From: Balneolaceae bacterium | Lineage (GTDB): Bacteria > Bacteroidota > Rhodothermia > Balneolales > Balneolaceae | Length of the DNA: 53,861 bases | Direction of reading: 5' to 3' | Assembly (NCBI GenBank): GCA_020832285.1 | Contig: JAFIFB010000025.1 | Coordinates: forward strand, 1 to 53,861 | Notes under the pieces: generated by a model | Seen by the model: the letters and a program-made list of their open reading frames with translations, nothing else | What the model was told of the DNA's origin: nothing | Database searches by the model: none | Shown: piece after piece, positions 1 to 53,861 of the stretch | How positions within the stretch are numbered: the first letter of the stretch is position 1 | How the letters are laid out: each line of letters opens with the position of its first letter | Program-made: the position numbers and the translations under genes

Positions 1-1
1 C

Positions 2-70
2 TATCGACTGAGCGAACTTACACCATTACAAAAGAAGGCTTATGAACTGTTAAATATTCGTACCCAGTAA
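2..70 (+). CDS. C-terminal end of a protein cut by the window edge, possibly a transposase
   Basis: An open frame enters from the left edge and stops at TAA 68-70, giving 22 residues ending LTPLQKKAYELLNIRTQ. The short basic, leucine-rich tail resembles C-termini of some IS transposases, but that is only an impression. No further domain is visible, and the frame could be chance. It is followed by an AT-rich spacer before the convergent small lipoprotein gene. Confidence 0.35.
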   Translation, partial: YRLSELTPLQKKAYELLNIRTQ

Positions 71-125
71 CTGGAAATTACTTTTTAAAACAACAACTTG
101 TTTTATATGTACTTTCCTTGTTTTA

Positions 126-350
126 TTACTTAGAACTTCCGGTTAAAATCTCCGAAGCTAAACAGGGATATTCATCGATCAGATCTCGTCGTTTTTTTTC
201 CTCAATATTGTTGTTTAATAGCTTTGATGCGATTTCGGCTGCCTGTAAATCTGAACTGTAATCAGCAGTATTTTGCTTATTGCATGCGGTGAACAGCAAT
301 CCTGCGGCCAGCAGGCAGAAAAGCACTGGTATAAAGCTTTTGTGAATCAT
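126..350 (-). CDS. Small hypothetical lipoprotein
   Basis: A 74-residue product when started at ATG 350, chosen because it opens directly with a signal peptide (MIHKSFIPVLFCLLAAGLLF) followed by a lipobox-like LFTAC. The frame is open 20 residues further upstream, but that extension would bury the signal. The mature part is short, polar and charged (KLLNNNIEEKKRRDLIDEYP) with no recognised domain. It would be anchored to a membrane by a lipidated Cys. It lies 69 bp downstream of the large haem-binding protein gene on the same strand and could be co-transcribed. Function unknown. Confidence 0.6.
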   Translation of the reverse strand: MIHKSFIPVLFCLLAAGLLFTACNKQNTADYSSDLQAAEIASKLLNNNIEEKKRRDLIDEYPCLASEILTGSSK

Positions 351-419
351 AGTATTTGAGATACTTTGAATCGAAAAAGTAATTTCATACTGCAGGTTTG
401 GCAGCTCCACTAACTGTTG

Positions 420-3410
420 TTATTGATTTTTAATAAAACTGATCAAGTCGGCCATCTCCTTAACAGAGATCTGCTGTTCAAGCCCCTCAGGCATGGCTGA
501 TTCCTGCATCGCTTCCATACTCTCGATATTGCCGCGCGAAATGGTCGTCTCTTGTCCGGCCGGGTTTCGGAATGTAACAGAACCCGGAGATTCGGATACG
601 ATGGTTCCCTGCAGGGTTGATCCGTCGCTTTGAACCACATTCCACTGCTGATAGCCGGCTGCAATTTCTGAGTTTGGCATCAGAATACTGACCAAAAGAC
701 TTTCCGTATCACTGCTGCGTGATCCGGCGAGATCGGGGCCAAAAGGTACACCATCTTCGCCGTTTATTTGATGGCACATCGCACACGCACGTTCATAGAC
801 GGCACGCCCTCTGTCGGGATTACCCTCTAAGTCTTCCGCCTCCATATACCTGGCAACAACCTCCGAGCGGGGTACGTCGGGCAGTCCCAGCAGGTTTTGG
901 GCATTCAGGCGAAGTTCATTATCGGAGTGAAGCATCAGGCGATTGGTTTGGGCAGGACTGACTGCCGAACGCTGAACCGAACCTTGTTCCACGGCATCCA
1001 ATACCAGGGCAATTCGTTCATCATCTTCCAGAAGTGCCTCCATTGCTGCTGACTGTACAGAAGGTGTCATACGGTTCCATTGTGACAGTAAAAATTCACC
1101 GATGTGGCCGCCATCAATATGACGCAATGCACGGGCTGCCGCTTCCTGAACGGGAGCGGGTTCTCGCGGGTGTATCAGTTCTGTCAGCAGATTCTCATAG
1201 TGGTTGGAACCAGCGAGTTCAAGCAGTCCGATCGCATCTCTTCGCAAATCTGCATCTTCATTCCGATCTGATGCAATCTCTTCAGCCTGGCGAAAGATCA
1301 GATCTCCAGCGTCTCCATCGGGTGCTCCCACCACTGCAAGTACTTGTCTTGCGGCACTTCGAAGCGTGGATTCATCAGGAAGAAGTGAAATTGCTGCCAC
1401 TGTTTCGCGGACAAAGTAGATGGAATCGCCCGGATCATCTCCGCGTCTTAAGCCGTCAGCAAGGCCATTCAGGCTCGCAGCCTGCCACCAGCTATTTTCT
1501 GAACTTTCGAAGTCTGACAAAGAATCGATCAGAAAGCGAACTTCTTCCGGGCTTTGACGGACACCTATCAGCATACCGAGGCGCTCAAAATAGGTTTGGT
1601 GTCCATTGTTTTCCTGGTTCGAAAATCGTGAAAGGGCTTCATCAAACAGTGAACTGTAGTTAAGTCCGGGTGCAGAAAGTGCGGCCATCTGCATCCATTC
1701 ATCGTCAATATGTTCATAGAGAAGATTTTCCCGAACCCGTCGTGCTTCGTCTGTATCAAGTTCACCGAGTGTTGCAAGAAGCTGAAATCGGACTCTGGGA
1801 TCAGAATCGTTCTCCATTTCAAAAAGCTGTGCAGCAAGACTGGTATTGTCATGCAGATGCAGTTCGGCAAGTCGGATTGCCTGTTCCCGTACCCGTGGTG
1901 AAGAGTCACTCAGCATATTTCCAATCAGTGAGGGGGTAAGCGCGTCCAGGCCATTAAGGGTCCAAAGTGCGTGGGAACGGCCCTCCGGTAAAGTGGAAGA
2001 AATAGCAAGCTGTTCGAGTGGTTCAGCGGATGTTACATCTCTGCGATCAACGAGAAGGCGTTGTGCTGTGCGTCTCCACCAGATGTTTTCGTGCTCAAGG
2101 TACTTTACCAGTTCGGAAGATTCCGTCTCTCCGAGGTTTAACTGTCCCGGCCATGACGGGGATTCGGTTCCTTTGGCAGTGATTCTATAAATTCGCCCGC
2201 GGTCGCTTCCGTCATAAAGAATCCCGGCTTCCAGCACCTCTTCCGATAAAAACCGGGGCTGTTCTATCACTTCACGGTAGTAATCGATCACGTAGAGGGC
2301 ACCATCTGGTCCGATGTAGGAATTGACAGGACGAAACCATCGGTCGGTGGATGCCAGAAATTCCCGGTCTTCGTGCATTCTCTGTGCAGTAAGCGTGGTT
2401 CCATCTTCGATGATTCTGTCGGCATGAACCAGGTTGTGCGCGGGTTCAGCTACAAATGTAACTCCATGATATTCAGGCGGAAATGCTCCGCCGAGGTAAC
2501 ACTTGATTCCGCATGTTGCGGTTGTTGTCCCTTCAAGAGTAAAAAGTTCATGGCGCGGGTCTTTGGTGATGGGAAAAACATCTGTCACCGAACCGTGATC
2601 AGAAATGTTTGCCGTAGATGGAGCAACCAGAAGGTCGGGGTTTCGGCGAAGATATTTGGAGTCTATCACTTCCTGGTAAACATGATTGTTCCACGCAGCA
2701 TATAGCGGACGCCCAAAGGCATCGAAGGTATGACCAAATTGTGATGCAGAGGACGTGGATTCCCATTCAAAACTGTCTGGACGGAATCGGATATTAGAAC
2801 TTCCCGCCAGCCGGTCCTCACCGGGCTGATCTTTAAAGTAAGGCCTGCTGCTGCCCATTCGATGCGCTGCATAAATCCAGTTATCCAGTCCGTATTTTGG
2901 TGTGTTGATACCAAGCTGTGGATTGCCGCGGGCGAAACCGCTCATGATAACCTGTTTCAGGTCAGCTTTGCCGTCGCCGGTTGTGTCTTCGAAATAGATA
3001 ATGTCGGGGGCATCGGTTACCAGAATTCCCTGTTTCCACCTCATAACACCCCGTGGTGCCTGGAGACTGTCCGCAAAAATAGTGCTTTGATCCGGGAATC
3101 CGTCACCCGTGGTATCTTCCAGTAGTCGAATGGTTCCGTAACCGCCAAGCTTTTCCGGATAACCGGGATCCTGTACAACATAGATACGTCCCATCTCATC
3201 CACATCCAACCCGACAGGGTCCTGGATAAGAGGTTCCGAGGCGAAAAGTTCGATTTGGAAGCCCTCCGCAATTTCAAATGTGCTGATAGCCTTATCAGGT
3301 TCACAGGGGGAAGTTTCACAAATGAGGCTGCTTTCTGAACAACTGCTGAAAATCCCAAAGCATAAAATAGCAGCAAATAGATTGAGAGAGCCGGGGTGAA
3401 TTGATTTCAT
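420..3410 (-). CDS. PVC-type haem-binding CxxCH lipoprotein (propeller, HEAT repeats, cytochrome c)
   Basis: A product of 996 residues if started at ATG 3410, where a lipoprotein signal begins (MKSIHPGSLNLFAAILCFGI, then FSSC). The frame stays open 15 codons further upstream. Order of domains: an N-terminal beta-propeller resembling glucose/sorbosone dehydrogenase-like domains (EGFQIELFASEPLIQDPVGL, repeated DTTGDG loops); HEAT-like helical repeats from about residue 440; a C-terminal cytochrome c domain with CAMCH at about 876-880 and a late MPEGL that could supply the axial Met. This architecture is common in Planctomycetes and Bacteroidota-like genomes as exported oxidoreductase-like proteins, usually tied to sugar oxidation; the substrate is unknown. 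A diverged paralogue lies directly upstream on the same strand. Confidence 0.88.
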   Translation of the reverse strand: MKSIHPGSLNLFAAILCFGIFSSCSESSLICETSPCEPDKAISTFEIAEGFQIELFASEPLIQDPVGLDVDEMGRIYVVQDPGYPEKLGGYGTIRLLEDTTGDGFPDQSTIFADSLQAPRGVMRWKQGILVTDAPDIIYFEDTTGDGKADLKQVIMSGFARGNPQLGINTPKYGLDNWIYAAHRMGSSRPYFKDQPGEDRLAGSSNIRFRPDSFEWESTSSASQFGHTFDAFGRPLYAAWNNHVYQEVIDSKYLRRNPDLLVAPSTANISDHGSVTDVFPITKDPRHELFTLEGTTTATCGIKCYLGGAFPPEYHGVTFVAEPAHNLVHADRIIEDGTTLTAQRMHEDREFLASTDRWFRPVNSYIGPDGALYVIDYYREVIEQPRFLSEEVLEAGILYDGSDRGRIYRITAKGTESPSWPGQLNLGETESSELVKYLEHENIWWRRTAQRLLVDRRDVTSAEPLEQLAISSTLPEGRSHALWTLNGLDALTPSLIGNMLSDSSPRVREQAIRLAELHLHDNTSLAAQLFEMENDSDPRVRFQLLATLGELDTDEARRVRENLLYEHIDDEWMQMAALSAPGLNYSSLFDEALSRFSNQENNGHQTYFERLGMLIGVRQSPEEVRFLIDSLSDFESSENSWWQAASLNGLADGLRRGDDPGDSIYFVRETVAAISLLPDESTLRSAARQVLAVVGAPDGDAGDLIFRQAEEIASDRNEDADLRRDAIGLLELAGSNHYENLLTELIHPREPAPVQEAAARALRHIDGGHIGEFLLSQWNRMTPSVQSAAMEALLEDDERIALVLDAVEQGSVQRSAVSPAQTNRLMLHSDNELRLNAQNLLGLPDVPRSEVVARYMEAEDLEGNPDRGRAVYERACAMCHQINGEDGVPFGPDLAGSRSSDTESLLVSILMPNSEIAAGYQQWNVVQSDGSTLQGTIVSESPGSVTFRNPAGQETTISRGNIESMEAMQESAMPEGLEQQISVKEMADLISFIKNQ

Positions 3411-3817
3411 AAACCGGATTAATGGATTAAAGTATATTGTTGGTTGATATGCCATTCAGGGCTTAGTGTTAAGTCAAATTATGAAATGTCGGTCGAAACC
3501 TGTCAGCGACTGCGGCGTCTAGACCCCTCGGGGCACCTACTGGATCTGGCAGCGTTGGATTTTATGCGAAAAACACCCGGAATGCTGTCAGGTCTTATCC
3601 GTCATTTTAAGCTTGACATGGGTATAGTATGGTCTTGGTGTCACCGTACGAGTTCTGAGATTACGATCCAGACTGCGGATTTATAGTTTAGAATAACCAT
3701 TCGTGAATCGAATTGTTGATCTCGAATCATAGTAACTATATATACAAGAACAAGCCTGGAAACCCTGACAACGGCTTCAGAATCTTTCAAAAAAAACTAA
3801 AATACAGGCTGAAAATT
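3411..3817. other. Intergenic, about 400 bp between the two haem-protein genes
   Basis: The spacer separates two same-strand paralogues. It holds a plus-strand open frame (3444-3686) with no recognisable domain, judged not coding. A locally GC-richer patch sits near 3510-3545. No terminator hairpin or operator was recognised; the promoter of the downstream gene is expected here. Confidence 0.5.
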
Positions 3818-6265
3818 TCAGTTCTGAAGGGCCCGAAGTTCATCCGGTGTCCAGATATCGCGGCGATCGCTGGTTTCGGTCCGGATTTCATGTATGACTC
3901 CGGGTTCAACAGGAGACGCATTGTTTCCCCAGGATTGTCTCATGTAGGTTAAAATGGCGGCCACATCTTCATCCGGAAGAAAAGCATGCCCCGGCATATC
4001 ATTGGGGATATTTTCACCCTGCTCGGCGGCCCCGCCGTCAAATCCATGAAGAACAATACGTACCAGTATAGCAGGATCACCATTAACCCAATCGCTGCCC
4101 GCAAGAGCGGTTCCAACTCCTGTCATACCCTGTCCTTCAGCACCGTGACAGGCCGAGCAGGTGGGATAAAGTAATTGGCCTCTGTTATAAAGTTCCGCCT
4201 CTTCTTCGGTGAAGTGATCGGGGATTCCACCGGGGCGTTCCTCAATCGCTTTATCCAGCTTTGCGAAAAATTCGCCAAACTCTTCTCTGTCACCTGCATT
4301 CCAGCCAAATTCATCCTGCAACAATCGTTTAAAGGGTTCTTCCCTGTGATAAATTCCGGTGAGCGCCATTTCCCGGAAATAGGGACTATCGGGATATTCA
4401 TTCAAAATGGCTGTCATGAGGGAGAGAGCCTGTTCGCTGTCTGATTCTCCCAGCGAAGCGAGTAGCTGCAATTTTACGTGGGGAGCCTCTTCATTTTCAT
4501 TCAATTCTTCCAGAAGGGAGAGGATTTCCCCGGAATTTTCTGCTATTTCCGGCTCCAGAATACGTAATGCAGCAGCACGGATTCTGGGATGGGGATCCTG
4601 CAAAGTCTGAACGGCTGTTTCGGTCAGTTGGGTTTTGGAGTATACTGAACGGTCAAATCCTTCAAGAGTCCACATTGCGTGAAGGCGTGTCACATCTTTT
4701 TCGGAGTGATTGAGTGTCATCTCTTCAAGGCCGGAGGTCAGGTGATCCGGTGAGCACATTACGAGTACCTGTTGAGCCTGATCCCGCAATAAACCGTTTT
4801 CGTGCCGCAGGTAGGTAACTACTTCAGAGGCTGTCATCTGACTGAACCTGGGGGTGTTAACATTTCTGTCCTGATCCTCCCTGTAGATGCGATAAATCCG
4901 CCCGAATTTGCCAGTTGGAACCTCAAGGTCGCGTTCCAGAGTGTATTCAGCGAGGTAGTCGGTTACCCAAAGAATATAGTCGTAGAGGCCTCTGTACAGA
5001 TCCACAACATAGATGGAGCCGTCGGGTGCATTGTAAATATTCACGGGCCTGAACCGTTCATCAGTTGAAGTCAGGAATTCCCGGTTTTCGTAGGCGAAGC
5101 GGGCTTCTGCGTCGATTCCACCGGGATCTGAGTCAAGAATCATCCGTTTTATCAGATTTCCAGCGGCTACGGGTGTAAATGCGTTGCCGCGATACTCTTC
5201 ACCAAACTGATCACCGCGATAGATGACTGTTGATGAGATACCGGCTCCGATTCGAAGGGTGCCATCTTCCCTGGTGACATCTCCAACGTTGTAGCCCCGG
5301 TTAACACCGGTGGGGTGTGCGGGCCACATCGGTTCATGAGGGGCAATTCTGGCATTGTTGCCGCTGGTTAATTCAAAAAACGGATGCCGGTCGCTGTACC
5401 CATAAGGAACGAGGTGGGCATGAAGCGGCCATGAATTACTCGATGAGTACAGACGCCCCCAGTCATCCTGTGCCATATCCCATTGCCCCAAAGGAGGGAA
5501 TGTTTTGGTTTGCCACTGTCCGTCCACTCTGCGGATACTTGGAAAGTGTGAGTTGTGAATCCAGTTGTCCATCGCCCAGAAAAGCGCACTGGGTCCGCTT
5601 TGAGGGGAGCGCGGGGTGGTGTATTCGCTGGAAATGATCTCTTCAGAATCACCTTTCCCATCGCCGGTTGTGTCACGGATAAATAGCAGGTTAGGCGGTG
5701 CACCGAGCAGAATTCCGTCGTTCAGCACTTTGATCGATCTTGGCAGCAGCACATCCTCATAAAAAACTTTGTGGGAATCCATTTTGCCGTCACCGTTGGT
5801 GTCTTCAAGAACAACAACATTGCCTTTTGGTGCATCTTCGATGAGTGCCCGGAGTGCTGCGGCTCGTTCTTCGGTTCTCTCACCAGTTGTTTCCAGAATT
5901 TCCCGCACATTGCCTGCATTATAGGCCGGCATGTTGATCACCCATAGCCTGCCGTCTGCATCGATATCCATCGCTACAGGATCAATGACCATCGGTTCAT
6001 GAGCCACCACTTCGATATTAAAACCCTCTTTAAGTTCAAATCTTTCCAGGGCTTGTTCCGGAGATAGAGGCGGGACTTTCAGGTCAGTATATAATTCATA
6101 ATCGGTTTCTCCCGGATGGGCAGCGTCAGCGGCCGTTATTTTTGTGTAGAGTGAAAGACAGCTTTCGCCGAGTGTGGCTTCATCATCATCCCGTATGAAC
6201 AGCAAAACGATAATGCCGGCGGAGATTAGCACTAGAGCATACAGGAGATATTTCAAATTAGACAT
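3818..6265 (-). CDS. PVC-type haem-binding CxxCH protein, second paralogue
   Basis: 815 residues. One N-terminal hydrophobic segment (YLLYALVLISAGIIVLLFI) acts as signal or anchor; no lipobox Cys is evident. The propeller domain begins near FELKEGFNIEVVAHEPMVID and carries DTNGDG and DTTGDG loops; HEAT-like repeats follow from about residue 470. A C-terminal cytochrome c has CSACH at 703-707 and a candidate Met ligand in NDMPGHAF near 757. The layout matches the downstream gene at 420-3410, but the protein is about 180 residues shorter and anchored differently, so the two are diverged paralogues rather than a recent duplication. Probable periplasmic electron-transfer dehydrogenase; substrate unknown. 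Confidence 0.87.
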   Translation of the reverse strand: MSNLKYLLYALVLISAGIIVLLFIRDDDEATLGESCLSLYTKITAADAAHPGETDYELYTDLKVPPLSPEQALERFELKEGFNIEVVAHEPMVIDPVAMDIDADGRLWVINMPAYNAGNVREILETTGERTEERAAALRALIEDAPKGNVVVLEDTNGDGKMDSHKVFYEDVLLPRSIKVLNDGILLGAPPNLLFIRDTTGDGKGDSEEIISSEYTTPRSPQSGPSALFWAMDNWIHNSHFPSIRRVDGQWQTKTFPPLGQWDMAQDDWGRLYSSSNSWPLHAHLVPYGYSDRHPFFELTSGNNARIAPHEPMWPAHPTGVNRGYNVGDVTREDGTLRIGAGISSTVIYRGDQFGEEYRGNAFTPVAAGNLIKRMILDSDPGGIDAEARFAYENREFLTSTDERFRPVNIYNAPDGSIYVVDLYRGLYDYILWVTDYLAEYTLERDLEVPTGKFGRIYRIYREDQDRNVNTPRFSQMTASEVVTYLRHENGLLRDQAQQVLVMCSPDHLTSGLEEMTLNHSEKDVTRLHAMWTLEGFDRSVYSKTQLTETAVQTLQDPHPRIRAAALRILEPEIAENSGEILSLLEELNENEEAPHVKLQLLASLGESDSEQALSLMTAILNEYPDSPYFREMALTGIYHREEPFKRLLQDEFGWNAGDREEFGEFFAKLDKAIEERPGGIPDHFTEEEAELYNRGQLLYPTCSACHGAEGQGMTGVGTALAGSDWVNGDPAILVRIVLHGFDGGAAEQGENIPNDMPGHAFLPDEDVAAILTYMRQSWGNNASPVEPGVIHEIRTETSDRRDIWTPDELRALQN

Positions 6266-6710
6266 GATTTACCGATCTGATTGGATCATTGAAAGATAAC
6301 CGTGTGTAAATAAAAATTATAAAAACGAATTGAGTGCAAAAATAAAAACCAGGCATAAGTGATGAGAGAGAAGCTCCAGAAATAAAGAGCCGGTACGCAT
6401 CGGGATTGCTGTGAGTATCTGTAAAACACGGATTCATATTATAAATATACATGAAAACTCCGTTTTACCCCGACAGTGGTTTGAAAGAATCTTGTTTTTT
6501 AAAAAAAAGCTGCTGGTTGATGTATGGCAGAAAAGTTGGGAAAATTACTTATAGCAGAGATAAAAAATCGCTAAGTCGAGTATCGGATATCGTCTAGATC
6601 GCTCAATCAAAAGATTTTTCGATTTGTATGATATAACGACGTAACGATATTCGATTTGTCTGGCATTAAATCACCCGGTATTCGATTCGAATGTCATAAC
6701 ATTTGCTCAA
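6266..6710. other. Intergenic, 445 bp, AT-rich
   Basis: The stretch lies between the start of the second haem-protein gene and the end of lysA, both on the minus strand. A 64-codon frame at 6258-6452 overlaps the upstream gene start and has no domain. The part from 6570 to 6700 has several related words (tcggatatcg, cgatattcga, tattcgattcga), which look like degenerate short repeats. No RNA gene was recognised. Confidence 0.4.
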
Positions 6711-7859
6711 TTAATCCGAATAATATGCCTTTACCCGATCTCTCAGGTTAAAACCGCTGCTCATGACTTCGCCATAGGCGCCTGCACTTCGAATGGCAAC
6801 CAGATCACCCCGCTGAAGTCCGGGAAGCCGGATGCCCTTGCGGAATGTGTCGGAAGTTTCGCAGATGGGGCCGACCACATCGTAGACTTTTTTTTCTTTT
6901 TTGCTAGTCAGGACATCCACACGGTGTTTGGCCTGGTAGAGTGCTGGGCGGATCAGTTCGGTCATACCCGCATCAATTACTGCAAAATGGGTGTTGATTC
7001 CTTCTTTTACGAATAAAACCTGTGAAATGAGGCTGCCGCACTGTCCTACAATACTGCGGCCAAGCTCAAAATGCACCTGCTGTCCGTCACGAATTTCGAG
7101 ATTGCGGTCGAATACTTCAAAAAAAGATTTGAAATCGGGCACCGGTTCGTTATCGGGATCTTCATAATTGATACCGTAACCGCCCCCGAGGTTAATATGC
7201 TGCAGAACTATTTCCTTCTCTTCAAAGATATTCTGGATGGCATTGGCCCTTTCACACAACTGAACGAAGGGATCGAGATCCTTAATCTGCGAACCGATAT
7301 GGAAATGAATACCGGTGAGACTGATGGCGTCCAGTTTTGGCAGCATCTCAAAAAGCCGTGGCAGTTTTTCCACATTCACCCCGAACTTGTTTTCATTCAG
7401 ACCCGTGGTGATATATTTGTGCGTTTTAGCCTCTACATTTGGATTGAGGCGGATGGAAACATTGGCTGTTTTTTTCGCATCTCCGGCAAGCTGATTCAGT
7501 ACCTCCAGTTCCTGCAGAGATTCACAATTAAAAGAGTAGATGTTGTAATCAAGGCCGGTACGGATCTCTGCATCTGTTTTCCCCACTCCTGCAAAGGCGA
7601 TCTGATCAGGACGGAAACCCGCTTCAATGGCCCGTTCAATTTCCCGGCCGCTTACGCAATCAATACCCAGGCCTGCATCACGAATAATGTCAAGAATCTC
7701 AAAATTGAAATTGGCTTTAATGGCGTAATGAACCTCGTAGCCTTTCGAAAGTCCGTAATTGTTTATCTGGCCCAGGGTTTTGCGCAGGAGTTCCAGGTCA
7801 TAATAATAAAAAGGTGTTTGAAGCTGTTTGAATTTTTCTATCTGGGCTGGTTGAAACAT
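6711..7859 (-). CDS. lysA: Diaminopimelate decarboxylase
   Basis: Catalyses the PLP-dependent decarboxylation of meso-diaminopimelate to L-lysine, the last step of lysine synthesis. The 382 residues fit a compact fold-III decarboxylase: the PLP lysine is K48 in YAIKAN; HIGSQ (187-191), GGGYG (225-229) and the active-site Cys motif CETSD (333-337) are present; the C-terminal barrel closes with AGAYGEVMSSGFNLR. Two positions differ from the textbook LysA: EPGR reads ELGRS (265-269), and the usual SSNYN reads SSGFN. Related decarboxylases of other diamino acids share this fold, so LysA is the most likely but not the only reading. It stands alone in its orientation block with no lysine-pathway neighbours. 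Confidence 0.88.
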   Translation of the reverse strand: MFQPAQIEKFKQLQTPFYYYDLELLRKTLGQINNYGLSKGYEVHYAIKANFNFEILDIIRDAGLGIDCVSGREIERAIEAGFRPDQIAFAGVGKTDAEIRTGLDYNIYSFNCESLQELEVLNQLAGDAKKTANVSIRLNPNVEAKTHKYITTGLNENKFGVNVEKLPRLFEMLPKLDAISLTGIHFHIGSQIKDLDPFVQLCERANAIQNIFEEKEIVLQHINLGGGYGINYEDPDNEPVPDFKSFFEVFDRNLEIRDGQQVHFELGRSIVGQCGSLISQVLFVKEGINTHFAVIDAGMTELIRPALYQAKHRVDVLTSKKEKKVYDVVGPICETSDTFRKGIRLPGLQRGDLVAIRSAGAYGEVMSSGFNLRDRVKAYYSD

Positions 7860-8019
7860 CGCAGTATTGAGTTAAAAAAGAAGCGGTAAGGATACGAAGC
7901 GGGGGTTCAGGATGCAAGATGCGGGTTCATCAGGTGTTATCTCATTTAATAAAAATTTTCATTTCGAGTTTATTTGTTCTTTTGCTTTGTTAATCTATTT
8001 TGCTGTACCCGGAAACTGC

Positions 8020-9528
8020 TTATTCTCTTCCATAAAGTTCCAGTCCGGCTTCTTCATACACATCACCGGGAATCCAGAAAGGGGCTTCGTCGCGATCGGC
8101 AATTTTTAGTGTGGCAAGCACAAACGAGCGGATATAGCTCGTAATGTACGTATAGTCGATGGTGTCAGGCTCATCGGTGGGCTGGTGGTAGTAGTAGTTG
8201 ATTTCATCGTCAAAATCAGTGAGGCCCATGCTGTAGGTAGGTGCGGGAATTCCCCTTTGGGCAAAGTTTACGTTATCAGAACGGTCAAACAGGTTCTGTT
8301 CGGGAACCGGATCGGGAATTGCTTCAAGCCCAAATGCCTCAGCGGCAGCGATCATCTCATCATCTGCTTCGGTGCGTCCCAGGCCAATTACAGTTACTTT
8401 TGTAGTGTCGTTATAGCCCGCTCCGTCGATGTTGAGGTTGTAAATGGTCTGCTCGAGCGGAATCATCGGGTTTTCGGCGTAGTAACGGCTGCCCAGCAAA
8501 CCTTTTTCCTCGGCAGTCCAGGCTGCAAAAATCAGGGATCTCTTGGGTGGATGTTCGGCAAAATATTTGGCTGCGGCCAGTACACCGGCTGTGCCCACAG
8601 CATTATCACGGGCGCCGTTGTAGATATATTCACTTGTGATCGGCTCAGGATGATCTTCCGCAACACCTTCATGATCGTAATGTGCACCCAAAAGAAGGTA
8701 TTCATCCCTGAGATCGGGGTCCGTTCCGCGAATCACTCCAACTACATTCCGGCTGGTGAATCGATCCGGTTCGGCTCCCGAAACGGTTAGAGTTACGTTG
8801 CTGTCACTGAGGTCAGCCAGATAATTGACTCGTTCCTCTGTGGTGCCATTCATCCAGAAATGGGGCATTGGCTCATCATTATCGCCATTGTTGTCGTCGA
8901 GATCCATACGGTCGCCACCGAGAAATCCTACGAGTACCTGCCAGGGAAACTGCGGATTGGTGTAGAGTTCGATGAGTGCCTTAGCCCCGGCTGCTTCAGC
9001 CCATTCGTTTTTCTGTTGAACGGCCATGAAGAGTTGCTGCGGAGAGGTTTGCCCCGGAAGGCCCGCGCTGGCTACTACAATTTTACCTTCAACGTCGTTT
9101 TCTGCAAGTTCATCCTCTGTTGCGTAATCCAGGAAAATGTACGAAGCATCCATGTCGCCCCGGTAGCCGGTCAGCAGCGCGAGGTGTTCATTTTTCTGGT
9201 AGGTGGAGTCTCCAACGGAGAAAGTGATTTCTTCGGGTGAACGAAGTGTTTGAAGGGGGACATCCTGAAAGTAGGAGTCGTAACCGTCGGCTTTTTTCAC
9301 TCCGTAGGTCTGAAACCAGGTGGCAATGTAGCGTGCGGCAATGTCCAGTTCATGGGTTCCGGTGTCGCGTCCCAGAAATTCATCGGAGGCGAGAAAATAG
9401 ATGTTGAACTCCACATCAGAGCGGAGCACTTCGGCTTCAATCCGTTCTGCATCGGTTTGAGCCGTTGCAGTCAAATGAAAGGAAAAGCTGAGAATAAAGA
9501 TCAGAAAAAAAGATTTAAGCGTTTTCAT
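8020..9528 (-). CDS. Secreted M28-family zinc metallopeptidase
   Basis: 502 residues with a Sec signal peptide (about 1-24, ending TATAQ). It resembles aminopeptidase-type M28 enzymes with an inserted PA-like domain in the first half. The paired-zinc ligands are all visible: H283 in GAHYDHEG, D308 in ARDNAVG, E340/E341 in WTAEEKG, D368 in NIDGAG, and H448 in YYHQPTDE. It should hydrolyse N-terminal residues from peptides in the periplasm or outside the cell. An acidic Asp-Asn-rich loop (about 209-219, DLDDNNGDNDE) could bind calcium or reflect halophilic adaptation. It lies between lysA and the Nramp-like gene, all on the minus strand but with spacers that suggest separate transcripts. Confidence 0.93.
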   Translation of the reverse strand: MKTLKSFFLIFILSFSFHLTATAQTDAERIEAEVLRSDVEFNIYFLASDEFLGRDTGTHELDIAARYIATWFQTYGVKKADGYDSYFQDVPLQTLRSPEEITFSVGDSTYQKNEHLALLTGYRGDMDASYIFLDYATEDELAENDVEGKIVVASAGLPGQTSPQQLFMAVQQKNEWAEAAGAKALIELYTNPQFPWQVLVGFLGGDRMDLDDNNGDNDEPMPHFWMNGTTEERVNYLADLSDSNVTLTVSGAEPDRFTSRNVVGVIRGTDPDLRDEYLLLGAHYDHEGVAEDHPEPITSEYIYNGARDNAVGTAGVLAAAKYFAEHPPKRSLIFAAWTAEEKGLLGSRYYAENPMIPLEQTIYNLNIDGAGYNDTTKVTVIGLGRTEADDEMIAAAEAFGLEAIPDPVPEQNLFDRSDNVNFAQRGIPAPTYSMGLTDFDDEINYYYHQPTDEPDTIDYTYITSYIRSFVLATLKIADRDEAPFWIPGDVYEEAGLELYGRE

Positions 9529-9627
9529 GTGAATGTATGAATTGTCTGTTTTTTATATGTTTACAGAATGATGGAATGTTGAAGTTGTAACAGAATCAGC
9601 GAGTTTGTTTAACCCGGCGCTGTTTCA

Positions 9628-10929
9628 TTACGAATTTGCGCTAAAAATGTTTTTCAGTGCCGGAATCATCAAAATCAGAAAAACAATCGCGGAAACCGTA
9701 AGAATAAGAGTTTGGTCGAGCAGTTCAAACCCGGTGATATGGGAAATTGCCCGGAAGAGATTGGTAAGTCCGATCAGGACCGTTAAAAATACAACAATTG
9801 CGGTAAGCAGGTTGTAGATCGTTCCGTTTTGATGTTGGCCAGGGAGTATGTCCCGGTCATTCATCAGAAGAAATAGAATAACAGCGATAACAGGCAGGAT
9901 AATTCCATTGAGGGCCTGAGCCAGGATAATTACAGGAATGGGCTGAAGCTGCAGCATTCCGAAGAGAAGGCCGATGCAGAGTACTCCCATCCAGACTGAC
10001 CGGAAACGAAGTCTGTTTTCTGCCCAGTTTGTATCTCCGGGTTCCGAAAGCAGCGACTGAGCCGTGACCGAAGCTGCGAGTGCGGCTGTAAGAGTTGAGC
10101 TGATACCCGCTCCAAAGAGCCCCGTAGCCAGAAGCCAGGGTGCCCAGCCTCCAAGCTGGCCGCTGAGAGCATCAGCAAGCCCTTCAAATGAAAATGTTCC
10201 GGAGATGGCCGTTCCCGTTAGCAGAATGGTTACAGAAACAAATCCACCCAGGCCAATGGCAACAAACAGGCTCCATTTCATTTCCAAAACCGTTTGTGCA
10301 TGCTTTAGACCTGACCCCAGGAAAATATTATAAGGAACTACAGTGGTGCCGATCAATCCCAGTACCAGGATTTCAGCGCCGCGGGGAATGGTTGGGGTCA
10401 GGCCTTTGGTAAACAGTGTGCTCCAATCTTGCGGAATCAGAAATGCCGTGATCACAAAACAGACGCCCATCACGGCTACAATCAGCCCGAGAAATGTGGC
10501 TATTTGGCGAATGGTTCCCTGCCAGAGTATAATTCCTGCAATTCCTCCGATTCCGAAGACAACCAGAGGGACTGGAACATCCTGAAACACCAGGTTGATA
10601 CCAGCAATCGCTCCAAGAATGTTTCCCGCCTCGAAGGCAGCACAACCGGTTATAATAGCAACAAGTGCAAGGCCTCTAAGCCATCTGCCTGTCATGGTAG
10701 AACTATACTTTTTCTGAATGGCCTGGCCGAGATTTATCCCGGAAACAGCGGTAATTCGTGCTGATGCTTCCTGAAGAACATAACAGGCTGCAGTGGAAAA
10801 GATAAGGGCCCAGATCAGTGTGTAGCCGAATTCCGCTCCGGCTGCAGCAGAGGTGGTTACCGTTCCGGGGCCGATAAATGCCGCCGATAAAACTGACCAA
10901 AACAGAATATTGAGGAGCTTTTTTTTCAT
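9628..10929 (-). CDS. Divergent Nramp-family (SLC11-like) transporter
   Basis: 433 residues with about eleven hydrophobic segments and an N-terminus that aligns by eye with Nramp TM1 (GAEFGYTLIWALI matches the canonical GAQFGYSLLW region). Canonical TM1 carries DPGN; here the same position reads GPGT (20-23). Canonical TM6 carries a Met and His in an MPH motif; here it reads VVPYN (197-201). The Asp, Asn and Met that bind transition metals are therefore all replaced. Known Nramp proteins import Mn or Fe with protons; this one probably has another substrate or mechanism. The spacer to the divergently transcribed trypsin-like lipoprotein gene is 247 bp. Confidence 0.85.
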   Translation of the reverse strand: MKKKLLNILFWSVLSAAFIGPGTVTTSAAAGAEFGYTLIWALIFSTAACYVLQEASARITAVSGINLGQAIQKKYSSTMTGRWLRGLALVAIITGCAAFEAGNILGAIAGINLVFQDVPVPLVVFGIGGIAGIILWQGTIRQIATFLGLIVAVMGVCFVITAFLIPQDWSTLFTKGLTPTIPRGAEILVLGLIGTTVVPYNIFLGSGLKHAQTVLEMKWSLFVAIGLGGFVSVTILLTGTAISGTFSFEGLADALSGQLGGWAPWLLATGLFGAGISSTLTAALAASVTAQSLLSEPGDTNWAENRLRFRSVWMGVLCIGLLFGMLQLQPIPVIILAQALNGIILPVIAVILFLLMNDRDILPGQHQNGTIYNLLTAIVVFLTVLIGLTNLFRAISHITGFELLDQTLILTVSAIVFLILMIPALKNIFSANS

Positions 10930-11176
10930 CGAAACAGAATAATCAGATGATTTTACATCTTAAAAACAGGCTATTGGTTTGTTTGAATCTTATTTTATAT
11001 AGTAGAGCAGGTAATTGAGAGATAAAATTTGAAAATTTATGTGAAAAAGTTCACTGACATCGGTTTATTGAATGATCAATTAATGTGTTTCGTTAATTAC
11101 TACGGAGTTATGGGAGTGGGGCATAGTTTTATGATATGAAAAAGTTCTTGCAAAATGAGTTATTCGAGGAAATAAC

Positions 11177-12232
11177 ATGAATGCATTCGAAAATAAAAGT
11201 TATCTGAAGGATTTTGGGTTATCTCTGTTTTTTATAGTGTTGCTTGTTTTTTCTTCCTGTCGTACAGTTCAGGAAGTTGAAATCAGGGAGCGCATGGATG
11301 ATGGATATTATCAAAATCATGTGCAATCAGATCTTGTTCGCCAGCAGATAAAAGAGAGTTTTAATACGGTTAGGCGAATTCAAAGCAATGTTAGTTACCG
11401 TACCTACCAGTTTTATGTGGATGATATGCCGTTCGAGTCTCAGTTACAGGATGTGGATTTTGCAGAGGTGGCCGCAGAATCAAGTGTGGATAACCACTCG
11501 ACAGCGGGAACGGCTATTGTGCTTTCTCAGCAGCGCGGAAGAGTGGCGCTTCTTTCAGCAGCTCACACAGTTTCATTCCCGGATACTATCTGGCATTATG
11601 GTGATGGAATTTCTGTGGCTGGAGATCAGCAGGTAGAGGCGGTATCCGTCAGGGAAAATATCAACCAGTTTGTTTTTACGGATGATGGAATAGAGATGCT
11701 GGAATTTATTCTGGCAGACCCCCGCCGCGATCTTGCTGTAATGAGAAGCCAGGCAAGTATCGGGAGCGACGCCAACTTAATGCCCCTGAATCTCACTATC
11801 GGTAATTTTGAACAGCTCGACTGGTCCGATATGGTCTATGCAATGGGCTATCCGCGCGGAGTAAAAATGGTTACACAGGGCACAGCCAGCCGTTCCGAAC
11901 ATCCCATTCGCCGTCTTGTGATGGATATTTCCATCAATCGTGGATTTAGCGGGGGTGCCGTTTTTGCTGTGCGGAGCGACGGCTCCGGCCTTGAATGGGT
12001 TGGAATGATTACCTCGGCAATGGGTGAGCAGGAAACTTACCTGGCACCAGAAGTGCAGCACGATGATGAATATAACCCTGATCTACCGTATGAAGGCACT
12101 GTTTATGTCCGGACGGCTTCACGCATTCACTACGGTATTACAAATGCAGTGGACGTAGACCAAATTCGTGATTTTTTAAGTGAAAACTTAGATGAGCTGA
12201 GAGCCAGAGGAGTTTCTGTGCCGGACATTTGA
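11177..12232 (+). CDS. Trypsin-like serine protease lipoprotein
   Basis: 351 residues. The signal peptide ends in a lipobox with Cys 28 (VFSSC), so the protein should be membrane-anchored outside the cytoplasm. A chymotrypsin-fold protease domain follows, with H130 (LLSAAHT), D185 (RRDLAVM) and S258 (NRGFSGGAV) in the expected order, and GTAIVLS before the His. It is about the size of DegP-like proteases without a PDZ domain. Some Bacteroidota trypsin-like lipoproteins act in envelope quality control, but no partner is visible here. The start at 11177 is ATG, preceded by an AG-rich stretch (cgaggaaataac) that may bind the ribosome. Confidence 0.85.
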   Translation: MNAFENKSYLKDFGLSLFFIVLLVFSSCRTVQEVEIRERMDDGYYQNHVQSDLVRQQIKESFNTVRRIQSNVSYRTYQFYVDDMPFESQLQDVDFAEVAAESSVDNHSTAGTAIVLSQQRGRVALLSAAHTVSFPDTIWHYGDGISVAGDQQVEAVSVRENINQFVFTDDGIEMLEFILADPRRDLAVMRSQASIGSDANLMPLNLTIGNFEQLDWSDMVYAMGYPRGVKMVTQGTASRSEHPIRRLVMDISINRGFSGGAVFAVRSDGSGLEWVGMITSAMGEQETYLAPEVQHDDEYNPDLPYEGTVYVRTASRIHYGITNAVDVDQIRDFLSENLDELRARGVSVPDI

Positions 12233-12767
12233 TGAACACTATAGACAGTAAATTCACTGTGCCTTGGGCTTTGTTATGGTGCCCCCAAAGGGTCTTGACA
12301 ATACCCATGTAATATTAGCATCTAATACAAAAAATGTTGTAGAACAAAGATTTAAAGCGTTCGGTGTAATTGTTGTTCATTTTGCCCAAGGCATCCCATA
12401 GGGCAAGGCCTATTAAGTTTAAATTCATTCATAACATTGATTTGCGGCTGATGAAATTTTTCTATACGTCACCCATCAGCCACCCTTCTACTTCGCCGAG
12501 GCTTCGAAGAACAGGTGTTCCCGTCAATTGATTGAAGGCCGGGCAAAACTAAATCAAAAACTTTACCTATACTGAAATTTTATAGGTAATGTCAGCCGAA
12601 GGGTCGGGATATCTCGCTTATATGGCTTGGTAAACACCGCGTCGGGGTGGGGATTTCAGTTATCTCAAAAATAACTACCCATATCAATTCCTGTTGAAAC
12701 ATTTTTTTAAAAACTCGTCCGGTGACTTACCCTTCGTTTAATCTTTGATATAAAATTAGTTCTGTAT
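12233..12767. other. Intergenic, 535 bp between convergent genes, with an inverted repeat
   Basis: It lies between the ends of the trypsin-like gene and the MTHFR-like gene, so it needs no promoter. A perfect 10-bp inverted repeat, tgccttgggc at 12260-12269 and gcccaaggca at 12384-12393, encloses about 115 bp. A second GC-richer patch sits near 12475-12545. No intact frame or tRNA was found. The length suggests remnants of a small mobile or repeat element. Confidence 0.45.
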
Positions 12768-13769
12768 TTAACTCTCCACACCTTCCATTTCAAGCAGTTT
12801 GGCAAGCCGAATTCCATTTTCAAAATTCCGAAGTCCCATCACCGAAATATTAAAACCCATAGGAAGGGGTACAGGAAGCTGACTGTTAAAATCCAACAGC
12901 TTTTCGCAAACTCTCTGGGCTGCCTCCAGCGAAACTGAAGCTGGGTTTTCACTTCCAAGAATATATTTTTCAGTTCGTTCGGGAATATAAACACCCAGCC
13001 ATCTCAGAAAATCCACATCTTTTTTACTGGAAATGGGTGTAAAGCTCCAGAAAATAGCCGGGGGATTTTCTATCTGATTTTGCTCAAGCAGTGATGAAAA
13101 ATCTTTCATCAGCGAGACGGGTGTTTCAGCTTCGGTGATAATTTGTGAAGTAAAAAAATCCGCACCTGCATCAAATTTATCAAGCATACGCTCAGGTTCG
13201 TCATAATCGGGCCGGCGGCGTGTGGGTATGCAAATATTCCCAATAGTGAAGTTTGTGGGAGCTATGGTTTCATTTTGGTGTTTCCGTTTCCCGCTGTTCA
13301 GGTAATTTTTCACCAGTTTGTTTCCTTCGCATACCGAAAGTCCGTCATAACGCTCAGAAGAAGATTCAGCACCAACCAGAATGATGTGTCTGATGTCGAA
13401 CTGATCGTAGGTTTCGAGTAGCCAGTGTTCCAGTTGGGCAGGATCATGTTTAACACAAACATGATTGATGACAAAGTTGGTATTGAATGAAGCGGAAAGC
13501 GATCGGGTATATTTACGCGGACTCACCCGTTCTTTATAAGGCTTTCGTCGTTTTCCTTTTTCTCCTTTTTTCGATTCGTTTTGAATTTCTGGCAGATTGA
13601 GTGCATTTACATTGGTTTCCCGGAGAAGCTGTGAGATATATTTTTGATGTGACCTCAGCCGTTTTTCCTGATTACCCTCAACAGGGGGTAAAATTTCAAA
13701 CAACAAAGCAGCATGATCGTTACAGTCTGTTACAATGTCATCTGTTTTCATCATTTCTTTAAATATCAT
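12768..13769 (-). CDS. Methylenetetrahydrofolate reductase-like protein in the betaine operon
   Basis: 333 residues. The N-terminus FEILPPVEG matches the FEFFPP start of MetF TIM barrels. The stretch YDEPERMLDKFDAGADFFTSQ matches the conserved KVDAGA...TQ segment, with the pterin-contacting Gln kept. The RGD-type motif of MetF instead reads VGAESS, and a basic insertion rich in Lys and Arg lies near residues 66-95. MetF makes 5-methyltetrahydrofolate for methionine and hence S-adenosylmethionine. As the last gene after two SAM-dependent methyltransferases, it plausibly feeds their methyl demand; that role is inferred. A distant MTHFR-like flavoprotein with another cofactor is the alternative. 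The spacer to the upstream methyltransferase is 65 bp. Confidence 0.72.
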   Translation of the reverse strand: MIFKEMMKTDDIVTDCNDHAALLFEILPPVEGNQEKRLRSHQKYISQLLRETNVNALNLPEIQNESKKGEKGKRRKPYKERVSPRKYTRSLSASFNTNFVINHVCVKHDPAQLEHWLLETYDQFDIRHIILVGAESSSERYDGLSVCEGNKLVKNYLNSGKRKHQNETIAPTNFTIGNICIPTRRRPDYDEPERMLDKFDAGADFFTSQIITEAETPVSLMKDFSSLLEQNQIENPPAIFWSFTPISSKKDVDFLRWLGVYIPERTEKYILGSENPASVSLEAAQRVCEKLLDFNSQLPVPLPMGFNISVMGLRNFENGIRLAKLLEMEGVES

Positions 13770-13834
13770 TTTCTTGTGAATGGTTTTTATCTGAAATGAA
13801 GAGTGCAGATTTATTATCCTGCAGGTCTTCAGGG

Positions 13835-14680
13835 TTATTTGCCGGAAGGTTTTTGAAAGTGAAAGATTCCCCAGGAGAGAAACTCTTTTTGGGCACCGTT
13901 AATCCAGTGCTGAAGTCCGGTTTTCATATTTTCCAGATACTCATTACTAACGTTTACCTGAAGTTCTTTCTCGTTTTTTTGAGTCTCTCTCAGAATGGCA
14001 GCATAGTGCTTTTTCAGGTGTTCTGTTAATTCTTCAAACCGGATGAATTTAAGTGAATGCTGTGTGCCCAGAGACTTGTAAAAACGAGGAGAGGCCATGC
14101 TTTCAAGGTGTATGCGGTCCAGAATGGGCTGAAGAACACCTTCAGGGCAATCATCGGATTGCATCGGGTCGGTGAAGATAAAGTCGCCACCGGGTTTTAA
14201 TACCCTGGAAGCCTCCTTCAATACCTGTTCCCGGTCGGGACTGTGCAGAAAAGCATCTTGCGACCAGACCAGGTCGAACTGTTCGTTTTTATATGGCAGC
14301 TCTTCAAAGTTTCCGTCAACCACTTCAATCAGTTCGTCGAGTTCCTGTTCCCGGTTTAACTCTCTCGCGCGTTCATTTTCAACTTCACTCAGATTAAAGG
14401 CAACCACACGGCAGCCAAAGCGATTGGCTAAATATCGTGCCGAGCCACCATACCCGGAGCCCAGGTCAATCACCCTGGAATCTTTAGAGAGTTTTTTGGC
14501 ATACGTAATCATACGCTCCTGTGTTCTGAGGCTTGCGTTAAATACAGGTTCATCATCTGAGAGATAAATGCCGATGTGAATATCTTCCCCACCCCAAACT
14601 GTTGAGTAAAAATGATCGGCATCTTCACTGTTATAATAATCTCTTGCAATGTCAACGGCTTCCAGTGGGTTACTGCTCAT
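13835..14680 (-). CDS. sdmt: Sarcosine/dimethylglycine N-methyltransferase
   Basis: 281 residues. A class I SAM-binding motif, VIDLGSGYGGSARYLA, sits at 70-85. The N-terminus (ARDYYNSEDADHFYSTVWGG followed by EDIHIGIY) is characteristic of SDMT enzymes. The enzyme transfers two methyl groups from SAM to sarcosine and dimethylglycine, giving glycine betaine in the cytoplasm. The gene begins 17 bp after the stop of the GSMT gene on the same strand, so the two are almost certainly co-transcribed and cover glycine to betaine. Betaine serves as compatible solute in salt stress. Assignment is strong because partner and family signature agree. Confidence 0.92.
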   Translation of the reverse strand: MSSNPLEAVDIARDYYNSEDADHFYSTVWGGEDIHIGIYLSDDEPVFNASLRTQERMITYAKKLSKDSRVIDLGSGYGGSARYLANRFGCRVVAFNLSEVENERARELNREQELDELIEVVDGNFEELPYKNEQFDLVWSQDAFLHSPDREQVLKEASRVLKPGGDFIFTDPMQSDDCPEGVLQPILDRIHLESMASPRFYKSLGTQHSLKFIRFEELTEHLKKHYAAILRETQKNEKELQVNVSNEYLENMKTGLQHWINGAQKEFLSWGIFHFQKPSGK

Positions 14681-14697
14681 GGTATCAGTTTTTTCAT

Positions 14698-15504
14698 TTA
14701 AGATTTCTGTTTGCGATACTCTTTTTCAGCAACATGGATAAAAAAATCAGGTTCATCGGAGCGGTAGGTTTCCTGAAAATCTCCATAGGAGTGAACGGTT
14801 TGGAATCCAACTTCCCTCATGAGTTGGCGTGTATAATCTTTGCGTAGAGGAAACATATTCAGGTGAAAAATCGAATCGTCTTCAAATCGGTAACGGAATC
14901 GTGCCAGTCCGCGATCAACATGTTCCGGTTCCACTTCCACATCTTCGCCGCAGTAATAATATTTGTGCTTGCTGGAATATCCGTCATTCAAAATTGAATC
15001 GTAATTGCGCTGATCCAGGATCAGCAGCCCGTTGTGGTTCAGGGCCGAATAAAATTCGGCAAGTGCCTTCCGCCGGTCATTTTCTGAAAAAAGATGTGTG
15101 AATGAGTTTCCAAGACAGATAATTGCATCAAATTTTTCATGAATGTCCCTGCTCAGCCAGCGCCAGTCTACCTGGACTGTACGCAGGATTTCATTTCTCT
15201 TTTTTGCGTTTTCAAACGCCCGGTAGAGCATTTGGGGACTGCCGTCGGCACTGATGACATCGAACCCGGCGTTTAGCAGCCGTACCGAATGGTAACCGGT
15301 ACCGGTGGCTACATCCAATACCCTTTGAACACCATGTTGTTTAAGTACATCAATAAAAAAGGTGCCTTCGCCTTCTGCCCGCTTTTCCCAGTCGATTAGG
15401 TCATCCCACTTCGCAACAAACTTTCGGATATACTCTTCCTGGTAGTGGTCGCTTTCCCGTACTGCCGTTGGGTCTTTTCCAAAAAATTGTTCTTGTGAAT
15501 TCAT
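14698..15504 (-). CDS. gsmt: Glycine/sarcosine N-methyltransferase
   Basis: 268 residues. The signature KWDDLIDWEKRAEGEGTFF is followed by the SAM motif VLDVATGTGYHSVRLLNAGF at 62-81, the pattern of halophile GSMTs. The enzyme methylates glycine to sarcosine and then dimethylglycine using SAM. It is the first gene of the three-gene minus-strand operon GSMT, SDMT, MTHFR-like. The promoter should lie in the 375-bp AT-rich spacer upstream (15505-15879). Regulation by salt is likely from the pathway's role, but no specific site was recognised. Confidence 0.93.
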   Translation of the reverse strand: MNSQEQFFGKDPTAVRESDHYQEEYIRKFVAKWDDLIDWEKRAEGEGTFFIDVLKQHGVQRVLDVATGTGYHSVRLLNAGFDVISADGSPQMLYRAFENAKKRNEILRTVQVDWRWLSRDIHEKFDAIICLGNSFTHLFSENDRRKALAEFYSALNHNGLLILDQRNYDSILNDGYSSKHKYYYCGEDVEVEPEHVDRGLARFRYRFEDDSIFHLNMFPLRKDYTRQLMREVGFQTVHSYGDFQETYRSDEPDFFIHVAEKEYRKQKS

Positions 15505-15879
15505 AATCTGATTCTATTTAAAATGAATAATTTATTTCATATTTTTGGTGAAAGGTTTGTTGATCTTTCCAGTCGGAAACCGAGGATTCATTTTTCTTTT
15601 TTTTAAGCGTTATGAACCTACGATTTAAATCAGTTTTTTATAAATCGAACTGTATAATATTAACAATAGTAATAGATCTTGTAAAGAATAGTTTTTTGTT
15701 ATTTGAATCAAGGGTCAGTACTTTTTTTGAAATACTATATAAGTATTATATTATCATGTATATGCGGCTATAAATATGAGGAAATAAATTCTTAAAAACG
15801 TGATCTATAAATTGCACTTTGTTCTTAATGAGCACTCTGGAGTCTTCACTCACTACAATTTGTGAGCTCAAGTCGGAGA
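15505..15879. other. AT-rich leader of the betaine operon
   Basis: This 375-bp spacer holds the 3' side of the oxoprolinase gene and the promoter side of GSMT. It is strongly AT-rich, with poly-T tracts near 15594-15605 and 15725-15730 and a run of TAT/ATA words near 15730-15770. No hairpin strong enough for a terminator, and no riboswitch, was recognised. Confidence 0.4.
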
Positions 15880-18800
15880 TTAACAGCCAAAACCACCACC
15901 TCCCGGAGTAAAAAGAAGAAAGCGATCTCCGGGATTGAGTTCCGCGCCATCCCGCCATTTCATTTTTTGGGTGGTTCCTTTTTTTCTTCGAATTTCCTGT
16001 TTTCCGGTTGCGCCCGGTTCTCCGCCTTTAAGTCCGTAGGGTTTCACGACTCTGTGCTGAGTGAGAACCGACAGGCTCACTGGTTCCAGAAACGTTATTT
16101 CCCTTATGATGCCGTTACCGCCTCGCCAGGTTCCGTTACCGCCTGAGCTTTCTCTGATGGAGTAGCGGTCTAGCCGAACAGGGAAGCGGTGTTCCAGAAT
16201 TTCGGGGTCGGCAGCGCGGGTGTTGGTCATGTGTTGATGTACAGCATCCGCTCCGTGGAAGCCATCACCTGCACCGGTTCCCCCGCCAACGGTTTCATAG
16301 TAGCCGAATGTGTCGTTTCCGAATAGTACATTATTCATCGTACCGTAACTGCACGCGGCCAGCCCGAACGCTTTTAACAGTGTATCAACAAGGCGCTGGC
16401 TGGTTTCGATGTTGCCACCCACCACCGCCGGACACTCAGCCGGATTATCGGGGAAAGGCGGGTTGAGCATTCCATCCGGGATTGTGATTTCAACTGGTTC
16501 CAGCAGTCCGTCATTCAGTGGCAGCGGTTCATTAACCATCAGCCGAAGCACATACATGATCACACTGTTGACGATGGATGGATTCGCGTTCAGATTTCCG
16601 GGATGAACACCCGAACTGCCGGAAAAATCAATACTCATTGAACTCCCCTTTACGCTACAATTTACTCTCAATAACGAGCCATCATCCATCTGTTCTTCGG
16701 CATGGAAAGTGCCATCCGGAATGTTTTCGAGAGTGAGCTTCATTCGTTCTGCTGCATAGAGTTTTAAGCGTTGCATGTATGTCTTTACTTCATCTGCCCC
16801 GAATGTATCAGCGAGTTTTTTCAACTCCGAAACACCACGGTGATTGGCAGCGACGGCTGCACGGATGTCGGCCATATTTTCTTCTATTGAACGGCTGGGC
16901 CATTCGGCTGAGCGAAGCAGGCCTTCTATCTGTTCCCAGCGGAATTTACCCTCTCTGGATAGAAACGCGGGCGGGATCACTACGCCTTCTTCAGCGAGAT
17001 TTGTTGCATCAGGCGGCATAGAGCCGGGGCGTTTCCCTCCGATTTCGGCGTGATGGGCACGACTGGCCACAAACCCGATTCGTTTACCGGCAACAAAAAC
17101 GGGAGTCACCACAGTTACATCGGGGAGGTGAGAACCGCCATAGCCGGGGTGGTTGGTAATGAGAACATCGCCCTCCCGGAAAACCCTCCAAGGGTTCTCA
17201 ACCCTTGGAGGGTTTGACGATGACGATTCAAAATATCGAATCAGCGTCCGCACGCATGTTCCCATCGCGCCGAGATGCACAGGAATATGCGGTGCATTCA
17301 CAACCAGGTATCCGTCTGCATCAAGCAGGGCACAGGAGTAATCGAGCCGTTCCTTGATGTTGACAGATAGGGCGGTTTTCCGGAGCATCTCGCCCATCTG
17401 GTCGGCCACAGAGCGGAACCGGTTGGTGTATAGCTGAAGCTGAATAGCTTCGGGGCGGTCTGTTTTTCCAAAACCTCCAAGGTTTCCTTTCGAAAGGTCT
17501 TTGCTTTTTGTATTTACTTGATTTTCCGTAGAAAAACCTTGGAGGTTTCTTTCTGAATGGCCTGAGTTTGCACTTTTATCCGGATTTTTCGAAGAAAAAC
17601 CCTGGAGGCTACTCAAAATCCAGGTACCATCATCCAAAAGCTGTCCCTCCCAGCCCGGTTCAATCACCGTTGTGCTGTGAGGGTCCAGAATGAGCGCCGG
17701 GCCTGCAATTTCGGCACCCGTTTTCAGCGATTTACGGTGATAGAACGGGCTGGTGTGCGAGGTTTTATTGTGAAGAATCTCTGTTTCTCCGGATGGTGAG
17801 CATTCGATTAGTACGTCACCGTTCACAGGCACAATTTCAATTTCAACATCTTTCTTTTCCGAAGCGATCACCCGAATCGCCTCTACTTCAATCTCACGCT
17901 CTTCTATCCAATGGCCGTAATGGTCTTCGTACACCTGCTGAAACTGTGCAGCTACCTTCTCGACTCCGTTCCAGTCAATTTCGAGCGAGCTATCCTGACC
18001 CTTCAGGCGCAGATAAAGCTGCTTGCGGGAAATCTCAATTTGTCCATTTTTAATCCCCTGTTTTTTCAAATCAGAGGTTGCTTCACCGGAAAGTTCATCA
18101 AACCACACACCCAGCTTCTCCCGAACTTCACGGAATGTCTTCAAAATCTGACGTGATGCGATTTGCTCTGTTTTAGCCTGCTGAAGGCCATACGCGCTTA
18201 GCAGCCCGGCATCAGAAGGAACCAGAACGGTTGATATATTCAGCTTTGCAGCCACCGCGAGGGCATGCTGGGCACCTGCGCCTCCAAATGCCACGAGAGC
18301 ATATTCAGACGGATCAAAACCCTTCTGGATCGAGATTTTCCGAATAGCCTGGGCCATCCGTTCGTTAGCGATATCCAGGAAGCCTTCCAATACGTCCTCT
18401 TTTTGAAGCGGTTGATTTCTGTTCTGGTTGATTATTTTCATCAATTCGTTGAGTGCGTTTCGGGCGGCTTCCATGTTGATGGTGATGTGGAAATTGGAGG
18501 GATGCAGGCGTCCGCTCAGCAGGTTTACATCGGTGATGGTAAGAGGGCCTCCGCGGCCGTAACATGCCGGGCCCGGATCTGCACCTGCACTCTCAGGGCC
18601 TGCGGTCAAGCTTTTTCCATCGTAGGAGCAGATGGAGCCACCCCCGGCTGCAACCGTTTCGATCTCAATGGCGGGAGCCGAAAGGGTGGCATCCCCCACA
18701 GTGTGCTCAAAAATATAATCGATCTCCCCGGCATAGCGCGCCACATCGGTACTGGTGCCGCCCATATCGAAGGAGATGATTTTTTGTAGATTTTCACTGA

Positions 18801-19875
18801 GACCTGTCAGGTTTCCAAAACCTGACAGGTCTCTTGAGGCTGCCCTATTTGCCACGGCCGCCGCACCAATCACCCCGCCGGCCGGCCCGCTGAACAGCCC
18901 GTCTTTCGGTGTGTACCGCTCTGCCTTCACCAAACTTCCCGCACTGCTCATAATACGGAGTGATGAGCTTCCGATTACCTCAGAGATCCGGTCCAGGTAC
19001 TGCTGCATCACCGGGGTAAGGAACGCATCTATATCGGTGGTAACTGCCCGGGGGACGATTTTTATGGCCGGACTCAGTTTCGACGACCGGCTCACAAACG
19101 GCATACCCAGGTTCAGCAGCATCTCTTCAATAAGAATTTCATGATCAGGATTGAGATAGCTGTGCATCAGGCAGATTGCGGCGGCATCAACATCATCCAG
19201 AAGCGGTTCGATCTGATTTCGCAGAGCGGTCAGGTCCGGTTTTTTGAGTCTGTTTCCGTCCGCATCAAGCCGTTCGGGCACTTCGATAATCTTGTGATAA
19301 AATGGTTCAGGTTTTTGGATATTGAGGGAAAACAGATCTGGTCGCTGCTGGTTTTTGATCTTCAGAAGGTCTTTGAAACCTTCCGTGATCAAAAATAGGG
19401 TGCGCCCGCCCCGGCGCTCCAGCAGGGCATTTGTGCCTTTGGTGGTGGAGAGGCGGAATTGAAGAGGCGGGAGCGGGCTGCCTATGGGAGTTTGTGTGAC
19501 CAACCGGGCCGCAAGAACAGGTGCCTCTTCCGGGCTTCGGATTTCGAAAGGGACATTTTGGCCTGAAGGAACGGGAAGTTCATCAGAAAGCGTGAGGATG
19601 GATTCGTTCTCGTCAGAACTGATGATTCTACAGGATCGGTCCGCGTCATTCAGCAGTGAAAAATCATAACCTTTGAAAAAATCATCGGGTGTTTCGTATT
19701 CGAATCGGATGGAAACTTTTCTGGGATTATTTGTGGATCTGGCTGATCCACGAAGGGCACTGCTGCTAAGAACTTTGCGTCGTAGAATGGTTCCATCTGG
19801 GGATGTGGCAATGCAGTCGGTAAAGGTGCCGCCGGTGTCGATACATATATTCCATTTTTTTGAGAGGCTGCTCAT
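15880..19875 (-). CDS. 5-oxoprolinase (ATP-hydrolysing), HyuA-HyuB fusion
   Basis: 1331 residues, the size of single-chain 5-oxoprolinases. HyuA-type N-terminal half: ICIDTGGTFTDC near residue 11, GPAGGVIGAAAVA, then SFDMGGTSTDVA, an actin-like ATPase core. HyuB-type C-terminal half from about 810: DVLITNHPGYGGSHLPDVTV, and a glycine-rich C-terminus (FTPGGGGFGC). The enzyme opens 5-oxo-L-proline to glutamate with ATP; a hydantoinase-like substrate cannot be excluded. Palindromic elements are read in frame: residues about 348-359 before the ATPase motif, about 887-899 at the start of the HyuB half, and a linker (about 755-803) with repeated NLQGFS-type words. The frame stays open throughout. 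The gene stands alone, divergent from the antiporter genes. Confidence 0.92.
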   Translation of the reverse strand: MSSLSKKWNICIDTGGTFTDCIATSPDGTILRRKVLSSSALRGSARSTNNPRKVSIRFEYETPDDFFKGYDFSLLNDADRSCRIISSDENESILTLSDELPVPSGQNVPFEIRSPEEAPVLAARLVTQTPIGSPLPPLQFRLSTTKGTNALLERRGGRTLFLITEGFKDLLKIKNQQRPDLFSLNIQKPEPFYHKIIEVPERLDADGNRLKKPDLTALRNQIEPLLDDVDAAAICLMHSYLNPDHEILIEEMLLNLGMPFVSRSSKLSPAIKIVPRAVTTDIDAFLTPVMQQYLDRISEVIGSSSLRIMSSAGSLVKAERYTPKDGLFSGPAGGVIGAAAVANRAASRDLSGFGNLTGLSENLQKIISFDMGGTSTDVARYAGEIDYIFEHTVGDATLSAPAIEIETVAAGGGSICSYDGKSLTAGPESAGADPGPACYGRGGPLTITDVNLLSGRLHPSNFHITINMEAARNALNELMKIINQNRNQPLQKEDVLEGFLDIANERMAQAIRKISIQKGFDPSEYALVAFGGAGAQHALAVAAKLNISTVLVPSDAGLLSAYGLQQAKTEQIASRQILKTFREVREKLGVWFDELSGEATSDLKKQGIKNGQIEISRKQLYLRLKGQDSSLEIDWNGVEKVAAQFQQVYEDHYGHWIEEREIEVEAIRVIASEKKDVEIEIVPVNGDVLIECSPSGETEILHNKTSHTSPFYHRKSLKTGAEIAGPALILDPHSTTVIEPGWEGQLLDDGTWILSSLQGFSSKNPDKSANSGHSERNLQGFSTENQVNTKSKDLSKGNLGGFGKTDRPEAIQLQLYTNRFRSVADQMGEMLRKTALSVNIKERLDYSCALLDADGYLVVNAPHIPVHLGAMGTCVRTLIRYFESSSSNPPRVENPWRVFREGDVLITNHPGYGGSHLPDVTVVTPVFVAGKRIGFVASRAHHAEIGGKRPGSMPPDATNLAEEGVVIPPAFLSREGKFRWEQIEGLLRSAEWPSRSIEENMADIRAAVAANHRGVSELKKLADTFGADEVKTYMQRLKLYAAERMKLTLENIPDGTFHAEEQMDDGSLLRVNCSVKGSSMSIDFSGSSGVHPGNLNANPSIVNSVIMYVLRLMVNEPLPLNDGLLEPVEITIPDGMLNPPFPDNPAECPAVVGGNIETSQRLVDTLLKAFGLAACSYGTMNNVLFGNDTFGYYETVGGGTGAGDGFHGADAVHQHMTNTRAADPEILEHRFPVRLDRYSIRESSGGNGTWRGGNGIIREITFLEPVSLSVLTQHRVVKPYGLKGGEPGATGKQEIRRKKGTTQKMKWRDGAELNPGDRFLLFTPGGGGFGC
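17181..17215. repeat. 35-bp perfect palindrome inside the oxoprolinase gene (element 1)
   Basis: Two 16-bp arms (17181-17196, aaaccctccaagggtt, and 17200-17215) are perfectly complementary around a 3-nt loop. The element is translated in frame as roughly NPPRVENPWRV, just before the conserved GDVLITNHPGYGG of the HyuB domain. Related single-arm words occur at 17471-17485, 17534-17548 and 17594-17608. Confidence 0.9.
17470..17612. repeat. Cluster of three CCTCCAAGG-type arms in the HyuA-HyuB linker
   Basis: aaacctccaaggttt (17471-17485) and its exact reverse complement (17534-17548) are separated by 48 nt. A third, imperfect copy (aaaccctggaggct) lies at 17594-17607. They encode the repetitive linker words NLGGFG, NLQGFS and SLQGFS. 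The core matches the arms of the 35-bp palindrome at 17181-17215, so the linker appears to be built from the same repeat family. Confidence 0.8.
18799..18833. repeat. 35-bp perfect palindrome inside the oxoprolinase gene (element 2)
   Basis: Arms 18799-18814 (gagacctgtcaggttt) and 18818-18833 are perfect reverse complements around a 3-nt loop, the same 16+3+16 layout as element 1 but a different sequence. It is read as RDLSGFGNLTGLS, between the GPAGGVIGAAAVA motif and SFDMGGTSTDVA, a spot that is normally a short loop in this family. Confidence 0.9.
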
Positions 19876-20396
19876 ACTTAAAAGGATTCAAATTATTAAT
19901 TGAGTGACATGTCGCCCTTAATTCCACAACGATTTATTTCGCCATTGCGATTAATTTTGAACTTACAGCCATTCAATAAAAGAAATTTTAAGGGTTTATT
20001 CATAATTACAGACTTCGTTACGCCAGCATGCATTCATCTGAATTTTTAAAGATCTATACTGTTGAGATGCGATGTTGGTATTTTTAACTCCTGTCTTTTT
20101 TGAGGTCGTTGCAAAACTTGATTTACGGGTTATAATTTCTGATAAATGGCGTGAAATATTCAGATCAGCATCTGCCCGGCAGAATTTTTCTCCATAAAGT
20201 CAAAGTTTTAGCCCGTGTCAAATTCATAGATAATTCAGGCCATAGGATGTTAATTTCCAATTGTTTTGTTGCTGAATCGGGCGTTTTACAGAGTTTTAAA
20301 AGTTGTTATGATCCTGTCAGATATTCAGTATTAATAGTTTCTTATACAAGAATACCTTATTCTTGGAGTTAATTTAAACATCTATTTGATACGTAA
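19876..20396. other. Divergent promoter region, 521 bp
   Basis: The region separates the oxoprolinase gene (minus) from the first antiporter (plus), so two promoters should lie here. It is AT-rich. An 80-codon-scale frame at 20151-20372 has no domain and is judged non-coding. No operator palindrome or riboswitch was recognised. Confidence 0.4.
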
Positions 20397-22889
20397 ATGC
20401 ACGAGGCTCATTTCACCCTCCCATTTTCCGACCCGGTACTGGTTTTTGCAACAGTGATGTTGATCATTCTGATTGTGCCGATCATTTTTGCAAGGTTTAA
20501 AGTTCCAAGTATTATTGGCCTTATTTTGGCAGGAGTGATTGTAGGCCCTAATATGATTGGCATACTGGAGAGAGGCGAGACAATGGTTCTGTTGGGCACA
20601 GTGGGATTACTGTATCTGATGTTTATGGCAGGCCTTGAAATAGATGTTAAACGGTTTTTGAAATATAAAAACCACAGTATTGTATTTGGCTCATGGACCT
20701 TTTTTATACCCCAGGTGGGTGGTGCGGTATTGGCGGTATACCTGCTTGGGTTTAGCTGGCCTGCAGCCATTCTTCTTGCCAGTATGTTTGCATCCCACAC
20801 ACTGGTCTCCTATCCCATAGCCAGTAAACTTGGGATTACAAAAAATACGGCTGTAACCACAACAATCGGCGGAACCATCATTACAGATACGGCTGCGCTT
20901 TTGGTACTTGCAGTAATAGTCGCTATGGATGGAGGCGCTGTTGGTGCCGGCTTCTGGATTACACTTGGTATCTCCCTTTCACTGCTTACATTTTTCACAT
21001 TCTGGGCCATACCTAAAATATCCCGATGGTTTTTCCAGACGGTGAGTGAAGAGAGTTATCTGGAGTTTGTTTTTGTGATGGCGGTCGCGTTTTTAGTCTC
21101 ATTTCTTGCAGAATTAGCTGGTGTGGAAGCTATTATTGGGGCGTTTATGGCAGGTTTGGCCGTAAACAGGCTTATACCGGAAAATGGAACCCTCATGAAT
21201 CGAATTCATTTTGTGGGTAGTTCGCTATTTATTCCCTTCTTTTTGATTTCTGTTGGAATGATTGTAGATGTAGGTGCATTTTTTGCGGGATTACAGGCCT
21301 GGATAGTGGCTATTTTTATGATAGTTGTGGCACTTACAGGGAAATATGCTGCTGCCTGGATTACCTCAAAATCATTGAAGTACAACCATAATGAAATGAT
21401 GTCAATGTATGGCCTGAGTGTAGCACAAGCTGCTGCAACGCTTGCGGTAGTTTTGGTAGCCTACGATCGAGGCATTTTTGGAGTATTTGGTGATGCTGTT
21501 TTGAATGGATCTGTACTAATGATTTTAGTGACATGTATCGTTTCTCCAATTATCACTGAAAAGTATGGGAAAAAGCTGGCTCTTGAAGAAGATGAGAAAC
21601 CGTATGATCCTACTGATGCACCACAGAGAATTTTGGTTCCTCTTGCCAATCCTGAAACCTCAGATGCATTGATGGACATTGCTTTTATGGTTCGGGATAA
21701 AAACTCACCAGAACCGCTCTACCCGTTAACGGTTACAAGAGAAAGTGTTGAAACGGATGCTGATGTAGCCAGAGGAGAAAAATTGCTGAGCCACGCTGTT
21801 GTCCACGCGGCTGCGGCTGAGGTTCCCGTAACACCTATGACAAGGATCGACCTGAATATTGCCAGTGGAATAAAAAGGGCAGTTAACGAAAACCGGATAT
21901 CTAATGTGATTATTGGCTGGAATGGCCAGACTTCAGCACGGCAACGAATTTTTGGTTCTATTCTGGATCAGTTACTGGCCGAAATTGATGAAATGGTGAT
22001 GGTTTGCAAGATTGAAAAACCGGTAAATACATTTAACAGAATTGTTGTTGCCGTTCCTCCATTTTCTGCACTTGAGGTTGGTTTTGCCGGGGCTATCAGG
22101 CCATTGAAACTGATGGCACAGCAGCTGGGTGCAGATTTTGAAGTCGTTGTTACAGAAGAGAGGCTTCCGGTTGTTGAGAAGAGGATTAATAAAATAAAAC
22201 CGGAAATAGATGTTCGTTACTCAAGCCTGGATCAATGGCTGTCTCTGCCACTCTGGATGAATGATCATGTTGATGATAATGATCTCTTTATCCTGATAAG
22301 TGCCCACGAGGGATCCATTTCCTGGCGGCCCGGACTGGACAGATTACCACGTGTAATTGCTCAGAAGTTTAACGATTTAAGCTTTATTACGGTTTATCCA
22401 TCTGAGGTAGAGGTTGATTCATCTATTCTTAACAGTTCCACACCAACGGAAAGCAGCTTCCTGTCTGCCGATTATATCAAAATTGAACTTCAGCAGAAAC
22501 CAATTCAGGGTATATTGGAAGACATGCTAAGTATTGATCGTACAAATGATAAAAAGAGAGTATCTGAATTGGTTGACCGATTGATGCAAAATTCAGAAAG
22601 TTATACACCGGAAGTGATGCCGGGAGTGCTTCTGTTTGAGGCCCGTACTTCAAAAACAGAGGAGCAAAAACTATATGTGGGCATAAGCAGAGAGGGCTTG
22701 AATATGGAGAGAACTGCAAATCAGTGCCATGTAATTTTGGCATTTGTGAGCCCACTCACTGTTGATAAACAAGAGCATTTAAAATATCTGAATGCCATTG
22801 TAAAGATGATCAAGTCAGGTGATTCCTATGCTAAAATACTTGAATCTTCAACAGCACTTGGAGCCTTGAAAGCCTTAAAGGCAAGGTAG
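20397..22889 (+). CDS. CPA2-type cation:proton antiporter with Usp-like C-terminal region, copy 1
   Basis: 830 residues. Residues about 12-395 contain some twelve hydrophobic segments of a Na+/H+ exchanger domain, with GLILAGVIVGPNMIG, LLGTVGLLYLMFMAGLEID and the ion-path segment IITDTAALLVLA. The cytoplasmic C-terminal half starts at APQRILVPLANPETSDALMD and resembles tandem universal-stress-protein (UspA-like) folds rather than the KTN domain of Kef systems. Predicted role: inner-membrane exchange of Na+ or K+ for protons, with the Usp-like part sensing nucleotides or stress. It is followed after 79 bp by a same-strand paralogue, consistent with one operon and possibly hetero-oligomers. Cation specificity cannot be read from sequence. 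Confidence 0.9.
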   Translation: MHEAHFTLPFSDPVLVFATVMLIILIVPIIFARFKVPSIIGLILAGVIVGPNMIGILERGETMVLLGTVGLLYLMFMAGLEIDVKRFLKYKNHSIVFGSWTFFIPQVGGAVLAVYLLGFSWPAAILLASMFASHTLVSYPIASKLGITKNTAVTTTIGGTIITDTAALLVLAVIVAMDGGAVGAGFWITLGISLSLLTFFTFWAIPKISRWFFQTVSEESYLEFVFVMAVAFLVSFLAELAGVEAIIGAFMAGLAVNRLIPENGTLMNRIHFVGSSLFIPFFLISVGMIVDVGAFFAGLQAWIVAIFMIVVALTGKYAAAWITSKSLKYNHNEMMSMYGLSVAQAAATLAVVLVAYDRGIFGVFGDAVLNGSVLMILVTCIVSPIITEKYGKKLALEEDEKPYDPTDAPQRILVPLANPETSDALMDIAFMVRDKNSPEPLYPLTVTRESVETDADVARGEKLLSHAVVHAAAAEVPVTPMTRIDLNIASGIKRAVNENRISNVIIGWNGQTSARQRIFGSILDQLLAEIDEMVMVCKIEKPVNTFNRIVVAVPPFSALEVGFAGAIRPLKLMAQQLGADFEVVVTEERLPVVEKRINKIKPEIDVRYSSLDQWLSLPLWMNDHVDDNDLFILISAHEGSISWRPGLDRLPRVIAQKFNDLSFITVYPSEVEVDSSILNSSTPTESSFLSADYIKIELQQKPIQGILEDMLSIDRTNDKKRVSELVDRLMQNSESYTPEVMPGVLLFEARTSKTEEQKLYVGISREGLNMERTANQCHVILAFVSPLTVDKQEHLKYLNAIVKMIKSGDSYAKILESSTALGALKALKAR

Positions 22890-22968
22890 TTGTGGATTGA
22901 TTCATAGAGTAATTTAATATCTATTAATTTTAGAGCTTATTATTTACAATCAAAATAAAACCTGAAAT

Positions 22969-25470
22969 TTGTTTTTTGATTCACCACCATATCAATACCC
23001 GTTTATAGATCCGGTTCTCATTTTTGCCTTTGTGATGTTCTTGTTGGCGTTGGTGCCTATTATAGCAGATTGGTTGAAAGCTCCCCGTATCGTGTTCTAT
23101 ATCATTGGAGGGGCTATTGCAGGGCCTCATGTGCTGAACTTTCTTCATAGAGATCAGACAATGGTACTTTTAGGTACTGTCGGTTTGATCTATCTGATAT
23201 TTTTGGCAGGGCTCCAGCTCGATCTTAATAAATTCATCAAATATAAATATCAAAGCCTCTCTTTTGGTTTATTGACGTTTCTGCTTCCATTTGGAATTGG
23301 TGTAGGATTAGGACTTTGGCTGGGTTATTCACTATTTACGGCACTACTAATGGCCAGTTTGTTTGCCTCTCACACTTTGGTAGCCTATCCGATTATCTCA
23401 AGGCTGGGAATTACCAAAAATATGGCAATGACTACATCCGTGGGGGGGATTATCGTGACAGACCCCGGAGCATTATTGGTTCTTGCTATTGTAGTTGGCG
23501 CCCACAGCGGGGATATCAGTGCTGCATTCTGGCTGATGCTTACCGTATCAGTAGCTGCATACCTTGCAATTATTTACTTCATTATTCCGGTGGTTGGGCA
23601 GTGGTTCTTCAGAAATTCAAAAAGCGGGGGTGCCGTTGAATACGGGTTTGTACTCGCCATACTGTTTTTGTGTGCCTACCTCGCGATGGTTGCCGGCCTC
23701 GAAGCAATTATAGGAGCATTTCTTGCAGGCCTGGCGCTCAATCGGCTCATACCGGAAAAGTCTGTATTGATGAACAGGACCAAATTCATCGGTGAAGCTC
23801 TCTTTATTCCGTTTTTTCTTTTAAGCGTTGGTATGCTGGTAGATATCTCGGCATTTTTTACGGATGTCAGAACCTGGGTTGTGGCAGTTACAATGATTAT
23901 AGCCGTTGTGCTTGGAAAGGGTGGAGCAGCATATCTTTCACAATACATATTTAAATTTTCAAAATCAGAGAGCTGGACTATTTTCGGGCTTACTGTTCCC
24001 CAGGCAGCAGCTACACTCGCGGTTACACTCATTGCCTATGATATCGGGTTATTTGATGATTATATCCTGAACGGAACCATTATGATGATTCTGGTTACCT
24101 GCCTGATAGGGCCGTATGTGGTAGAGAAGTATGGTAAGGAAGTCGCCCTTGCTGAAGATCGTGAACCATATGATCCTTCTGAAGCTCCTCAGCGAATATT
24201 GGTTCCACTTGCAAATCCTGAGACATCCGATGCTCTTATGGATATTTCATTTATGGTTCGTGATACTGGCTCGGAAGAGCCGGTGTATCCGCTAACAGTA
24301 GCGCGTGATGGGGCAGGGGTAGAAAGTCAGGTTGCGCGGGGTGAGAAAATGCTAAGTCATGCGGTTATTCATGCAGCATCAGCGGAAACACCGGTAGTAC
24401 CAGTTACACGTATTGATTTTAATGTATCAAAAGGAATAACAAGAGCTGTCAATGAACTGCGGATTTCAAGTGTGGTTATTGGATGGAATGGAGAAATATC
24501 AACAAAACAGAAGATTTTTGGCAGTATTCTCGATCGCCTTTTGGAAGAGATTGATGAGATGGTGATGGTTTGTAAAATTGAAGATCCGGTCAATACCTTT
24601 GAGCGCATGGTGGTAGCTATACCTCCACTGGCAGCTCTTGAGGCAGGATTTGCGGATGCCATCAGATCACTGAAGCTGATGGCTGAACAGCTTGGTGGCG
24701 ACATGGTAGTTGTCTCAACAGATGAACGAGAGCAATATGTGCGTAGCCGGATAATTAAAGTAAAACCTGAAGTTCCTTTAGAGTTCAGTACTATTCATTC
24801 CTGGATTGAGTTGCCGGGATGGATCGAAAAAAACAAAAAAGAGAATGATCTGTTTGTGATGATAAGCGCTCGTGAGGGGACACTTTCTTGGAGGCCGGGG
24901 CTCGACAGATTTCCACGAGTACTTTCTCAGCGTTACCCAAAACTAAGTTTTATAACCGTTTACCCATCAGAAGCTGAAGTGGAAATCGATCCAAAGCTGG
25001 GTGATACTGCTCTTACGCTGCTTCAGGAGAAGAGAGTTCGTCTTCACCTTGAAGATGGGTTATCTAAAGAAGTACTTGAACAGATTTTGCGGACTGATGA
25101 AGAACTAAGCGAAGATAAAGTGGACAGCATTGTCAGGCGCCTTGTTGAAAGTTCAGCAGATTATAAACCAGAGGTAATGCCCGGTGTCCTTCTCTTCGAA
25201 TCTCACACTTCGAAAGTTACCCGCCAAAAGTTTTTCATTGGTATTAGCAAGGATGGTGTGAATGTGGAGCAGAGTGCCCATCTGGTTCATATTGTGATGA
25301 TATTGGTCAGTCCGAAGGATTTGAGTGTAGACGACCATCTGCGTGGGCTAAATTCGGTTGTCAGACTGATAAGGCCGGGTAAAATTTTCGAAAAAATCAA
25401 AAATGCTGAGAGTGCATCAGAAGTAATTGGTACATTGAAATCAATCAGACAGCAGAATGGCCTGACATAA
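22969..25470 (+). CDS. CPA2-type cation:proton antiporter with Usp-like C-terminal region, copy 2
   Basis: 833 residues, closely similar to the preceding gene over its whole length: YPFIDPVLIFAFVM against LPFSDPVLVFATVM, VTDPGALLVLA against ITDTAALLVLA, and an almost identical APQRILVPLANPETSDALMD junction. The start is TTG at 22969: a stop codon sits two codons upstream, no ATG lies nearby, and starting there keeps the N-terminus colinear with copy 1. Predicted to be a second inner-membrane cation/proton exchanger in the same operon. The tandem arrangement indicates an old duplication, because the two have diverged in many positions. Confidence 0.9.
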   Translation: MFFDSPPYQYPFIDPVLIFAFVMFLLALVPIIADWLKAPRIVFYIIGGAIAGPHVLNFLHRDQTMVLLGTVGLIYLIFLAGLQLDLNKFIKYKYQSLSFGLLTFLLPFGIGVGLGLWLGYSLFTALLMASLFASHTLVAYPIISRLGITKNMAMTTSVGGIIVTDPGALLVLAIVVGAHSGDISAAFWLMLTVSVAAYLAIIYFIIPVVGQWFFRNSKSGGAVEYGFVLAILFLCAYLAMVAGLEAIIGAFLAGLALNRLIPEKSVLMNRTKFIGEALFIPFFLLSVGMLVDISAFFTDVRTWVVAVTMIIAVVLGKGGAAYLSQYIFKFSKSESWTIFGLTVPQAAATLAVTLIAYDIGLFDDYILNGTIMMILVTCLIGPYVVEKYGKEVALAEDREPYDPSEAPQRILVPLANPETSDALMDISFMVRDTGSEEPVYPLTVARDGAGVESQVARGEKMLSHAVIHAASAETPVVPVTRIDFNVSKGITRAVNELRISSVVIGWNGEISTKQKIFGSILDRLLEEIDEMVMVCKIEDPVNTFERMVVAIPPLAALEAGFADAIRSLKLMAEQLGGDMVVVSTDEREQYVRSRIIKVKPEVPLEFSTIHSWIELPGWIEKNKKENDLFVMISAREGTLSWRPGLDRFPRVLSQRYPKLSFITVYPSEAEVEIDPKLGDTALTLLQEKRVRLHLEDGLSKEVLEQILRTDEELSEDKVDSIVRRLVESSADYKPEVMPGVLLFESHTSKVTRQKFFIGISKDGVNVEQSAHLVHIVMILVSPKDLSVDDHLRGLNSVVRLIRPGKIFEKIKNAESASEVIGTLKSIRQQNGLT

Positions 25471-25575
25471 GAAAAAGTTGAAGCCTGAAGTAATTTTTAA
25501 ATGATTTTTAGAAATTAAGTCAAATGATTTATTATTCTGAACAAATTACGTGTTCGAACCCAAAAGACAGGATTC

Positions 25576-26163
25576 ATGGAATTAAATAAAAAATTTCGGC
25601 TTGCTATACAGAAATTTGATGAAGCCAACAGCAAAGACCCGAACATCGATACGGATAACGGGGAGGAACGTCCCAAAGAGCTTCTCTATGCCGAACGCAT
25701 GACTGAATGGCTGGACAAAATGGACCCCAACGCATCCGAAGCACTCCGTCTTGCAGCAAGGTGCCAGCATATAGAACGGTGGGTGATTCCCCGCGAAGAG
25801 TACCCGATGAACCGTCCCGGTTACATCAAGTGGCGCAACGAACTTAAACGGTACCACGCACAACGCGCAGAGGAGATTTTAACGGAAGTGGGGTACGACG
25901 AGGAAACCATTGAACATGTGAAGAAACTGGTGATGAAAAAAGGGCTGAAGACCGATCCTGAGGTACAGATGCTCGAAGATGTGATCTGCCTGGTATTTCT
26001 TGAGTACTATTTCGATGAATTTGCAGAAAAACATGAAGATGAAAAAATCGTGAAAATACTGCAGAAGACATGGGAAAAGATGTCAGAAAAGGGGAGGGAA
26101 ACTGCATTGGCTCTCGATTTCCATGGACGGCCGGGCAAACTGGTGGAGAAGGCACTGGCCTGA
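25576..26163 (+). CDS. DUF4202 family protein
   Basis: 195 residues, soluble and rich in charged residues. The conserved region ARCQHIERWVIPREEYPMNR and the later LEDVICLVFLEYYFDEF fit the DUF4202 family, whose predicted HD-like helical fold carries His residues that could bind metal. The biochemical role of the family is not known to me. It begins 105 bp after the second antiporter on the same strand and may be in the same transcript; this gives no firm functional clue. Confidence 0.8.
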   Translation: MELNKKFRLAIQKFDEANSKDPNIDTDNGEERPKELLYAERMTEWLDKMDPNASEALRLAARCQHIERWVIPREEYPMNRPGYIKWRNELKRYHAQRAEEILTEVGYDEETIEHVKKLVMKKGLKTDPEVQMLEDVICLVFLEYYFDEFAEKHEDEKIVKILQKTWEKMSEKGRETALALDFHGRPGKLVEKALA

Positions 26164-26215
26164 GGTGTTGTTCTGGTGAAAGAATTTAACTTTATCAACA
26201 CCAGTTGTATCAGAA

Positions 26216-26500
26216 TTACCGGATTTTATTATTTTGTCTGTGATCTAAGATGGTAATTATTCTAATAATTTTGCCATCTATTTTATAGATCACGGACTGG
26301 TGCTTTGATAGAACAGCTTTCCTCAGCGAAGGTTCAGAGCTTGATACAGGGTACAAGTTGGGGTATTGTACAACTAAACGTTCAAAATTTCTCAACTTCA
26401 ATAAAAAAGCATTGAATTCGTCTTCTGTCCATTCTTCGAGTAAATATTCTTTAATGGATTGAATTTTTTCAGATGATTCAATAGACCAGATTACTCTCAT
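26216..26500 (-). CDS. RelE/ParE-type toxin
   Basis: 94 residues when started at ATG 26500, the start that overlaps the upstream antitoxin stop as ATGA. RelE/ParE-fold features: MRVIWSIESSEKIQSIKEYL at the N-terminus, a central LRNFERLVVQYPNLYP helix-loop, and the strand pair SVIYKIDGKIIRIITILDHRQN near the C-terminus. Such toxins cleave mRNA on ribosomes or inhibit gyrase and are neutralised by the protein encoded just before them. The frame is open 8 codons further upstream, but the overlap supports the inner start. Confidence 0.8.
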   Translation of the reverse strand: MRVIWSIESSEKIQSIKEYLLEEWTEDEFNAFLLKLRNFERLVVQYPNLYPVSSSEPSLRKAVLSKHQSVIYKIDGKIIRIITILDHRQNNKIR

Positions 26501-26724
26501 TTTTTCACAGAAACGGTTTTCCAAAAATCTTCGCTGGAAAGCGTATTGCCGGATTCATGGTCAGCAATTCCCTTTTTTACTGATCTTTTTTCAGTATCTG
26601 ACAGATCATCAAACCAATCTGCACTGCCTGAAGATTCTTTAATTAGAAGCAAGGTTTCCAGCAACTCTTCATCTGTTGTTGTAGATATCCACTTTATAAT
26701 TTCTTCTCTGGCTTTAGTTTTCAT
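26497..26724 (-). CDS. Antitoxin of the RelE/ParE-type pair
   Basis: 75 residues, acidic and helical (REEIIKWISTTTDEELLETL), followed by a C-terminal tail with SVKKGIADHESGNTLSSEDF, like small Bacteroidota antitoxins whose C-terminus wraps the toxin. Its stop overlaps the toxin start by four bases, so the two are translationally coupled. No classical DNA-binding motif is obvious, but autoregulation is usual in such pairs. Confidence 0.75.
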   Translation of the reverse strand: MKTKAREEIIKWISTTTDEELLETLLLIKESSGSADWFDDLSDTEKRSVKKGIADHESGNTLSSEDFWKTVSVKK

Positions 26725-27065
26725 TTGAAACTGATTTTAAATTAATGCCTTTTTTTCAATGAGATACGGCCAGAATTTTTTCTATACGCAGATAGGCCGT
26801 TAATATTTATAGAGATTTTGTACTATTTACTCACTTTAATAAAAAAAGTAGTGAATACAAATTGAAAACGACTATTTGTTGGGTTTCATATATGCAAATC
26901 AGAGCCAATCGAATCAAAAAAAATCAGGCTGAAAACCGTTCAATTTTCATCTTGTGACTGGCGCAAGCGTCCGATTGTGTCAACCCGATAGGGTGCAAGC
27001 GGGCGCTTGAACCAACATAGCAGACCTCCGTGGCTTAAGCCTGGTCAGGCCACTGGAAGTAATAT
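26725..27065. other. Intergenic, 341 bp, with a GC-rich dispersed-repeat-like element
   Basis: The first 200 bp are AT-rich and hold the antitoxin promoter side. From about 26955 to 27060 the composition changes to GC-rich, with gcgcaagcgtccg and the related gtgcaagcgggcgcttga, which look like arms of a dispersed repeat. No gene was recognised. Confidence 0.45.
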
Positions 27066-27307
27066 TTTAAAATCTCCTCAAATGAAAGTGGTTCTTCTTC
27101 GCTCTATTTCATATCCCTGAAGGTGAACTTTCCTTCATTCAGCTCGTTTTCTTCAACGACGATGACAGTACGGGTATTTTCGCGGTTGGTGTATTTCATC
27201 GAATTCATCATGCCGGTGATACCAGTCACCGAATCGGATATAGTCCCATCTCCTCGCCGGTTACAAAGAAGTTCTATACCAGTTGTAAATCCGATAGCAG
27301 GTTTCAC
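27066..27307 (-). pseudogene. Decayed 3' fragment of a second hisS
   Basis: The minus strand encodes PAIGFTTGIELL and then NRENTRTVIVVEENELNEGK with FTFRDMK. These match intact HisS (PAVGFAAGIERL and NRENARYAIIVGENELNEGK, FTFRDMK), with an internal deletion of about 70 residues between the two blocks and a stop after DMK. Beyond the stop, in another frame, EEEPLSFEEI still matches the HisS C-terminus, so a frameshift is also present. DNA identity to 30260-30400 is high to the eye. The fragment lies 3.2 kb from intact hisS in the same orientation and cannot make a working synthetase. Confidence 0.85.
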
Positions 27308-27546
27308 TGGTTTATTATTCTTTGGCCTGATTGTTTCTCTCTTTGTAAGAAGATTTCAGATTATCAGGCATCAGGCAAATGTAAGCTGAATAGGTTCAAA
27401 TACTTTCGAACTGCAACCTTAAATTTCATATCACTTTTATATATTTTGAAACCAGGTATACAAATAAATATCTGTTATCAAATTGCGTGAGGCTATATGA
27501 ATTTTGAGTTGATAATTATTAACGCATCAGCATAACAACCGGAACC

Positions 27547-29337
27547 ATGAATCTATCGGCTGTTTTGTCCCGGATCAAAAACCAGCTCACCATTTTGCAA
27601 TGGCTGCCGGGGTATACAAAGGAAGATTTAAAAGGCGATCTGAAATCGGGAGTAACCGTTGGGGTAATCGAAATACCTCAGGTGATGGCTTATGCAGTCA
27701 TTGCAGGTCTTTCGCCCATCTACGGCCTTTACGGATCACTGATTCCGCTTCTGATATACCCTCTGTTTGGAACATCCCGCCACCTTGCACTGGGAATTGT
27801 TGCCACCGATATGATTATTATCGCTTCCGGAGCCAGCATGATTGCCGAGCCGGGTACTGACAAATATGTGTCTGTAGTATTGTTGCTTACCATGCTTGTC
27901 GGATTGGTGCATATAGGGCTATCCCTGCTCCGAATGGGATTTTTAGTGAACCTGTTATCCAAACCGGTAGTTTATGGCTTTATGGCTGCCGCTCCCATTA
28001 TTATCGGGTTCAGCCAGCTCGGTAATTTACTGGGGGTTGATCTCGATCGGTCGCAATATATCGGTGTGCTCACTATGCAGATGGTGGATCAGATATCCAA
28101 CATTAACCTGTTTGCCCTGGCTATTGGCGGGACGGGTATACTTTTTCTGGTTCTGCTCAAAAAATATTACCCGCTTTTCCCGCGGGACCTGGTCCTGCTT
28201 GCCGGGGGCGGCTTTGCGATATGGCTAATGAGTATGGAGCGATTTGATATCGACATTATTGGCCCGATTCCCTCCGGCCTGCCTTCGTTCAGCCTGCATG
28301 AAATTACACTCGAGGATGTTCGCCGGCTGGTACCGACCATCACAACCCTCGTACTGATCCAGCTGATGTCCGTTCTTTCACTTGGAAAAACCTTTGCAGC
28401 CAAATACAACTACCCCATTAATTCAAACCGTGAATTTTTTGCATTGGGAATGGCGGGATTTATTGGCAGCTTTTTTCAAAGCCCTCCGATTTCAGGCAGT
28501 TTTTCCCGAACGGCAGTGAGTGAGCAAGCCGGAACCAGGACTCCTTTGTCAAACATGGTGTGTGCATTCATAATCGGATTAACACTGCTGTTTTTTACAC
28601 CGCTTTTTTTCTTTATTCCTATCCCCGCACTGGCTGCAATCATTATTGTCTCAACATTGTCGCTGATTAATGTTCAGGAACTGAAATTCTTTTTTCGAAC
28701 CAAACCAGAAGAGGCTTATATCGCTATATTTACCTTTTTCAGTGTTCTGTTTATCGGGATACAGGAAGGAATATTGCTGGGTGTTGGTGCTTCTCTTTTT
28801 GTGGTGTTATACCGGTCGAGCCGGCCCAATCTCGCTGTTTTGGGTCATGTTCACGGGACTCAGCTCTTTCGTGATATATCCCACAACCCTTCAGCCAAAC
28901 CGATCGAGGAGATTTTGATTCTTCGGTTTGATTCTTCAATATCCTTTAATAATGCTGAGTATATCAAAGATTTTATCATTCACAAAAGTGAGGAAAGAAA
29001 TAAAAAAATACGGGCGATTATCGTGGATGCAAGGAGTATTAATGATCTCGATACAACTGCTATTGAAGCATTTCATTCAGTAACCAATACGCTGAATGAC
29101 TGGAATATTGAACTTCATTTTGCCGGATTGAAGGGACATATACGTGATGTGTTGCTGCGATCCGGGCTGGCCAGACGGTTAGGCGGCACACACTTTCATA
29201 TCGGTATGCATATGGCCGTAAAATATCTGCTGAATAAGTGGGACGAAGCAGATAAGGCAAAACGGACCGGGGAAGAAAATGATACAGAGATCGAACCACC
29301 ACACAGGCTCAGGGATTACTTGAATAATGTGGGTTGA
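27547..29337 (+). CDS. SulP-family anion transporter with STAS domain
   Basis: 596 residues. The N-terminal SulP signature GVTVGVIEIPQVMAYAVIAG and GLYGSLIPLLIYPLFGTSRH is followed by about ten to twelve membrane segments to residue 420. A cytoplasmic STAS domain spans about 455-565 (EILILRFDSSISFNNAEYI, IIVDARSINDLDTTAIEAF). SulP proteins carry sulfate, bicarbonate or other anions across the inner membrane, often coupled to Na+ or protons. The substrate cannot be set from sequence; no sulfate-assimilation or carbonic anhydrase gene is adjacent. It lies between the hisS fragment and the second toxin-antitoxin pair. Confidence 0.92.
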   Translation: MNLSAVLSRIKNQLTILQWLPGYTKEDLKGDLKSGVTVGVIEIPQVMAYAVIAGLSPIYGLYGSLIPLLIYPLFGTSRHLALGIVATDMIIIASGASMIAEPGTDKYVSVVLLLTMLVGLVHIGLSLLRMGFLVNLLSKPVVYGFMAAAPIIIGFSQLGNLLGVDLDRSQYIGVLTMQMVDQISNINLFALAIGGTGILFLVLLKKYYPLFPRDLVLLAGGGFAIWLMSMERFDIDIIGPIPSGLPSFSLHEITLEDVRRLVPTITTLVLIQLMSVLSLGKTFAAKYNYPINSNREFFALGMAGFIGSFFQSPPISGSFSRTAVSEQAGTRTPLSNMVCAFIIGLTLLFFTPLFFFIPIPALAAIIIVSTLSLINVQELKFFFRTKPEEAYIAIFTFFSVLFIGIQEGILLGVGASLFVVLYRSSRPNLAVLGHVHGTQLFRDISHNPSAKPIEEILILRFDSSISFNNAEYIKDFIIHKSEERNKKIRAIIVDARSINDLDTTAIEAFHSVTNTLNDWNIELHFAGLKGHIRDVLLRSGLARRLGGTHFHIGMHMAVKYLLNKWDEADKAKRTGEENDTEIEPPHRLRDYLNNVG

Positions 29338-29421
29338 GTTTTTAAAAAAGGGATCGGCAGGAAATTTGCGCCTTTTACGTGGATGTAATTTGTGATGGTT
29401 AAAATGGTTTTCAGTTTTAAG

Positions 29422-29445
29422 CCATCAGCTATTAGCTGTCAGCAA
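29422..29445. repeat. Single copy of an AGCTATCAGCTGTCAGC-type dispersed repeat
   Basis: ccatcagctattagctgtca resembles the arms of the inverted pair at 52615-52755. It lies in the spacer after the SulP gene. Confidence 0.5.
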
Positions 29446-29584
29446 CGACAGACGCAGGCACGGTAGAATTTGTTGAAAAAGCTCATGCCGCCCCAGTTGA
29501 TTGCAAAAACCGTTAGAGGAAATCTGATAAAGGTTTTGTATTATTTGTAGTATATGTATTACAAATAATATAATTGAAACCATC

Positions 29585-29803
29585 ATGCCCGTAACTGTAA
29601 GACTCAAACCGGAAGATGAAAAACGGCTGGAAAATCTCGCGAAACTGACCGGACGTACAAAATCTTACTACATCCGCCAGGCCATTGAGGAGAAGCTGGA
29701 TGAGATGGAGGATATCTACATAGCCGAACAGCGCATTGAACAACCGGAAGAAAAACGCTGGTCGTTGGAAGAACTGATGAGGGGTGATGACCTGGAAGGT
29801 TGA
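29585..29803 (+). CDS. Ribbon-helix-helix antitoxin (RelB/CopG-like)
   Basis: 72 residues. The N-terminal MPVTVRLKPEDEKRLENLAK followed by TGRTKSYYIRQAIEEKL is a typical ribbon-helix-helix DNA-binding fold. The acidic C-terminal tail (EQPEEKRWSLEELMRGDD) is the usual toxin-binding part. The gene overlaps the downstream toxin, so the pair is one operon, normally repressed by the antitoxin or the complex. A palindromic word ttgtattatttgtagtatatgtattacaaat lies just upstream (about 29536-29566) and could be its operator. Confidence 0.88.
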   Translation: MPVTVRLKPEDEKRLENLAKLTGRTKSYYIRQAIEEKLDEMEDIYIAEQRIEQPEEKRWSLEELMRGDDLEG

Positions 29804-30053
29804 ATTTGACAACCGGGCCCGCAAAGAGCTCCGGAAACTGGACCCCGAAACTCAAAAGCGGCTACTAACCTGGATTTCGGAAAACCTGATTGGCGATGAC
29901 GATGCCCGTGACAAGGGTTCCGCGCTGAAAGGCCGTTTCAGGGGGTTATGGAGATACCGTGTTGGAGACTACCGCGTGGCGTGTCAAATAAAAGACGAGG
30001 AAGTCTTAATTCTCATTCTAAGAATTGCCCATCGAAAGGATGTTTACGACTGA
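29787..30053 (+). CDS. RelE-family toxin
   Basis: 88 residues from ATG 29787 (a GTG one codon earlier is possible). RelE fold: TWKVEFDNRARKELRKLDPE, then LKGRFRGLWRYRVGDYRVAC and a final strand VLILILRIAHRKDVYD with the His-Arg-Lys cluster typical of ribosome-dependent mRNA interferases. It overlaps the antitoxin gene by 17 bp. Expected to cleave mRNA when the antitoxin is degraded. The position next to hisS and the hisS fragment suggests it entered with a mobile segment; that is an inference. Confidence 0.9.
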   Translation: MTWKVEFDNRARKELRKLDPETQKRLLTWISENLIGDDDARDKGSALKGRFRGLWRYRVGDYRVACQIKDEEVLILILRIAHRKDVYD

Positions 30054-30159
30054 TAGGCTGTAAATCGAACTTAGATTACATAATTGACGAATTTTTCAAG
30101 CATCAACATACAGGGGCATCATCTGGCTGGATATACTTGATATATTTGCCCACAACCAA

Positions 30160-30190
30160 ATTTCTTGGTGAGAAATGCGGGCCAAAGATT
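30160..30190. repeat. Short palindromic word tttcttggtgagaaat (copy 1)
   Basis: A ttcttggtgagaaatgcgg word at 30161-30180 recurs in similar form at 37972-37990 (tcttggtgagaaatccgg). Both are intergenic, suggesting a dispersed short repeat. Confidence 0.5.
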
Positions 30191-30235
30191 TTGAATTGCA
30201 AAAGGGCACTATTCTTAGAGATCTGATCAGTTCTG

Positions 30236-31504
30236 TCAGGCAGACTGCTCTGCCAACAGATTTGAAATCTCCTCAAATGAAAGTGCCTCTTCCTTACTCT
30301 CCTTCATATCCCTGAAGGTAAATTTTCCTTCATTCAGTTCATTTTCACCCACAATGATGGCATAACGGGCATTTTCGCGATTGGCATCTTTCATCTGGGC
30401 TTTCATCGAGCGGCCCATGTAATCCATTGTGGCGGAGACACCTTTTTCACGAAGCTTGGGAAGCTGCTTTAAACCCCATCTGCGGGCGTGATCACCGAGG
30501 GTAACGATGTAAACATCCACCTCTTTTTCTCCGCCGAGGTCAATTCCCAGTTCCTCACAAGCGATAAAAAGGCGCTCTATTCCTGCGGCAAAACCAACGG
30601 CCGGTGTGGGTTGGCCGCCAATTTCTTCAATCAGCAGGTCGTAGCGGCCTCCGCCGGCAAGGGCATCCTGGGCGCCCAGATCAGGGCTGATCAGTTCAAA
30701 GGCGGTCTGTGTGTAATAATCCATGCCGCGCACCAGGTAGGGATCCTCTTCAAAGGAGATTCCAAGATCTGTCAGATACTCTTTCACTCTGCTATAATGG
30801 CTCACGGATTCTTCGTTCAGATAATCGGTGATCAGAGGAGCATTTTCGATTAAGGGCTGATCTTCTTCCTCCTTTGAATCGAGGATACGAAGCGGATTTT
30901 TTTCGAATCGTTTCTTGGAGATCTCACTAAGTTTTTCGTAATTCGGTTTGAGGTAAGTTCTCAGTGCATCTTTGTAGGCTTCCCTGCTGTCAGGATCTCC
31001 TATGGAGTTGAGCTTCAGTGTGGTGTTTGTGATGCCAATTTTGTGGTAAATGTGAATCATAAACGCGATCACCTCCACGTCGGACACGGCATCGCTGCTT
31101 CCGATTACTTCCACACCAAATTGATGGAACTGTCGCTGCCGACCTTTTTGCGGGCGCTCGGCACGAAACATGGGTCCGATGTAGTAAAGTTTTTGCGATC
31201 CTCCGCGCTGATCGAGGTGATTCTCCACATACGCCCGAACCACCGGTGCGGTTAGCTCAGGCCGGAGCACATAATTATCATCTCCCCGGCTGAAGGCAAA
31301 AATCTCTTTTGAGACGATGTCCGTCAGTTGCCCCAGCCCGCGCACGATCAGTTCGGTCTGTTCCATGATAGGAGTGCGAATCTCCTCAAAATTAAATTTA
31401 TGCGCCTCCTCCCGGATCAAATTTTCTAAAAATTGCCATTTACGAATCTCATCGGGAAGAATGTCCACCATACCGAGGTGGGTAGAATATTTTGGCTGCG
31501 CCAT
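30236..31504 (-). CDS. hisS: Histidyl-tRNA synthetase
   Basis: 422 residues, the usual length of bacterial HisRS. It charges tRNA-His with histidine using ATP. Class II motifs: motif 2 MFRAERPQKGRQRQFHQFG, the histidine-specific LVRGMDYYTQTAFE, motif 3 PAVGFAAGIERL. A C-terminal anticodon-binding domain (about 330-422) ends GENELNEGKFTFRDMK and SFEEISNLLAEQ. A decayed partial copy lies at 27066-27307. The start ATG 31504 gives the standard N-terminus GMVDILPDEIRKWQFLE. Confidence 0.97.
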   Translation of the reverse strand: MAQPKYSTHLGMVDILPDEIRKWQFLENLIREEAHKFNFEEIRTPIMEQTELIVRGLGQLTDIVSKEIFAFSRGDDNYVLRPELTAPVVRAYVENHLDQRGGSQKLYYIGPMFRAERPQKGRQRQFHQFGVEVIGSSDAVSDVEVIAFMIHIYHKIGITNTTLKLNSIGDPDSREAYKDALRTYLKPNYEKLSEISKKRFEKNPLRILDSKEEEDQPLIENAPLITDYLNEESVSHYSRVKEYLTDLGISFEEDPYLVRGMDYYTQTAFELISPDLGAQDALAGGGRYDLLIEEIGGQPTPAVGFAAGIERLFIACEELGIDLGGEKEVDVYIVTLGDHARRWGLKQLPKLREKGVSATMDYMGRSMKAQMKDANRENARYAIIVGENELNEGKFTFRDMKESKEEALSFEEISNLLAEQSA

Positions 31505-31596
31505 TTTTTGATTTTCGGATATCAGTTATGAGTGAACTTCGAGGGGCAAAGATACGGCGAGTTTTGGAAAGATAGTAAGAGAAGGATACCCGTTTA

Positions 31597-31720
31597 AAAC
31601 AGAGAAACCGAAAAACCGACAAACTGAAAAAGTGAAAAGTTTGGGTTGAGCAAAGAGATTGGGTAAGGAATTACTTTATCGGTTGGACATTTCTCTGTTT
31701 CTCTGTTTCTCTGTTTTTCG
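31597..31720. repeat. Inverted, internally repetitive CTCTGTTT tract
   Basis: ctctgttt occurs about three times in tandem near 31693-31716. A complementary aaaacagagaaacc word lies at 31597-31610. Together they form an imperfect inverted repeat in the spacer between hisS and the metallopeptidase gene and could act as a loose bidirectional transcription barrier. Confidence 0.55.
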
Positions 31721-31785
31721 TTTTTAATAATTTCGGCCGTTCATCTAATGAATAAATTTTTATGGTTAATGTCTGGAGGTGTGGG

Positions 31786-34731
31786 TTAAAATGGAACCAC
31801 AGCCCGTATGCGGTAATAAATATCCGGATCATGGCTTCCGAATAGTTGATTTGCGGGCTGGGCAATACCCAAGGCGTGAGTAACACCAACTCCGAAGAAT
31901 CTCACTTCATTTTTGATTTCAGCACCGGCTCCCCATCGTTGTTCTGTACCGTTATTCCCTTCCTGGTCTGTGGCATTCCACACAATCCCGGCATCGGAAA
32001 AAAGCGCCAGTGAGGTAGCTCCGAAACTCATAATGCCCAAAATGGTGGTTTCAAGTGAGGAGAGGAAGGGCACCCTGTACTCCATGCTTCCGAACAGAAC
32101 CCGATTTCCCGAAACAAACTCCCGGTACCCTCTTACACGTTCGGAATCCTGGAAAAGCTGGACAAAAAATTGCTGAGGCAGGCTGACGGTTATATTGTCG
32201 TAATGGGAAAATCCGATGTAATCCTGTGGCAGCAGCTCCCCCCATTGCTGCTGATATCTTCCCTGAAGATAAATTCTGTGCAGACCGACAGACGGAAGCA
32301 CGGTAAAGGCGTTCAGATCGGCTGAAAGAAAACGCACATCCGATCCCAGGATTTTATCGGCACCAAGCAGACTCACTTTCAGCCCGTTTCCGTCCAGCGG
32401 GTGGATTCCGTTATCACGCCACGGACGCTGTTTTTTGAGGGTCCACTCCAGACTCAGGTCAGTTTGTCTACCCTTCACCGGATTGGGGATCGGCTGTTCT
32501 TCGAACCGGCTGGAATTGAGCGGATTCACTAAGATATGGCGTAATCTCACTTCCAGGTTTGAGCCGCGATAGGAGCCGCTGAAGAGGTCCAGAGGCCAGG
32601 TGAGGGTTAGCTGTCCGCCGGTAAGCTCCTGAATCAAAAACCGGTTGCCGTAAAACTTTGAGTTGCCCGGAGCCCGGTATATGGATAGCAGAGATGTGGG
32701 ATAAAACTGATTGTTCATGTAATTGATAGTACCGTAACTGTGCCGGGAAGGATTTGCAACTGACACCCAGCCAAGTGCAGAAAAAAGATGATTACCCATC
32801 GGCTCCACCCAGTTTGTAGTGGCAAACAGGCCCCAGTTATCTTTGCCCGCAATGTAGGGTGCTGCTAAAGAAACAACGTGTGTAATGTTATTGAGAGAAC
32901 TGTAGCGGTAGCGGTTCAGGATGAGAGATTCATCGGCCTGTATGTTGAAGGGGATTTCATTGGGGGGCGATTTCATCCTCCAGCTTGAGTAGGCTTCGGG
33001 CAGATCCAAAGGTGTTGCTTTGGCACTGCGTTTGGCATCTACCCAGTAGAGGTAGTCGCGGCGTTTGGTTTCACTGGCCTGGATCAGAAGTTTTTCGGTT
33101 TCGAGGGTGTCTGATTCAGCTATCCATCCAAATACTTCTCCGCCGGTAAAGAGATTCGTGACCCTCCGGGTTGAATCTGTTTCAAAATCATAAATAAAGA
33201 CATTAGGCACATCATCCCTCAGTGAAGTAAATGCTATTTTATTCCGGTCGGGACTTAGCACCGGCCTGCGGTTGTCAATCTGGCCTTCATCCAGAATCTG
33301 TTTAAAACCGGTATCAGGATCGAGCAGAATCAGGTTCCGGTTGCCGTTTTCATCGAACCGGTAGATGAGCCATTTTTCAAGATGATCTATCCAGCGGGAC
33401 CAGTGTAGCTGGATATCCCCTTCATAGGAGGTGACCCGATTTTCGATACCGGTTTCCAGGTTCAGTGTGAACAGATTGCCGGTGCCGTCTTCGTTCACGA
33501 TATAGCTGATTTCATGCTCTCCGGGGCCGGGCGCGGGGAACATGGCACGCCGGTTTTGGGTGAGTTGGGTTTCGCGCCCGGTTTCTGTATTGAGCTGAAA
33601 GATATCATTCAGTAATGCCGAGCGTTCACCCCGGACTCTTCGCGAATAGTAAATCTTTTTTCCGTCTGAACTCCAGTTCAGGTCGGGATTGATGGCTCCT
33701 TCGGCCAATCGGGATGATTTCAGGGTGGAATCATTTTTTACAACATGAAGATATCGCACCGGCCTTCTTATCGACGGCATGGAGAGCACGGCAATGAGGC
33801 TGTCACCGGGACTGACGGCCATATCAAAATAAAACTGACCCGGAAGCTGAAAACGTTCGGAATTGAGCGAGTCGGTCCGCTCCATCTGGGAAGCCATCGT
33901 ATTGTAATGAACATTCATGTGCTTTCGCCACTCTTCATAGAATTCATTGTATCCGCCGTCAACATGCTCGCGGAATGCTTCATCAAAATCGTGATATTCG
34001 AAAAGGCCAAATCGTTTGTTTCGATGAGCCATCATATCTGTGAGAGTGCTGTCGCCATACTTTTCGGTGAAATAACGAAGCTGGGAATTGCCCACGGCGT
34101 ACATCAGGCGTCCGTCTTCGATAGACTGATCGCTTCGGTATTCAGGTCGGCTGTCGAAAATTGCTTTTCGGAGCCAGCGGTCGCCTCTTTGGGAATTCCA
34201 GGTTTCGGTTTGATATTGCGCAATTCCTTCGGTCCAGAAAATGGGAGTGGGCCTGCCGAGGGAGTAGTTGAGAAGCCCCATGTTCGACCACACGGCGTTG
34301 AAATGAAAAATGTGAGCCAGCTCGTGGGCGATCACATGTCTCAGCCATTTTGCCTGTCCGGTTCGTGATACGCTGAAGTCGTTCAGGTTTACCCAGATCA
34401 TGGTATAGCCGCGTCCGATGGGGTTGGCAAAGCCGTTGCTGATTTCATCAATGTCGGCAAGATAAATCCTGACTTTAACTGGAAGTTCAACTCCCATATT
34501 TTTCGACAATGCGCGGTAACTCTCTTCAGCAATGGCAGCCGCTTCTGCTTCGATCCCTGAAATGCGCTCGGGATAGATGATTTCGAAATGTTCGGTTTCG
34601 GCTACCTGCCAGTTAAGGTAAGGGTGATTCCGGTTGTTGAATACATTAAATCCCTGGGCGATAACCTCCCCTGTAGAAAGGCACAAAAAAAGAAATAAGA
34701 GGGCTTTATTTAAAGTATGTTTGGGAGGCAT
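31786..34731 (-). CDS. Outer-membrane gluzincin-like metallopeptidase with TolB-like propeller and barrel
   Basis: 981 residues. A signal peptide (about 1-26, ending EVIAQ) is followed by a zinc peptidase domain with HELAH at 136-140 and a downstream glutamate in FWTEGIAQY (E168), the gluzincin pattern. Residues about 280-560 contain TolB/WD40-like strands (SPDRNKIAFTSLRDD, DLNWSSDGKKIYYSRR). The C-terminal third, about 620-981, alternates aromatic and polar residues and ends in VVPF, as expected for an outer-membrane beta-barrel. This architecture occurs in Bacteroidota as a surface or periplasmic protein of unknown role. Transcribed divergently from the SPOR protein gene. Confidence 0.85.
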   Translation of the reverse strand: MPPKHTLNKALLFLFLCLSTGEVIAQGFNVFNNRNHPYLNWQVAETEHFEIIYPERISGIEAEAAAIAEESYRALSKNMGVELPVKVRIYLADIDEISNGFANPIGRGYTMIWVNLNDFSVSRTGQAKWLRHVIAHELAHIFHFNAVWSNMGLLNYSLGRPTPIFWTEGIAQYQTETWNSQRGDRWLRKAIFDSRPEYRSDQSIEDGRLMYAVGNSQLRYFTEKYGDSTLTDMMAHRNKRFGLFEYHDFDEAFREHVDGGYNEFYEEWRKHMNVHYNTMASQMERTDSLNSERFQLPGQFYFDMAVSPGDSLIAVLSMPSIRRPVRYLHVVKNDSTLKSSRLAEGAINPDLNWSSDGKKIYYSRRVRGERSALLNDIFQLNTETGRETQLTQNRRAMFPAPGPGEHEISYIVNEDGTGNLFTLNLETGIENRVTSYEGDIQLHWSRWIDHLEKWLIYRFDENGNRNLILLDPDTGFKQILDEGQIDNRRPVLSPDRNKIAFTSLRDDVPNVFIYDFETDSTRRVTNLFTGGEVFGWIAESDTLETEKLLIQASETKRRDYLYWVDAKRSAKATPLDLPEAYSSWRMKSPPNEIPFNIQADESLILNRYRYSSLNNITHVVSLAAPYIAGKDNWGLFATTNWVEPMGNHLFSALGWVSVANPSRHSYGTINYMNNQFYPTSLLSIYRAPGNSKFYGNRFLIQELTGGQLTLTWPLDLFSGSYRGSNLEVRLRHILVNPLNSSRFEEQPIPNPVKGRQTDLSLEWTLKKQRPWRDNGIHPLDGNGLKVSLLGADKILGSDVRFLSADLNAFTVLPSVGLHRIYLQGRYQQQWGELLPQDYIGFSHYDNITVSLPQQFFVQLFQDSERVRGYREFVSGNRVLFGSMEYRVPFLSSLETTILGIMSFGATSLALFSDAGIVWNATDQEGNNGTEQRWGAGAEIKNEVRFFGVGVTHALGIAQPANQLFGSHDPDIYYRIRAVVPF

Positions 34732-35128
34732 GCGAAAATAAGCAAGATTGAAGCTTTATTTAACGAAAATCAGATAGATTGTTAAAGAACAAATTTTGTG
34801 TTCAGATAGTGTTCTTTATTTTTGTGTTGATGTATAGTTTTGAACAGTATAATGTATTTTTTTATTTACTTTTGTTCTGAAAATCGAAGTGTGCTTATGA
34901 TTTTTTTGAAGTGAACAGGTATTTTCGGTTTTAAAAGTATTTTCTCCGTCGGATAGTATGTGGCATGAAACCATAATTATTACAGTATTTAAGCAACAGC
35001 AAAAGAAAGAGTTGAATTACAGATAATACCATCCGGTTTTTTATTTAAGGAAAAAAGAAAAAACAGCAAAAGTCGGTTTTTTAAAAGTTTGTGGAATATT
35101 TCAGCAATATAGAGTTAGCTAATAAAAT
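34732..35128. other. Divergent promoter region, 397 bp, AT-rich
   Basis: Lies between two divergent envelope-protein genes, with promoters for both expected. It has long A/T tracts (for example 34856-34870 and 35040-35075). No clear operator or small RNA was recognised. Confidence 0.4.
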
Positions 35129-36439
35129 ATGAACCCCATTTCCAAAATTGTAAAATTCAGCAGGATGACTTCGCCATTTTTTTGCGGGTTAATTTTTTTT
35201 ATTCTGCTTTGTCCGGATGCTTCAGCACAAGAGGAGCCGGGCCGTTTAAGTATTGGGCTTTTGGGTGGAGTTACCTATGGAAATCTTAATTCGGCGGGGC
35301 AGTCTTTTTTCGATGGGCGGTCATCCATTGAGCTTGAAAAAGATATTTATTTTTCAGGCGGAATCAATCTGAGATATGCTCTTTCTCCTTTAGCGGCAAT
35401 TCAGGCAAATGTTGTTGCAGGTAATTTGTCGTTTTCCGGATATTCAGAGGTTCCGCATGATCTGCTTTTCGACAACCGCTATCTGGCCACATTTCTTTCC
35501 GGGCAGGTCAATCTTCTGAGACTTTTGGGAGGGACTTCAGATTCGTTTCAGGTTTTTGGCAGTGCGGGATCGGGTTTTCTGTTCAATAATGCTGATGTGC
35601 ACAGACTGGATCAGGCTGAGGGCTGGGTAAACGTTCCGGAAGCCGAACTCAAAAACCAGGCTATTGTGAATAGTCTTGGGACAGGCGTGCGGATGAATGC
35701 AATCCGGAAGATTGACTTTTTCCTGCAGTATGATTACTACTTGTCCACGAGCGACCTTGTTGATGGATATGCAGTGGCCGAATTTACTGGTTCAGATCGC
35801 TATATAAGTACTTCAAACCGATGGTCTGCATTCTCTTTTGGATTTCAGATAAAGCTGGGCGGAAATCTTCCTGATGCTGACTGGTATCATTCCCCTGCAC
35901 CGACTGCACAACCACCACTTCGGCTGGCAGCGGCTCCCGCACCAGAGATATCTGCTGATAATTACTCAGACGAAATCGCTCATCTTACTTCAAAAATCGA
36001 GCTTATTACTTCAGAAATGGAACAACTTCGTGCAAATGCAGATTCCCTTCAAACAGCTCCGCCACCAGCCCCCGTACAAGTCAGAGAAACTGAATCCGGG
36101 GTTACCACTGTCCAGCTACAGGTACTAAGAGATGAAATCAGCGAAATACGCGGCTCTATGGAACAGAGCTATGGACTTTACGGGAATGCAATAACTTTTG
36201 CAAATGACGGATATACAATAATTGTTCATTCGCTCAGTAATTATGAACTTGCTGAAAATGCCGCAGAAAATCTTGAAAGTCAGGGGTACAGGGCGCTGCT
36301 TCTTCCTGTAACAATTGATGGTGTGCGATATACCAGGGTTGGGCTCGGTCAGTTCCGCACTCAGGCTGAAGCCAGGAGTGCCGGAATGAGTTTAACTGCA
36401 CTTTTTGGTGATGACTATTTTATTCAGCCTATTCGATAG
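35129..36439 (+). CDS. Outer-membrane beta-barrel protein with C-terminal SPOR domain
   Basis: 436 residues. A signal peptide ends PDASAQ (about residue 34). Residues about 38-250 look like a beta-barrel porin-like domain (RLSIGLLGGVTYGNLNSAGQ, SAFSFGFQIKLGG). Then comes a Pro-Ala-rich linker with a short coiled coil (about 285-330), and a SPOR domain at about 355-436 (DGYTIIVHSLSNYELAENAA, TRVGLGQFRTQAEARSAG). SPOR domains bind denuded peptidoglycan strands, often at division sites, so the protein may tether the outer membrane to septal wall. A barrel fused to SPOR is less usual than a lipoprotein with SPOR. Confidence 0.8.
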   Translation: MNPISKIVKFSRMTSPFFCGLIFFILLCPDASAQEEPGRLSIGLLGGVTYGNLNSAGQSFFDGRSSIELEKDIYFSGGINLRYALSPLAAIQANVVAGNLSFSGYSEVPHDLLFDNRYLATFLSGQVNLLRLLGGTSDSFQVFGSAGSGFLFNNADVHRLDQAEGWVNVPEAELKNQAIVNSLGTGVRMNAIRKIDFFLQYDYYLSTSDLVDGYAVAEFTGSDRYISTSNRWSAFSFGFQIKLGGNLPDADWYHSPAPTAQPPLRLAAAPAPEISADNYSDEIAHLTSKIELITSEMEQLRANADSLQTAPPPAPVQVRETESGVTTVQLQVLRDEISEIRGSMEQSYGLYGNAITFANDGYTIIVHSLSNYELAENAAENLESQGYRALLLPVTIDGVRYTRVGLGQFRTQAEARSAGMSLTALFGDDYFIQPIR

Positions 36440-36453
36440 TTCACTCTTTTTTT

Positions 36454-36506
36454 GGGTTCAGATTTTTGAATTATAAAATTTTCAAAAAAGAAACTGAACC
36501 GTTTTA
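36454..36506 (+). terminator. Hairpin between the SPOR gene and mgtE
   Basis: ggttcag (36455-36461) pairs with ctgaacc (36494-36500), and inner tttttgaa pairs with ttcaaaaaa, followed by gttttatt. It is placed as expected for a rho-independent terminator of the SPOR gene, although the 5' part of mgtE's leader could use it too. Confidence 0.6.
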
Positions 36507-36574
36507 TTAAGTACAGTTTCGGTTTGCCAAATAATGAAAACCGTTTTACTAATACTAACTTAACCTGCTCCCTA

Positions 36575-37942
36575 ATGATTTTAGAACCCGAAGTTTTATT
36601 CACCTACCGGGATAAACTGGCCGAATCTCTTGCTGATGCGAAAATAGACGATGCCGTTGACATCGCACCCAATTTATCTTCAGGGCGGATTGCTCAAATT
36701 CTTACCGAGCTCGATAATGATGTGGTTATTCCGTTTTTAGAAAGAGTTGACGAAAAACTGGCCGCCGATATTCTGATTAAACTTCCCCATGAAATGGCGG
36801 TAGATATTTTTCGCCTGATTGATCCTGCCATTTCAATCCGATTGATTGATACGATTCCCGTTGATGATGCTGCTGATATTGTAGCTCTCCTTGACAGGGA
36901 TGAGCTGAGTGATCTTTTTAGCAAGATTAACCCGGAAATCGGGGATACCATCAAAGATCTGATGAAATATAAGCAGGGGACAGTTGGTTCGGTGATGAAT
37001 ACCTACTTCATCGCTATTCGCGAGGGTGCCACTGTCCAGGAGACGTTAAACGCCATGAAAGATGCGCCCGCACAAATTCAAAACCGGGCGTATGTGTATG
37101 TGGTGGACAGTGAAGGTAAACCGCAAAGTGTGGTTTCGATGAAAGACCTCATTCGCACCGATCCGGCCAAACCCATTTCAGAAATCAGCACCGAACATGT
37201 AGTGGTTGTACATACGACGGATGATGCCATTGAATCATGCCAGCTAATGCGAAATCGTCGGTTTCAGATGCTTCCGGTTGTGAATGAAAAAAATGTTCTG
37301 GTAGGAGTTCTGCTGTTGGATGATGCCATCGATATTCTTTCGGAAAACCTGGCAGAACAGTTTGTTCAGATGGGTGCAGCATCCAGAGAAGAATCTTTTT
37401 ATACACCTCCGCTTGGGACAGTAAAAAAACGCCTGCCCTGGATGGCCGGGAATATTTTTCTGAATCTGGGCGCAGTGGCAGTCATCGCCACTTTTGAAGA
37501 AACTATTGAAGCTGTTGCGGCTTTAGCCATCTTTTTACCGATGATTACCGATATGGGCGGAAATGTGGGCATTCAGGCACTTTCTGTTTCCATTCGAAGT
37601 ATTGCGCTGGGTGAGGTTCGGCTGAGCCAGTACTGGAATGCAGCCAAAAAGGAGGTGATTGTTGGTTTGATAAACGGACTGGCTTTAGGCCTTCTTTTTA
37701 CCGTCGTTGCACTGATCATTCAGGGAAATCCGGCGCTGGGTCTCGTGGCCGGAATTGCACTTGGTTGTAATGTGCTTCTGGCCGGCGTTATCGGGGGTAC
37801 GCTTCCCTTTATCATCAAGCGGATGGGCGGTGACCCGGCGATGATGACGGGCCCGGTTCTTACAACCGTCACCGATATAACCGGAGTAAGTATTTACCTT
37901 GGCCTGAGTACTCTCTTCCTGGCAAGTTTACTGGGCGGGTAA
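36575..37942 (+). CDS. mgtE: Magnesium transporter MgtE
   Basis: 455 residues from ATG 36575; an in-frame TTG at 36524 would add 17 residues with no family match. Domains: the MgtE intracellular N domain (about 1-125), two CBS domains (about 130-250, with MNTYFIAIREGATVQETLN and TEHVVVVHTTDDAIESCQ), and five membrane segments from about 275 with the conserved PMITDMGGNVGIQALSV and GPVLTTVTDITGVSIY. MgtE is an Mg2+-gated channel in the inner membrane; the cytoplasmic part closes the pore when Mg2+ is plentiful. A hairpin precedes the gene. Confidence 0.95.
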   Translation: MILEPEVLFTYRDKLAESLADAKIDDAVDIAPNLSSGRIAQILTELDNDVVIPFLERVDEKLAADILIKLPHEMAVDIFRLIDPAISIRLIDTIPVDDAADIVALLDRDELSDLFSKINPEIGDTIKDLMKYKQGTVGSVMNTYFIAIREGATVQETLNAMKDAPAQIQNRAYVYVVDSEGKPQSVVSMKDLIRTDPAKPISEISTEHVVVVHTTDDAIESCQLMRNRRFQMLPVVNEKNVLVGVLLLDDAIDILSENLAEQFVQMGAASREESFYTPPLGTVKKRLPWMAGNIFLNLGAVAVIATFEETIEAVAALAIFLPMITDMGGNVGIQALSVSIRSIALGEVRLSQYWNAAKKEVIVGLINGLALGLLFTVVALIIQGNPALGLVAGIALGCNVLLAGVIGGTLPFIIKRMGGDPAMMTGPVLTTVTDITGVSIYLGLSTLFLASLLGG

Positions 37943-37971
37943 TGGGTTCGTTTCAATGCGTGAGGGGAAAA

Positions 37972-37990
37972 TCTCTTGGTGAGAAATCCG
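37972..37990. repeat. Short palindromic word tcttggtgagaaat (copy 2)
   Basis: Matches copy 1 near 30161 over ttggtgagaaat.cgg. It lies in the spacer between mgtE and the PIG-L gene. Confidence 0.5.
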
Positions 37991-38112
37991 GATTAACCAT
38001 TTCACTAAATGAGTCGCTATTGTTCGTGGGTGAGGATTTTTCCAAAACAGATATTAAAATAGCGAAAGCGTGAATTTGCCTCGTATAATTATATCTGTTA
38101 AGAGGCCAATCC

Positions 38113-39012
38113 TTACTCAGTACCCGGCAGCATCGGAAACAGCCTGCGAATCACATCATCTGAAGGCTGAGATCCATATTCTGCAATTTCGAATGCTTCG
38201 GCGTGCTGAATGTTTTGAGCATGCTCTTCACCGTACCACTTCTCCAGGGCCTGCCTCACTTCGGGAGTAATCGGGCGGGTGCGGTGCTCAGACAACCATT
38301 CAATTCGATCCTGCGGATCATCAGGTACCTGGTCGAGCATGCCGGCTGTCCAGGGCAGCCATTCATACATCTGAGATTCGTGGGCATCCAGTCCCTGGAT
38401 TTTGGTGTCAAACACATCTGTTATATCTACAGCGATATGTGGGGTGAAGGGAGATGGTTTCTGAAACCGGTCCTGGAAATAGAGAAAGACCGGGTTGGAT
38501 TCGAGAGGCGGAGTATCGGGTGCCACATTGGGAACGATTACAAGATACGCAGCATCAGTTACAAGAATACCTGCATTGCGGTGATCCGGATGATAATCAT
38601 TCGGACGGTGCGAGATAACGATATCGGCATCCCAGTTTCGGATTTCACGAATGATCTGGTGTCTTATATGAAGGTGGGGCTGTAATTCGGCATCGTGATT
38701 ATCGAGTACTACATATTCATCAATTCCAAGTCTTCGTGCAGCTTCATCCGATTCGGCCATCCGGCGTTTGGCCAGCATTCCTCCTCCTTCTTCCTGATGT
38801 CCTGCATCTCCGTTAGTAACAGATACAAATTTTACGGCATGGCCCATCTGTGCAAACAAGGCTGCCGTTCCGCCAAACTGAATGTCAGAATCATCGGGGT
38901 GGGCGCCGATCGCAACAATACGCAGAGGCTCCTCTTGCTGAGCCCAAAGAGAGGTTGTTGTAATAAGGGAAAGAAACATTAGAAAGATCAGGGCAAAAGT
39001 TATTCGGGTCAT
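38113..39012 (-). CDS. Secreted PIG-L family deacetylase
   Basis: 299 residues from ATG 39012, chosen because the signal peptide (MTRITFALIFLMFLSLITTT, then SLWAQ) begins there; the frame is open 16 codons upstream. PIG-L zinc motif AIGAHPDDSDIQFGG near the N-terminus and the downstream HRPNDYHPDHRNAG supply His and Asp ligands. The family removes acetyl groups from N-acetylglucosamine derivatives or related amides. A signal peptide points to a periplasmic or secreted enzyme, unlike the cytosolic PIG-L domain of the NagB fusion nearby. The substrate is likely an N-acetyl amino sugar, by inference. Confidence 0.85.
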   Translation of the reverse strand: MTRITFALIFLMFLSLITTTSLWAQQEEPLRIVAIGAHPDDSDIQFGGTAALFAQMGHAVKFVSVTNGDAGHQEEGGGMLAKRRMAESDEAARRLGIDEYVVLDNHDAELQPHLHIRHQIIREIRNWDADIVISHRPNDYHPDHRNAGILVTDAAYLVIVPNVAPDTPPLESNPVFLYFQDRFQKPSPFTPHIAVDITDVFDTKIQGLDAHESQMYEWLPWTAGMLDQVPDDPQDRIEWLSEHRTRPITPEVRQALEKWYGEEHAQNIQHAEAFEIAEYGSQPSDDVIRRLFPMLPGTE

Positions 39013-39403
39013 GGTCACGTAAATAAAGGTTCGTTGAGTATTATTTCGGCTTTCGCGCACAAAAAAACGATTCAGTTACAAGCTTTTGTAGTTAAAAAAA
39101 TTGATGCTAAAGGTCAATTATTGATGGACAATGACAATTTTAAGGATGCGGGATGGATTCATGACTGTCAATTTGATTCGTTTTGATTTTAGCAAGGTAA
39201 AAAAAAACAGTTGCTTCAGATTGATTATTGATGTCACTTTTAAAAAAGTTTCTGCTGTCAACCTGGAAAAGCGCTTTTTTTGAAAATAAATTTTCAGAGG
39301 AGTGTAACTATTATTTCGGGTGATCAGTATTACATGCTAAGAGCAAAATAGCTCTTCCGGTTTGGCAACTGGACAACTACTAAAAATAAAAAGAGGTAAT
39401 GTT
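39013..39403. other. Divergent promoter region, about 390 bp
   Basis: Lies between the PIG-L gene (minus) and the PepSY-like gene (plus). AT-rich, with poly-A near 39200 and a poly-T near 39276. No operator palindrome was recognised. An aagaggtaat ribosome binding site lies 4 bp upstream of ATG 39404. Confidence 0.4.
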
Positions 39404-39955
39404 ATGAATAGTTCAAAGAAAGCAGCATACAGCATGTTAATTGTATTGATATTGGTGATTTTTTCAGGCGCGGGATTTGCACAAGTTGCAGATAATTCCA
39501 TGGAGAAAAACGATTCAAAAACATTTGAAACTCCAAGTGCATTTATGATTGATGAAAGCAATTTACATTGTTTCCGGGATATGAACTGCCTGAAAAATGA
39601 TAAAACCATTAGGGAAAAAGGATTGAAATTTAACTTCAACACAAATTCAAACGCTGATCATTATATTTTGGAAGGATATTCACCCAATGAAGTAGTCAAA
39701 GCAAAATATAATGAACAGGGCAGGTTAATTGAGGCAGAACTGGTGCATATAAACATCCGGATGCCCAGAGAGATCATCACCCATATATTTTCAGGTGTAT
39801 ATTCCGACTGGCAAATGGTAAAGAACGAACGGATTGTACAAGATTTTGATGTGAATACAACCGAGTTCAGGGTAATGCTTCAAAAACAGGACGAAATTGT
39901 AGTTCTGAATTTCGACAAAGACGGGAATCGTGTTCATCCCTTTGCAGGTCTCTGA
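39404..39955 (+). CDS. Small secreted protein with a PepSY-like C-terminal domain
   Basis: 183 residues. The start ATG 39404 has a good SD (aagaggtaat) and begins the signal peptide MNSSKKAAYSMLIVLILVIF ending GFAQ; an in-frame TTG upstream would add 14 residues. After a short acidic linker and two Cys near LHCFRDMNC, residues about 90-183 (KAKYNEQGRLIEAEL, MPREIITHIF, DWQMVKNERI, VLNFDKDGN) resemble PepSY-like / beta-lactamase-inhibitor-like repeats. The product is probably periplasmic. The clear SD and a strong terminator right after suggest a monocistronic, well-expressed gene. Confidence 0.75.
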   Translation: MNSSKKAAYSMLIVLILVIFSGAGFAQVADNSMEKNDSKTFETPSAFMIDESNLHCFRDMNCLKNDKTIREKGLKFNFNTNSNADHYILEGYSPNEVVKAKYNEQGRLIEAELVHINIRMPREIITHIFSGVYSDWQMVKNERIVQDFDVNTTEFRVMLQKQDEIVVLNFDKDGNRVHPFAGL

Positions 39956-39969
39956 GTCTTTCATAATGA

Positions 39970-40035
39970 AAAAACCGTCTGACGACTTTTCAGGAATTTT
40001 TGGTTAAGAGAGGTAGAGTCGTCCGACGGTTTTTC
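39970..40035 (+). terminator. Strong rho-independent terminator after the PepSY-like gene
   Basis: An 18-bp stem, 17 of 18 paired (39970-39987 with 40017-40034), encloses a 29-nt loop and ends in T residues (gacggtttttc). It lies 14 bp after the stop. The A-run on its left side could also stop minus-strand transcripts. Confidence 0.9.
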
Positions 40036-40306
40036 TTTTTGGTTCAATCCCAGATAACCCGAGTTCGATTATCAATCGTCATTGAAACTTTGGGGCAGAG
40101 ATACTGAGAAATTGGAGTATAGATTACGAGTATCCGACTGTTTTAACCTCGGTAACAGACTTTTGCAGATTTTCCAATTTCGGATATAGAGATTCCTTCT
40201 TGAAACAGTCGCAAAATTTAAGATCAGCACTCAGGGGTGAAATTTTCTATTTCTGAACTGCTCCGTTCCAGTCTGCTAATGTTGAGAAAGTGTAATGCTT
40301 CGTAAT

Positions 40307-40346
40307 AAACCCGCAAGGTTTTTAACGAAAAACATTGCGGGTTTTA
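40307..40346 (-). terminator. Terminator of the NagB-PIG-L gene
   Basis: aaacccgcaa (40307-40316) pairs perfectly with ttgcgggttt (40335-40344), an 18-nt loop between. It lies 44 bp beyond the stop of the minus-strand gene, with T residues on both strands, so it may work in both directions. Confidence 0.8.
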
Positions 40347-40389
40347 CTACTCATTTGGTGGTTGATACATCACTTCATTATAAACGGGC

Positions 40390-42327
40390 TCAAAAATGAT
40401 GCCGCACAAACCCCTCAATCGCCTCATACTCCGCCAGGCCAAGGGCATCGTAGGTTTTGGCGGTGCCGCGGTTACGGTCTTCAGATCGCTGCCAGAATTC
40501 GCGTGCGTCTGATCCCGGGAAAAGAGGCCGGTCTTTTTGAGACTGGTGCTTGAAGATGGCTCGTCGTTTTCTGATAAGCTCCTGCGGGCTCAGCGGAACG
40601 GCCATTTCAATTTCGTTGACATCCCACTCCTGCCAGGCACCGCGGTAGAGCCATACCCAGCAATCTTTGGCCCAGTCATCGTTTTTCACAATTTTCAATG
40701 CTTCAAAAATAGCAGTTAAACAAACACGATGGGTTCCGTGCGGGTCGGAAAGATCCCCGGCCGCATAGACCTGGTGAGGTTTTACTTGGCGTAACAGGTC
40801 TACTGTAATTTTAATATCCTCATTAGAAATAGGCTTTTTCTTTACCCTTCCTGTTTCATAAAAAGGCATTTCCATAAAATGCATGTGCTCATCGGGCACT
40901 CCGCAATAACGTCCGCCGGCTTTGGCTTCTCCGCGTCGTATCAATCCTTTGATCATCTTCACTTCGGGCGAATCGACCTGTCCCGGTTTCTTGTTCTTAA
41001 GAAACTCATTCACTGTACGAAACAGTTTTTCCGCTTTTTGCTCTTTCATGCCGAAAGCTTCAGAATAGTCGAGAACAAAATCGGCAAAACGAACTACATC
41101 ATCATCAAAAACGGCAATGTTGCCTGAAGTTTGATAGGCGATGTGTACTTCATGGCCGTGATCTGCCAGGCGGATCAGCGTGCCACCCATTGAGATTACA
41201 TCATCATCGGGATGAGGGCTGAATACAATTGCACGCTTTGGAAATGGCTGTGCCCGTTCAGGGCGGTTGGTGTCGTCTGCGTTGGGTTTACCGCCCGGCC
41301 AGCCTGTAATCGTGTGCTGGAGCTCGTTAAATATTTTAATATTAATGTTGTAGGCAGGCCCTTTGGTTGTGATCAGGTCGGCCATCCCGTTCTCATTATA
41401 ATTTTCATCCGTTAATTTCAGGATGGGTTTGTCCAGTTTCTGGCATAGCCATACGACGGCTTTACGGATCAGTTTGTCATCATCCCAGGCAATAGATGAG
41501 AGCAGCCAGGGAGTATTTATCCGCATCAGTTTTTGAGATGCGGCGCTGTCGAGAACGATCGTGGTGTTGGAGTGATTTTGAAGATAAGTTGCGGGAATGC
41601 TCTCTTTTATTTCTCCTTCTACGGTTTCGCGGATAATGCCAGCTTTTCCTTCGCCCCAAGCCATAAGAAATATACGCTTGGCACTCATGATGGTGCCTAC
41701 ACCCATGGTGATGGCTCTGCGGGGAACATACTCTTCACCGAAAAAATCACTGGCAGCATCTTTTCGTGTGATTTTGTCGAGTGTGATAAGCCGTGTAAGA
41801 GAGTCTGGCCTTGAACCGGGTTCGTTAAATCCGATGTGGCCGGTTCGCCCGATACCGAGAAGCTGAATATCGATGCCGCCCGCCTCTTTGATTTTCTTTT
41901 CATATTCATTACAAAAATCCTGTACTTCATCTTCCGCCAGGGTTCCGTCGGGAATGTGAATCTGATCTTTTGGTATGTCAATATGATTGAAAAGATGTTC
42001 ATTCATAAACCGGACGTAACTTTGCAGTGAATCCGGTTCAATTGGATAATATTCGTCCAGGTTAAAGGTGATTACATTTTTGAAGCTAAGCCCCTCATCA
42101 TTGTGAAGGCGGATCAGCTCATCATATACGCCAGTTGGAGTGGAGCCGGTGGCAAGTCCCAGTACTGCGTTTTGATTATTTTTCTGTTTTTCTTTGATTA
42201 ATGCAGCTATTTCTCTGGCAACTGCGATGGCTGCGTCCGAACTTTCGCTGTAGATGACAGTTGGAATTTGTTCATAATACGTAAGCCGTTTGCCTGTTGA
42301 GTCTAATGTTTCCTGTAGGGTTTTCAT
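40390..42327 (-). CDS. nagB: Glucosamine-6-phosphate deaminase fused to a PIG-L deacetylase-like domain
   Basis: 645 residues. N-terminal NagB domain, about 20-275: LGLATGSTPTGVYDEL, ITFNLDEYYPI, LLGIGRTGHIGFNEPGS. The catalytic Asp before the active-site Gly-His in E. coli NagB is Thr here (T162-G163-H164). The C-terminal PIG-L domain starts at about 365: VFSPHPDDDVISMGGTLIRL. NagB converts glucosamine-6-phosphate to fructose-6-phosphate and ammonia; the PIG-L part may deacetylate an N-acetyl sugar first. This fusion is known in Bacteroidota-like genomes. The gene is divergent from the ROK kinase with a LacI-type operator between them. Confidence 0.92.
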   Translation of the reverse strand: MKTLQETLDSTGKRLTYYEQIPTVIYSESSDAAIAVAREIAALIKEKQKNNQNAVLGLATGSTPTGVYDELIRLHNDEGLSFKNVITFNLDEYYPIEPDSLQSYVRFMNEHLFNHIDIPKDQIHIPDGTLAEDEVQDFCNEYEKKIKEAGGIDIQLLGIGRTGHIGFNEPGSRPDSLTRLITLDKITRKDAASDFFGEEYVPRRAITMGVGTIMSAKRIFLMAWGEGKAGIIRETVEGEIKESIPATYLQNHSNTTIVLDSAASQKLMRINTPWLLSSIAWDDDKLIRKAVVWLCQKLDKPILKLTDENYNENGMADLITTKGPAYNINIKIFNELQHTITGWPGGKPNADDTNRPERAQPFPKRAIVFSPHPDDDVISMGGTLIRLADHGHEVHIAYQTSGNIAVFDDDVVRFADFVLDYSEAFGMKEQKAEKLFRTVNEFLKNKKPGQVDSPEVKMIKGLIRRGEAKAGGRYCGVPDEHMHFMEMPFYETGRVKKKPISNEDIKITVDLLRQVKPHQVYAAGDLSDPHGTHRVCLTAIFEALKIVKNDDWAKDCWVWLYRGAWQEWDVNEIEMAVPLSPQELIRKRRAIFKHQSQKDRPLFPGSDAREFWQRSEDRNRGTAKTYDALGLAEYEAIEGFVRHHF

Positions 42328-42409
42328 AAAAATGTAGCAATCAAACGATTTAAATTTTTTTGATCCGGTTATACTTCATTAAGATACGTAATAGTGATTA
42401 TAGTCATGA

Positions 42410-42425
42410 TTGGAATCGGTTCCAA
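42410..42425. promoter_or_regulatory. LacI-type operator between nagB and the ROK kinase
   Basis: TTGGAATCGGTTCCAA is a near-perfect palindrome with a central CG, the layout of LacI-family operators. It lies 83 bp from the nagB start and 144 bp from the kinase start. The LacI-family regulator at 44122-45144 is the natural candidate to bind it; this link is inferred from proximity. Confidence 0.7.
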
Positions 42426-42569
42426 AAATCAAATGTAAGGCATATCGGTTTGCTTTTAGAGGATTAATGCAGATTTTAACATGAAGCAGATAAGAAACGA
42501 ATCAATCACTTTTTATCAAAGCTGAAGATCGAAAAAATGAATCGTTAAAATTTTACCAATTTTTATTCA

Positions 42570-43553
42570 GTGAAAAAAATGGAATTGGTTGCCGGTATTG
42601 ATTTAGGGGGGACGGAAACAAAGTTTGGTCTGGTAAACAGAGTGGGAGAAATGCTCGCTTACCAGACCATTCCAACAGACCCGGATATCGGTTACAAGAC
42701 TTTTTTTACTTTTTTGGCCAATGAAATTCAAAGCTTGCTGCTCTCTTTAGGGGATGATGTGACATTGTTAGGTGCAAGTGTAGGAGCGCCAACCGGAAGC
42801 CAGGCCAACGGGACAATCGACAATCCATCAAACCTTAACTGGCCCAATAATCTGCCGGTTTCCAAAATTCTTGAATCTCTGCTCGAAGTACCTGTAACCG
42901 TAGTGAACGATGCGAACGCTGCAGCGGTGGGAGAGATGCTTTTTGGGGCAGCTCAGGGGTATAAAAACTTTTTTTGTGTAACCCTTGGCACCGGCCTTGG
43001 CTGTGGGGTGGTGATTGACGGAGAACTGATGCTCGGTTCCATGGGCCATGCCGGAGAGCTGGGGCATGTTACTGCTATTAAAGGTGGAAGAATGTGTGGA
43101 TGCGGACGTAAGGGCTGCCTTGAAACCTATGCTTCGGCCACGGGAATTGTGCGCACCGTACTGGAAGCTGAGAAGGATGAGTATCAATATTCGGTTTTAA
43201 GCACGTATCACAAAACAATGCTTACAGCAAAACATATTACCGACGCAGCTAAAGAGGGCGATTCCCTTGCTCTTAAAGCTTTTGATTTTACAGGCAAAAT
43301 ACTGGGTGAACAGCTTGCCGATACGGTTGCTATATTGAACCCGGAACTGATTGTACTTACCGGCGGGCTGACCAGGGCGGGAGATCTTTTACTCAACCCG
43401 ACAATAAAATATATGAACTGCCACCTTCACGAGATCTATAAGGGAACGGTGGAAATCAGGTTGTCGGAAATGAACACAAAGAAAACACCCATTCTTGGTT
43501 CTGCCGCATTCATGTGGCTTAAACTAGATACCGTAAGTACACAAACGGTCTGA
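42570..43553 (+). CDS. ROK-family sugar kinase (glucokinase or N-acetylglucosamine kinase)
   Basis: 327 residues from GTG 42570 (ATG 42579 is the alternative and trims 3 residues). ATP-phosphate motif GIDLGGTETKFGLV at the start; the sugar-binding and zinc motif ELGHVTAIKGGRMCGCGRKG followed by CLETYASATG matches the ROK CxCGxxGCxE signature. The kinase phosphorylates a hexose such as glucose, mannose or an N-acetylated amino sugar in the cytoplasm. Position next to the NagB fusion, a LacI regulator and a shared operator points to amino-sugar use. Exact substrate is not readable from sequence. Confidence 0.88.
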   Translation: MKKMELVAGIDLGGTETKFGLVNRVGEMLAYQTIPTDPDIGYKTFFTFLANEIQSLLLSLGDDVTLLGASVGAPTGSQANGTIDNPSNLNWPNNLPVSKILESLLEVPVTVVNDANAAAVGEMLFGAAQGYKNFFCVTLGTGLGCGVVIDGELMLGSMGHAGELGHVTAIKGGRMCGCGRKGCLETYASATGIVRTVLEAEKDEYQYSVLSTYHKTMLTAKHITDAAKEGDSLALKAFDFTGKILGEQLADTVAILNPELIVLTGGLTRAGDLLLNPTIKYMNCHLHEIYKGTVEIRLSEMNTKKTPILGSAAFMWLKLDTVSTQTV

Positions 43554-44121
43554 GAGGTGGTTTTCACTCGGGATAATTTTGAACTATTTTGGTTTATGGC
43601 TCTGGTAACTTTACTGAAGCTTCAAGGTTATGAACTCATTTTAGCCGAAGATGTATACACCAATAAAATTACATCAATCGCTTTGTGAAACAAACGTGAC
43701 GTACGAAGTTGAGATGAGTTATCTAATTCAGTTGATATGATTTAGCAATATACTCCTGTCATCTTTCATGTTGCGGGTGGCTGAAATTGAAAAAATTGAG
43801 AACAACCTTCGGAATAGAGTCTCAGCATCTTTATCGGACTGGTTGCTGGTGAAAATTTATGCGGCGGTAATGAATTACCCGGATTCGGAATACGTTGTAA
43901 CCAAACAATGTTTTTTAGTGCTGATTTTATTGTCCGACATAAAGCAAGCGATAATGTTGCTTGATTTCAACTGCGAAGGGCTGCTGAAGGTACCGGAAAT
44001 TAAGATTTTGGGCAAAATTGATTGATTTAGTACATTAAATTAGTATATAGATAATTGTTCGCCAAATGCTCTGATCAGATTTGCCCGTTGATTTTTTTTC
44101 TAATCATTTAAAAACCCAGAA
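43554..44121. other. Intergenic, 568 bp between the ROK kinase and LacI genes
   Basis: An ATG-started 85-codon frame at 43768-44025 has no domain and no good SD, so it is not called. The rest is AT-rich with no clear hairpin. No second copy of the LacI-type operator was seen here, so autoregulation is not supported by sequence. Confidence 0.45.
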
Positions 44122-45144
44122 ATGGAAAGGCTCAACATAGATAAGGTGGCAAAACTGGCACATGTTTCAAGGTCGGTGGTGTCGCGGGTCCTGAATAATC
44201 ACCCCAATGTAAGCGATGAAGCGCGTGTTCGTGTAATGAAGGTGGTGAAAAAGTACAACTATCGCCCCAATGCAGTCGCCCGGAGCCTTGCAACGCAGAG
44301 TACGTATCAGATTGGGGTGCTTACCAGCCGGATTGAAGATGAAAGTCTGGGCAACGGTTACTGGACATTACTTTATCTTGGTATTTTTGAAGAGTGTATC
44401 CGGCGCGGATATTATGTGAGACTTTCATTTTATTCATCATCGATGAGTGATGAGCTGCACGAACACCTTTTAAACCCTCATCAACTCGATGGGGTGATCT
44501 GTCTGAATGAAGAGGTAACAGATCTTACGGTTGAAACCCTTGCTGATAAAGATATTCCCATTGTACTGGTAGGCCACAATCCCAAACACCCGGATATATC
44601 ATCGGTGGATGTGGATAATTACGACGGAGCTTATACTGCTACCAAACACCTTATTGACCTGGGCCACAAGCAGATCGGTGGAATTTTTGGTGACCAGAAT
44701 GTGGAGGAAACAGAACATCGTATCCGCGCATATCGTGAGGCGTTGAAAGATCACGGCCTGGATGTTCGTGATGATTATATTTCTGTTGGCAGTTATACAC
44801 AACAGGACGGGTACAACACGCTGAACGTATGGACAGAGGATCACAAGCAGATGACGGCCGTATTTTGCGCAAGTGATACCATCGCAATGGGCGGAATGCT
44901 GGCTCTTCATGAAAAGGGAGTTTCCGTTCCCGGGCAGTTTTCTGTCGTCGGTTTTGACGGTCTGCCTATTTCGCGCTATATGATTCCGCCGCTTACCACG
45001 ATCGAACAGCCCACCTACGGAAAGGGCGAACGGGCTGCTCAGTTACTTATCGACAAGATCAAAAATATAGATGAGAAAGTGATTCAGGAAAACCTGAAGC
45101 CGAAACTTGTTATTCGGAAAAGCAGCGGCCCGGCTCCTGCTTAA
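44122..45144 (+). CDS. LacI-family transcriptional regulator
   Basis: 340 residues. The N-terminal helix-turn-helix (NIDKVAKLAHVSRSVVSRVL) and hinge (NYRPNAVARSLATQST) are typical, followed by a periplasmic-binding-protein-like sensor domain (about 60-335) ending with a TTIEQPTYGKGERAAQLLID motif. It likely senses a sugar or sugar phosphate and represses or activates nearby amino-sugar genes; the operator at 42410-42425 is a likely target. The gene ends 29 bp from the convergent crotonase gene. Confidence 0.93.
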   Translation: MERLNIDKVAKLAHVSRSVVSRVLNNHPNVSDEARVRVMKVVKKYNYRPNAVARSLATQSTYQIGVLTSRIEDESLGNGYWTLLYLGIFEECIRRGYYVRLSFYSSSMSDELHEHLLNPHQLDGVICLNEEVTDLTVETLADKDIPIVLVGHNPKHPDISSVDVDNYDGAYTATKHLIDLGHKQIGGIFGDQNVEETEHRIRAYREALKDHGLDVRDDYISVGSYTQQDGYNTLNVWTEDHKQMTAVFCASDTIAMGGMLALHEKGVSVPGQFSVVGFDGLPISRYMIPPLTTIEQPTYGKGERAAQLLIDKIKNIDEKVIQENLKPKLVIRKSSGPAPA

Positions 45145-45173
45145 GCAGGCTGATCACACTCATCGGACCCTCT

Positions 45174-45956
45174 TTATTTATTTTTCCTTTTAAAGTTCTC
45201 GATATACTCCTCAGTAAATTTAGAGAGCACCAGCTTCCCGCTGATTTCGGCACGCTGTTCCAGTGTAGATGCCCAGTGGCCGGTTCCCTGCCAAAAAATT
45301 TCTTTCATATGAGAAAGTGCGTCGGGGTTACTGGAGGCGAGATCTGTGGCCAGTTTTTTTACTTCAGTGTCCAGCTCGGCAACCGAATCTGTCACTTTAC
45401 TGAATAGTCCACTGGAGAGCGCCCAGTCCGAATCGTACCAGCTTCGTGCATCCAGTGCCAGTGTAGAAAAAGAGGAAACTCCCAGTTTGCGATTCAGTGC
45501 AGGCCCTACCACAAACGGGCCAATCCCAAGCGAAAGCTCACTCAGCTTGATGGATGAACTTCTCAGTGCGATGGCAAAATCTGAGGCAGCAATTATCCCG
45601 ATTCCGCCGCCCACCGTTTTACCGTGTACCCGGCACAATATCATTTTTCGGCAGGTGCGCATCGCGTTGAATACGTTGGCAAAACCCATAAAAAAGTCTT
45701 TCCCATCATCCAGGTTCGAAATGGCTGTTAACTCATCGAAGGATGCGCCTGCACAAAACGCGCCGTCACCTGCACTGCGAATCACGATTACCTGATTATC
45801 ATCATCATTACCCGCTTGCACGATGGTGTCTGCCAGTTTTTTCAGCAGAGACCCTGGTAGTGAGTTCCCTTTGGGATGAAAGAATTCGATTGTTCCAATA
45901 TTGTTTTTAGAAGAATAGCTTACCGTACCGTTCTCATTTTTTGTCATGGCATTCAA
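45174..45956 (-). CDS. Enoyl-CoA hydratase/isomerase family protein
   Basis: 260 residues; ATG at 45956, with another three codons in. Crotonase fold: the oxyanion-hole segment DGAFCAGASFDEL and HGKTVGGGIGIIAASDFAIA, and a late Glu in LSELSLGIGPFVVGPAL. The first catalytic Glu of classic hydratases (GGGxE) is Gly here, as in methylglutaconyl-CoA hydratase-like members, so leucine degradation is one option and simple crotonase activity is less likely. The gene follows the DUF255 gene by 102 bp on the same strand; no other acyl-CoA gene is nearby. Confidence 0.85.
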   Translation of the reverse strand: MNAMTKNENGTVSYSSKNNIGTIEFFHPKGNSLPGSLLKKLADTIVQAGNDDDNQVIVIRSAGDGAFCAGASFDELTAISNLDDGKDFFMGFANVFNAMRTCRKMILCRVHGKTVGGGIGIIAASDFAIALRSSSIKLSELSLGIGPFVVGPALNRKLGVSSFSTLALDARSWYDSDWALSSGLFSKVTDSVAELDTEVKKLATDLASSNPDALSHMKEIFWQGTGHWASTLEQRAEISGKLVLSKFTEEYIENFKRKNK

Positions 45957-46058
45957 ATTTCATGGTAGATTTTTGATGAAAAAGTTTTTTCTCAAAAATG
46001 TATGCCTGTTTTTCATCACCATACATTGTCCCAACAATACTGTTTATTTTAAAGGAGT

Positions 46059-48128
46059 TCAATGTGTGAGCAACCTTTTCACCTCTTCTGTTGAATGAAC
46101 GGGCGCTTTACACTCAAAATTTCGGCAAACATAAACAGCGAGTTTTTCGTGAACCGGATAGGGTTTTACATAGGGTGCAATGGTGTTGATTTCATCACTC
46201 CATTCCTCTGTTTTAAGGAGAATCACCGATCCCTGCGGCAGCCTTTCCCTGCAAATTTTCACAGCTTCATTCACTTCGGGTGTACGTTTTTTTGCTGTGA
46301 TCACTGCTTCTGCTGTTTCGGCCTGATGGAGTTCGTATGCATGGACCGTGTGAGTGTAGCCCGCCGGAGCATCATCAATCTGCTGAGAAAACGCCCTGAA
46401 GATGGAGGCAGCTTTTTCTTCGAACCGATGATCGCCTGTCAGCCTGGCAAGGCGAAGTCCGTTATGAGCGGCCACTGAGTTGGAGGAGGGCATCGCCCCG
46501 TCATAAATCTCTTTCTGCCGGCCAAGGAGCTCTTCAGCTCCGCTTTCCGTAAAAAAGTAGCCGCCAAACTCATCATCGAAAAATTCTCGGTCAAAAGTTT
46601 GCTGAATCTCAACAGCCCGCTTCAGATAACGTGGATCAAACGTGGCACTGTAAAGTTCGATTAATCCCCAAACGGTAAATACATAATCATCTGCCATACC
46701 GTCAATTTCCGCTTCACCCTCTTTCAGTCGATGCAGTAACTTGCCATTTTTGAGGCAGTTCGACTCAATGACCTCCCACGCTTTTTCGGCCCGATTGATG
46801 AGATCGGGTTCTCCAAGAAGTACACTGGCTCGTGCAAGAGCTGCAATCATCAGGCCGTTCCAGTCGGTCAGAATTTTGTCATCCAGCAGGGGACGTTCCC
46901 GTTTCTCCCGCTCTTTTTTGAGTGTTGAGAAAATGCGCTCAACACGTGAAGTCAGTTCGTTTACTTTCATTCCGCGCTTTGCCGCCTCACTATCCAGGGG
47001 CTGTTTCAGGTACGGAATGTTTGCACCTGTTTTCTGGCCAGTGGCCTCATCGCGGAAATTTCCGTCCGCTTCCAAATGGAACAGATCGGTAAAAAGCCGG
47101 GCATCCTCTTCATTCAGTATATGGCTGATTTCATCCGTCGCCCACACATAAAATTTGCCCTCTTCGCCTTCGCTGTCGGCATCCTCGGCAGAATAGAAGG
47201 CGCCTTCGGGTGAGGTAAGGCAGTCGTCCAGGTAAGCTGTGATTTCGAGAGCGGTTTGACTGAAGAGCGGCTCCTGCGTGAGCTGCCATCCTTCGGCATA
47301 GGCCAGCAGCAGAGTGGCCTGGTCGTAAAGCATTTTTTCAAAATGGGGCAGAAACCAGCGGTGATCTGTGGAATATCGGTGAAAGCCAAAACCCACATGA
47401 TCCCAAAGGCCGCCGAGGCGCATTTTTTCGAGGGTAAGCCGGACCATTTCCAGGTCTTTTTTATTTCCGCCTGAACGGTAACGGCTCATCAGAAAGAGGA
47501 GATTGTGCGGAGAAGGGAATTTCGGTGCTGAACCGAACCCGCCCTCGGAGGCATCAAACCGCTCAAAAAGCGACTGCCTCGCCTGGCCGGCCACTCCGGA
47601 CGAGAGTGACTCACTTCCTTTTCCCAGCTCGAGGGTTTTGGAAAATCCTTCTTTTATCTGCCGGACTGATTTTTGAATATTTTCTCGGTCGTTCTCCCAG
47701 GCATTTTTGATGGCGGGCACAAATTCCATCATCCCGATACGGTTGGGCCGCGAAAGCTTGGGAAGATAGGTGGCGGCGTAAAACGGTTCTTTTTCGGGAG
47801 TCATCACGATGGTGAGAGGCCATCCGCCCTGGCCGGTAATCATCTGGCAGACGGTCATGTAGGTGTTATCGATGTCGGGCCGCTCCTCCCGGTCCACCTT
47901 GATATTCACAAACACCTCATTCATCCGTTTGGCAACCTCTTCATCCTCAAAACTCTCATGCTCCATCACATGACACCAGTGGCAGGTGGCATACCCGATA
48001 GAGAGAAACACGGGTTTGTCTTCCCGTTTGGCTTTTTCAAACGCTTCCTCACCCCAGGGGTACCAGTCCACCGGATTGTTTTTGTGCTGAAGAAGATAAG
48101 GGCTTTTTTCTTTTGCGAGGCGGTTCAT
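46059..48128 (-). CDS. Thioredoxin-domain protein of the DUF255/YyaL (SPATA20-like) family
   Basis: 689 residues, the usual length of this family. The thioredoxin-like N-terminus carries [20 protein letters not shown] (Cys 49 and Cys 52) and [15 protein letters not shown]. The rest resembles an (alpha/alpha)6 barrel of glycosidase or epimerase type, with [20 protein letters not shown] and [15 protein letters not shown]. Cytosolic, with no signal peptide. The family's reaction is not established; its barrel resembles N-acylglucosamine epimerases, which would fit the amino-sugar theme of this region, but that is speculation. Confidence 0.92.
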
Positions 48129-48877
48129 AAATCAGTGAGTTGATTTGAAAGATTTGATATGAACGGGTAAGATACGGTAAAATGAAAGGAGCATAAAGGT
48201 TGAAGCCTGTTCACTGCCTGTTGTTCAAATAAACGTTTTGATGTTGTGGAGTTTAAACTGTGATTTTTGTGATAGGCTTTGATTTCCTATGATGGATTGC
48301 ACTTAATCACAGTCCATCACATAATCAGAGAAAATCACAGTTCAGAAGTTTTGATGTTGTGGAGTTTAAACTGTGATTTTTGTGATAGGCTTTGATTTCC
48401 TATGATGGTTTACTCTTCATCACAGTCAATCACACAATCAGGGAAAATCACAGGTCAGACGTTTTGAGGTTATTGTTTTTTCACCCAATGTACCTCTATC
48501 CAATGATAGGTTTTATTAATCAAGAGTTGTAATAATACCACCCCTGATAACCTGTCAATCATATAACATATACTTTGATAAATGTAGCAACAGTGGCCAT
48601 TAGGTTAAACATATTGTACAGGATTGGGAGCCAGCTTATTCAGTTGTAGTTTTTACATAAAATGGCTCTCCGGAATAACGATCGATTCTATGGTACACGG
48701 AAATAACTGTCATTTTTCTTTTTTTCATAAAGTGAAAAATTCTCAATTTTATATAAACCGGGTAGTTCAATTTCGGTTTTTTAAAAGAGGGAGAATAGGT
48801 AAGTGGGGGGATAAGTTTAAAGCCCACCAGAGAGTTACTTATTAAAAAATTACTGACAAAAAAAGAGAGAACAAGTT
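48129..48877. other. Intergenic, 749 bp, containing a 113-bp tandem repeat
   Basis: The divergent region between the DUF255 gene and the transglycosylase. It is AT-rich outside the repeat. Short frames on either strand near 48624-48845 have no domain. The final 20 bp before ATG 48878 contain gagagaacaagtt, a weak SD. No RNA gene was recognised. Confidence 0.45.
48235..48470. repeat. 113-bp direct tandem repeat, two copies plus a partial third
   Basis: Copy 1 is 48235-48347, copy 2 48348-48460, and gttttgaggtt at 48461 starts a third. Each begins gttttgatgttgtggag and contains a potential hairpin: ctgtgatttttgtgat and, further on, atcac and aaaatcacag. The two copies differ mainly in the middle (gattgcacttaatcac against tttactcttcatcac). 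Period too long for a CRISPR array. Confidence 0.85.
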
Positions 48878-50164
48878 ATGTTAAAACTATCCAAGTATAA
48901 GCCATACTACGAAAAGGCTGCGGGTATATTATTAATTCTTCTATTCTCAATAGGATTGTCCTCATTCATCAGCATAAATCATATTACCCATACTGATACT
49001 CAGAACCATGATCCTCTTAAATTTGAAAATTCCGAGCCTCTTTACTTTGATTTTGAAGAGATTCTGAAAAGAGGCACAATTCGAATGATTACTCAGTATA
49101 CATACAGCACCTATTTTTTGTACCAGGGAATGGACCGTGGTTTTGAGTATGAATTTGTTTCCCGTTTTGCGGAAGTGCATGGTTTAAAAGTTGAAGTGGT
49201 ATTTACACATTTTGATGATAAAGCTATTGAGATGTTAAATCGTGGCGAGGGAGATTTGATCGCAAAAAACTTCGCTGTTTTTTCAGAGAGAGCTCTGAAT
49301 AAGCCTTTTTCTGAGTCTTACGAAACGTTATATACACGTTCAGGAAATCATCGTACAAACAGTCATTACGTACCAGAAGATTATTCTTCAAGCGGATCAG
49401 AAATAGTTATTTTGGAAGAAGACAATTTTTCCTGGACCATGCGAATAAATGCCCCGGAACTGAAGAAAAAGGCAGATGAATTTTTGCAAAAACATTTGCG
49501 CTACCGGGAAACAGATAGCCAGTTTCTTCGATCTGCTTATCCGAATTTGCTTCGTCGCCATAATTTAGAAGATGAAAACTTGATAAACAGATTCCGAAGT
49601 TCTAATTATGATATAATTTATGCAGGTTATTTGTCTCCATATGATGAGATGATAAAAGATATAGCCGAAGAGGCAGAGGTAGATTGGAAATTGGTGGTTG
49701 CCGTGATGGCACAGGAATCATCATTTAATCCGGATGCAGAGAGTGTGGCTGGTGCTTTAGGTCTCATGCAAATCATACCCCGTTTTTCATTGATTGAGAA
49801 TGAAGAACTGCTTTATGATCCTGAAACTAATATCCGTGAAGGCGTGCGATATCTGAAAAAGCATTTAGAAAATAATGCTCATCTCGATTCTCTTAACAGA
49901 TATTCGATGGCGTTAGCTACCTACAATGTTGGGAGTGGAAACATATCCGATGCAAAACGACTCGCGGTTCAGCTGGGCAATAATCCTGATGAATGGATTT
50001 ATATTGCTGAGGCCTTGCTGAAACTGATGCACCCGGAATATTATGAGGACGCCCGTTACGGATATAAACGAGGGACCGAAACCGTAAACTATGTTAAAGC
50101 TGTATTGAATAGGTACAGTGAATATCATACTGTGAATCAATGGGCAGGACATCTTGAGGATTAA
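48878..50164 (+). CDS. Membrane-bound lytic transglycosylase, MltF-like
   Basis: 428 residues. An N-terminal hydrophobic anchor (about 14-34) is followed by a solute-binding-protein-like domain, about 60-255 (GTIRMITQYTYSTYFLYQGM, FEYEFVSRFAEVHGL), and a lysozyme-like SLT domain from about 262: AVMAQESSFNPDAESVAGAL with catalytic Glu 280, then GLMQIIPR and ALATYNVGSGNISDAK. It cleaves peptidoglycan non-hydrolytically to make anhydromuropeptides. MltF is usually about 500 residues; here the binding-protein domain looks shortened, perhaps lacking part of lobe 2. It would act at the outer face of the inner membrane or in the periplasm. Confidence 0.9.
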   Translation: MLKLSKYKPYYEKAAGILLILLFSIGLSSFISINHITHTDTQNHDPLKFENSEPLYFDFEEILKRGTIRMITQYTYSTYFLYQGMDRGFEYEFVSRFAEVHGLKVEVVFTHFDDKAIEMLNRGEGDLIAKNFAVFSERALNKPFSESYETLYTRSGNHRTNSHYVPEDYSSSGSEIVILEEDNFSWTMRINAPELKKKADEFLQKHLRYRETDSQFLRSAYPNLLRRHNLEDENLINRFRSSNYDIIYAGYLSPYDEMIKDIAEEAEVDWKLVVAVMAQESSFNPDAESVAGALGLMQIIPRFSLIENEELLYDPETNIREGVRYLKKHLENNAHLDSLNRYSMALATYNVGSGNISDAKRLAVQLGNNPDEWIYIAEALLKLMHPEYYEDARYGYKRGTETVNYVKAVLNRYSEYHTVNQWAGHLED

Positions 50165-50497
50165 GTTGGGGAAGGTATTATGGTTTCATGCCTGGTAATG
50201 TCATATCACTCAATACAATACATCTGCCATTATCTCAACTGATTACTTCACAAATATGATTGAGTACTCCGTAGCAAATGAAATAATGGCACGCCATGAG
50301 GTAAAAGTTTTTTTCAATCTGAAAATTAAAAATCAAAGAAGTTTGCGAGAAAATTTCAATATCTGGTGCTCTATGATTTCTTATGGATATTGAAAATCTA
50401 AAAGATTAGGTGTGAAACAGTAAAATCTTTTGAAGTCTATTCTCAATATAAGTGCACTCTGTCTTAATCAAATGCATTTAGAAATAAGCGAGGTTCA

Positions 50498-50737
50498 TCA
50501 ATCTGAGAACTTTTTCAATGAATACTTTAATAATAAATACAATGAAATATAGGTTAAGGCGATTGATGAGAAATAAATAAAATCGAGAATTATAAATTTA
50601 AATCCACTCCATTGAATAGATTCAAGAATGCCGAATTTATTTTCAAAAACTGTGCGTGTCCATATCGTAAAGAAAAACAATACGAACATTTTTAAGAAAA
50701 AATTTTTTTCAATTCTTACATCATTTTCAAAAAACAA
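50498..50737 (-). CDS. Small hypothetical membrane protein, possible bacteriocin immunity or accessory protein
   Basis: 79 residues if started at TTG 50737; an in-frame ATG at 50689 would leave 63. There is no ATG between the upstream stop and the TTG. Two to three hydrophobic segments: FFLKMFVLFFFTIWTRTV, FKFIILDFIYFSSIALTYIS and LYLLLKYSLKK. It lies 390 bp beyond a double-glycine peptide gene on the same strand. Small membrane proteins of this size commonly give immunity to class II bacteriocins, but no sequence match supports that here. Whether it is expressed is uncertain. Confidence 0.45.
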   Translation of the reverse strand: MFFENDVRIEKNFFLKMFVLFFFTIWTRTVFENKFGILESIQWSGFKFIILDFIYFSSIALTYISLYLLLKYSLKKFSD

Positions 50738-50867
50738 ATTAAAAAAGACTTTTTAGAAATGGATAAATATAATTTAAACATATGCTTAAAGCAGTAAACA
50801 GAATAACGTTTTTTATGATTGTTTTAGTTTTTTTGCTCTTTTGAAGTTTCATTGTCAAATTATTTAA

Positions 50868-50922
50868 GTAAGCCATGGAAGACAAGTCTGTTTGAGATGG
50901 CTTATTGTCTGGCATGGCTTAC
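50868..50922. repeat. 18-bp inverted repeat
   Basis: gtaagccatggaagacaa (50868-50885) pairs with ttgtctggcatggcttac (50905-50922), 16 of 18, with a 19-nt loop. It is not followed by a T-run on the plus strand, so it is not a classical terminator; it may be an end of a small element. Confidence 0.7.
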
Positions 50923-51129
50923 ATAAATTAAATTTACATTCTGGTTCTTGCCGCCATTGCCCACGATGTTGGTTTTGGACCTGCCAAAGACCGTAGTGTT
51001 ACTGCGTAAACAACATCATACCAAAAACCGGTATCTTGGCTTGGTCGGCCACCGGATATTAATTATAGATCTTCTGTCCCTATCGGTTCTAATTTATTGT
51101 TTTTATATATTTTCCATAAAATATTTATT

Positions 51130-51325
51130 TTAGTTTAGACTATTTTGTACATCTCTGAATGCATCACTTACACCACTTTTAATATCACTCCAGTTTGTAA
51201 TTACTTCGTAGCCAAGCCATATACCGAAACCAATAGGTGTAAACTTGCTAATACTTCCTCCATTTGTTTCTTGTAACTCAGTAATATTGAGCTCATCAAG
51301 ACTATTTTTTATTAGTTGTGTCCAT
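51130..51325 (-). pseudogene. Double-glycine leader bacteriocin-like peptide precursor, with a one-base frame break
   Basis: Minus strand. From ATG 51325 the frame reads MDTTNKK and hits TAG at 51304. Skipping one A of the A6 run (51305-51310) joins it to NSLDELNITELQETNGG, a classic double-glycine leader, and a 41-residue core SISKFTPIGFGIWLGYEVIT, NWSDIKSGVSDAFRDVQNSLN. The core has the small glycine-rich helix and NWSDIK tail seen in class IIb-like peptides of Bacteroidota. The break could be a real mutation, a sequencing error at the A-run, or ribosome/polymerase slippage. No transporter-peptidase gene is visible nearby, so export would use one encoded elsewhere. Confidence 0.65.
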
Positions 51326-51625
51326 AATTTTAGTATTTGATTAAAATTTATTTTATCAACCAAATTTTGGTTGCACATGTAACATACCACACACCACTGC
51401 ACTTATAGATACAGTGAGTAAAAAAATTTGAAATATTCTTCTATTTATATCTCTAATTTTTTGGGATTCAACTATTTAATTTTAAGTGGTTCAATTCAAC
51501 AAGCAAATAAATGACTCAATACTCAGATTATGGCTTTTACACCAGGTTTTGCAGCCAGTACAGTTATGAGGTAAAATGATTAAAAAAGCGCCAGAATAGT
51601 GTGCACAAGGGAGCGAAATTTTCCA

Positions 51626-52555
51626 TCAATGCATCTCCACTTCACAACTTTTAATCGCCGGACGATAAAAGTTAAATTGCACATTGGGGTGATCGGCCAG
51701 AAGCGACATCGGTACGGAACTGTCCATGACTTTTTTACTGATCATCAGTGTGGTGAGGCGCATTCCAAAGGGGTTGTCGTGGACTCCACCATGCCAAATG
51801 GACACTTTTTCTGATTTCCAGGTTTCAGCGGGCCCAACCGTAACGGCCTTCGTGGGTACGCCGGTTACAACACCCCCGCCGGATGTGCGTGCATTTTGGG
51901 TGATGGTGGAGGGGTGCAGTTCAACAACTCGTGTTTGAAGCTTTCTGTACTCTTCGGTCGATGGCGGGGTATCTGCAAATTTCCCTTCCCGTTTTACCGG
52001 GTCATTAAACGCCCAGTGTTTGATCTCTCCCTGTCCGCCCTGCATCACAACACACCGAACTCCTTCCCAACTTTGAATAAATTCCCCGGTATCGGCTTTG
52101 GGGAAATGAAGGTTTGCCTCCGGCATTCTCAGTTCCGGATTGATCCGGTTAAAACAGAGATCCATATCCGCTTTTTTAAATGACAAGGGATGGTTTTCAT
52201 CCACCTCTTTCCCTTCGATCACCCACTCATCCATCCCCCAGAAATGGGCATTTTTCAGGTCGATCTGAAGTTCATTTACCAGCCGGGCCACAAGCGGCAG
52301 CTGTTCGGTCGGCCCGATCGGCCCGCAAATGCCTGCCGGTTCATTATCTGTGGCTTGTTTCCAGGCATGGATATATTCAAGTGCCTCGGCCAGGTAAAAC
52401 TCCTCTAACGTTTCATAAAAAACCACGTTAAACCCTTCCCGGCTGAGTTGCAGAAGATCATTTTCAGAAAGTTTTGCTGCATCATTCAGTAATTCATCAT
52501 CCAGTGTCGTAAAATCCCACCAGCCCGGGGCCAGTATGCTCTGTTTTCTTGCCAT
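51626..52555 (-). CDS. Glucosamine-6-phosphate deaminase/isomerase-like (NagB superfamily) protein
   Basis: 309 residues. A Rossmann-like NagB superfamily fold with [19 protein letters not shown] and the conserved WGMDEW loop (corresponding to NagB's DEY). The usual GHIGFNEP motif is replaced by [12 protein letters not shown], so the active site differs. A role in sugar-phosphate isomerisation is likely, but activity on glucosamine-6-phosphate is not certain. It lies next to a PIG-L gene on the same strand (spacer 266 bp), so the two domains fused in the 40.4-42.3 kb gene appear here as separate genes. Confidence 0.82.
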
Positions 52556-52614
52556 GTGTGTATGTGATTAGTGATTCTGTTGGAAATGTTGTTCTATTTG
52601 TCTTAAAAGCTATC

Positions 52615-52755
52615 AGCTCTCAGCAATCAGCAGTTAGCTTCATTTTTAAGGAAAAAGAAGCATTCTTCTTAAGCCATCAAGCCAGCGTATATGACGGTTG
52701 AAATAAATTCCAATGGGCCTGTTTGCTGACAGCTGACTGCTGATGACTGAGAGCT
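52615..52755. repeat. Inverted pair of AGCT-type dispersed repeats
   Basis: 52615-52639 (agctctcagcaatcagcag, then ttagct) and 52731-52755 are reverse complements at 22 of 25 positions, separated by 91 nt. A related single copy lies at 29422-29445. The pair fills the spacer between the NagB-like and PIG-L genes and may be a non-autonomous element. Confidence 0.75.
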
Positions 52756-52821
52756 TTAAAGCTCAAAGCTGAAGGCATTGACATTGGCACCATAACATTT
52801 CTTGCCGAAGCTGTTTTGTAA

Positions 52822-53598
52822 TTAAATTTTTTGAACATGTTCGTTTAATACTTCAGCCAGAAGATTATCCTGCGGATACGCATGCCCCAGATGCTGCCGA
52901 AACCCTTCTCCGTACGGTACACCGGCCAGCTTTCCGCGGTCGGCAGAGAATTGTTTCATCGCTGTCATATATTCGTCCATACCGTGATGTTCCATCAGCC
53001 ATTTCCGCTGGCTTTCATGGCAGGCGAGCATTTTTTCTTTTGTCTCAATTACGGTAGAAATATCTACCACAAAATCGGGATCGATTTGATTTCCGAATTT
53101 ATCTTTTCCTTCCATCGGGTCGATATAGTAAAGGTGCGGGGTGTGAAGCCAGGGTGGAACCGGGTCTGTCGGTATGTTTGCAATTCCGGTGGCAAACGAT
53201 GCGGACTGTACAATTTTACTGGTCATTTCGTGATCCACCATGTAGCAGGAGGGGCTCATGGTGAGAATGATTTTCGGACGAACTTTCCGGATTAACCTGA
53301 TCACTTTTTTCAGTGTTGGTTCATCATAAAAAATGAACAGATCGCGACACTCCATGCATTCATACCCGCCATCAAGAAGTGCAGCAGCTTTGGCGGCCTC
53401 GGCTTTTCGTATAGTGCTGATCTCTTCCGGGCCGAGATCACGTGAACCGCAATCGCCTGCTGTCATCGTTGCCATTTCTATCTGCCATCCTGCTTTCTTC
53501 AGAAGCGCGAGCGTTCCGGCGCATAGGAATTCAGCGTCATCGGGATGGGCTACGATAGCAAGGACGGTGTCTGTTTCACTGGAAGGGGTTGTGGTCAT
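52822..53598 (-). CDS. PIG-L family deacetylase (BshB-like)
   Basis: 258 residues, no signal peptide, so cytosolic. The zinc motif VLAIVAHPDDAEFLCAGTLA is near the N-terminus, and later SCYMVDHEMTSKIVQSA gives the third ligand and partner residues; CHESQRKWLMEHHGMDEY near the C-terminus matches the family. It resembles deacetylases that act on N-acetylglucosaminyl compounds such as bacillithiol or amino-sugar derivatives. Same strand as the NagB-like gene at 51626-52555, so both may serve one amino-sugar pathway. Alternative: a deacetylase of a small-molecule thiol precursor. Confidence 0.88.
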   Translation of the reverse strand: MTTTPSSETDTVLAIVAHPDDAEFLCAGTLALLKKAGWQIEMATMTAGDCGSRDLGPEEISTIRKAEAAKAAALLDGGYECMECRDLFIFYDEPTLKKVIRLIRKVRPKIILTMSPSCYMVDHEMTSKIVQSASFATGIANIPTDPVPPWLHTPHLYYIDPMEGKDKFGNQIDPDFVVDISTVIETKEKMLACHESQRKWLMEHHGMDEYMTAMKQFSADRGKLAGVPYGEGFRQHLGHAYPQDNLLAEVLNEHVQKI

Positions 53599-53740
53599 GT
53601 GGTTAGTCTGTAGAATTTATGATTATACAGGAAATGATTTGGCGGGAGTTATCTCTGCCCGTCATAACTACACACAAATATTCTTGTTTAACCGAATTTA
53701 TATCAAAAAGGAGCAGTGTCAAACCTGATATTTACAAAAA

Positions 53741-53797
53741 GGACGTCCTCGCTTAGATTAGAGTTTTATCCACTAACAAAATCTAAGGAGGACGTCA
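53741..53797 (+). promoter_or_regulatory. Hairpin that hides the transposase ribosome binding site
   Basis: gacgtcct (53742-53749) pairs with aggacgtc (53789-53796), and ttagatt (53753-53759) with aatctaa (53780-53786), with a small internal mismatch. The aaggagg SD lies in the right arm and ATG 53797 follows at once. Such hairpins in insertion sequences lower translation of the transposase by blocking ribosomes, especially on read-through transcripts. Confidence 0.75.
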
Positions 53798-53861
53798 TGA
53801 TACATGTAGGAATTGATTTACATTTTACAAATATGGTAAATTCAGCAATAAACGACAAAGG
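53797..53861 (+). mobile_element. IS110-family transposase, N-terminal part, cut by window edge
   Basis: Twenty-one codons from ATG 53797: MIHVGIDLHFTNMVNSAIND. The VGIDLH start matches the first strand and catalytic Asp of DEDD-type IS110 transposases. Everything beyond lies outside the window. The upstream spacer back to the PIG-L gene (about 198 bp) must hold the element's left end, but no boundary can be set. IS110 elements can carry a bridge RNA in a non-coding end; nothing here proves one. Confidence 0.75.

Follow-up and report, generated by a model that had tools for sequence, protein, structure and literature searches.

A palindrome read in frame inside an enzyme gene raises the question of what the sequence is, how it came to lie there and what moves it. 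The gene examined here encodes a 1331-aa HyuA-HyuB (hydantoinase/oxoprolinase) fusion, at 15880–19875 on the − strand of the stretch of DNA analysed (the window, 53,861 bases), and holds three such elements, all in frame.

Palindromes in the hydantoinase/oxoprolinase gene

The original prediction placed a 35-bp perfect palindrome at 18799–18833, and its arms (18799–18814 and 18818–18833) are indeed 16 nt long and 100% complementary, with a 3-nt loop between them. On the − strand of ORF 15880–19875 the segment is translated as RDLSGFGNLTGLS between the motifs GPAGGVIG and SFDMGGTSTDV, again as predicted. The palindrome thus has the proposed extent, but the unit proper is the 33-bp stretch 18800–18832, an element of GTC type consisting of the unit AGACCTGTCAGGTTT (18800–18814), the spacer CCA and the unit AAACCTGACAGGTCT (18818–18832). 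A second 33-bp element, of CCCTCCAAGGG type, is located at 17182–17214, in frame on the − strand and directly before EGDVLITNHP; its perfect arms reach 17181–17215 (35 bp). The third (17471–17548), in the linker between the HyuA and HyuB halves, has a long loop, with perfect 15-nt arms (17471–17485 and 17534–17548) that are 48 nt apart.

The window contains five perfect hairpins with arms of at least 9 and a loop of at most 10, the two longest of which (16 bp each) both lie within the host gene. As single-stranded DNA, the focal 33-mer folds with −15.9 kcal/mol (z = −7.9 against 200 shuffles), and this z-score together with the hairpin count argues that the focal palindrome is not due to chance. 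A search of Rfam returned no match at the gathering threshold.

Design of the 33-bp unit

The ends of the unit were defined with 323 elements from fetched loci, a set enriched in ACCT..AGGT because many of the loci were fetched via that pattern. Of these, 310 have A-T as their outermost pair, and the next position outward is paired in just 60, which sets the unit proper at 33 bp. It is composed of A-N, an 11-nt mini-palindrome, usually TT, and a 3-nt spacer, followed by the inverse; each 15-nt hairpin unit accordingly reads A-N, 4-nt stem, 3-nt loop, 4-nt stem and usually TT. The position adjoining the stem is paired in 310/323 elements, compared with 165 expected for independent sides, and the arm triplets differ between genomes yet remain complementary. 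Bases beyond the A-N foot are unconserved in the 323 elements, A[G/A] of the foot being all that remains, and the family is therefore not a GTAG or CGTC REP. Among 133 focal-type copies, collected by a search that allowed spacers of 1–6 nt, 120 have a spacer of exactly 3 nt.

A unit of 33 bp corresponds to 11 codons, of which one frame is almost always open (DLSGFxNLTGL type) and a second often so (RPVRFxKPDRS type), while the third contains TGA. Judged from the translations, members of this widespread hairpin family can lodge within a gene, where they would be translated into eleven extra residues and leave the protein apparently unbroken.

Copies in this and other genomes

Absence of the palindrome from the rest of its genome had been named as grounds for refutation, and this applies in part: the exact GTC-type palindrome occurs once only, and its siblings have other arm triplets. 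Palindromes of the same kind do recur. A degenerate pattern, with up to 3 mismatches allowed, located seven separate places, the focal one among them, and the reversed pattern located 0. A GAC-type relative on contig C10 has a 37-nt spacer, and further copies lie around and inside one of the genome's own genes for REP-associated tyrosine transposases (RAYTs), that on contig C115.

Of 394 genomes searched, 54 contain palindromes with covarying triplets, against 0 for the reversed control, and copy number reaches 30 at no more than 2 mismatches in one relative. Among the matches listed, the focal version is found in Bacteroidota, Chloroflexota and Gammaproteobacteria and 26 specified bases are common to different phyla; this cross-phylum search gave at least 117 stretches, whose taxonomy is no census. 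Viral contigs contributed 65 matching stretches, and neither plasmids nor phages gave a match to a 33-mer. Most focal-type copies (108/133) lie outside ORFs of at least 150 aa, coding status being judged by ORFs and not by annotated gene calls. Integron-like arrays were considered and rejected, the 350–390 bp cluster spacing in L224/L225 reflecting repeats of the flanks.

Repeatedly occupied sites

The segment at site 1, i.e., that of the focal element, is missing from distant orthologues. The inserted segment, put at about 12 residues by the original prediction, is closer to 16: alignment with the N-methylhydantoinase 7hk5 shows 16 gap positions, five residues more than a 33-bp unit accounts for. 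Several close relatives have different palindromes at the same sites of the gene, and three places in it have been occupied repeatedly by different versions in related species. Furthermore, two paralogous kinases of genome G262 have different versions at the same place, and in-frame copies lie within Pfam domains in 7 of 10 proteins tested. Absence from orthologues and the presence of same-kind palindromes elsewhere in the genome lend support to the proposed repeat-encoded, in-frame insertion of mobile type. No nucleotide-exact empty site was found at an intergenic position in Flavobacterium (alignment of 28 sequences, divergence too high), in the kinase loop (hypervariable, with several insert kinds present) or in joined-flank searches, which produced no clean case.

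It may be asked whether each site instead received a single old insertion in an ancestor of the clade, the palindromes having since drifted while being kept perfect by template-switch (quasi-palindrome) correction or gene conversion. Different arm sequences at the same three sites of several relatives would be accounted for in this way, as would the differing versions in the paralogous kinases and the finding that, of two RAYTs compared at one homologous site, one has a 33-bp dimer and the other a 15-bp monomer. We nevertheless regard this explanation as doubtful: the versions at the sites match families dispersed elsewhere, CCCTCCAAGGG in genome G207 being present in the oxoprolinase and again around the RAYT of that genome, and neither the flanking of RAYTs nor the spread across phyla is explained.

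Hairpins at RAYT loci

Hairpins of any family (12-bp arms, at most 1 mismatch, loop 1–5) were counted at 50 RAYT loci, L271–L300 as returned by search and L301–L320 hand-picked from the search output, in some cases on account of the presence or absence of palindromes in their genomes. Within 250 bp of the RAYT they are found on either side at 34/50 loci, on both sides at 21/50 and inside the gene at 8/50, one of the latter (L286) being of different design. The corresponding figures are 4/20, 0/20 and 0/20 for control IS200 TnpA loci, and 9/500, 0/500 and 14/500 for random places in the window's own genome. Eight RAYT loci found through palindromes (L031, L035, L039, L041, L048, L097, L144 and L239) were excluded from the 50. 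An adjoining hairpin is lacking at 16/50 loci, including those of two of the three RAYTs of the source genome. The third, on C115, has members of the CCCTCCAAGGG family on its flanks and inside it; no RAYT cognate to the focal GTC type was found in this genome.

In other phyla, 22 genomes with the palindrome were searched for RAYTs: 20 have one at E ≤ 1e-5, and in 14 of these the E-value is no higher than 2.4e-20. Among 21 of their 30 RAYT loci (L436–L465; nine weak ones excluded), hairpins by the same criteria adjoin 18, lie on both sides of 12 and inside 4, and RAYTs flanked and invaded by same-design palindromes occur in three phyla. Clades in a quick RAYT tree of 74 rows (50 + 8 + 16) have flanks of the same palindrome family. 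With the best 8 candidates per genome scored, a RAYT (E ≤ 1e-10) was detected in 29/54 palindrome-bearing genomes versus 119/340 others (p = 0.010); G262, with 19 exact copies, had none among its best 8, and a decayed RAYT in its locus L266 was not borne out.

The RAYT-like proteins match NCBIfam REP_Tyr_transpos with E of 2.8e-10 to 4e-18, all twelve matches falling under the curated cut-off (80 bits). A model of the L031 protein (mean pLDDT 69) has the RAYT-REP complex 4er8 as its best match (E 1.7e-5, TM 0.54–0.59); a PDB sequence search with the RAYT alignment gave nothing at E 0.01. In Flavobacteriaceae, RAYT is fused in frame to the haem enzyme HemF, the own start Met of which appears to be gone in the fused genes, making them candidates for RAYT domestication in a core pathway.

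The absence of a RAYT match in 25/54 palindrome-bearing genomes would fit an engine other than RAYT, either a Y1 transposase of IS200/IS605 type or some unseen element, as would the presence of Y1_Tnp in 47/54 of these genomes versus 223/340 others (p = 0.0014). Such an engine is improbable, however, given that none of the 20 IS200 TnpA loci has hairpins on both sides, and that genomes G022 (21 copies) and G202 (13) lack a Y1_Tnp match but have RAYT matches. The IS200-type enzyme was rejected on 20 TnpA loci, none with ACCYnnnRGGT sites within 1.5 kb (one locus partial), and the fetched DNA contained no clear case of a transposon or other longer autonomous element with the palindromes as terminal repeats. 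Convergent, immobile hairpins, retained because they serve at the RNA or DNA level as terminators, mRNA stabilisers or protein-binding sites, are the least credible alternative, since the location of most copies outside long ORFs, the strong fold and further hairpin-like sequences seen by eye after a stop codon at the Flavobacterium locus stand against bases shared between phyla, in-frame copies within enzymes and family-matched RAYT flanks.

A probable RAYT passenger

The geometry and sharp ends of the unit, compensatory arm variation, RAYT flanking and invasion in three phyla, and absence from site 1 of distant orthologues together identify the palindrome, with a probability of roughly 0.8, as a 33-bp REPIN-like element, a non-autonomous passenger of RAYT (TnpA-REP, HUH/Y1 family); a RAYT is likely the engine that spreads the hairpin family. 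The element consists of two inverted 15-nt hairpin units joined by the 3-nt spacer, and RAYT would recognize these units and take the folded element from single-stranded DNA. The cut would fall at the terminal N|T step, selected by the opposite end through its complementary A-N dinucleotide, and the excised piece would be joined elsewhere. Copies reaching permissive loops could persist as in-frame peptides, because 33 bp make 11 codons with open frames.

More tentatively, the element may be a minimal, self-guided REPIN of 33 nt, its two leading bases directing cleavage between its two final ones, and its 15-nt hairpin modules preserving the frame whether they occur singly (5 codons) or doubled (11 codons). 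Such an element might move between phyla with its RAYT, seed permissive loops with 11-residue peptides and, in Flavobacteriaceae, have brought RAYT into lasting in-frame fusion with HemF, with apparent loss of the HemF start Met. REPs are repeats frequently encountered in bacteria, and published work (PMC8266576) calls their dissemination poorly understood. The present family offers a candidate substrate of just 33 nt with natural controls built in: from the complementary terminal pairs the position of the cut can be predicted, the freely varying triplets hint at which bases are not read, and monomer and dimer forms both occur at one homologous site. In-frame copies may also be a route for mobile DNA to add peptide segments to working enzymes.

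Comparison with known systems

REPs, including in-frame REPs, have already been published; literature searches found neither the untagged two-level design, nor a single enzyme in which three sites are occupied repeatedly, nor RAYT-HemF fusion genes. Rickettsia palindromic elements (RPEs), to which the focal element had been likened, are palindromes read in frame inside protein genes (PMC3733652), and the likeness holds for this behaviour. It does not extend to the foot: RPE-4 and RPE-6 are CGTC repeats, and the present family, without a conserved CGTC or GTAG foot, is set apart by this feature from RPEs as described, its closest relatives being the REPs/REPINs of RAYTs. MITEs are likewise non-autonomous inverted repeats without coding capacity, but measure 70–300 bp with terminal inverted repeats of 15–30 bp (PMC3733652), whereas the unit described here is 33 bp, nearly all stem, with pairing that ends at the unit ends.

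Quentin et al. 2018 (PMC6006769) describe a TnpA-REP subclass 2.6, from Bacteroidetes and associated with 'atypical secondary structures', and a subclass 2.4, in which REPs are inserted within tnpA-REP. Compared by these descriptions, both resemble the present RAYTs of Bacteroidota, which have untypical hairpins on their flanks and further copies at other places; the motifs of the present RAYTs (NH[FLY]H, LF..F and YIH.NP) fit no single row of the published table cleanly. With REP/REPIN and RAYT systems (REPtrons) in general, the family shares short palindromes (about 20–40 bp) that are multicopy within a genome, hairpin units paired in inverted orientation, flanked RAYT genes (not universally, as noted above), dispersed copies mostly outside ORFs (108/133, ORF-based) and complementary foot/cut dinucleotides, e.g., AG and CT. 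It differs from them in having no conserved GTAG or CGTC tetranucleotide foot, in that 33 bp cover both units and the spacer, and in an exact sequence that is shared across phyla.

Palindromes in the HyuA-HyuB gene

The perfect palindrome at 18799–18833 is an exact match to the original prediction and is read in frame within the minus-strand HyuA-HyuB (hydantoinase/oxoprolinase) ORF (15880–19875), which encodes a 1331-aa fusion. The window contains five perfect hairpins in total (arms of at least 9 bp, loops of up to 10), and both of those with 16-bp arms are inside this gene, at 18799–18833 (site 1) and 17181–17215 (site 2). The linker between the HyuA and HyuB halves (17471–17548) contributes a third arm pair, perfect, 15 nt each and separated by 48 nt; all three palindromes are in frame. 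Separately, the tandem, similar long ORFs at 20397–22889 and 22969–25470 (830 and 833 aa) resemble, by eye, paralogous cation/proton antiporters.

A protein query against 58 genomes of the family gave a match in 20, own genome counted. The proposed insertion between conserved motifs is borne out insofar as the GPAGG-to-SFDMGGTS stretch is shorter in distant orthologues, but by ~16 residues and not ~12; the solved structure of N-methylhydantoinase 7hk5 lacks 16 residues at site 1 and 13 at site 2. The added length in HyuA-HyuB exceeds the 33-bp unit by ~5 codons. Close relatives carry other palindromes at the same sites, i.e., CCAACCCTCCAAGGGTT (locus L154), AGACCTCCGGGGTTT with a 51-nt loop (L150) and a single 15-nt unit (L152) at site 1, AGACCTGTCGGGTTTT (L150) and AACCCTCCAAGGGTT (L154) in the linker, and AACCCTCCAAGGGGT (L154) and AACCCTCCAAG (L152) at site 2. 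Site 1 of L149 and site 2 of L151 look, by eye, like decayed copies, and site 1 is empty in L151. With different palindromes at the same sites in relatives, these sites are therefore permissive places, re-occupied or re-written per lineage. Searches of a Flavobacterium intergenic place, a kinase loop and joined flanks yielded no nucleotide-clean empty site.

Architecture and distribution of the 33-bp unit

Across the 323 elements of all fetched loci, 310 have a complementary stem-adjacent pair (vs 165 expected under independence of the two sides) and 310 an outermost A-T; one position further out, pairing is down to 60. This sets the unit at 33 bp, made up of A-N, an 11-nt mini-palindrome, usually TT, a 3-nt spacer, then the inverse. 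Arm triplets vary among genomes with complementarity kept, and versions are named by them; the focal one (18800–18832) is the GTC type. Its arms end in an extra complementary dinucleotide, mostly AG..CT (84/92 copies, from 80 listed loci and the window), and the spacer, allowed to be 1–6 nt, measures 3 nt in 120 of 133 copies, the rest having 4 nt (12) or 2 nt (1). Folding alone, a 15-nt half is weak (4-bp stem, 3-nt loop, ~-1.7 kcal/mol); the two halves pair with each other at -15.9 kcal/mol as DNA.

The pattern ACCTNNNAGGTTTNNNAAACCTNNNAGGT is exact in 54/394 genomes of the phylum, and the reversed-pattern control gave zero matches in any genome listed from this set. Four of ten genomes in the window's genus are positive (5, 5, 7 and 19 copies) and six have none. 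Recurrence elsewhere in the own genome holds for a degenerate pattern (at most 3 mismatches), present at six other places, but not for the exact GTC version, which occurs once only; five of the six are outside any ORF of at least 120 aa, and the sixth, on contig C66, sits right where one begins. The same genome has a separate GC-rich palindrome family (CGGGCAAGCTGCCCG and CGGACAGGCTGCCCG types), with two copies separated by 137 bp at L018:2347–2521, and in genome G226 a tandem array carries the hairpin AAAAACCCG...CGGGTTTTT each ~380 bp (L222:16716–19028).

Among the matches listed, the focal version (spacer 1–6) occurs in Bacteroidota (Winogradskyella, Aquimarina, Algoriphagus, Belliella, Rhodohalobacter and Gracilimonas, among others), Chloroflexota (Thermoflexus, Anaerolineales, Aquidulcis), Gammaproteobacteria (Marithrix, Thioploca, Methylomonas) and one Ignavibacteria record, the phylum being presumed where absent from the record title. 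Many non-Bacteroidota records are metagenome bins, some with long contigs (Anaerolineales 2.4 Mb, Marithrix 308 kb). Within ORFs of at least 150 aa lie 25/133 copies, the window's included, read as DLSGFxNLTGL (21) or RPVRFxKPDRS (4); 13 copies are flanked by at least 40 residues on both sides. A Pfam match spans the element in seven of ten proteins tested (L066, L032, L104, L036, L060, L260, L268) and is absent across it in three (L118, L101, L054). Among 20 copies taken from seven genomes of one Flavobacteriaceae-like genus, a single one is in an ORF of at least 150 aa (L396, near the ORF start). Many paralogous GAF/HATPase kinases (loci L466–L495, e.g., L466, L473, L476, L488) have a hypervariable loop after NNAFDAMREK, whose diverse inserts include RAYT-type palindromes and decayed forms of these, as well as short tandem peptides (e.g., QGSGDKE repeats).

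Association with RAYT transposases

An IS200-type transposase was rejected as mobiliser, 20 of its loci (one cut short) being without such palindromes within 1.5 kb. The candidate is a RAYT (REP-associated tyrosine transposase, TnpA-REP): the RAYT-like gene at locus L239 is broken, lies between palindromes and carries another in frame, and tblastn from this lead found RAYT-like genes at seven named loci, with palindromes or single arms near each. These genes match NCBIfam REP_Tyr_transpos at E 2.8e-10 to 4e-18, under the curated cut-off; for L031, the AlphaFold structure (mean pLDDT 69) has the RAYT-REP complex 4er8 as its best match. At L239:1540–2472 a 98-aa ORF, GIY-YIG-like by eye, interrupts the RAYT between its N- and C-terminal parts; palindromes lie both within and around the gene.

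Counting any hairpin with 12-bp arms, 50 RAYT loci of the phylum have one within 250 bp in 34 cases, on both sides in 21 and inside in 8; the corresponding numbers (either, both, inside) are 4, 0 and 0 for 20 IS200 TnpA loci and 9, 0 and 14 for 500 random own-genome places. The full 4-pair mini-palindrome is present in 40/77 hairpins beside or inside RAYTs vs 2/24 other own-genome hairpins. Palindrome families go with RAYT clades: CCTAACAGG flanks L280, L282 and L314; CCCGACAGG L277 and L279; CCTGCAAGG L272 to L274, same-clade L275 being without any; and CCCTCCAAGGG the own RAYT L302 (contig C115) and L299 of genome G207, whose oxoprolinase also bears this family. RAYT-internal spacing of 25 residues without a copy (L039) and 36 with one (L299) fits an 11-residue addition, though without-copy spacings vary from 16 to 45. 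Directly 3′ of a RAYT in G363, five GATTTGACAACTTTT-type palindromes stand in a row, ~87 bp apart (L319:2186–2559).

Several results speak against the link. A RAYT (E≤1e-10, best 8 candidates per genome scored) occurs in 29/54 palindrome-bearing genomes vs 119/340 others (p 0.010), and is absent among the best 8 in 25/54, including G262 with 19 copies. The adjoining hairpin is missing at 16/50 RAYT loci, including two of three own-genome RAYTs; no cognate RAYT for the GTC version was found in the own genome; and the dispersed type is not always the flank type (G021: flank GCA/ACA, its four listed copies AAC).

In 22 palindrome-bearing genomes reached via the Chloroflexota, Gammaproteobacteria and Ignavibacteria loci, 20 match the RAYT alignment at E≤1e-5, 14 of them at 2.4e-20 or better. 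Hairpins adjoin 18 of the 21 RAYT loci tallied there, nine weak ones excluded (both sides 12, inside 4), with GTC-type arms at L436 (Thermoflexus) and L438 (Aquidulcis) and the mirrored GAC type at L436, L437 (Thioploca), L439 and L440 (Marithrix) and L442 (Methylomonas). Ten other-phylum RAYTs cluster with three Bacteroidota rows in a quick tree (SH-aLRT 95), which would fit a transfer of gene and palindrome together. The L437 and L441 RAYTs are 93.9% identical over 165 columns, with GAC vs ACT flanks, so the protein is unlikely to recognise the arm triplet; a homologous place inside them holds a 33-bp dimer in L437 vs a single 15-nt unit in L441, net 24 nt apart.

Six loci fuse a RAYT and oxygen-dependent coproporphyrinogen oxidase (HemF) in one reading frame: L048:5712–7187, L097:2125–3609, L041:1275–2744, L144:3502–5028, L271:1420–3066 and L276:499–2013. 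A HemF profile matches four (L048, L144, L271, L276); HemF in L041 and L097 was assigned by eye. The linker is a palindrome or its remains, and palindromes also adjoin most fused genes. HemF ordinarily begins with its own start Met, which seems to be replaced here.

Proposed cutting mechanism and relation to known elements

RAYTs have been shown to cut single-stranded REP at C|T, and GTAG-foot bases (e.g., AG) are proposed, with support from mutations, to guide cut choice through complementarity (PMC8266576). The 33-bp family has A-N as its 5′ dinucleotide and the complement of this as its 3′ dinucleotide, so that guide and cut site might both lie within one stem. The main evidence for this reading is that AG..CT is jointly changed to AA..TT (87), AC..GT (9) or AT..AT (8) among the 323 elements. 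Selection acting on pairing alone would produce an identical pattern; a guide and cut site built into the stem is thus what we infer.

The 33-bp sequence was not seen in the portion covered of a 2025 REP survey (PMC12306157), and no description of it, its untagged design or the HemF fusion was found in the open PMC literature searched. The kind of element is already known: according to the portions covered of earlier reports, REPs insert in frame within tnpA-REP of subclass 2.4 (Quentin et al. 2018, PMC6006769) and lie inside ORFs, including one gene place filled in two species (Di Nocera et al. 2013, PMC3733652). In subclass 2.6, Bacteroidetes RAYTs have flanking ‘atypical secondary structures’, of which further copies exist elsewhere (Quentin et al. 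2018), and the 33-bp family, compared by description only, may therefore be this ‘atypical’ one.
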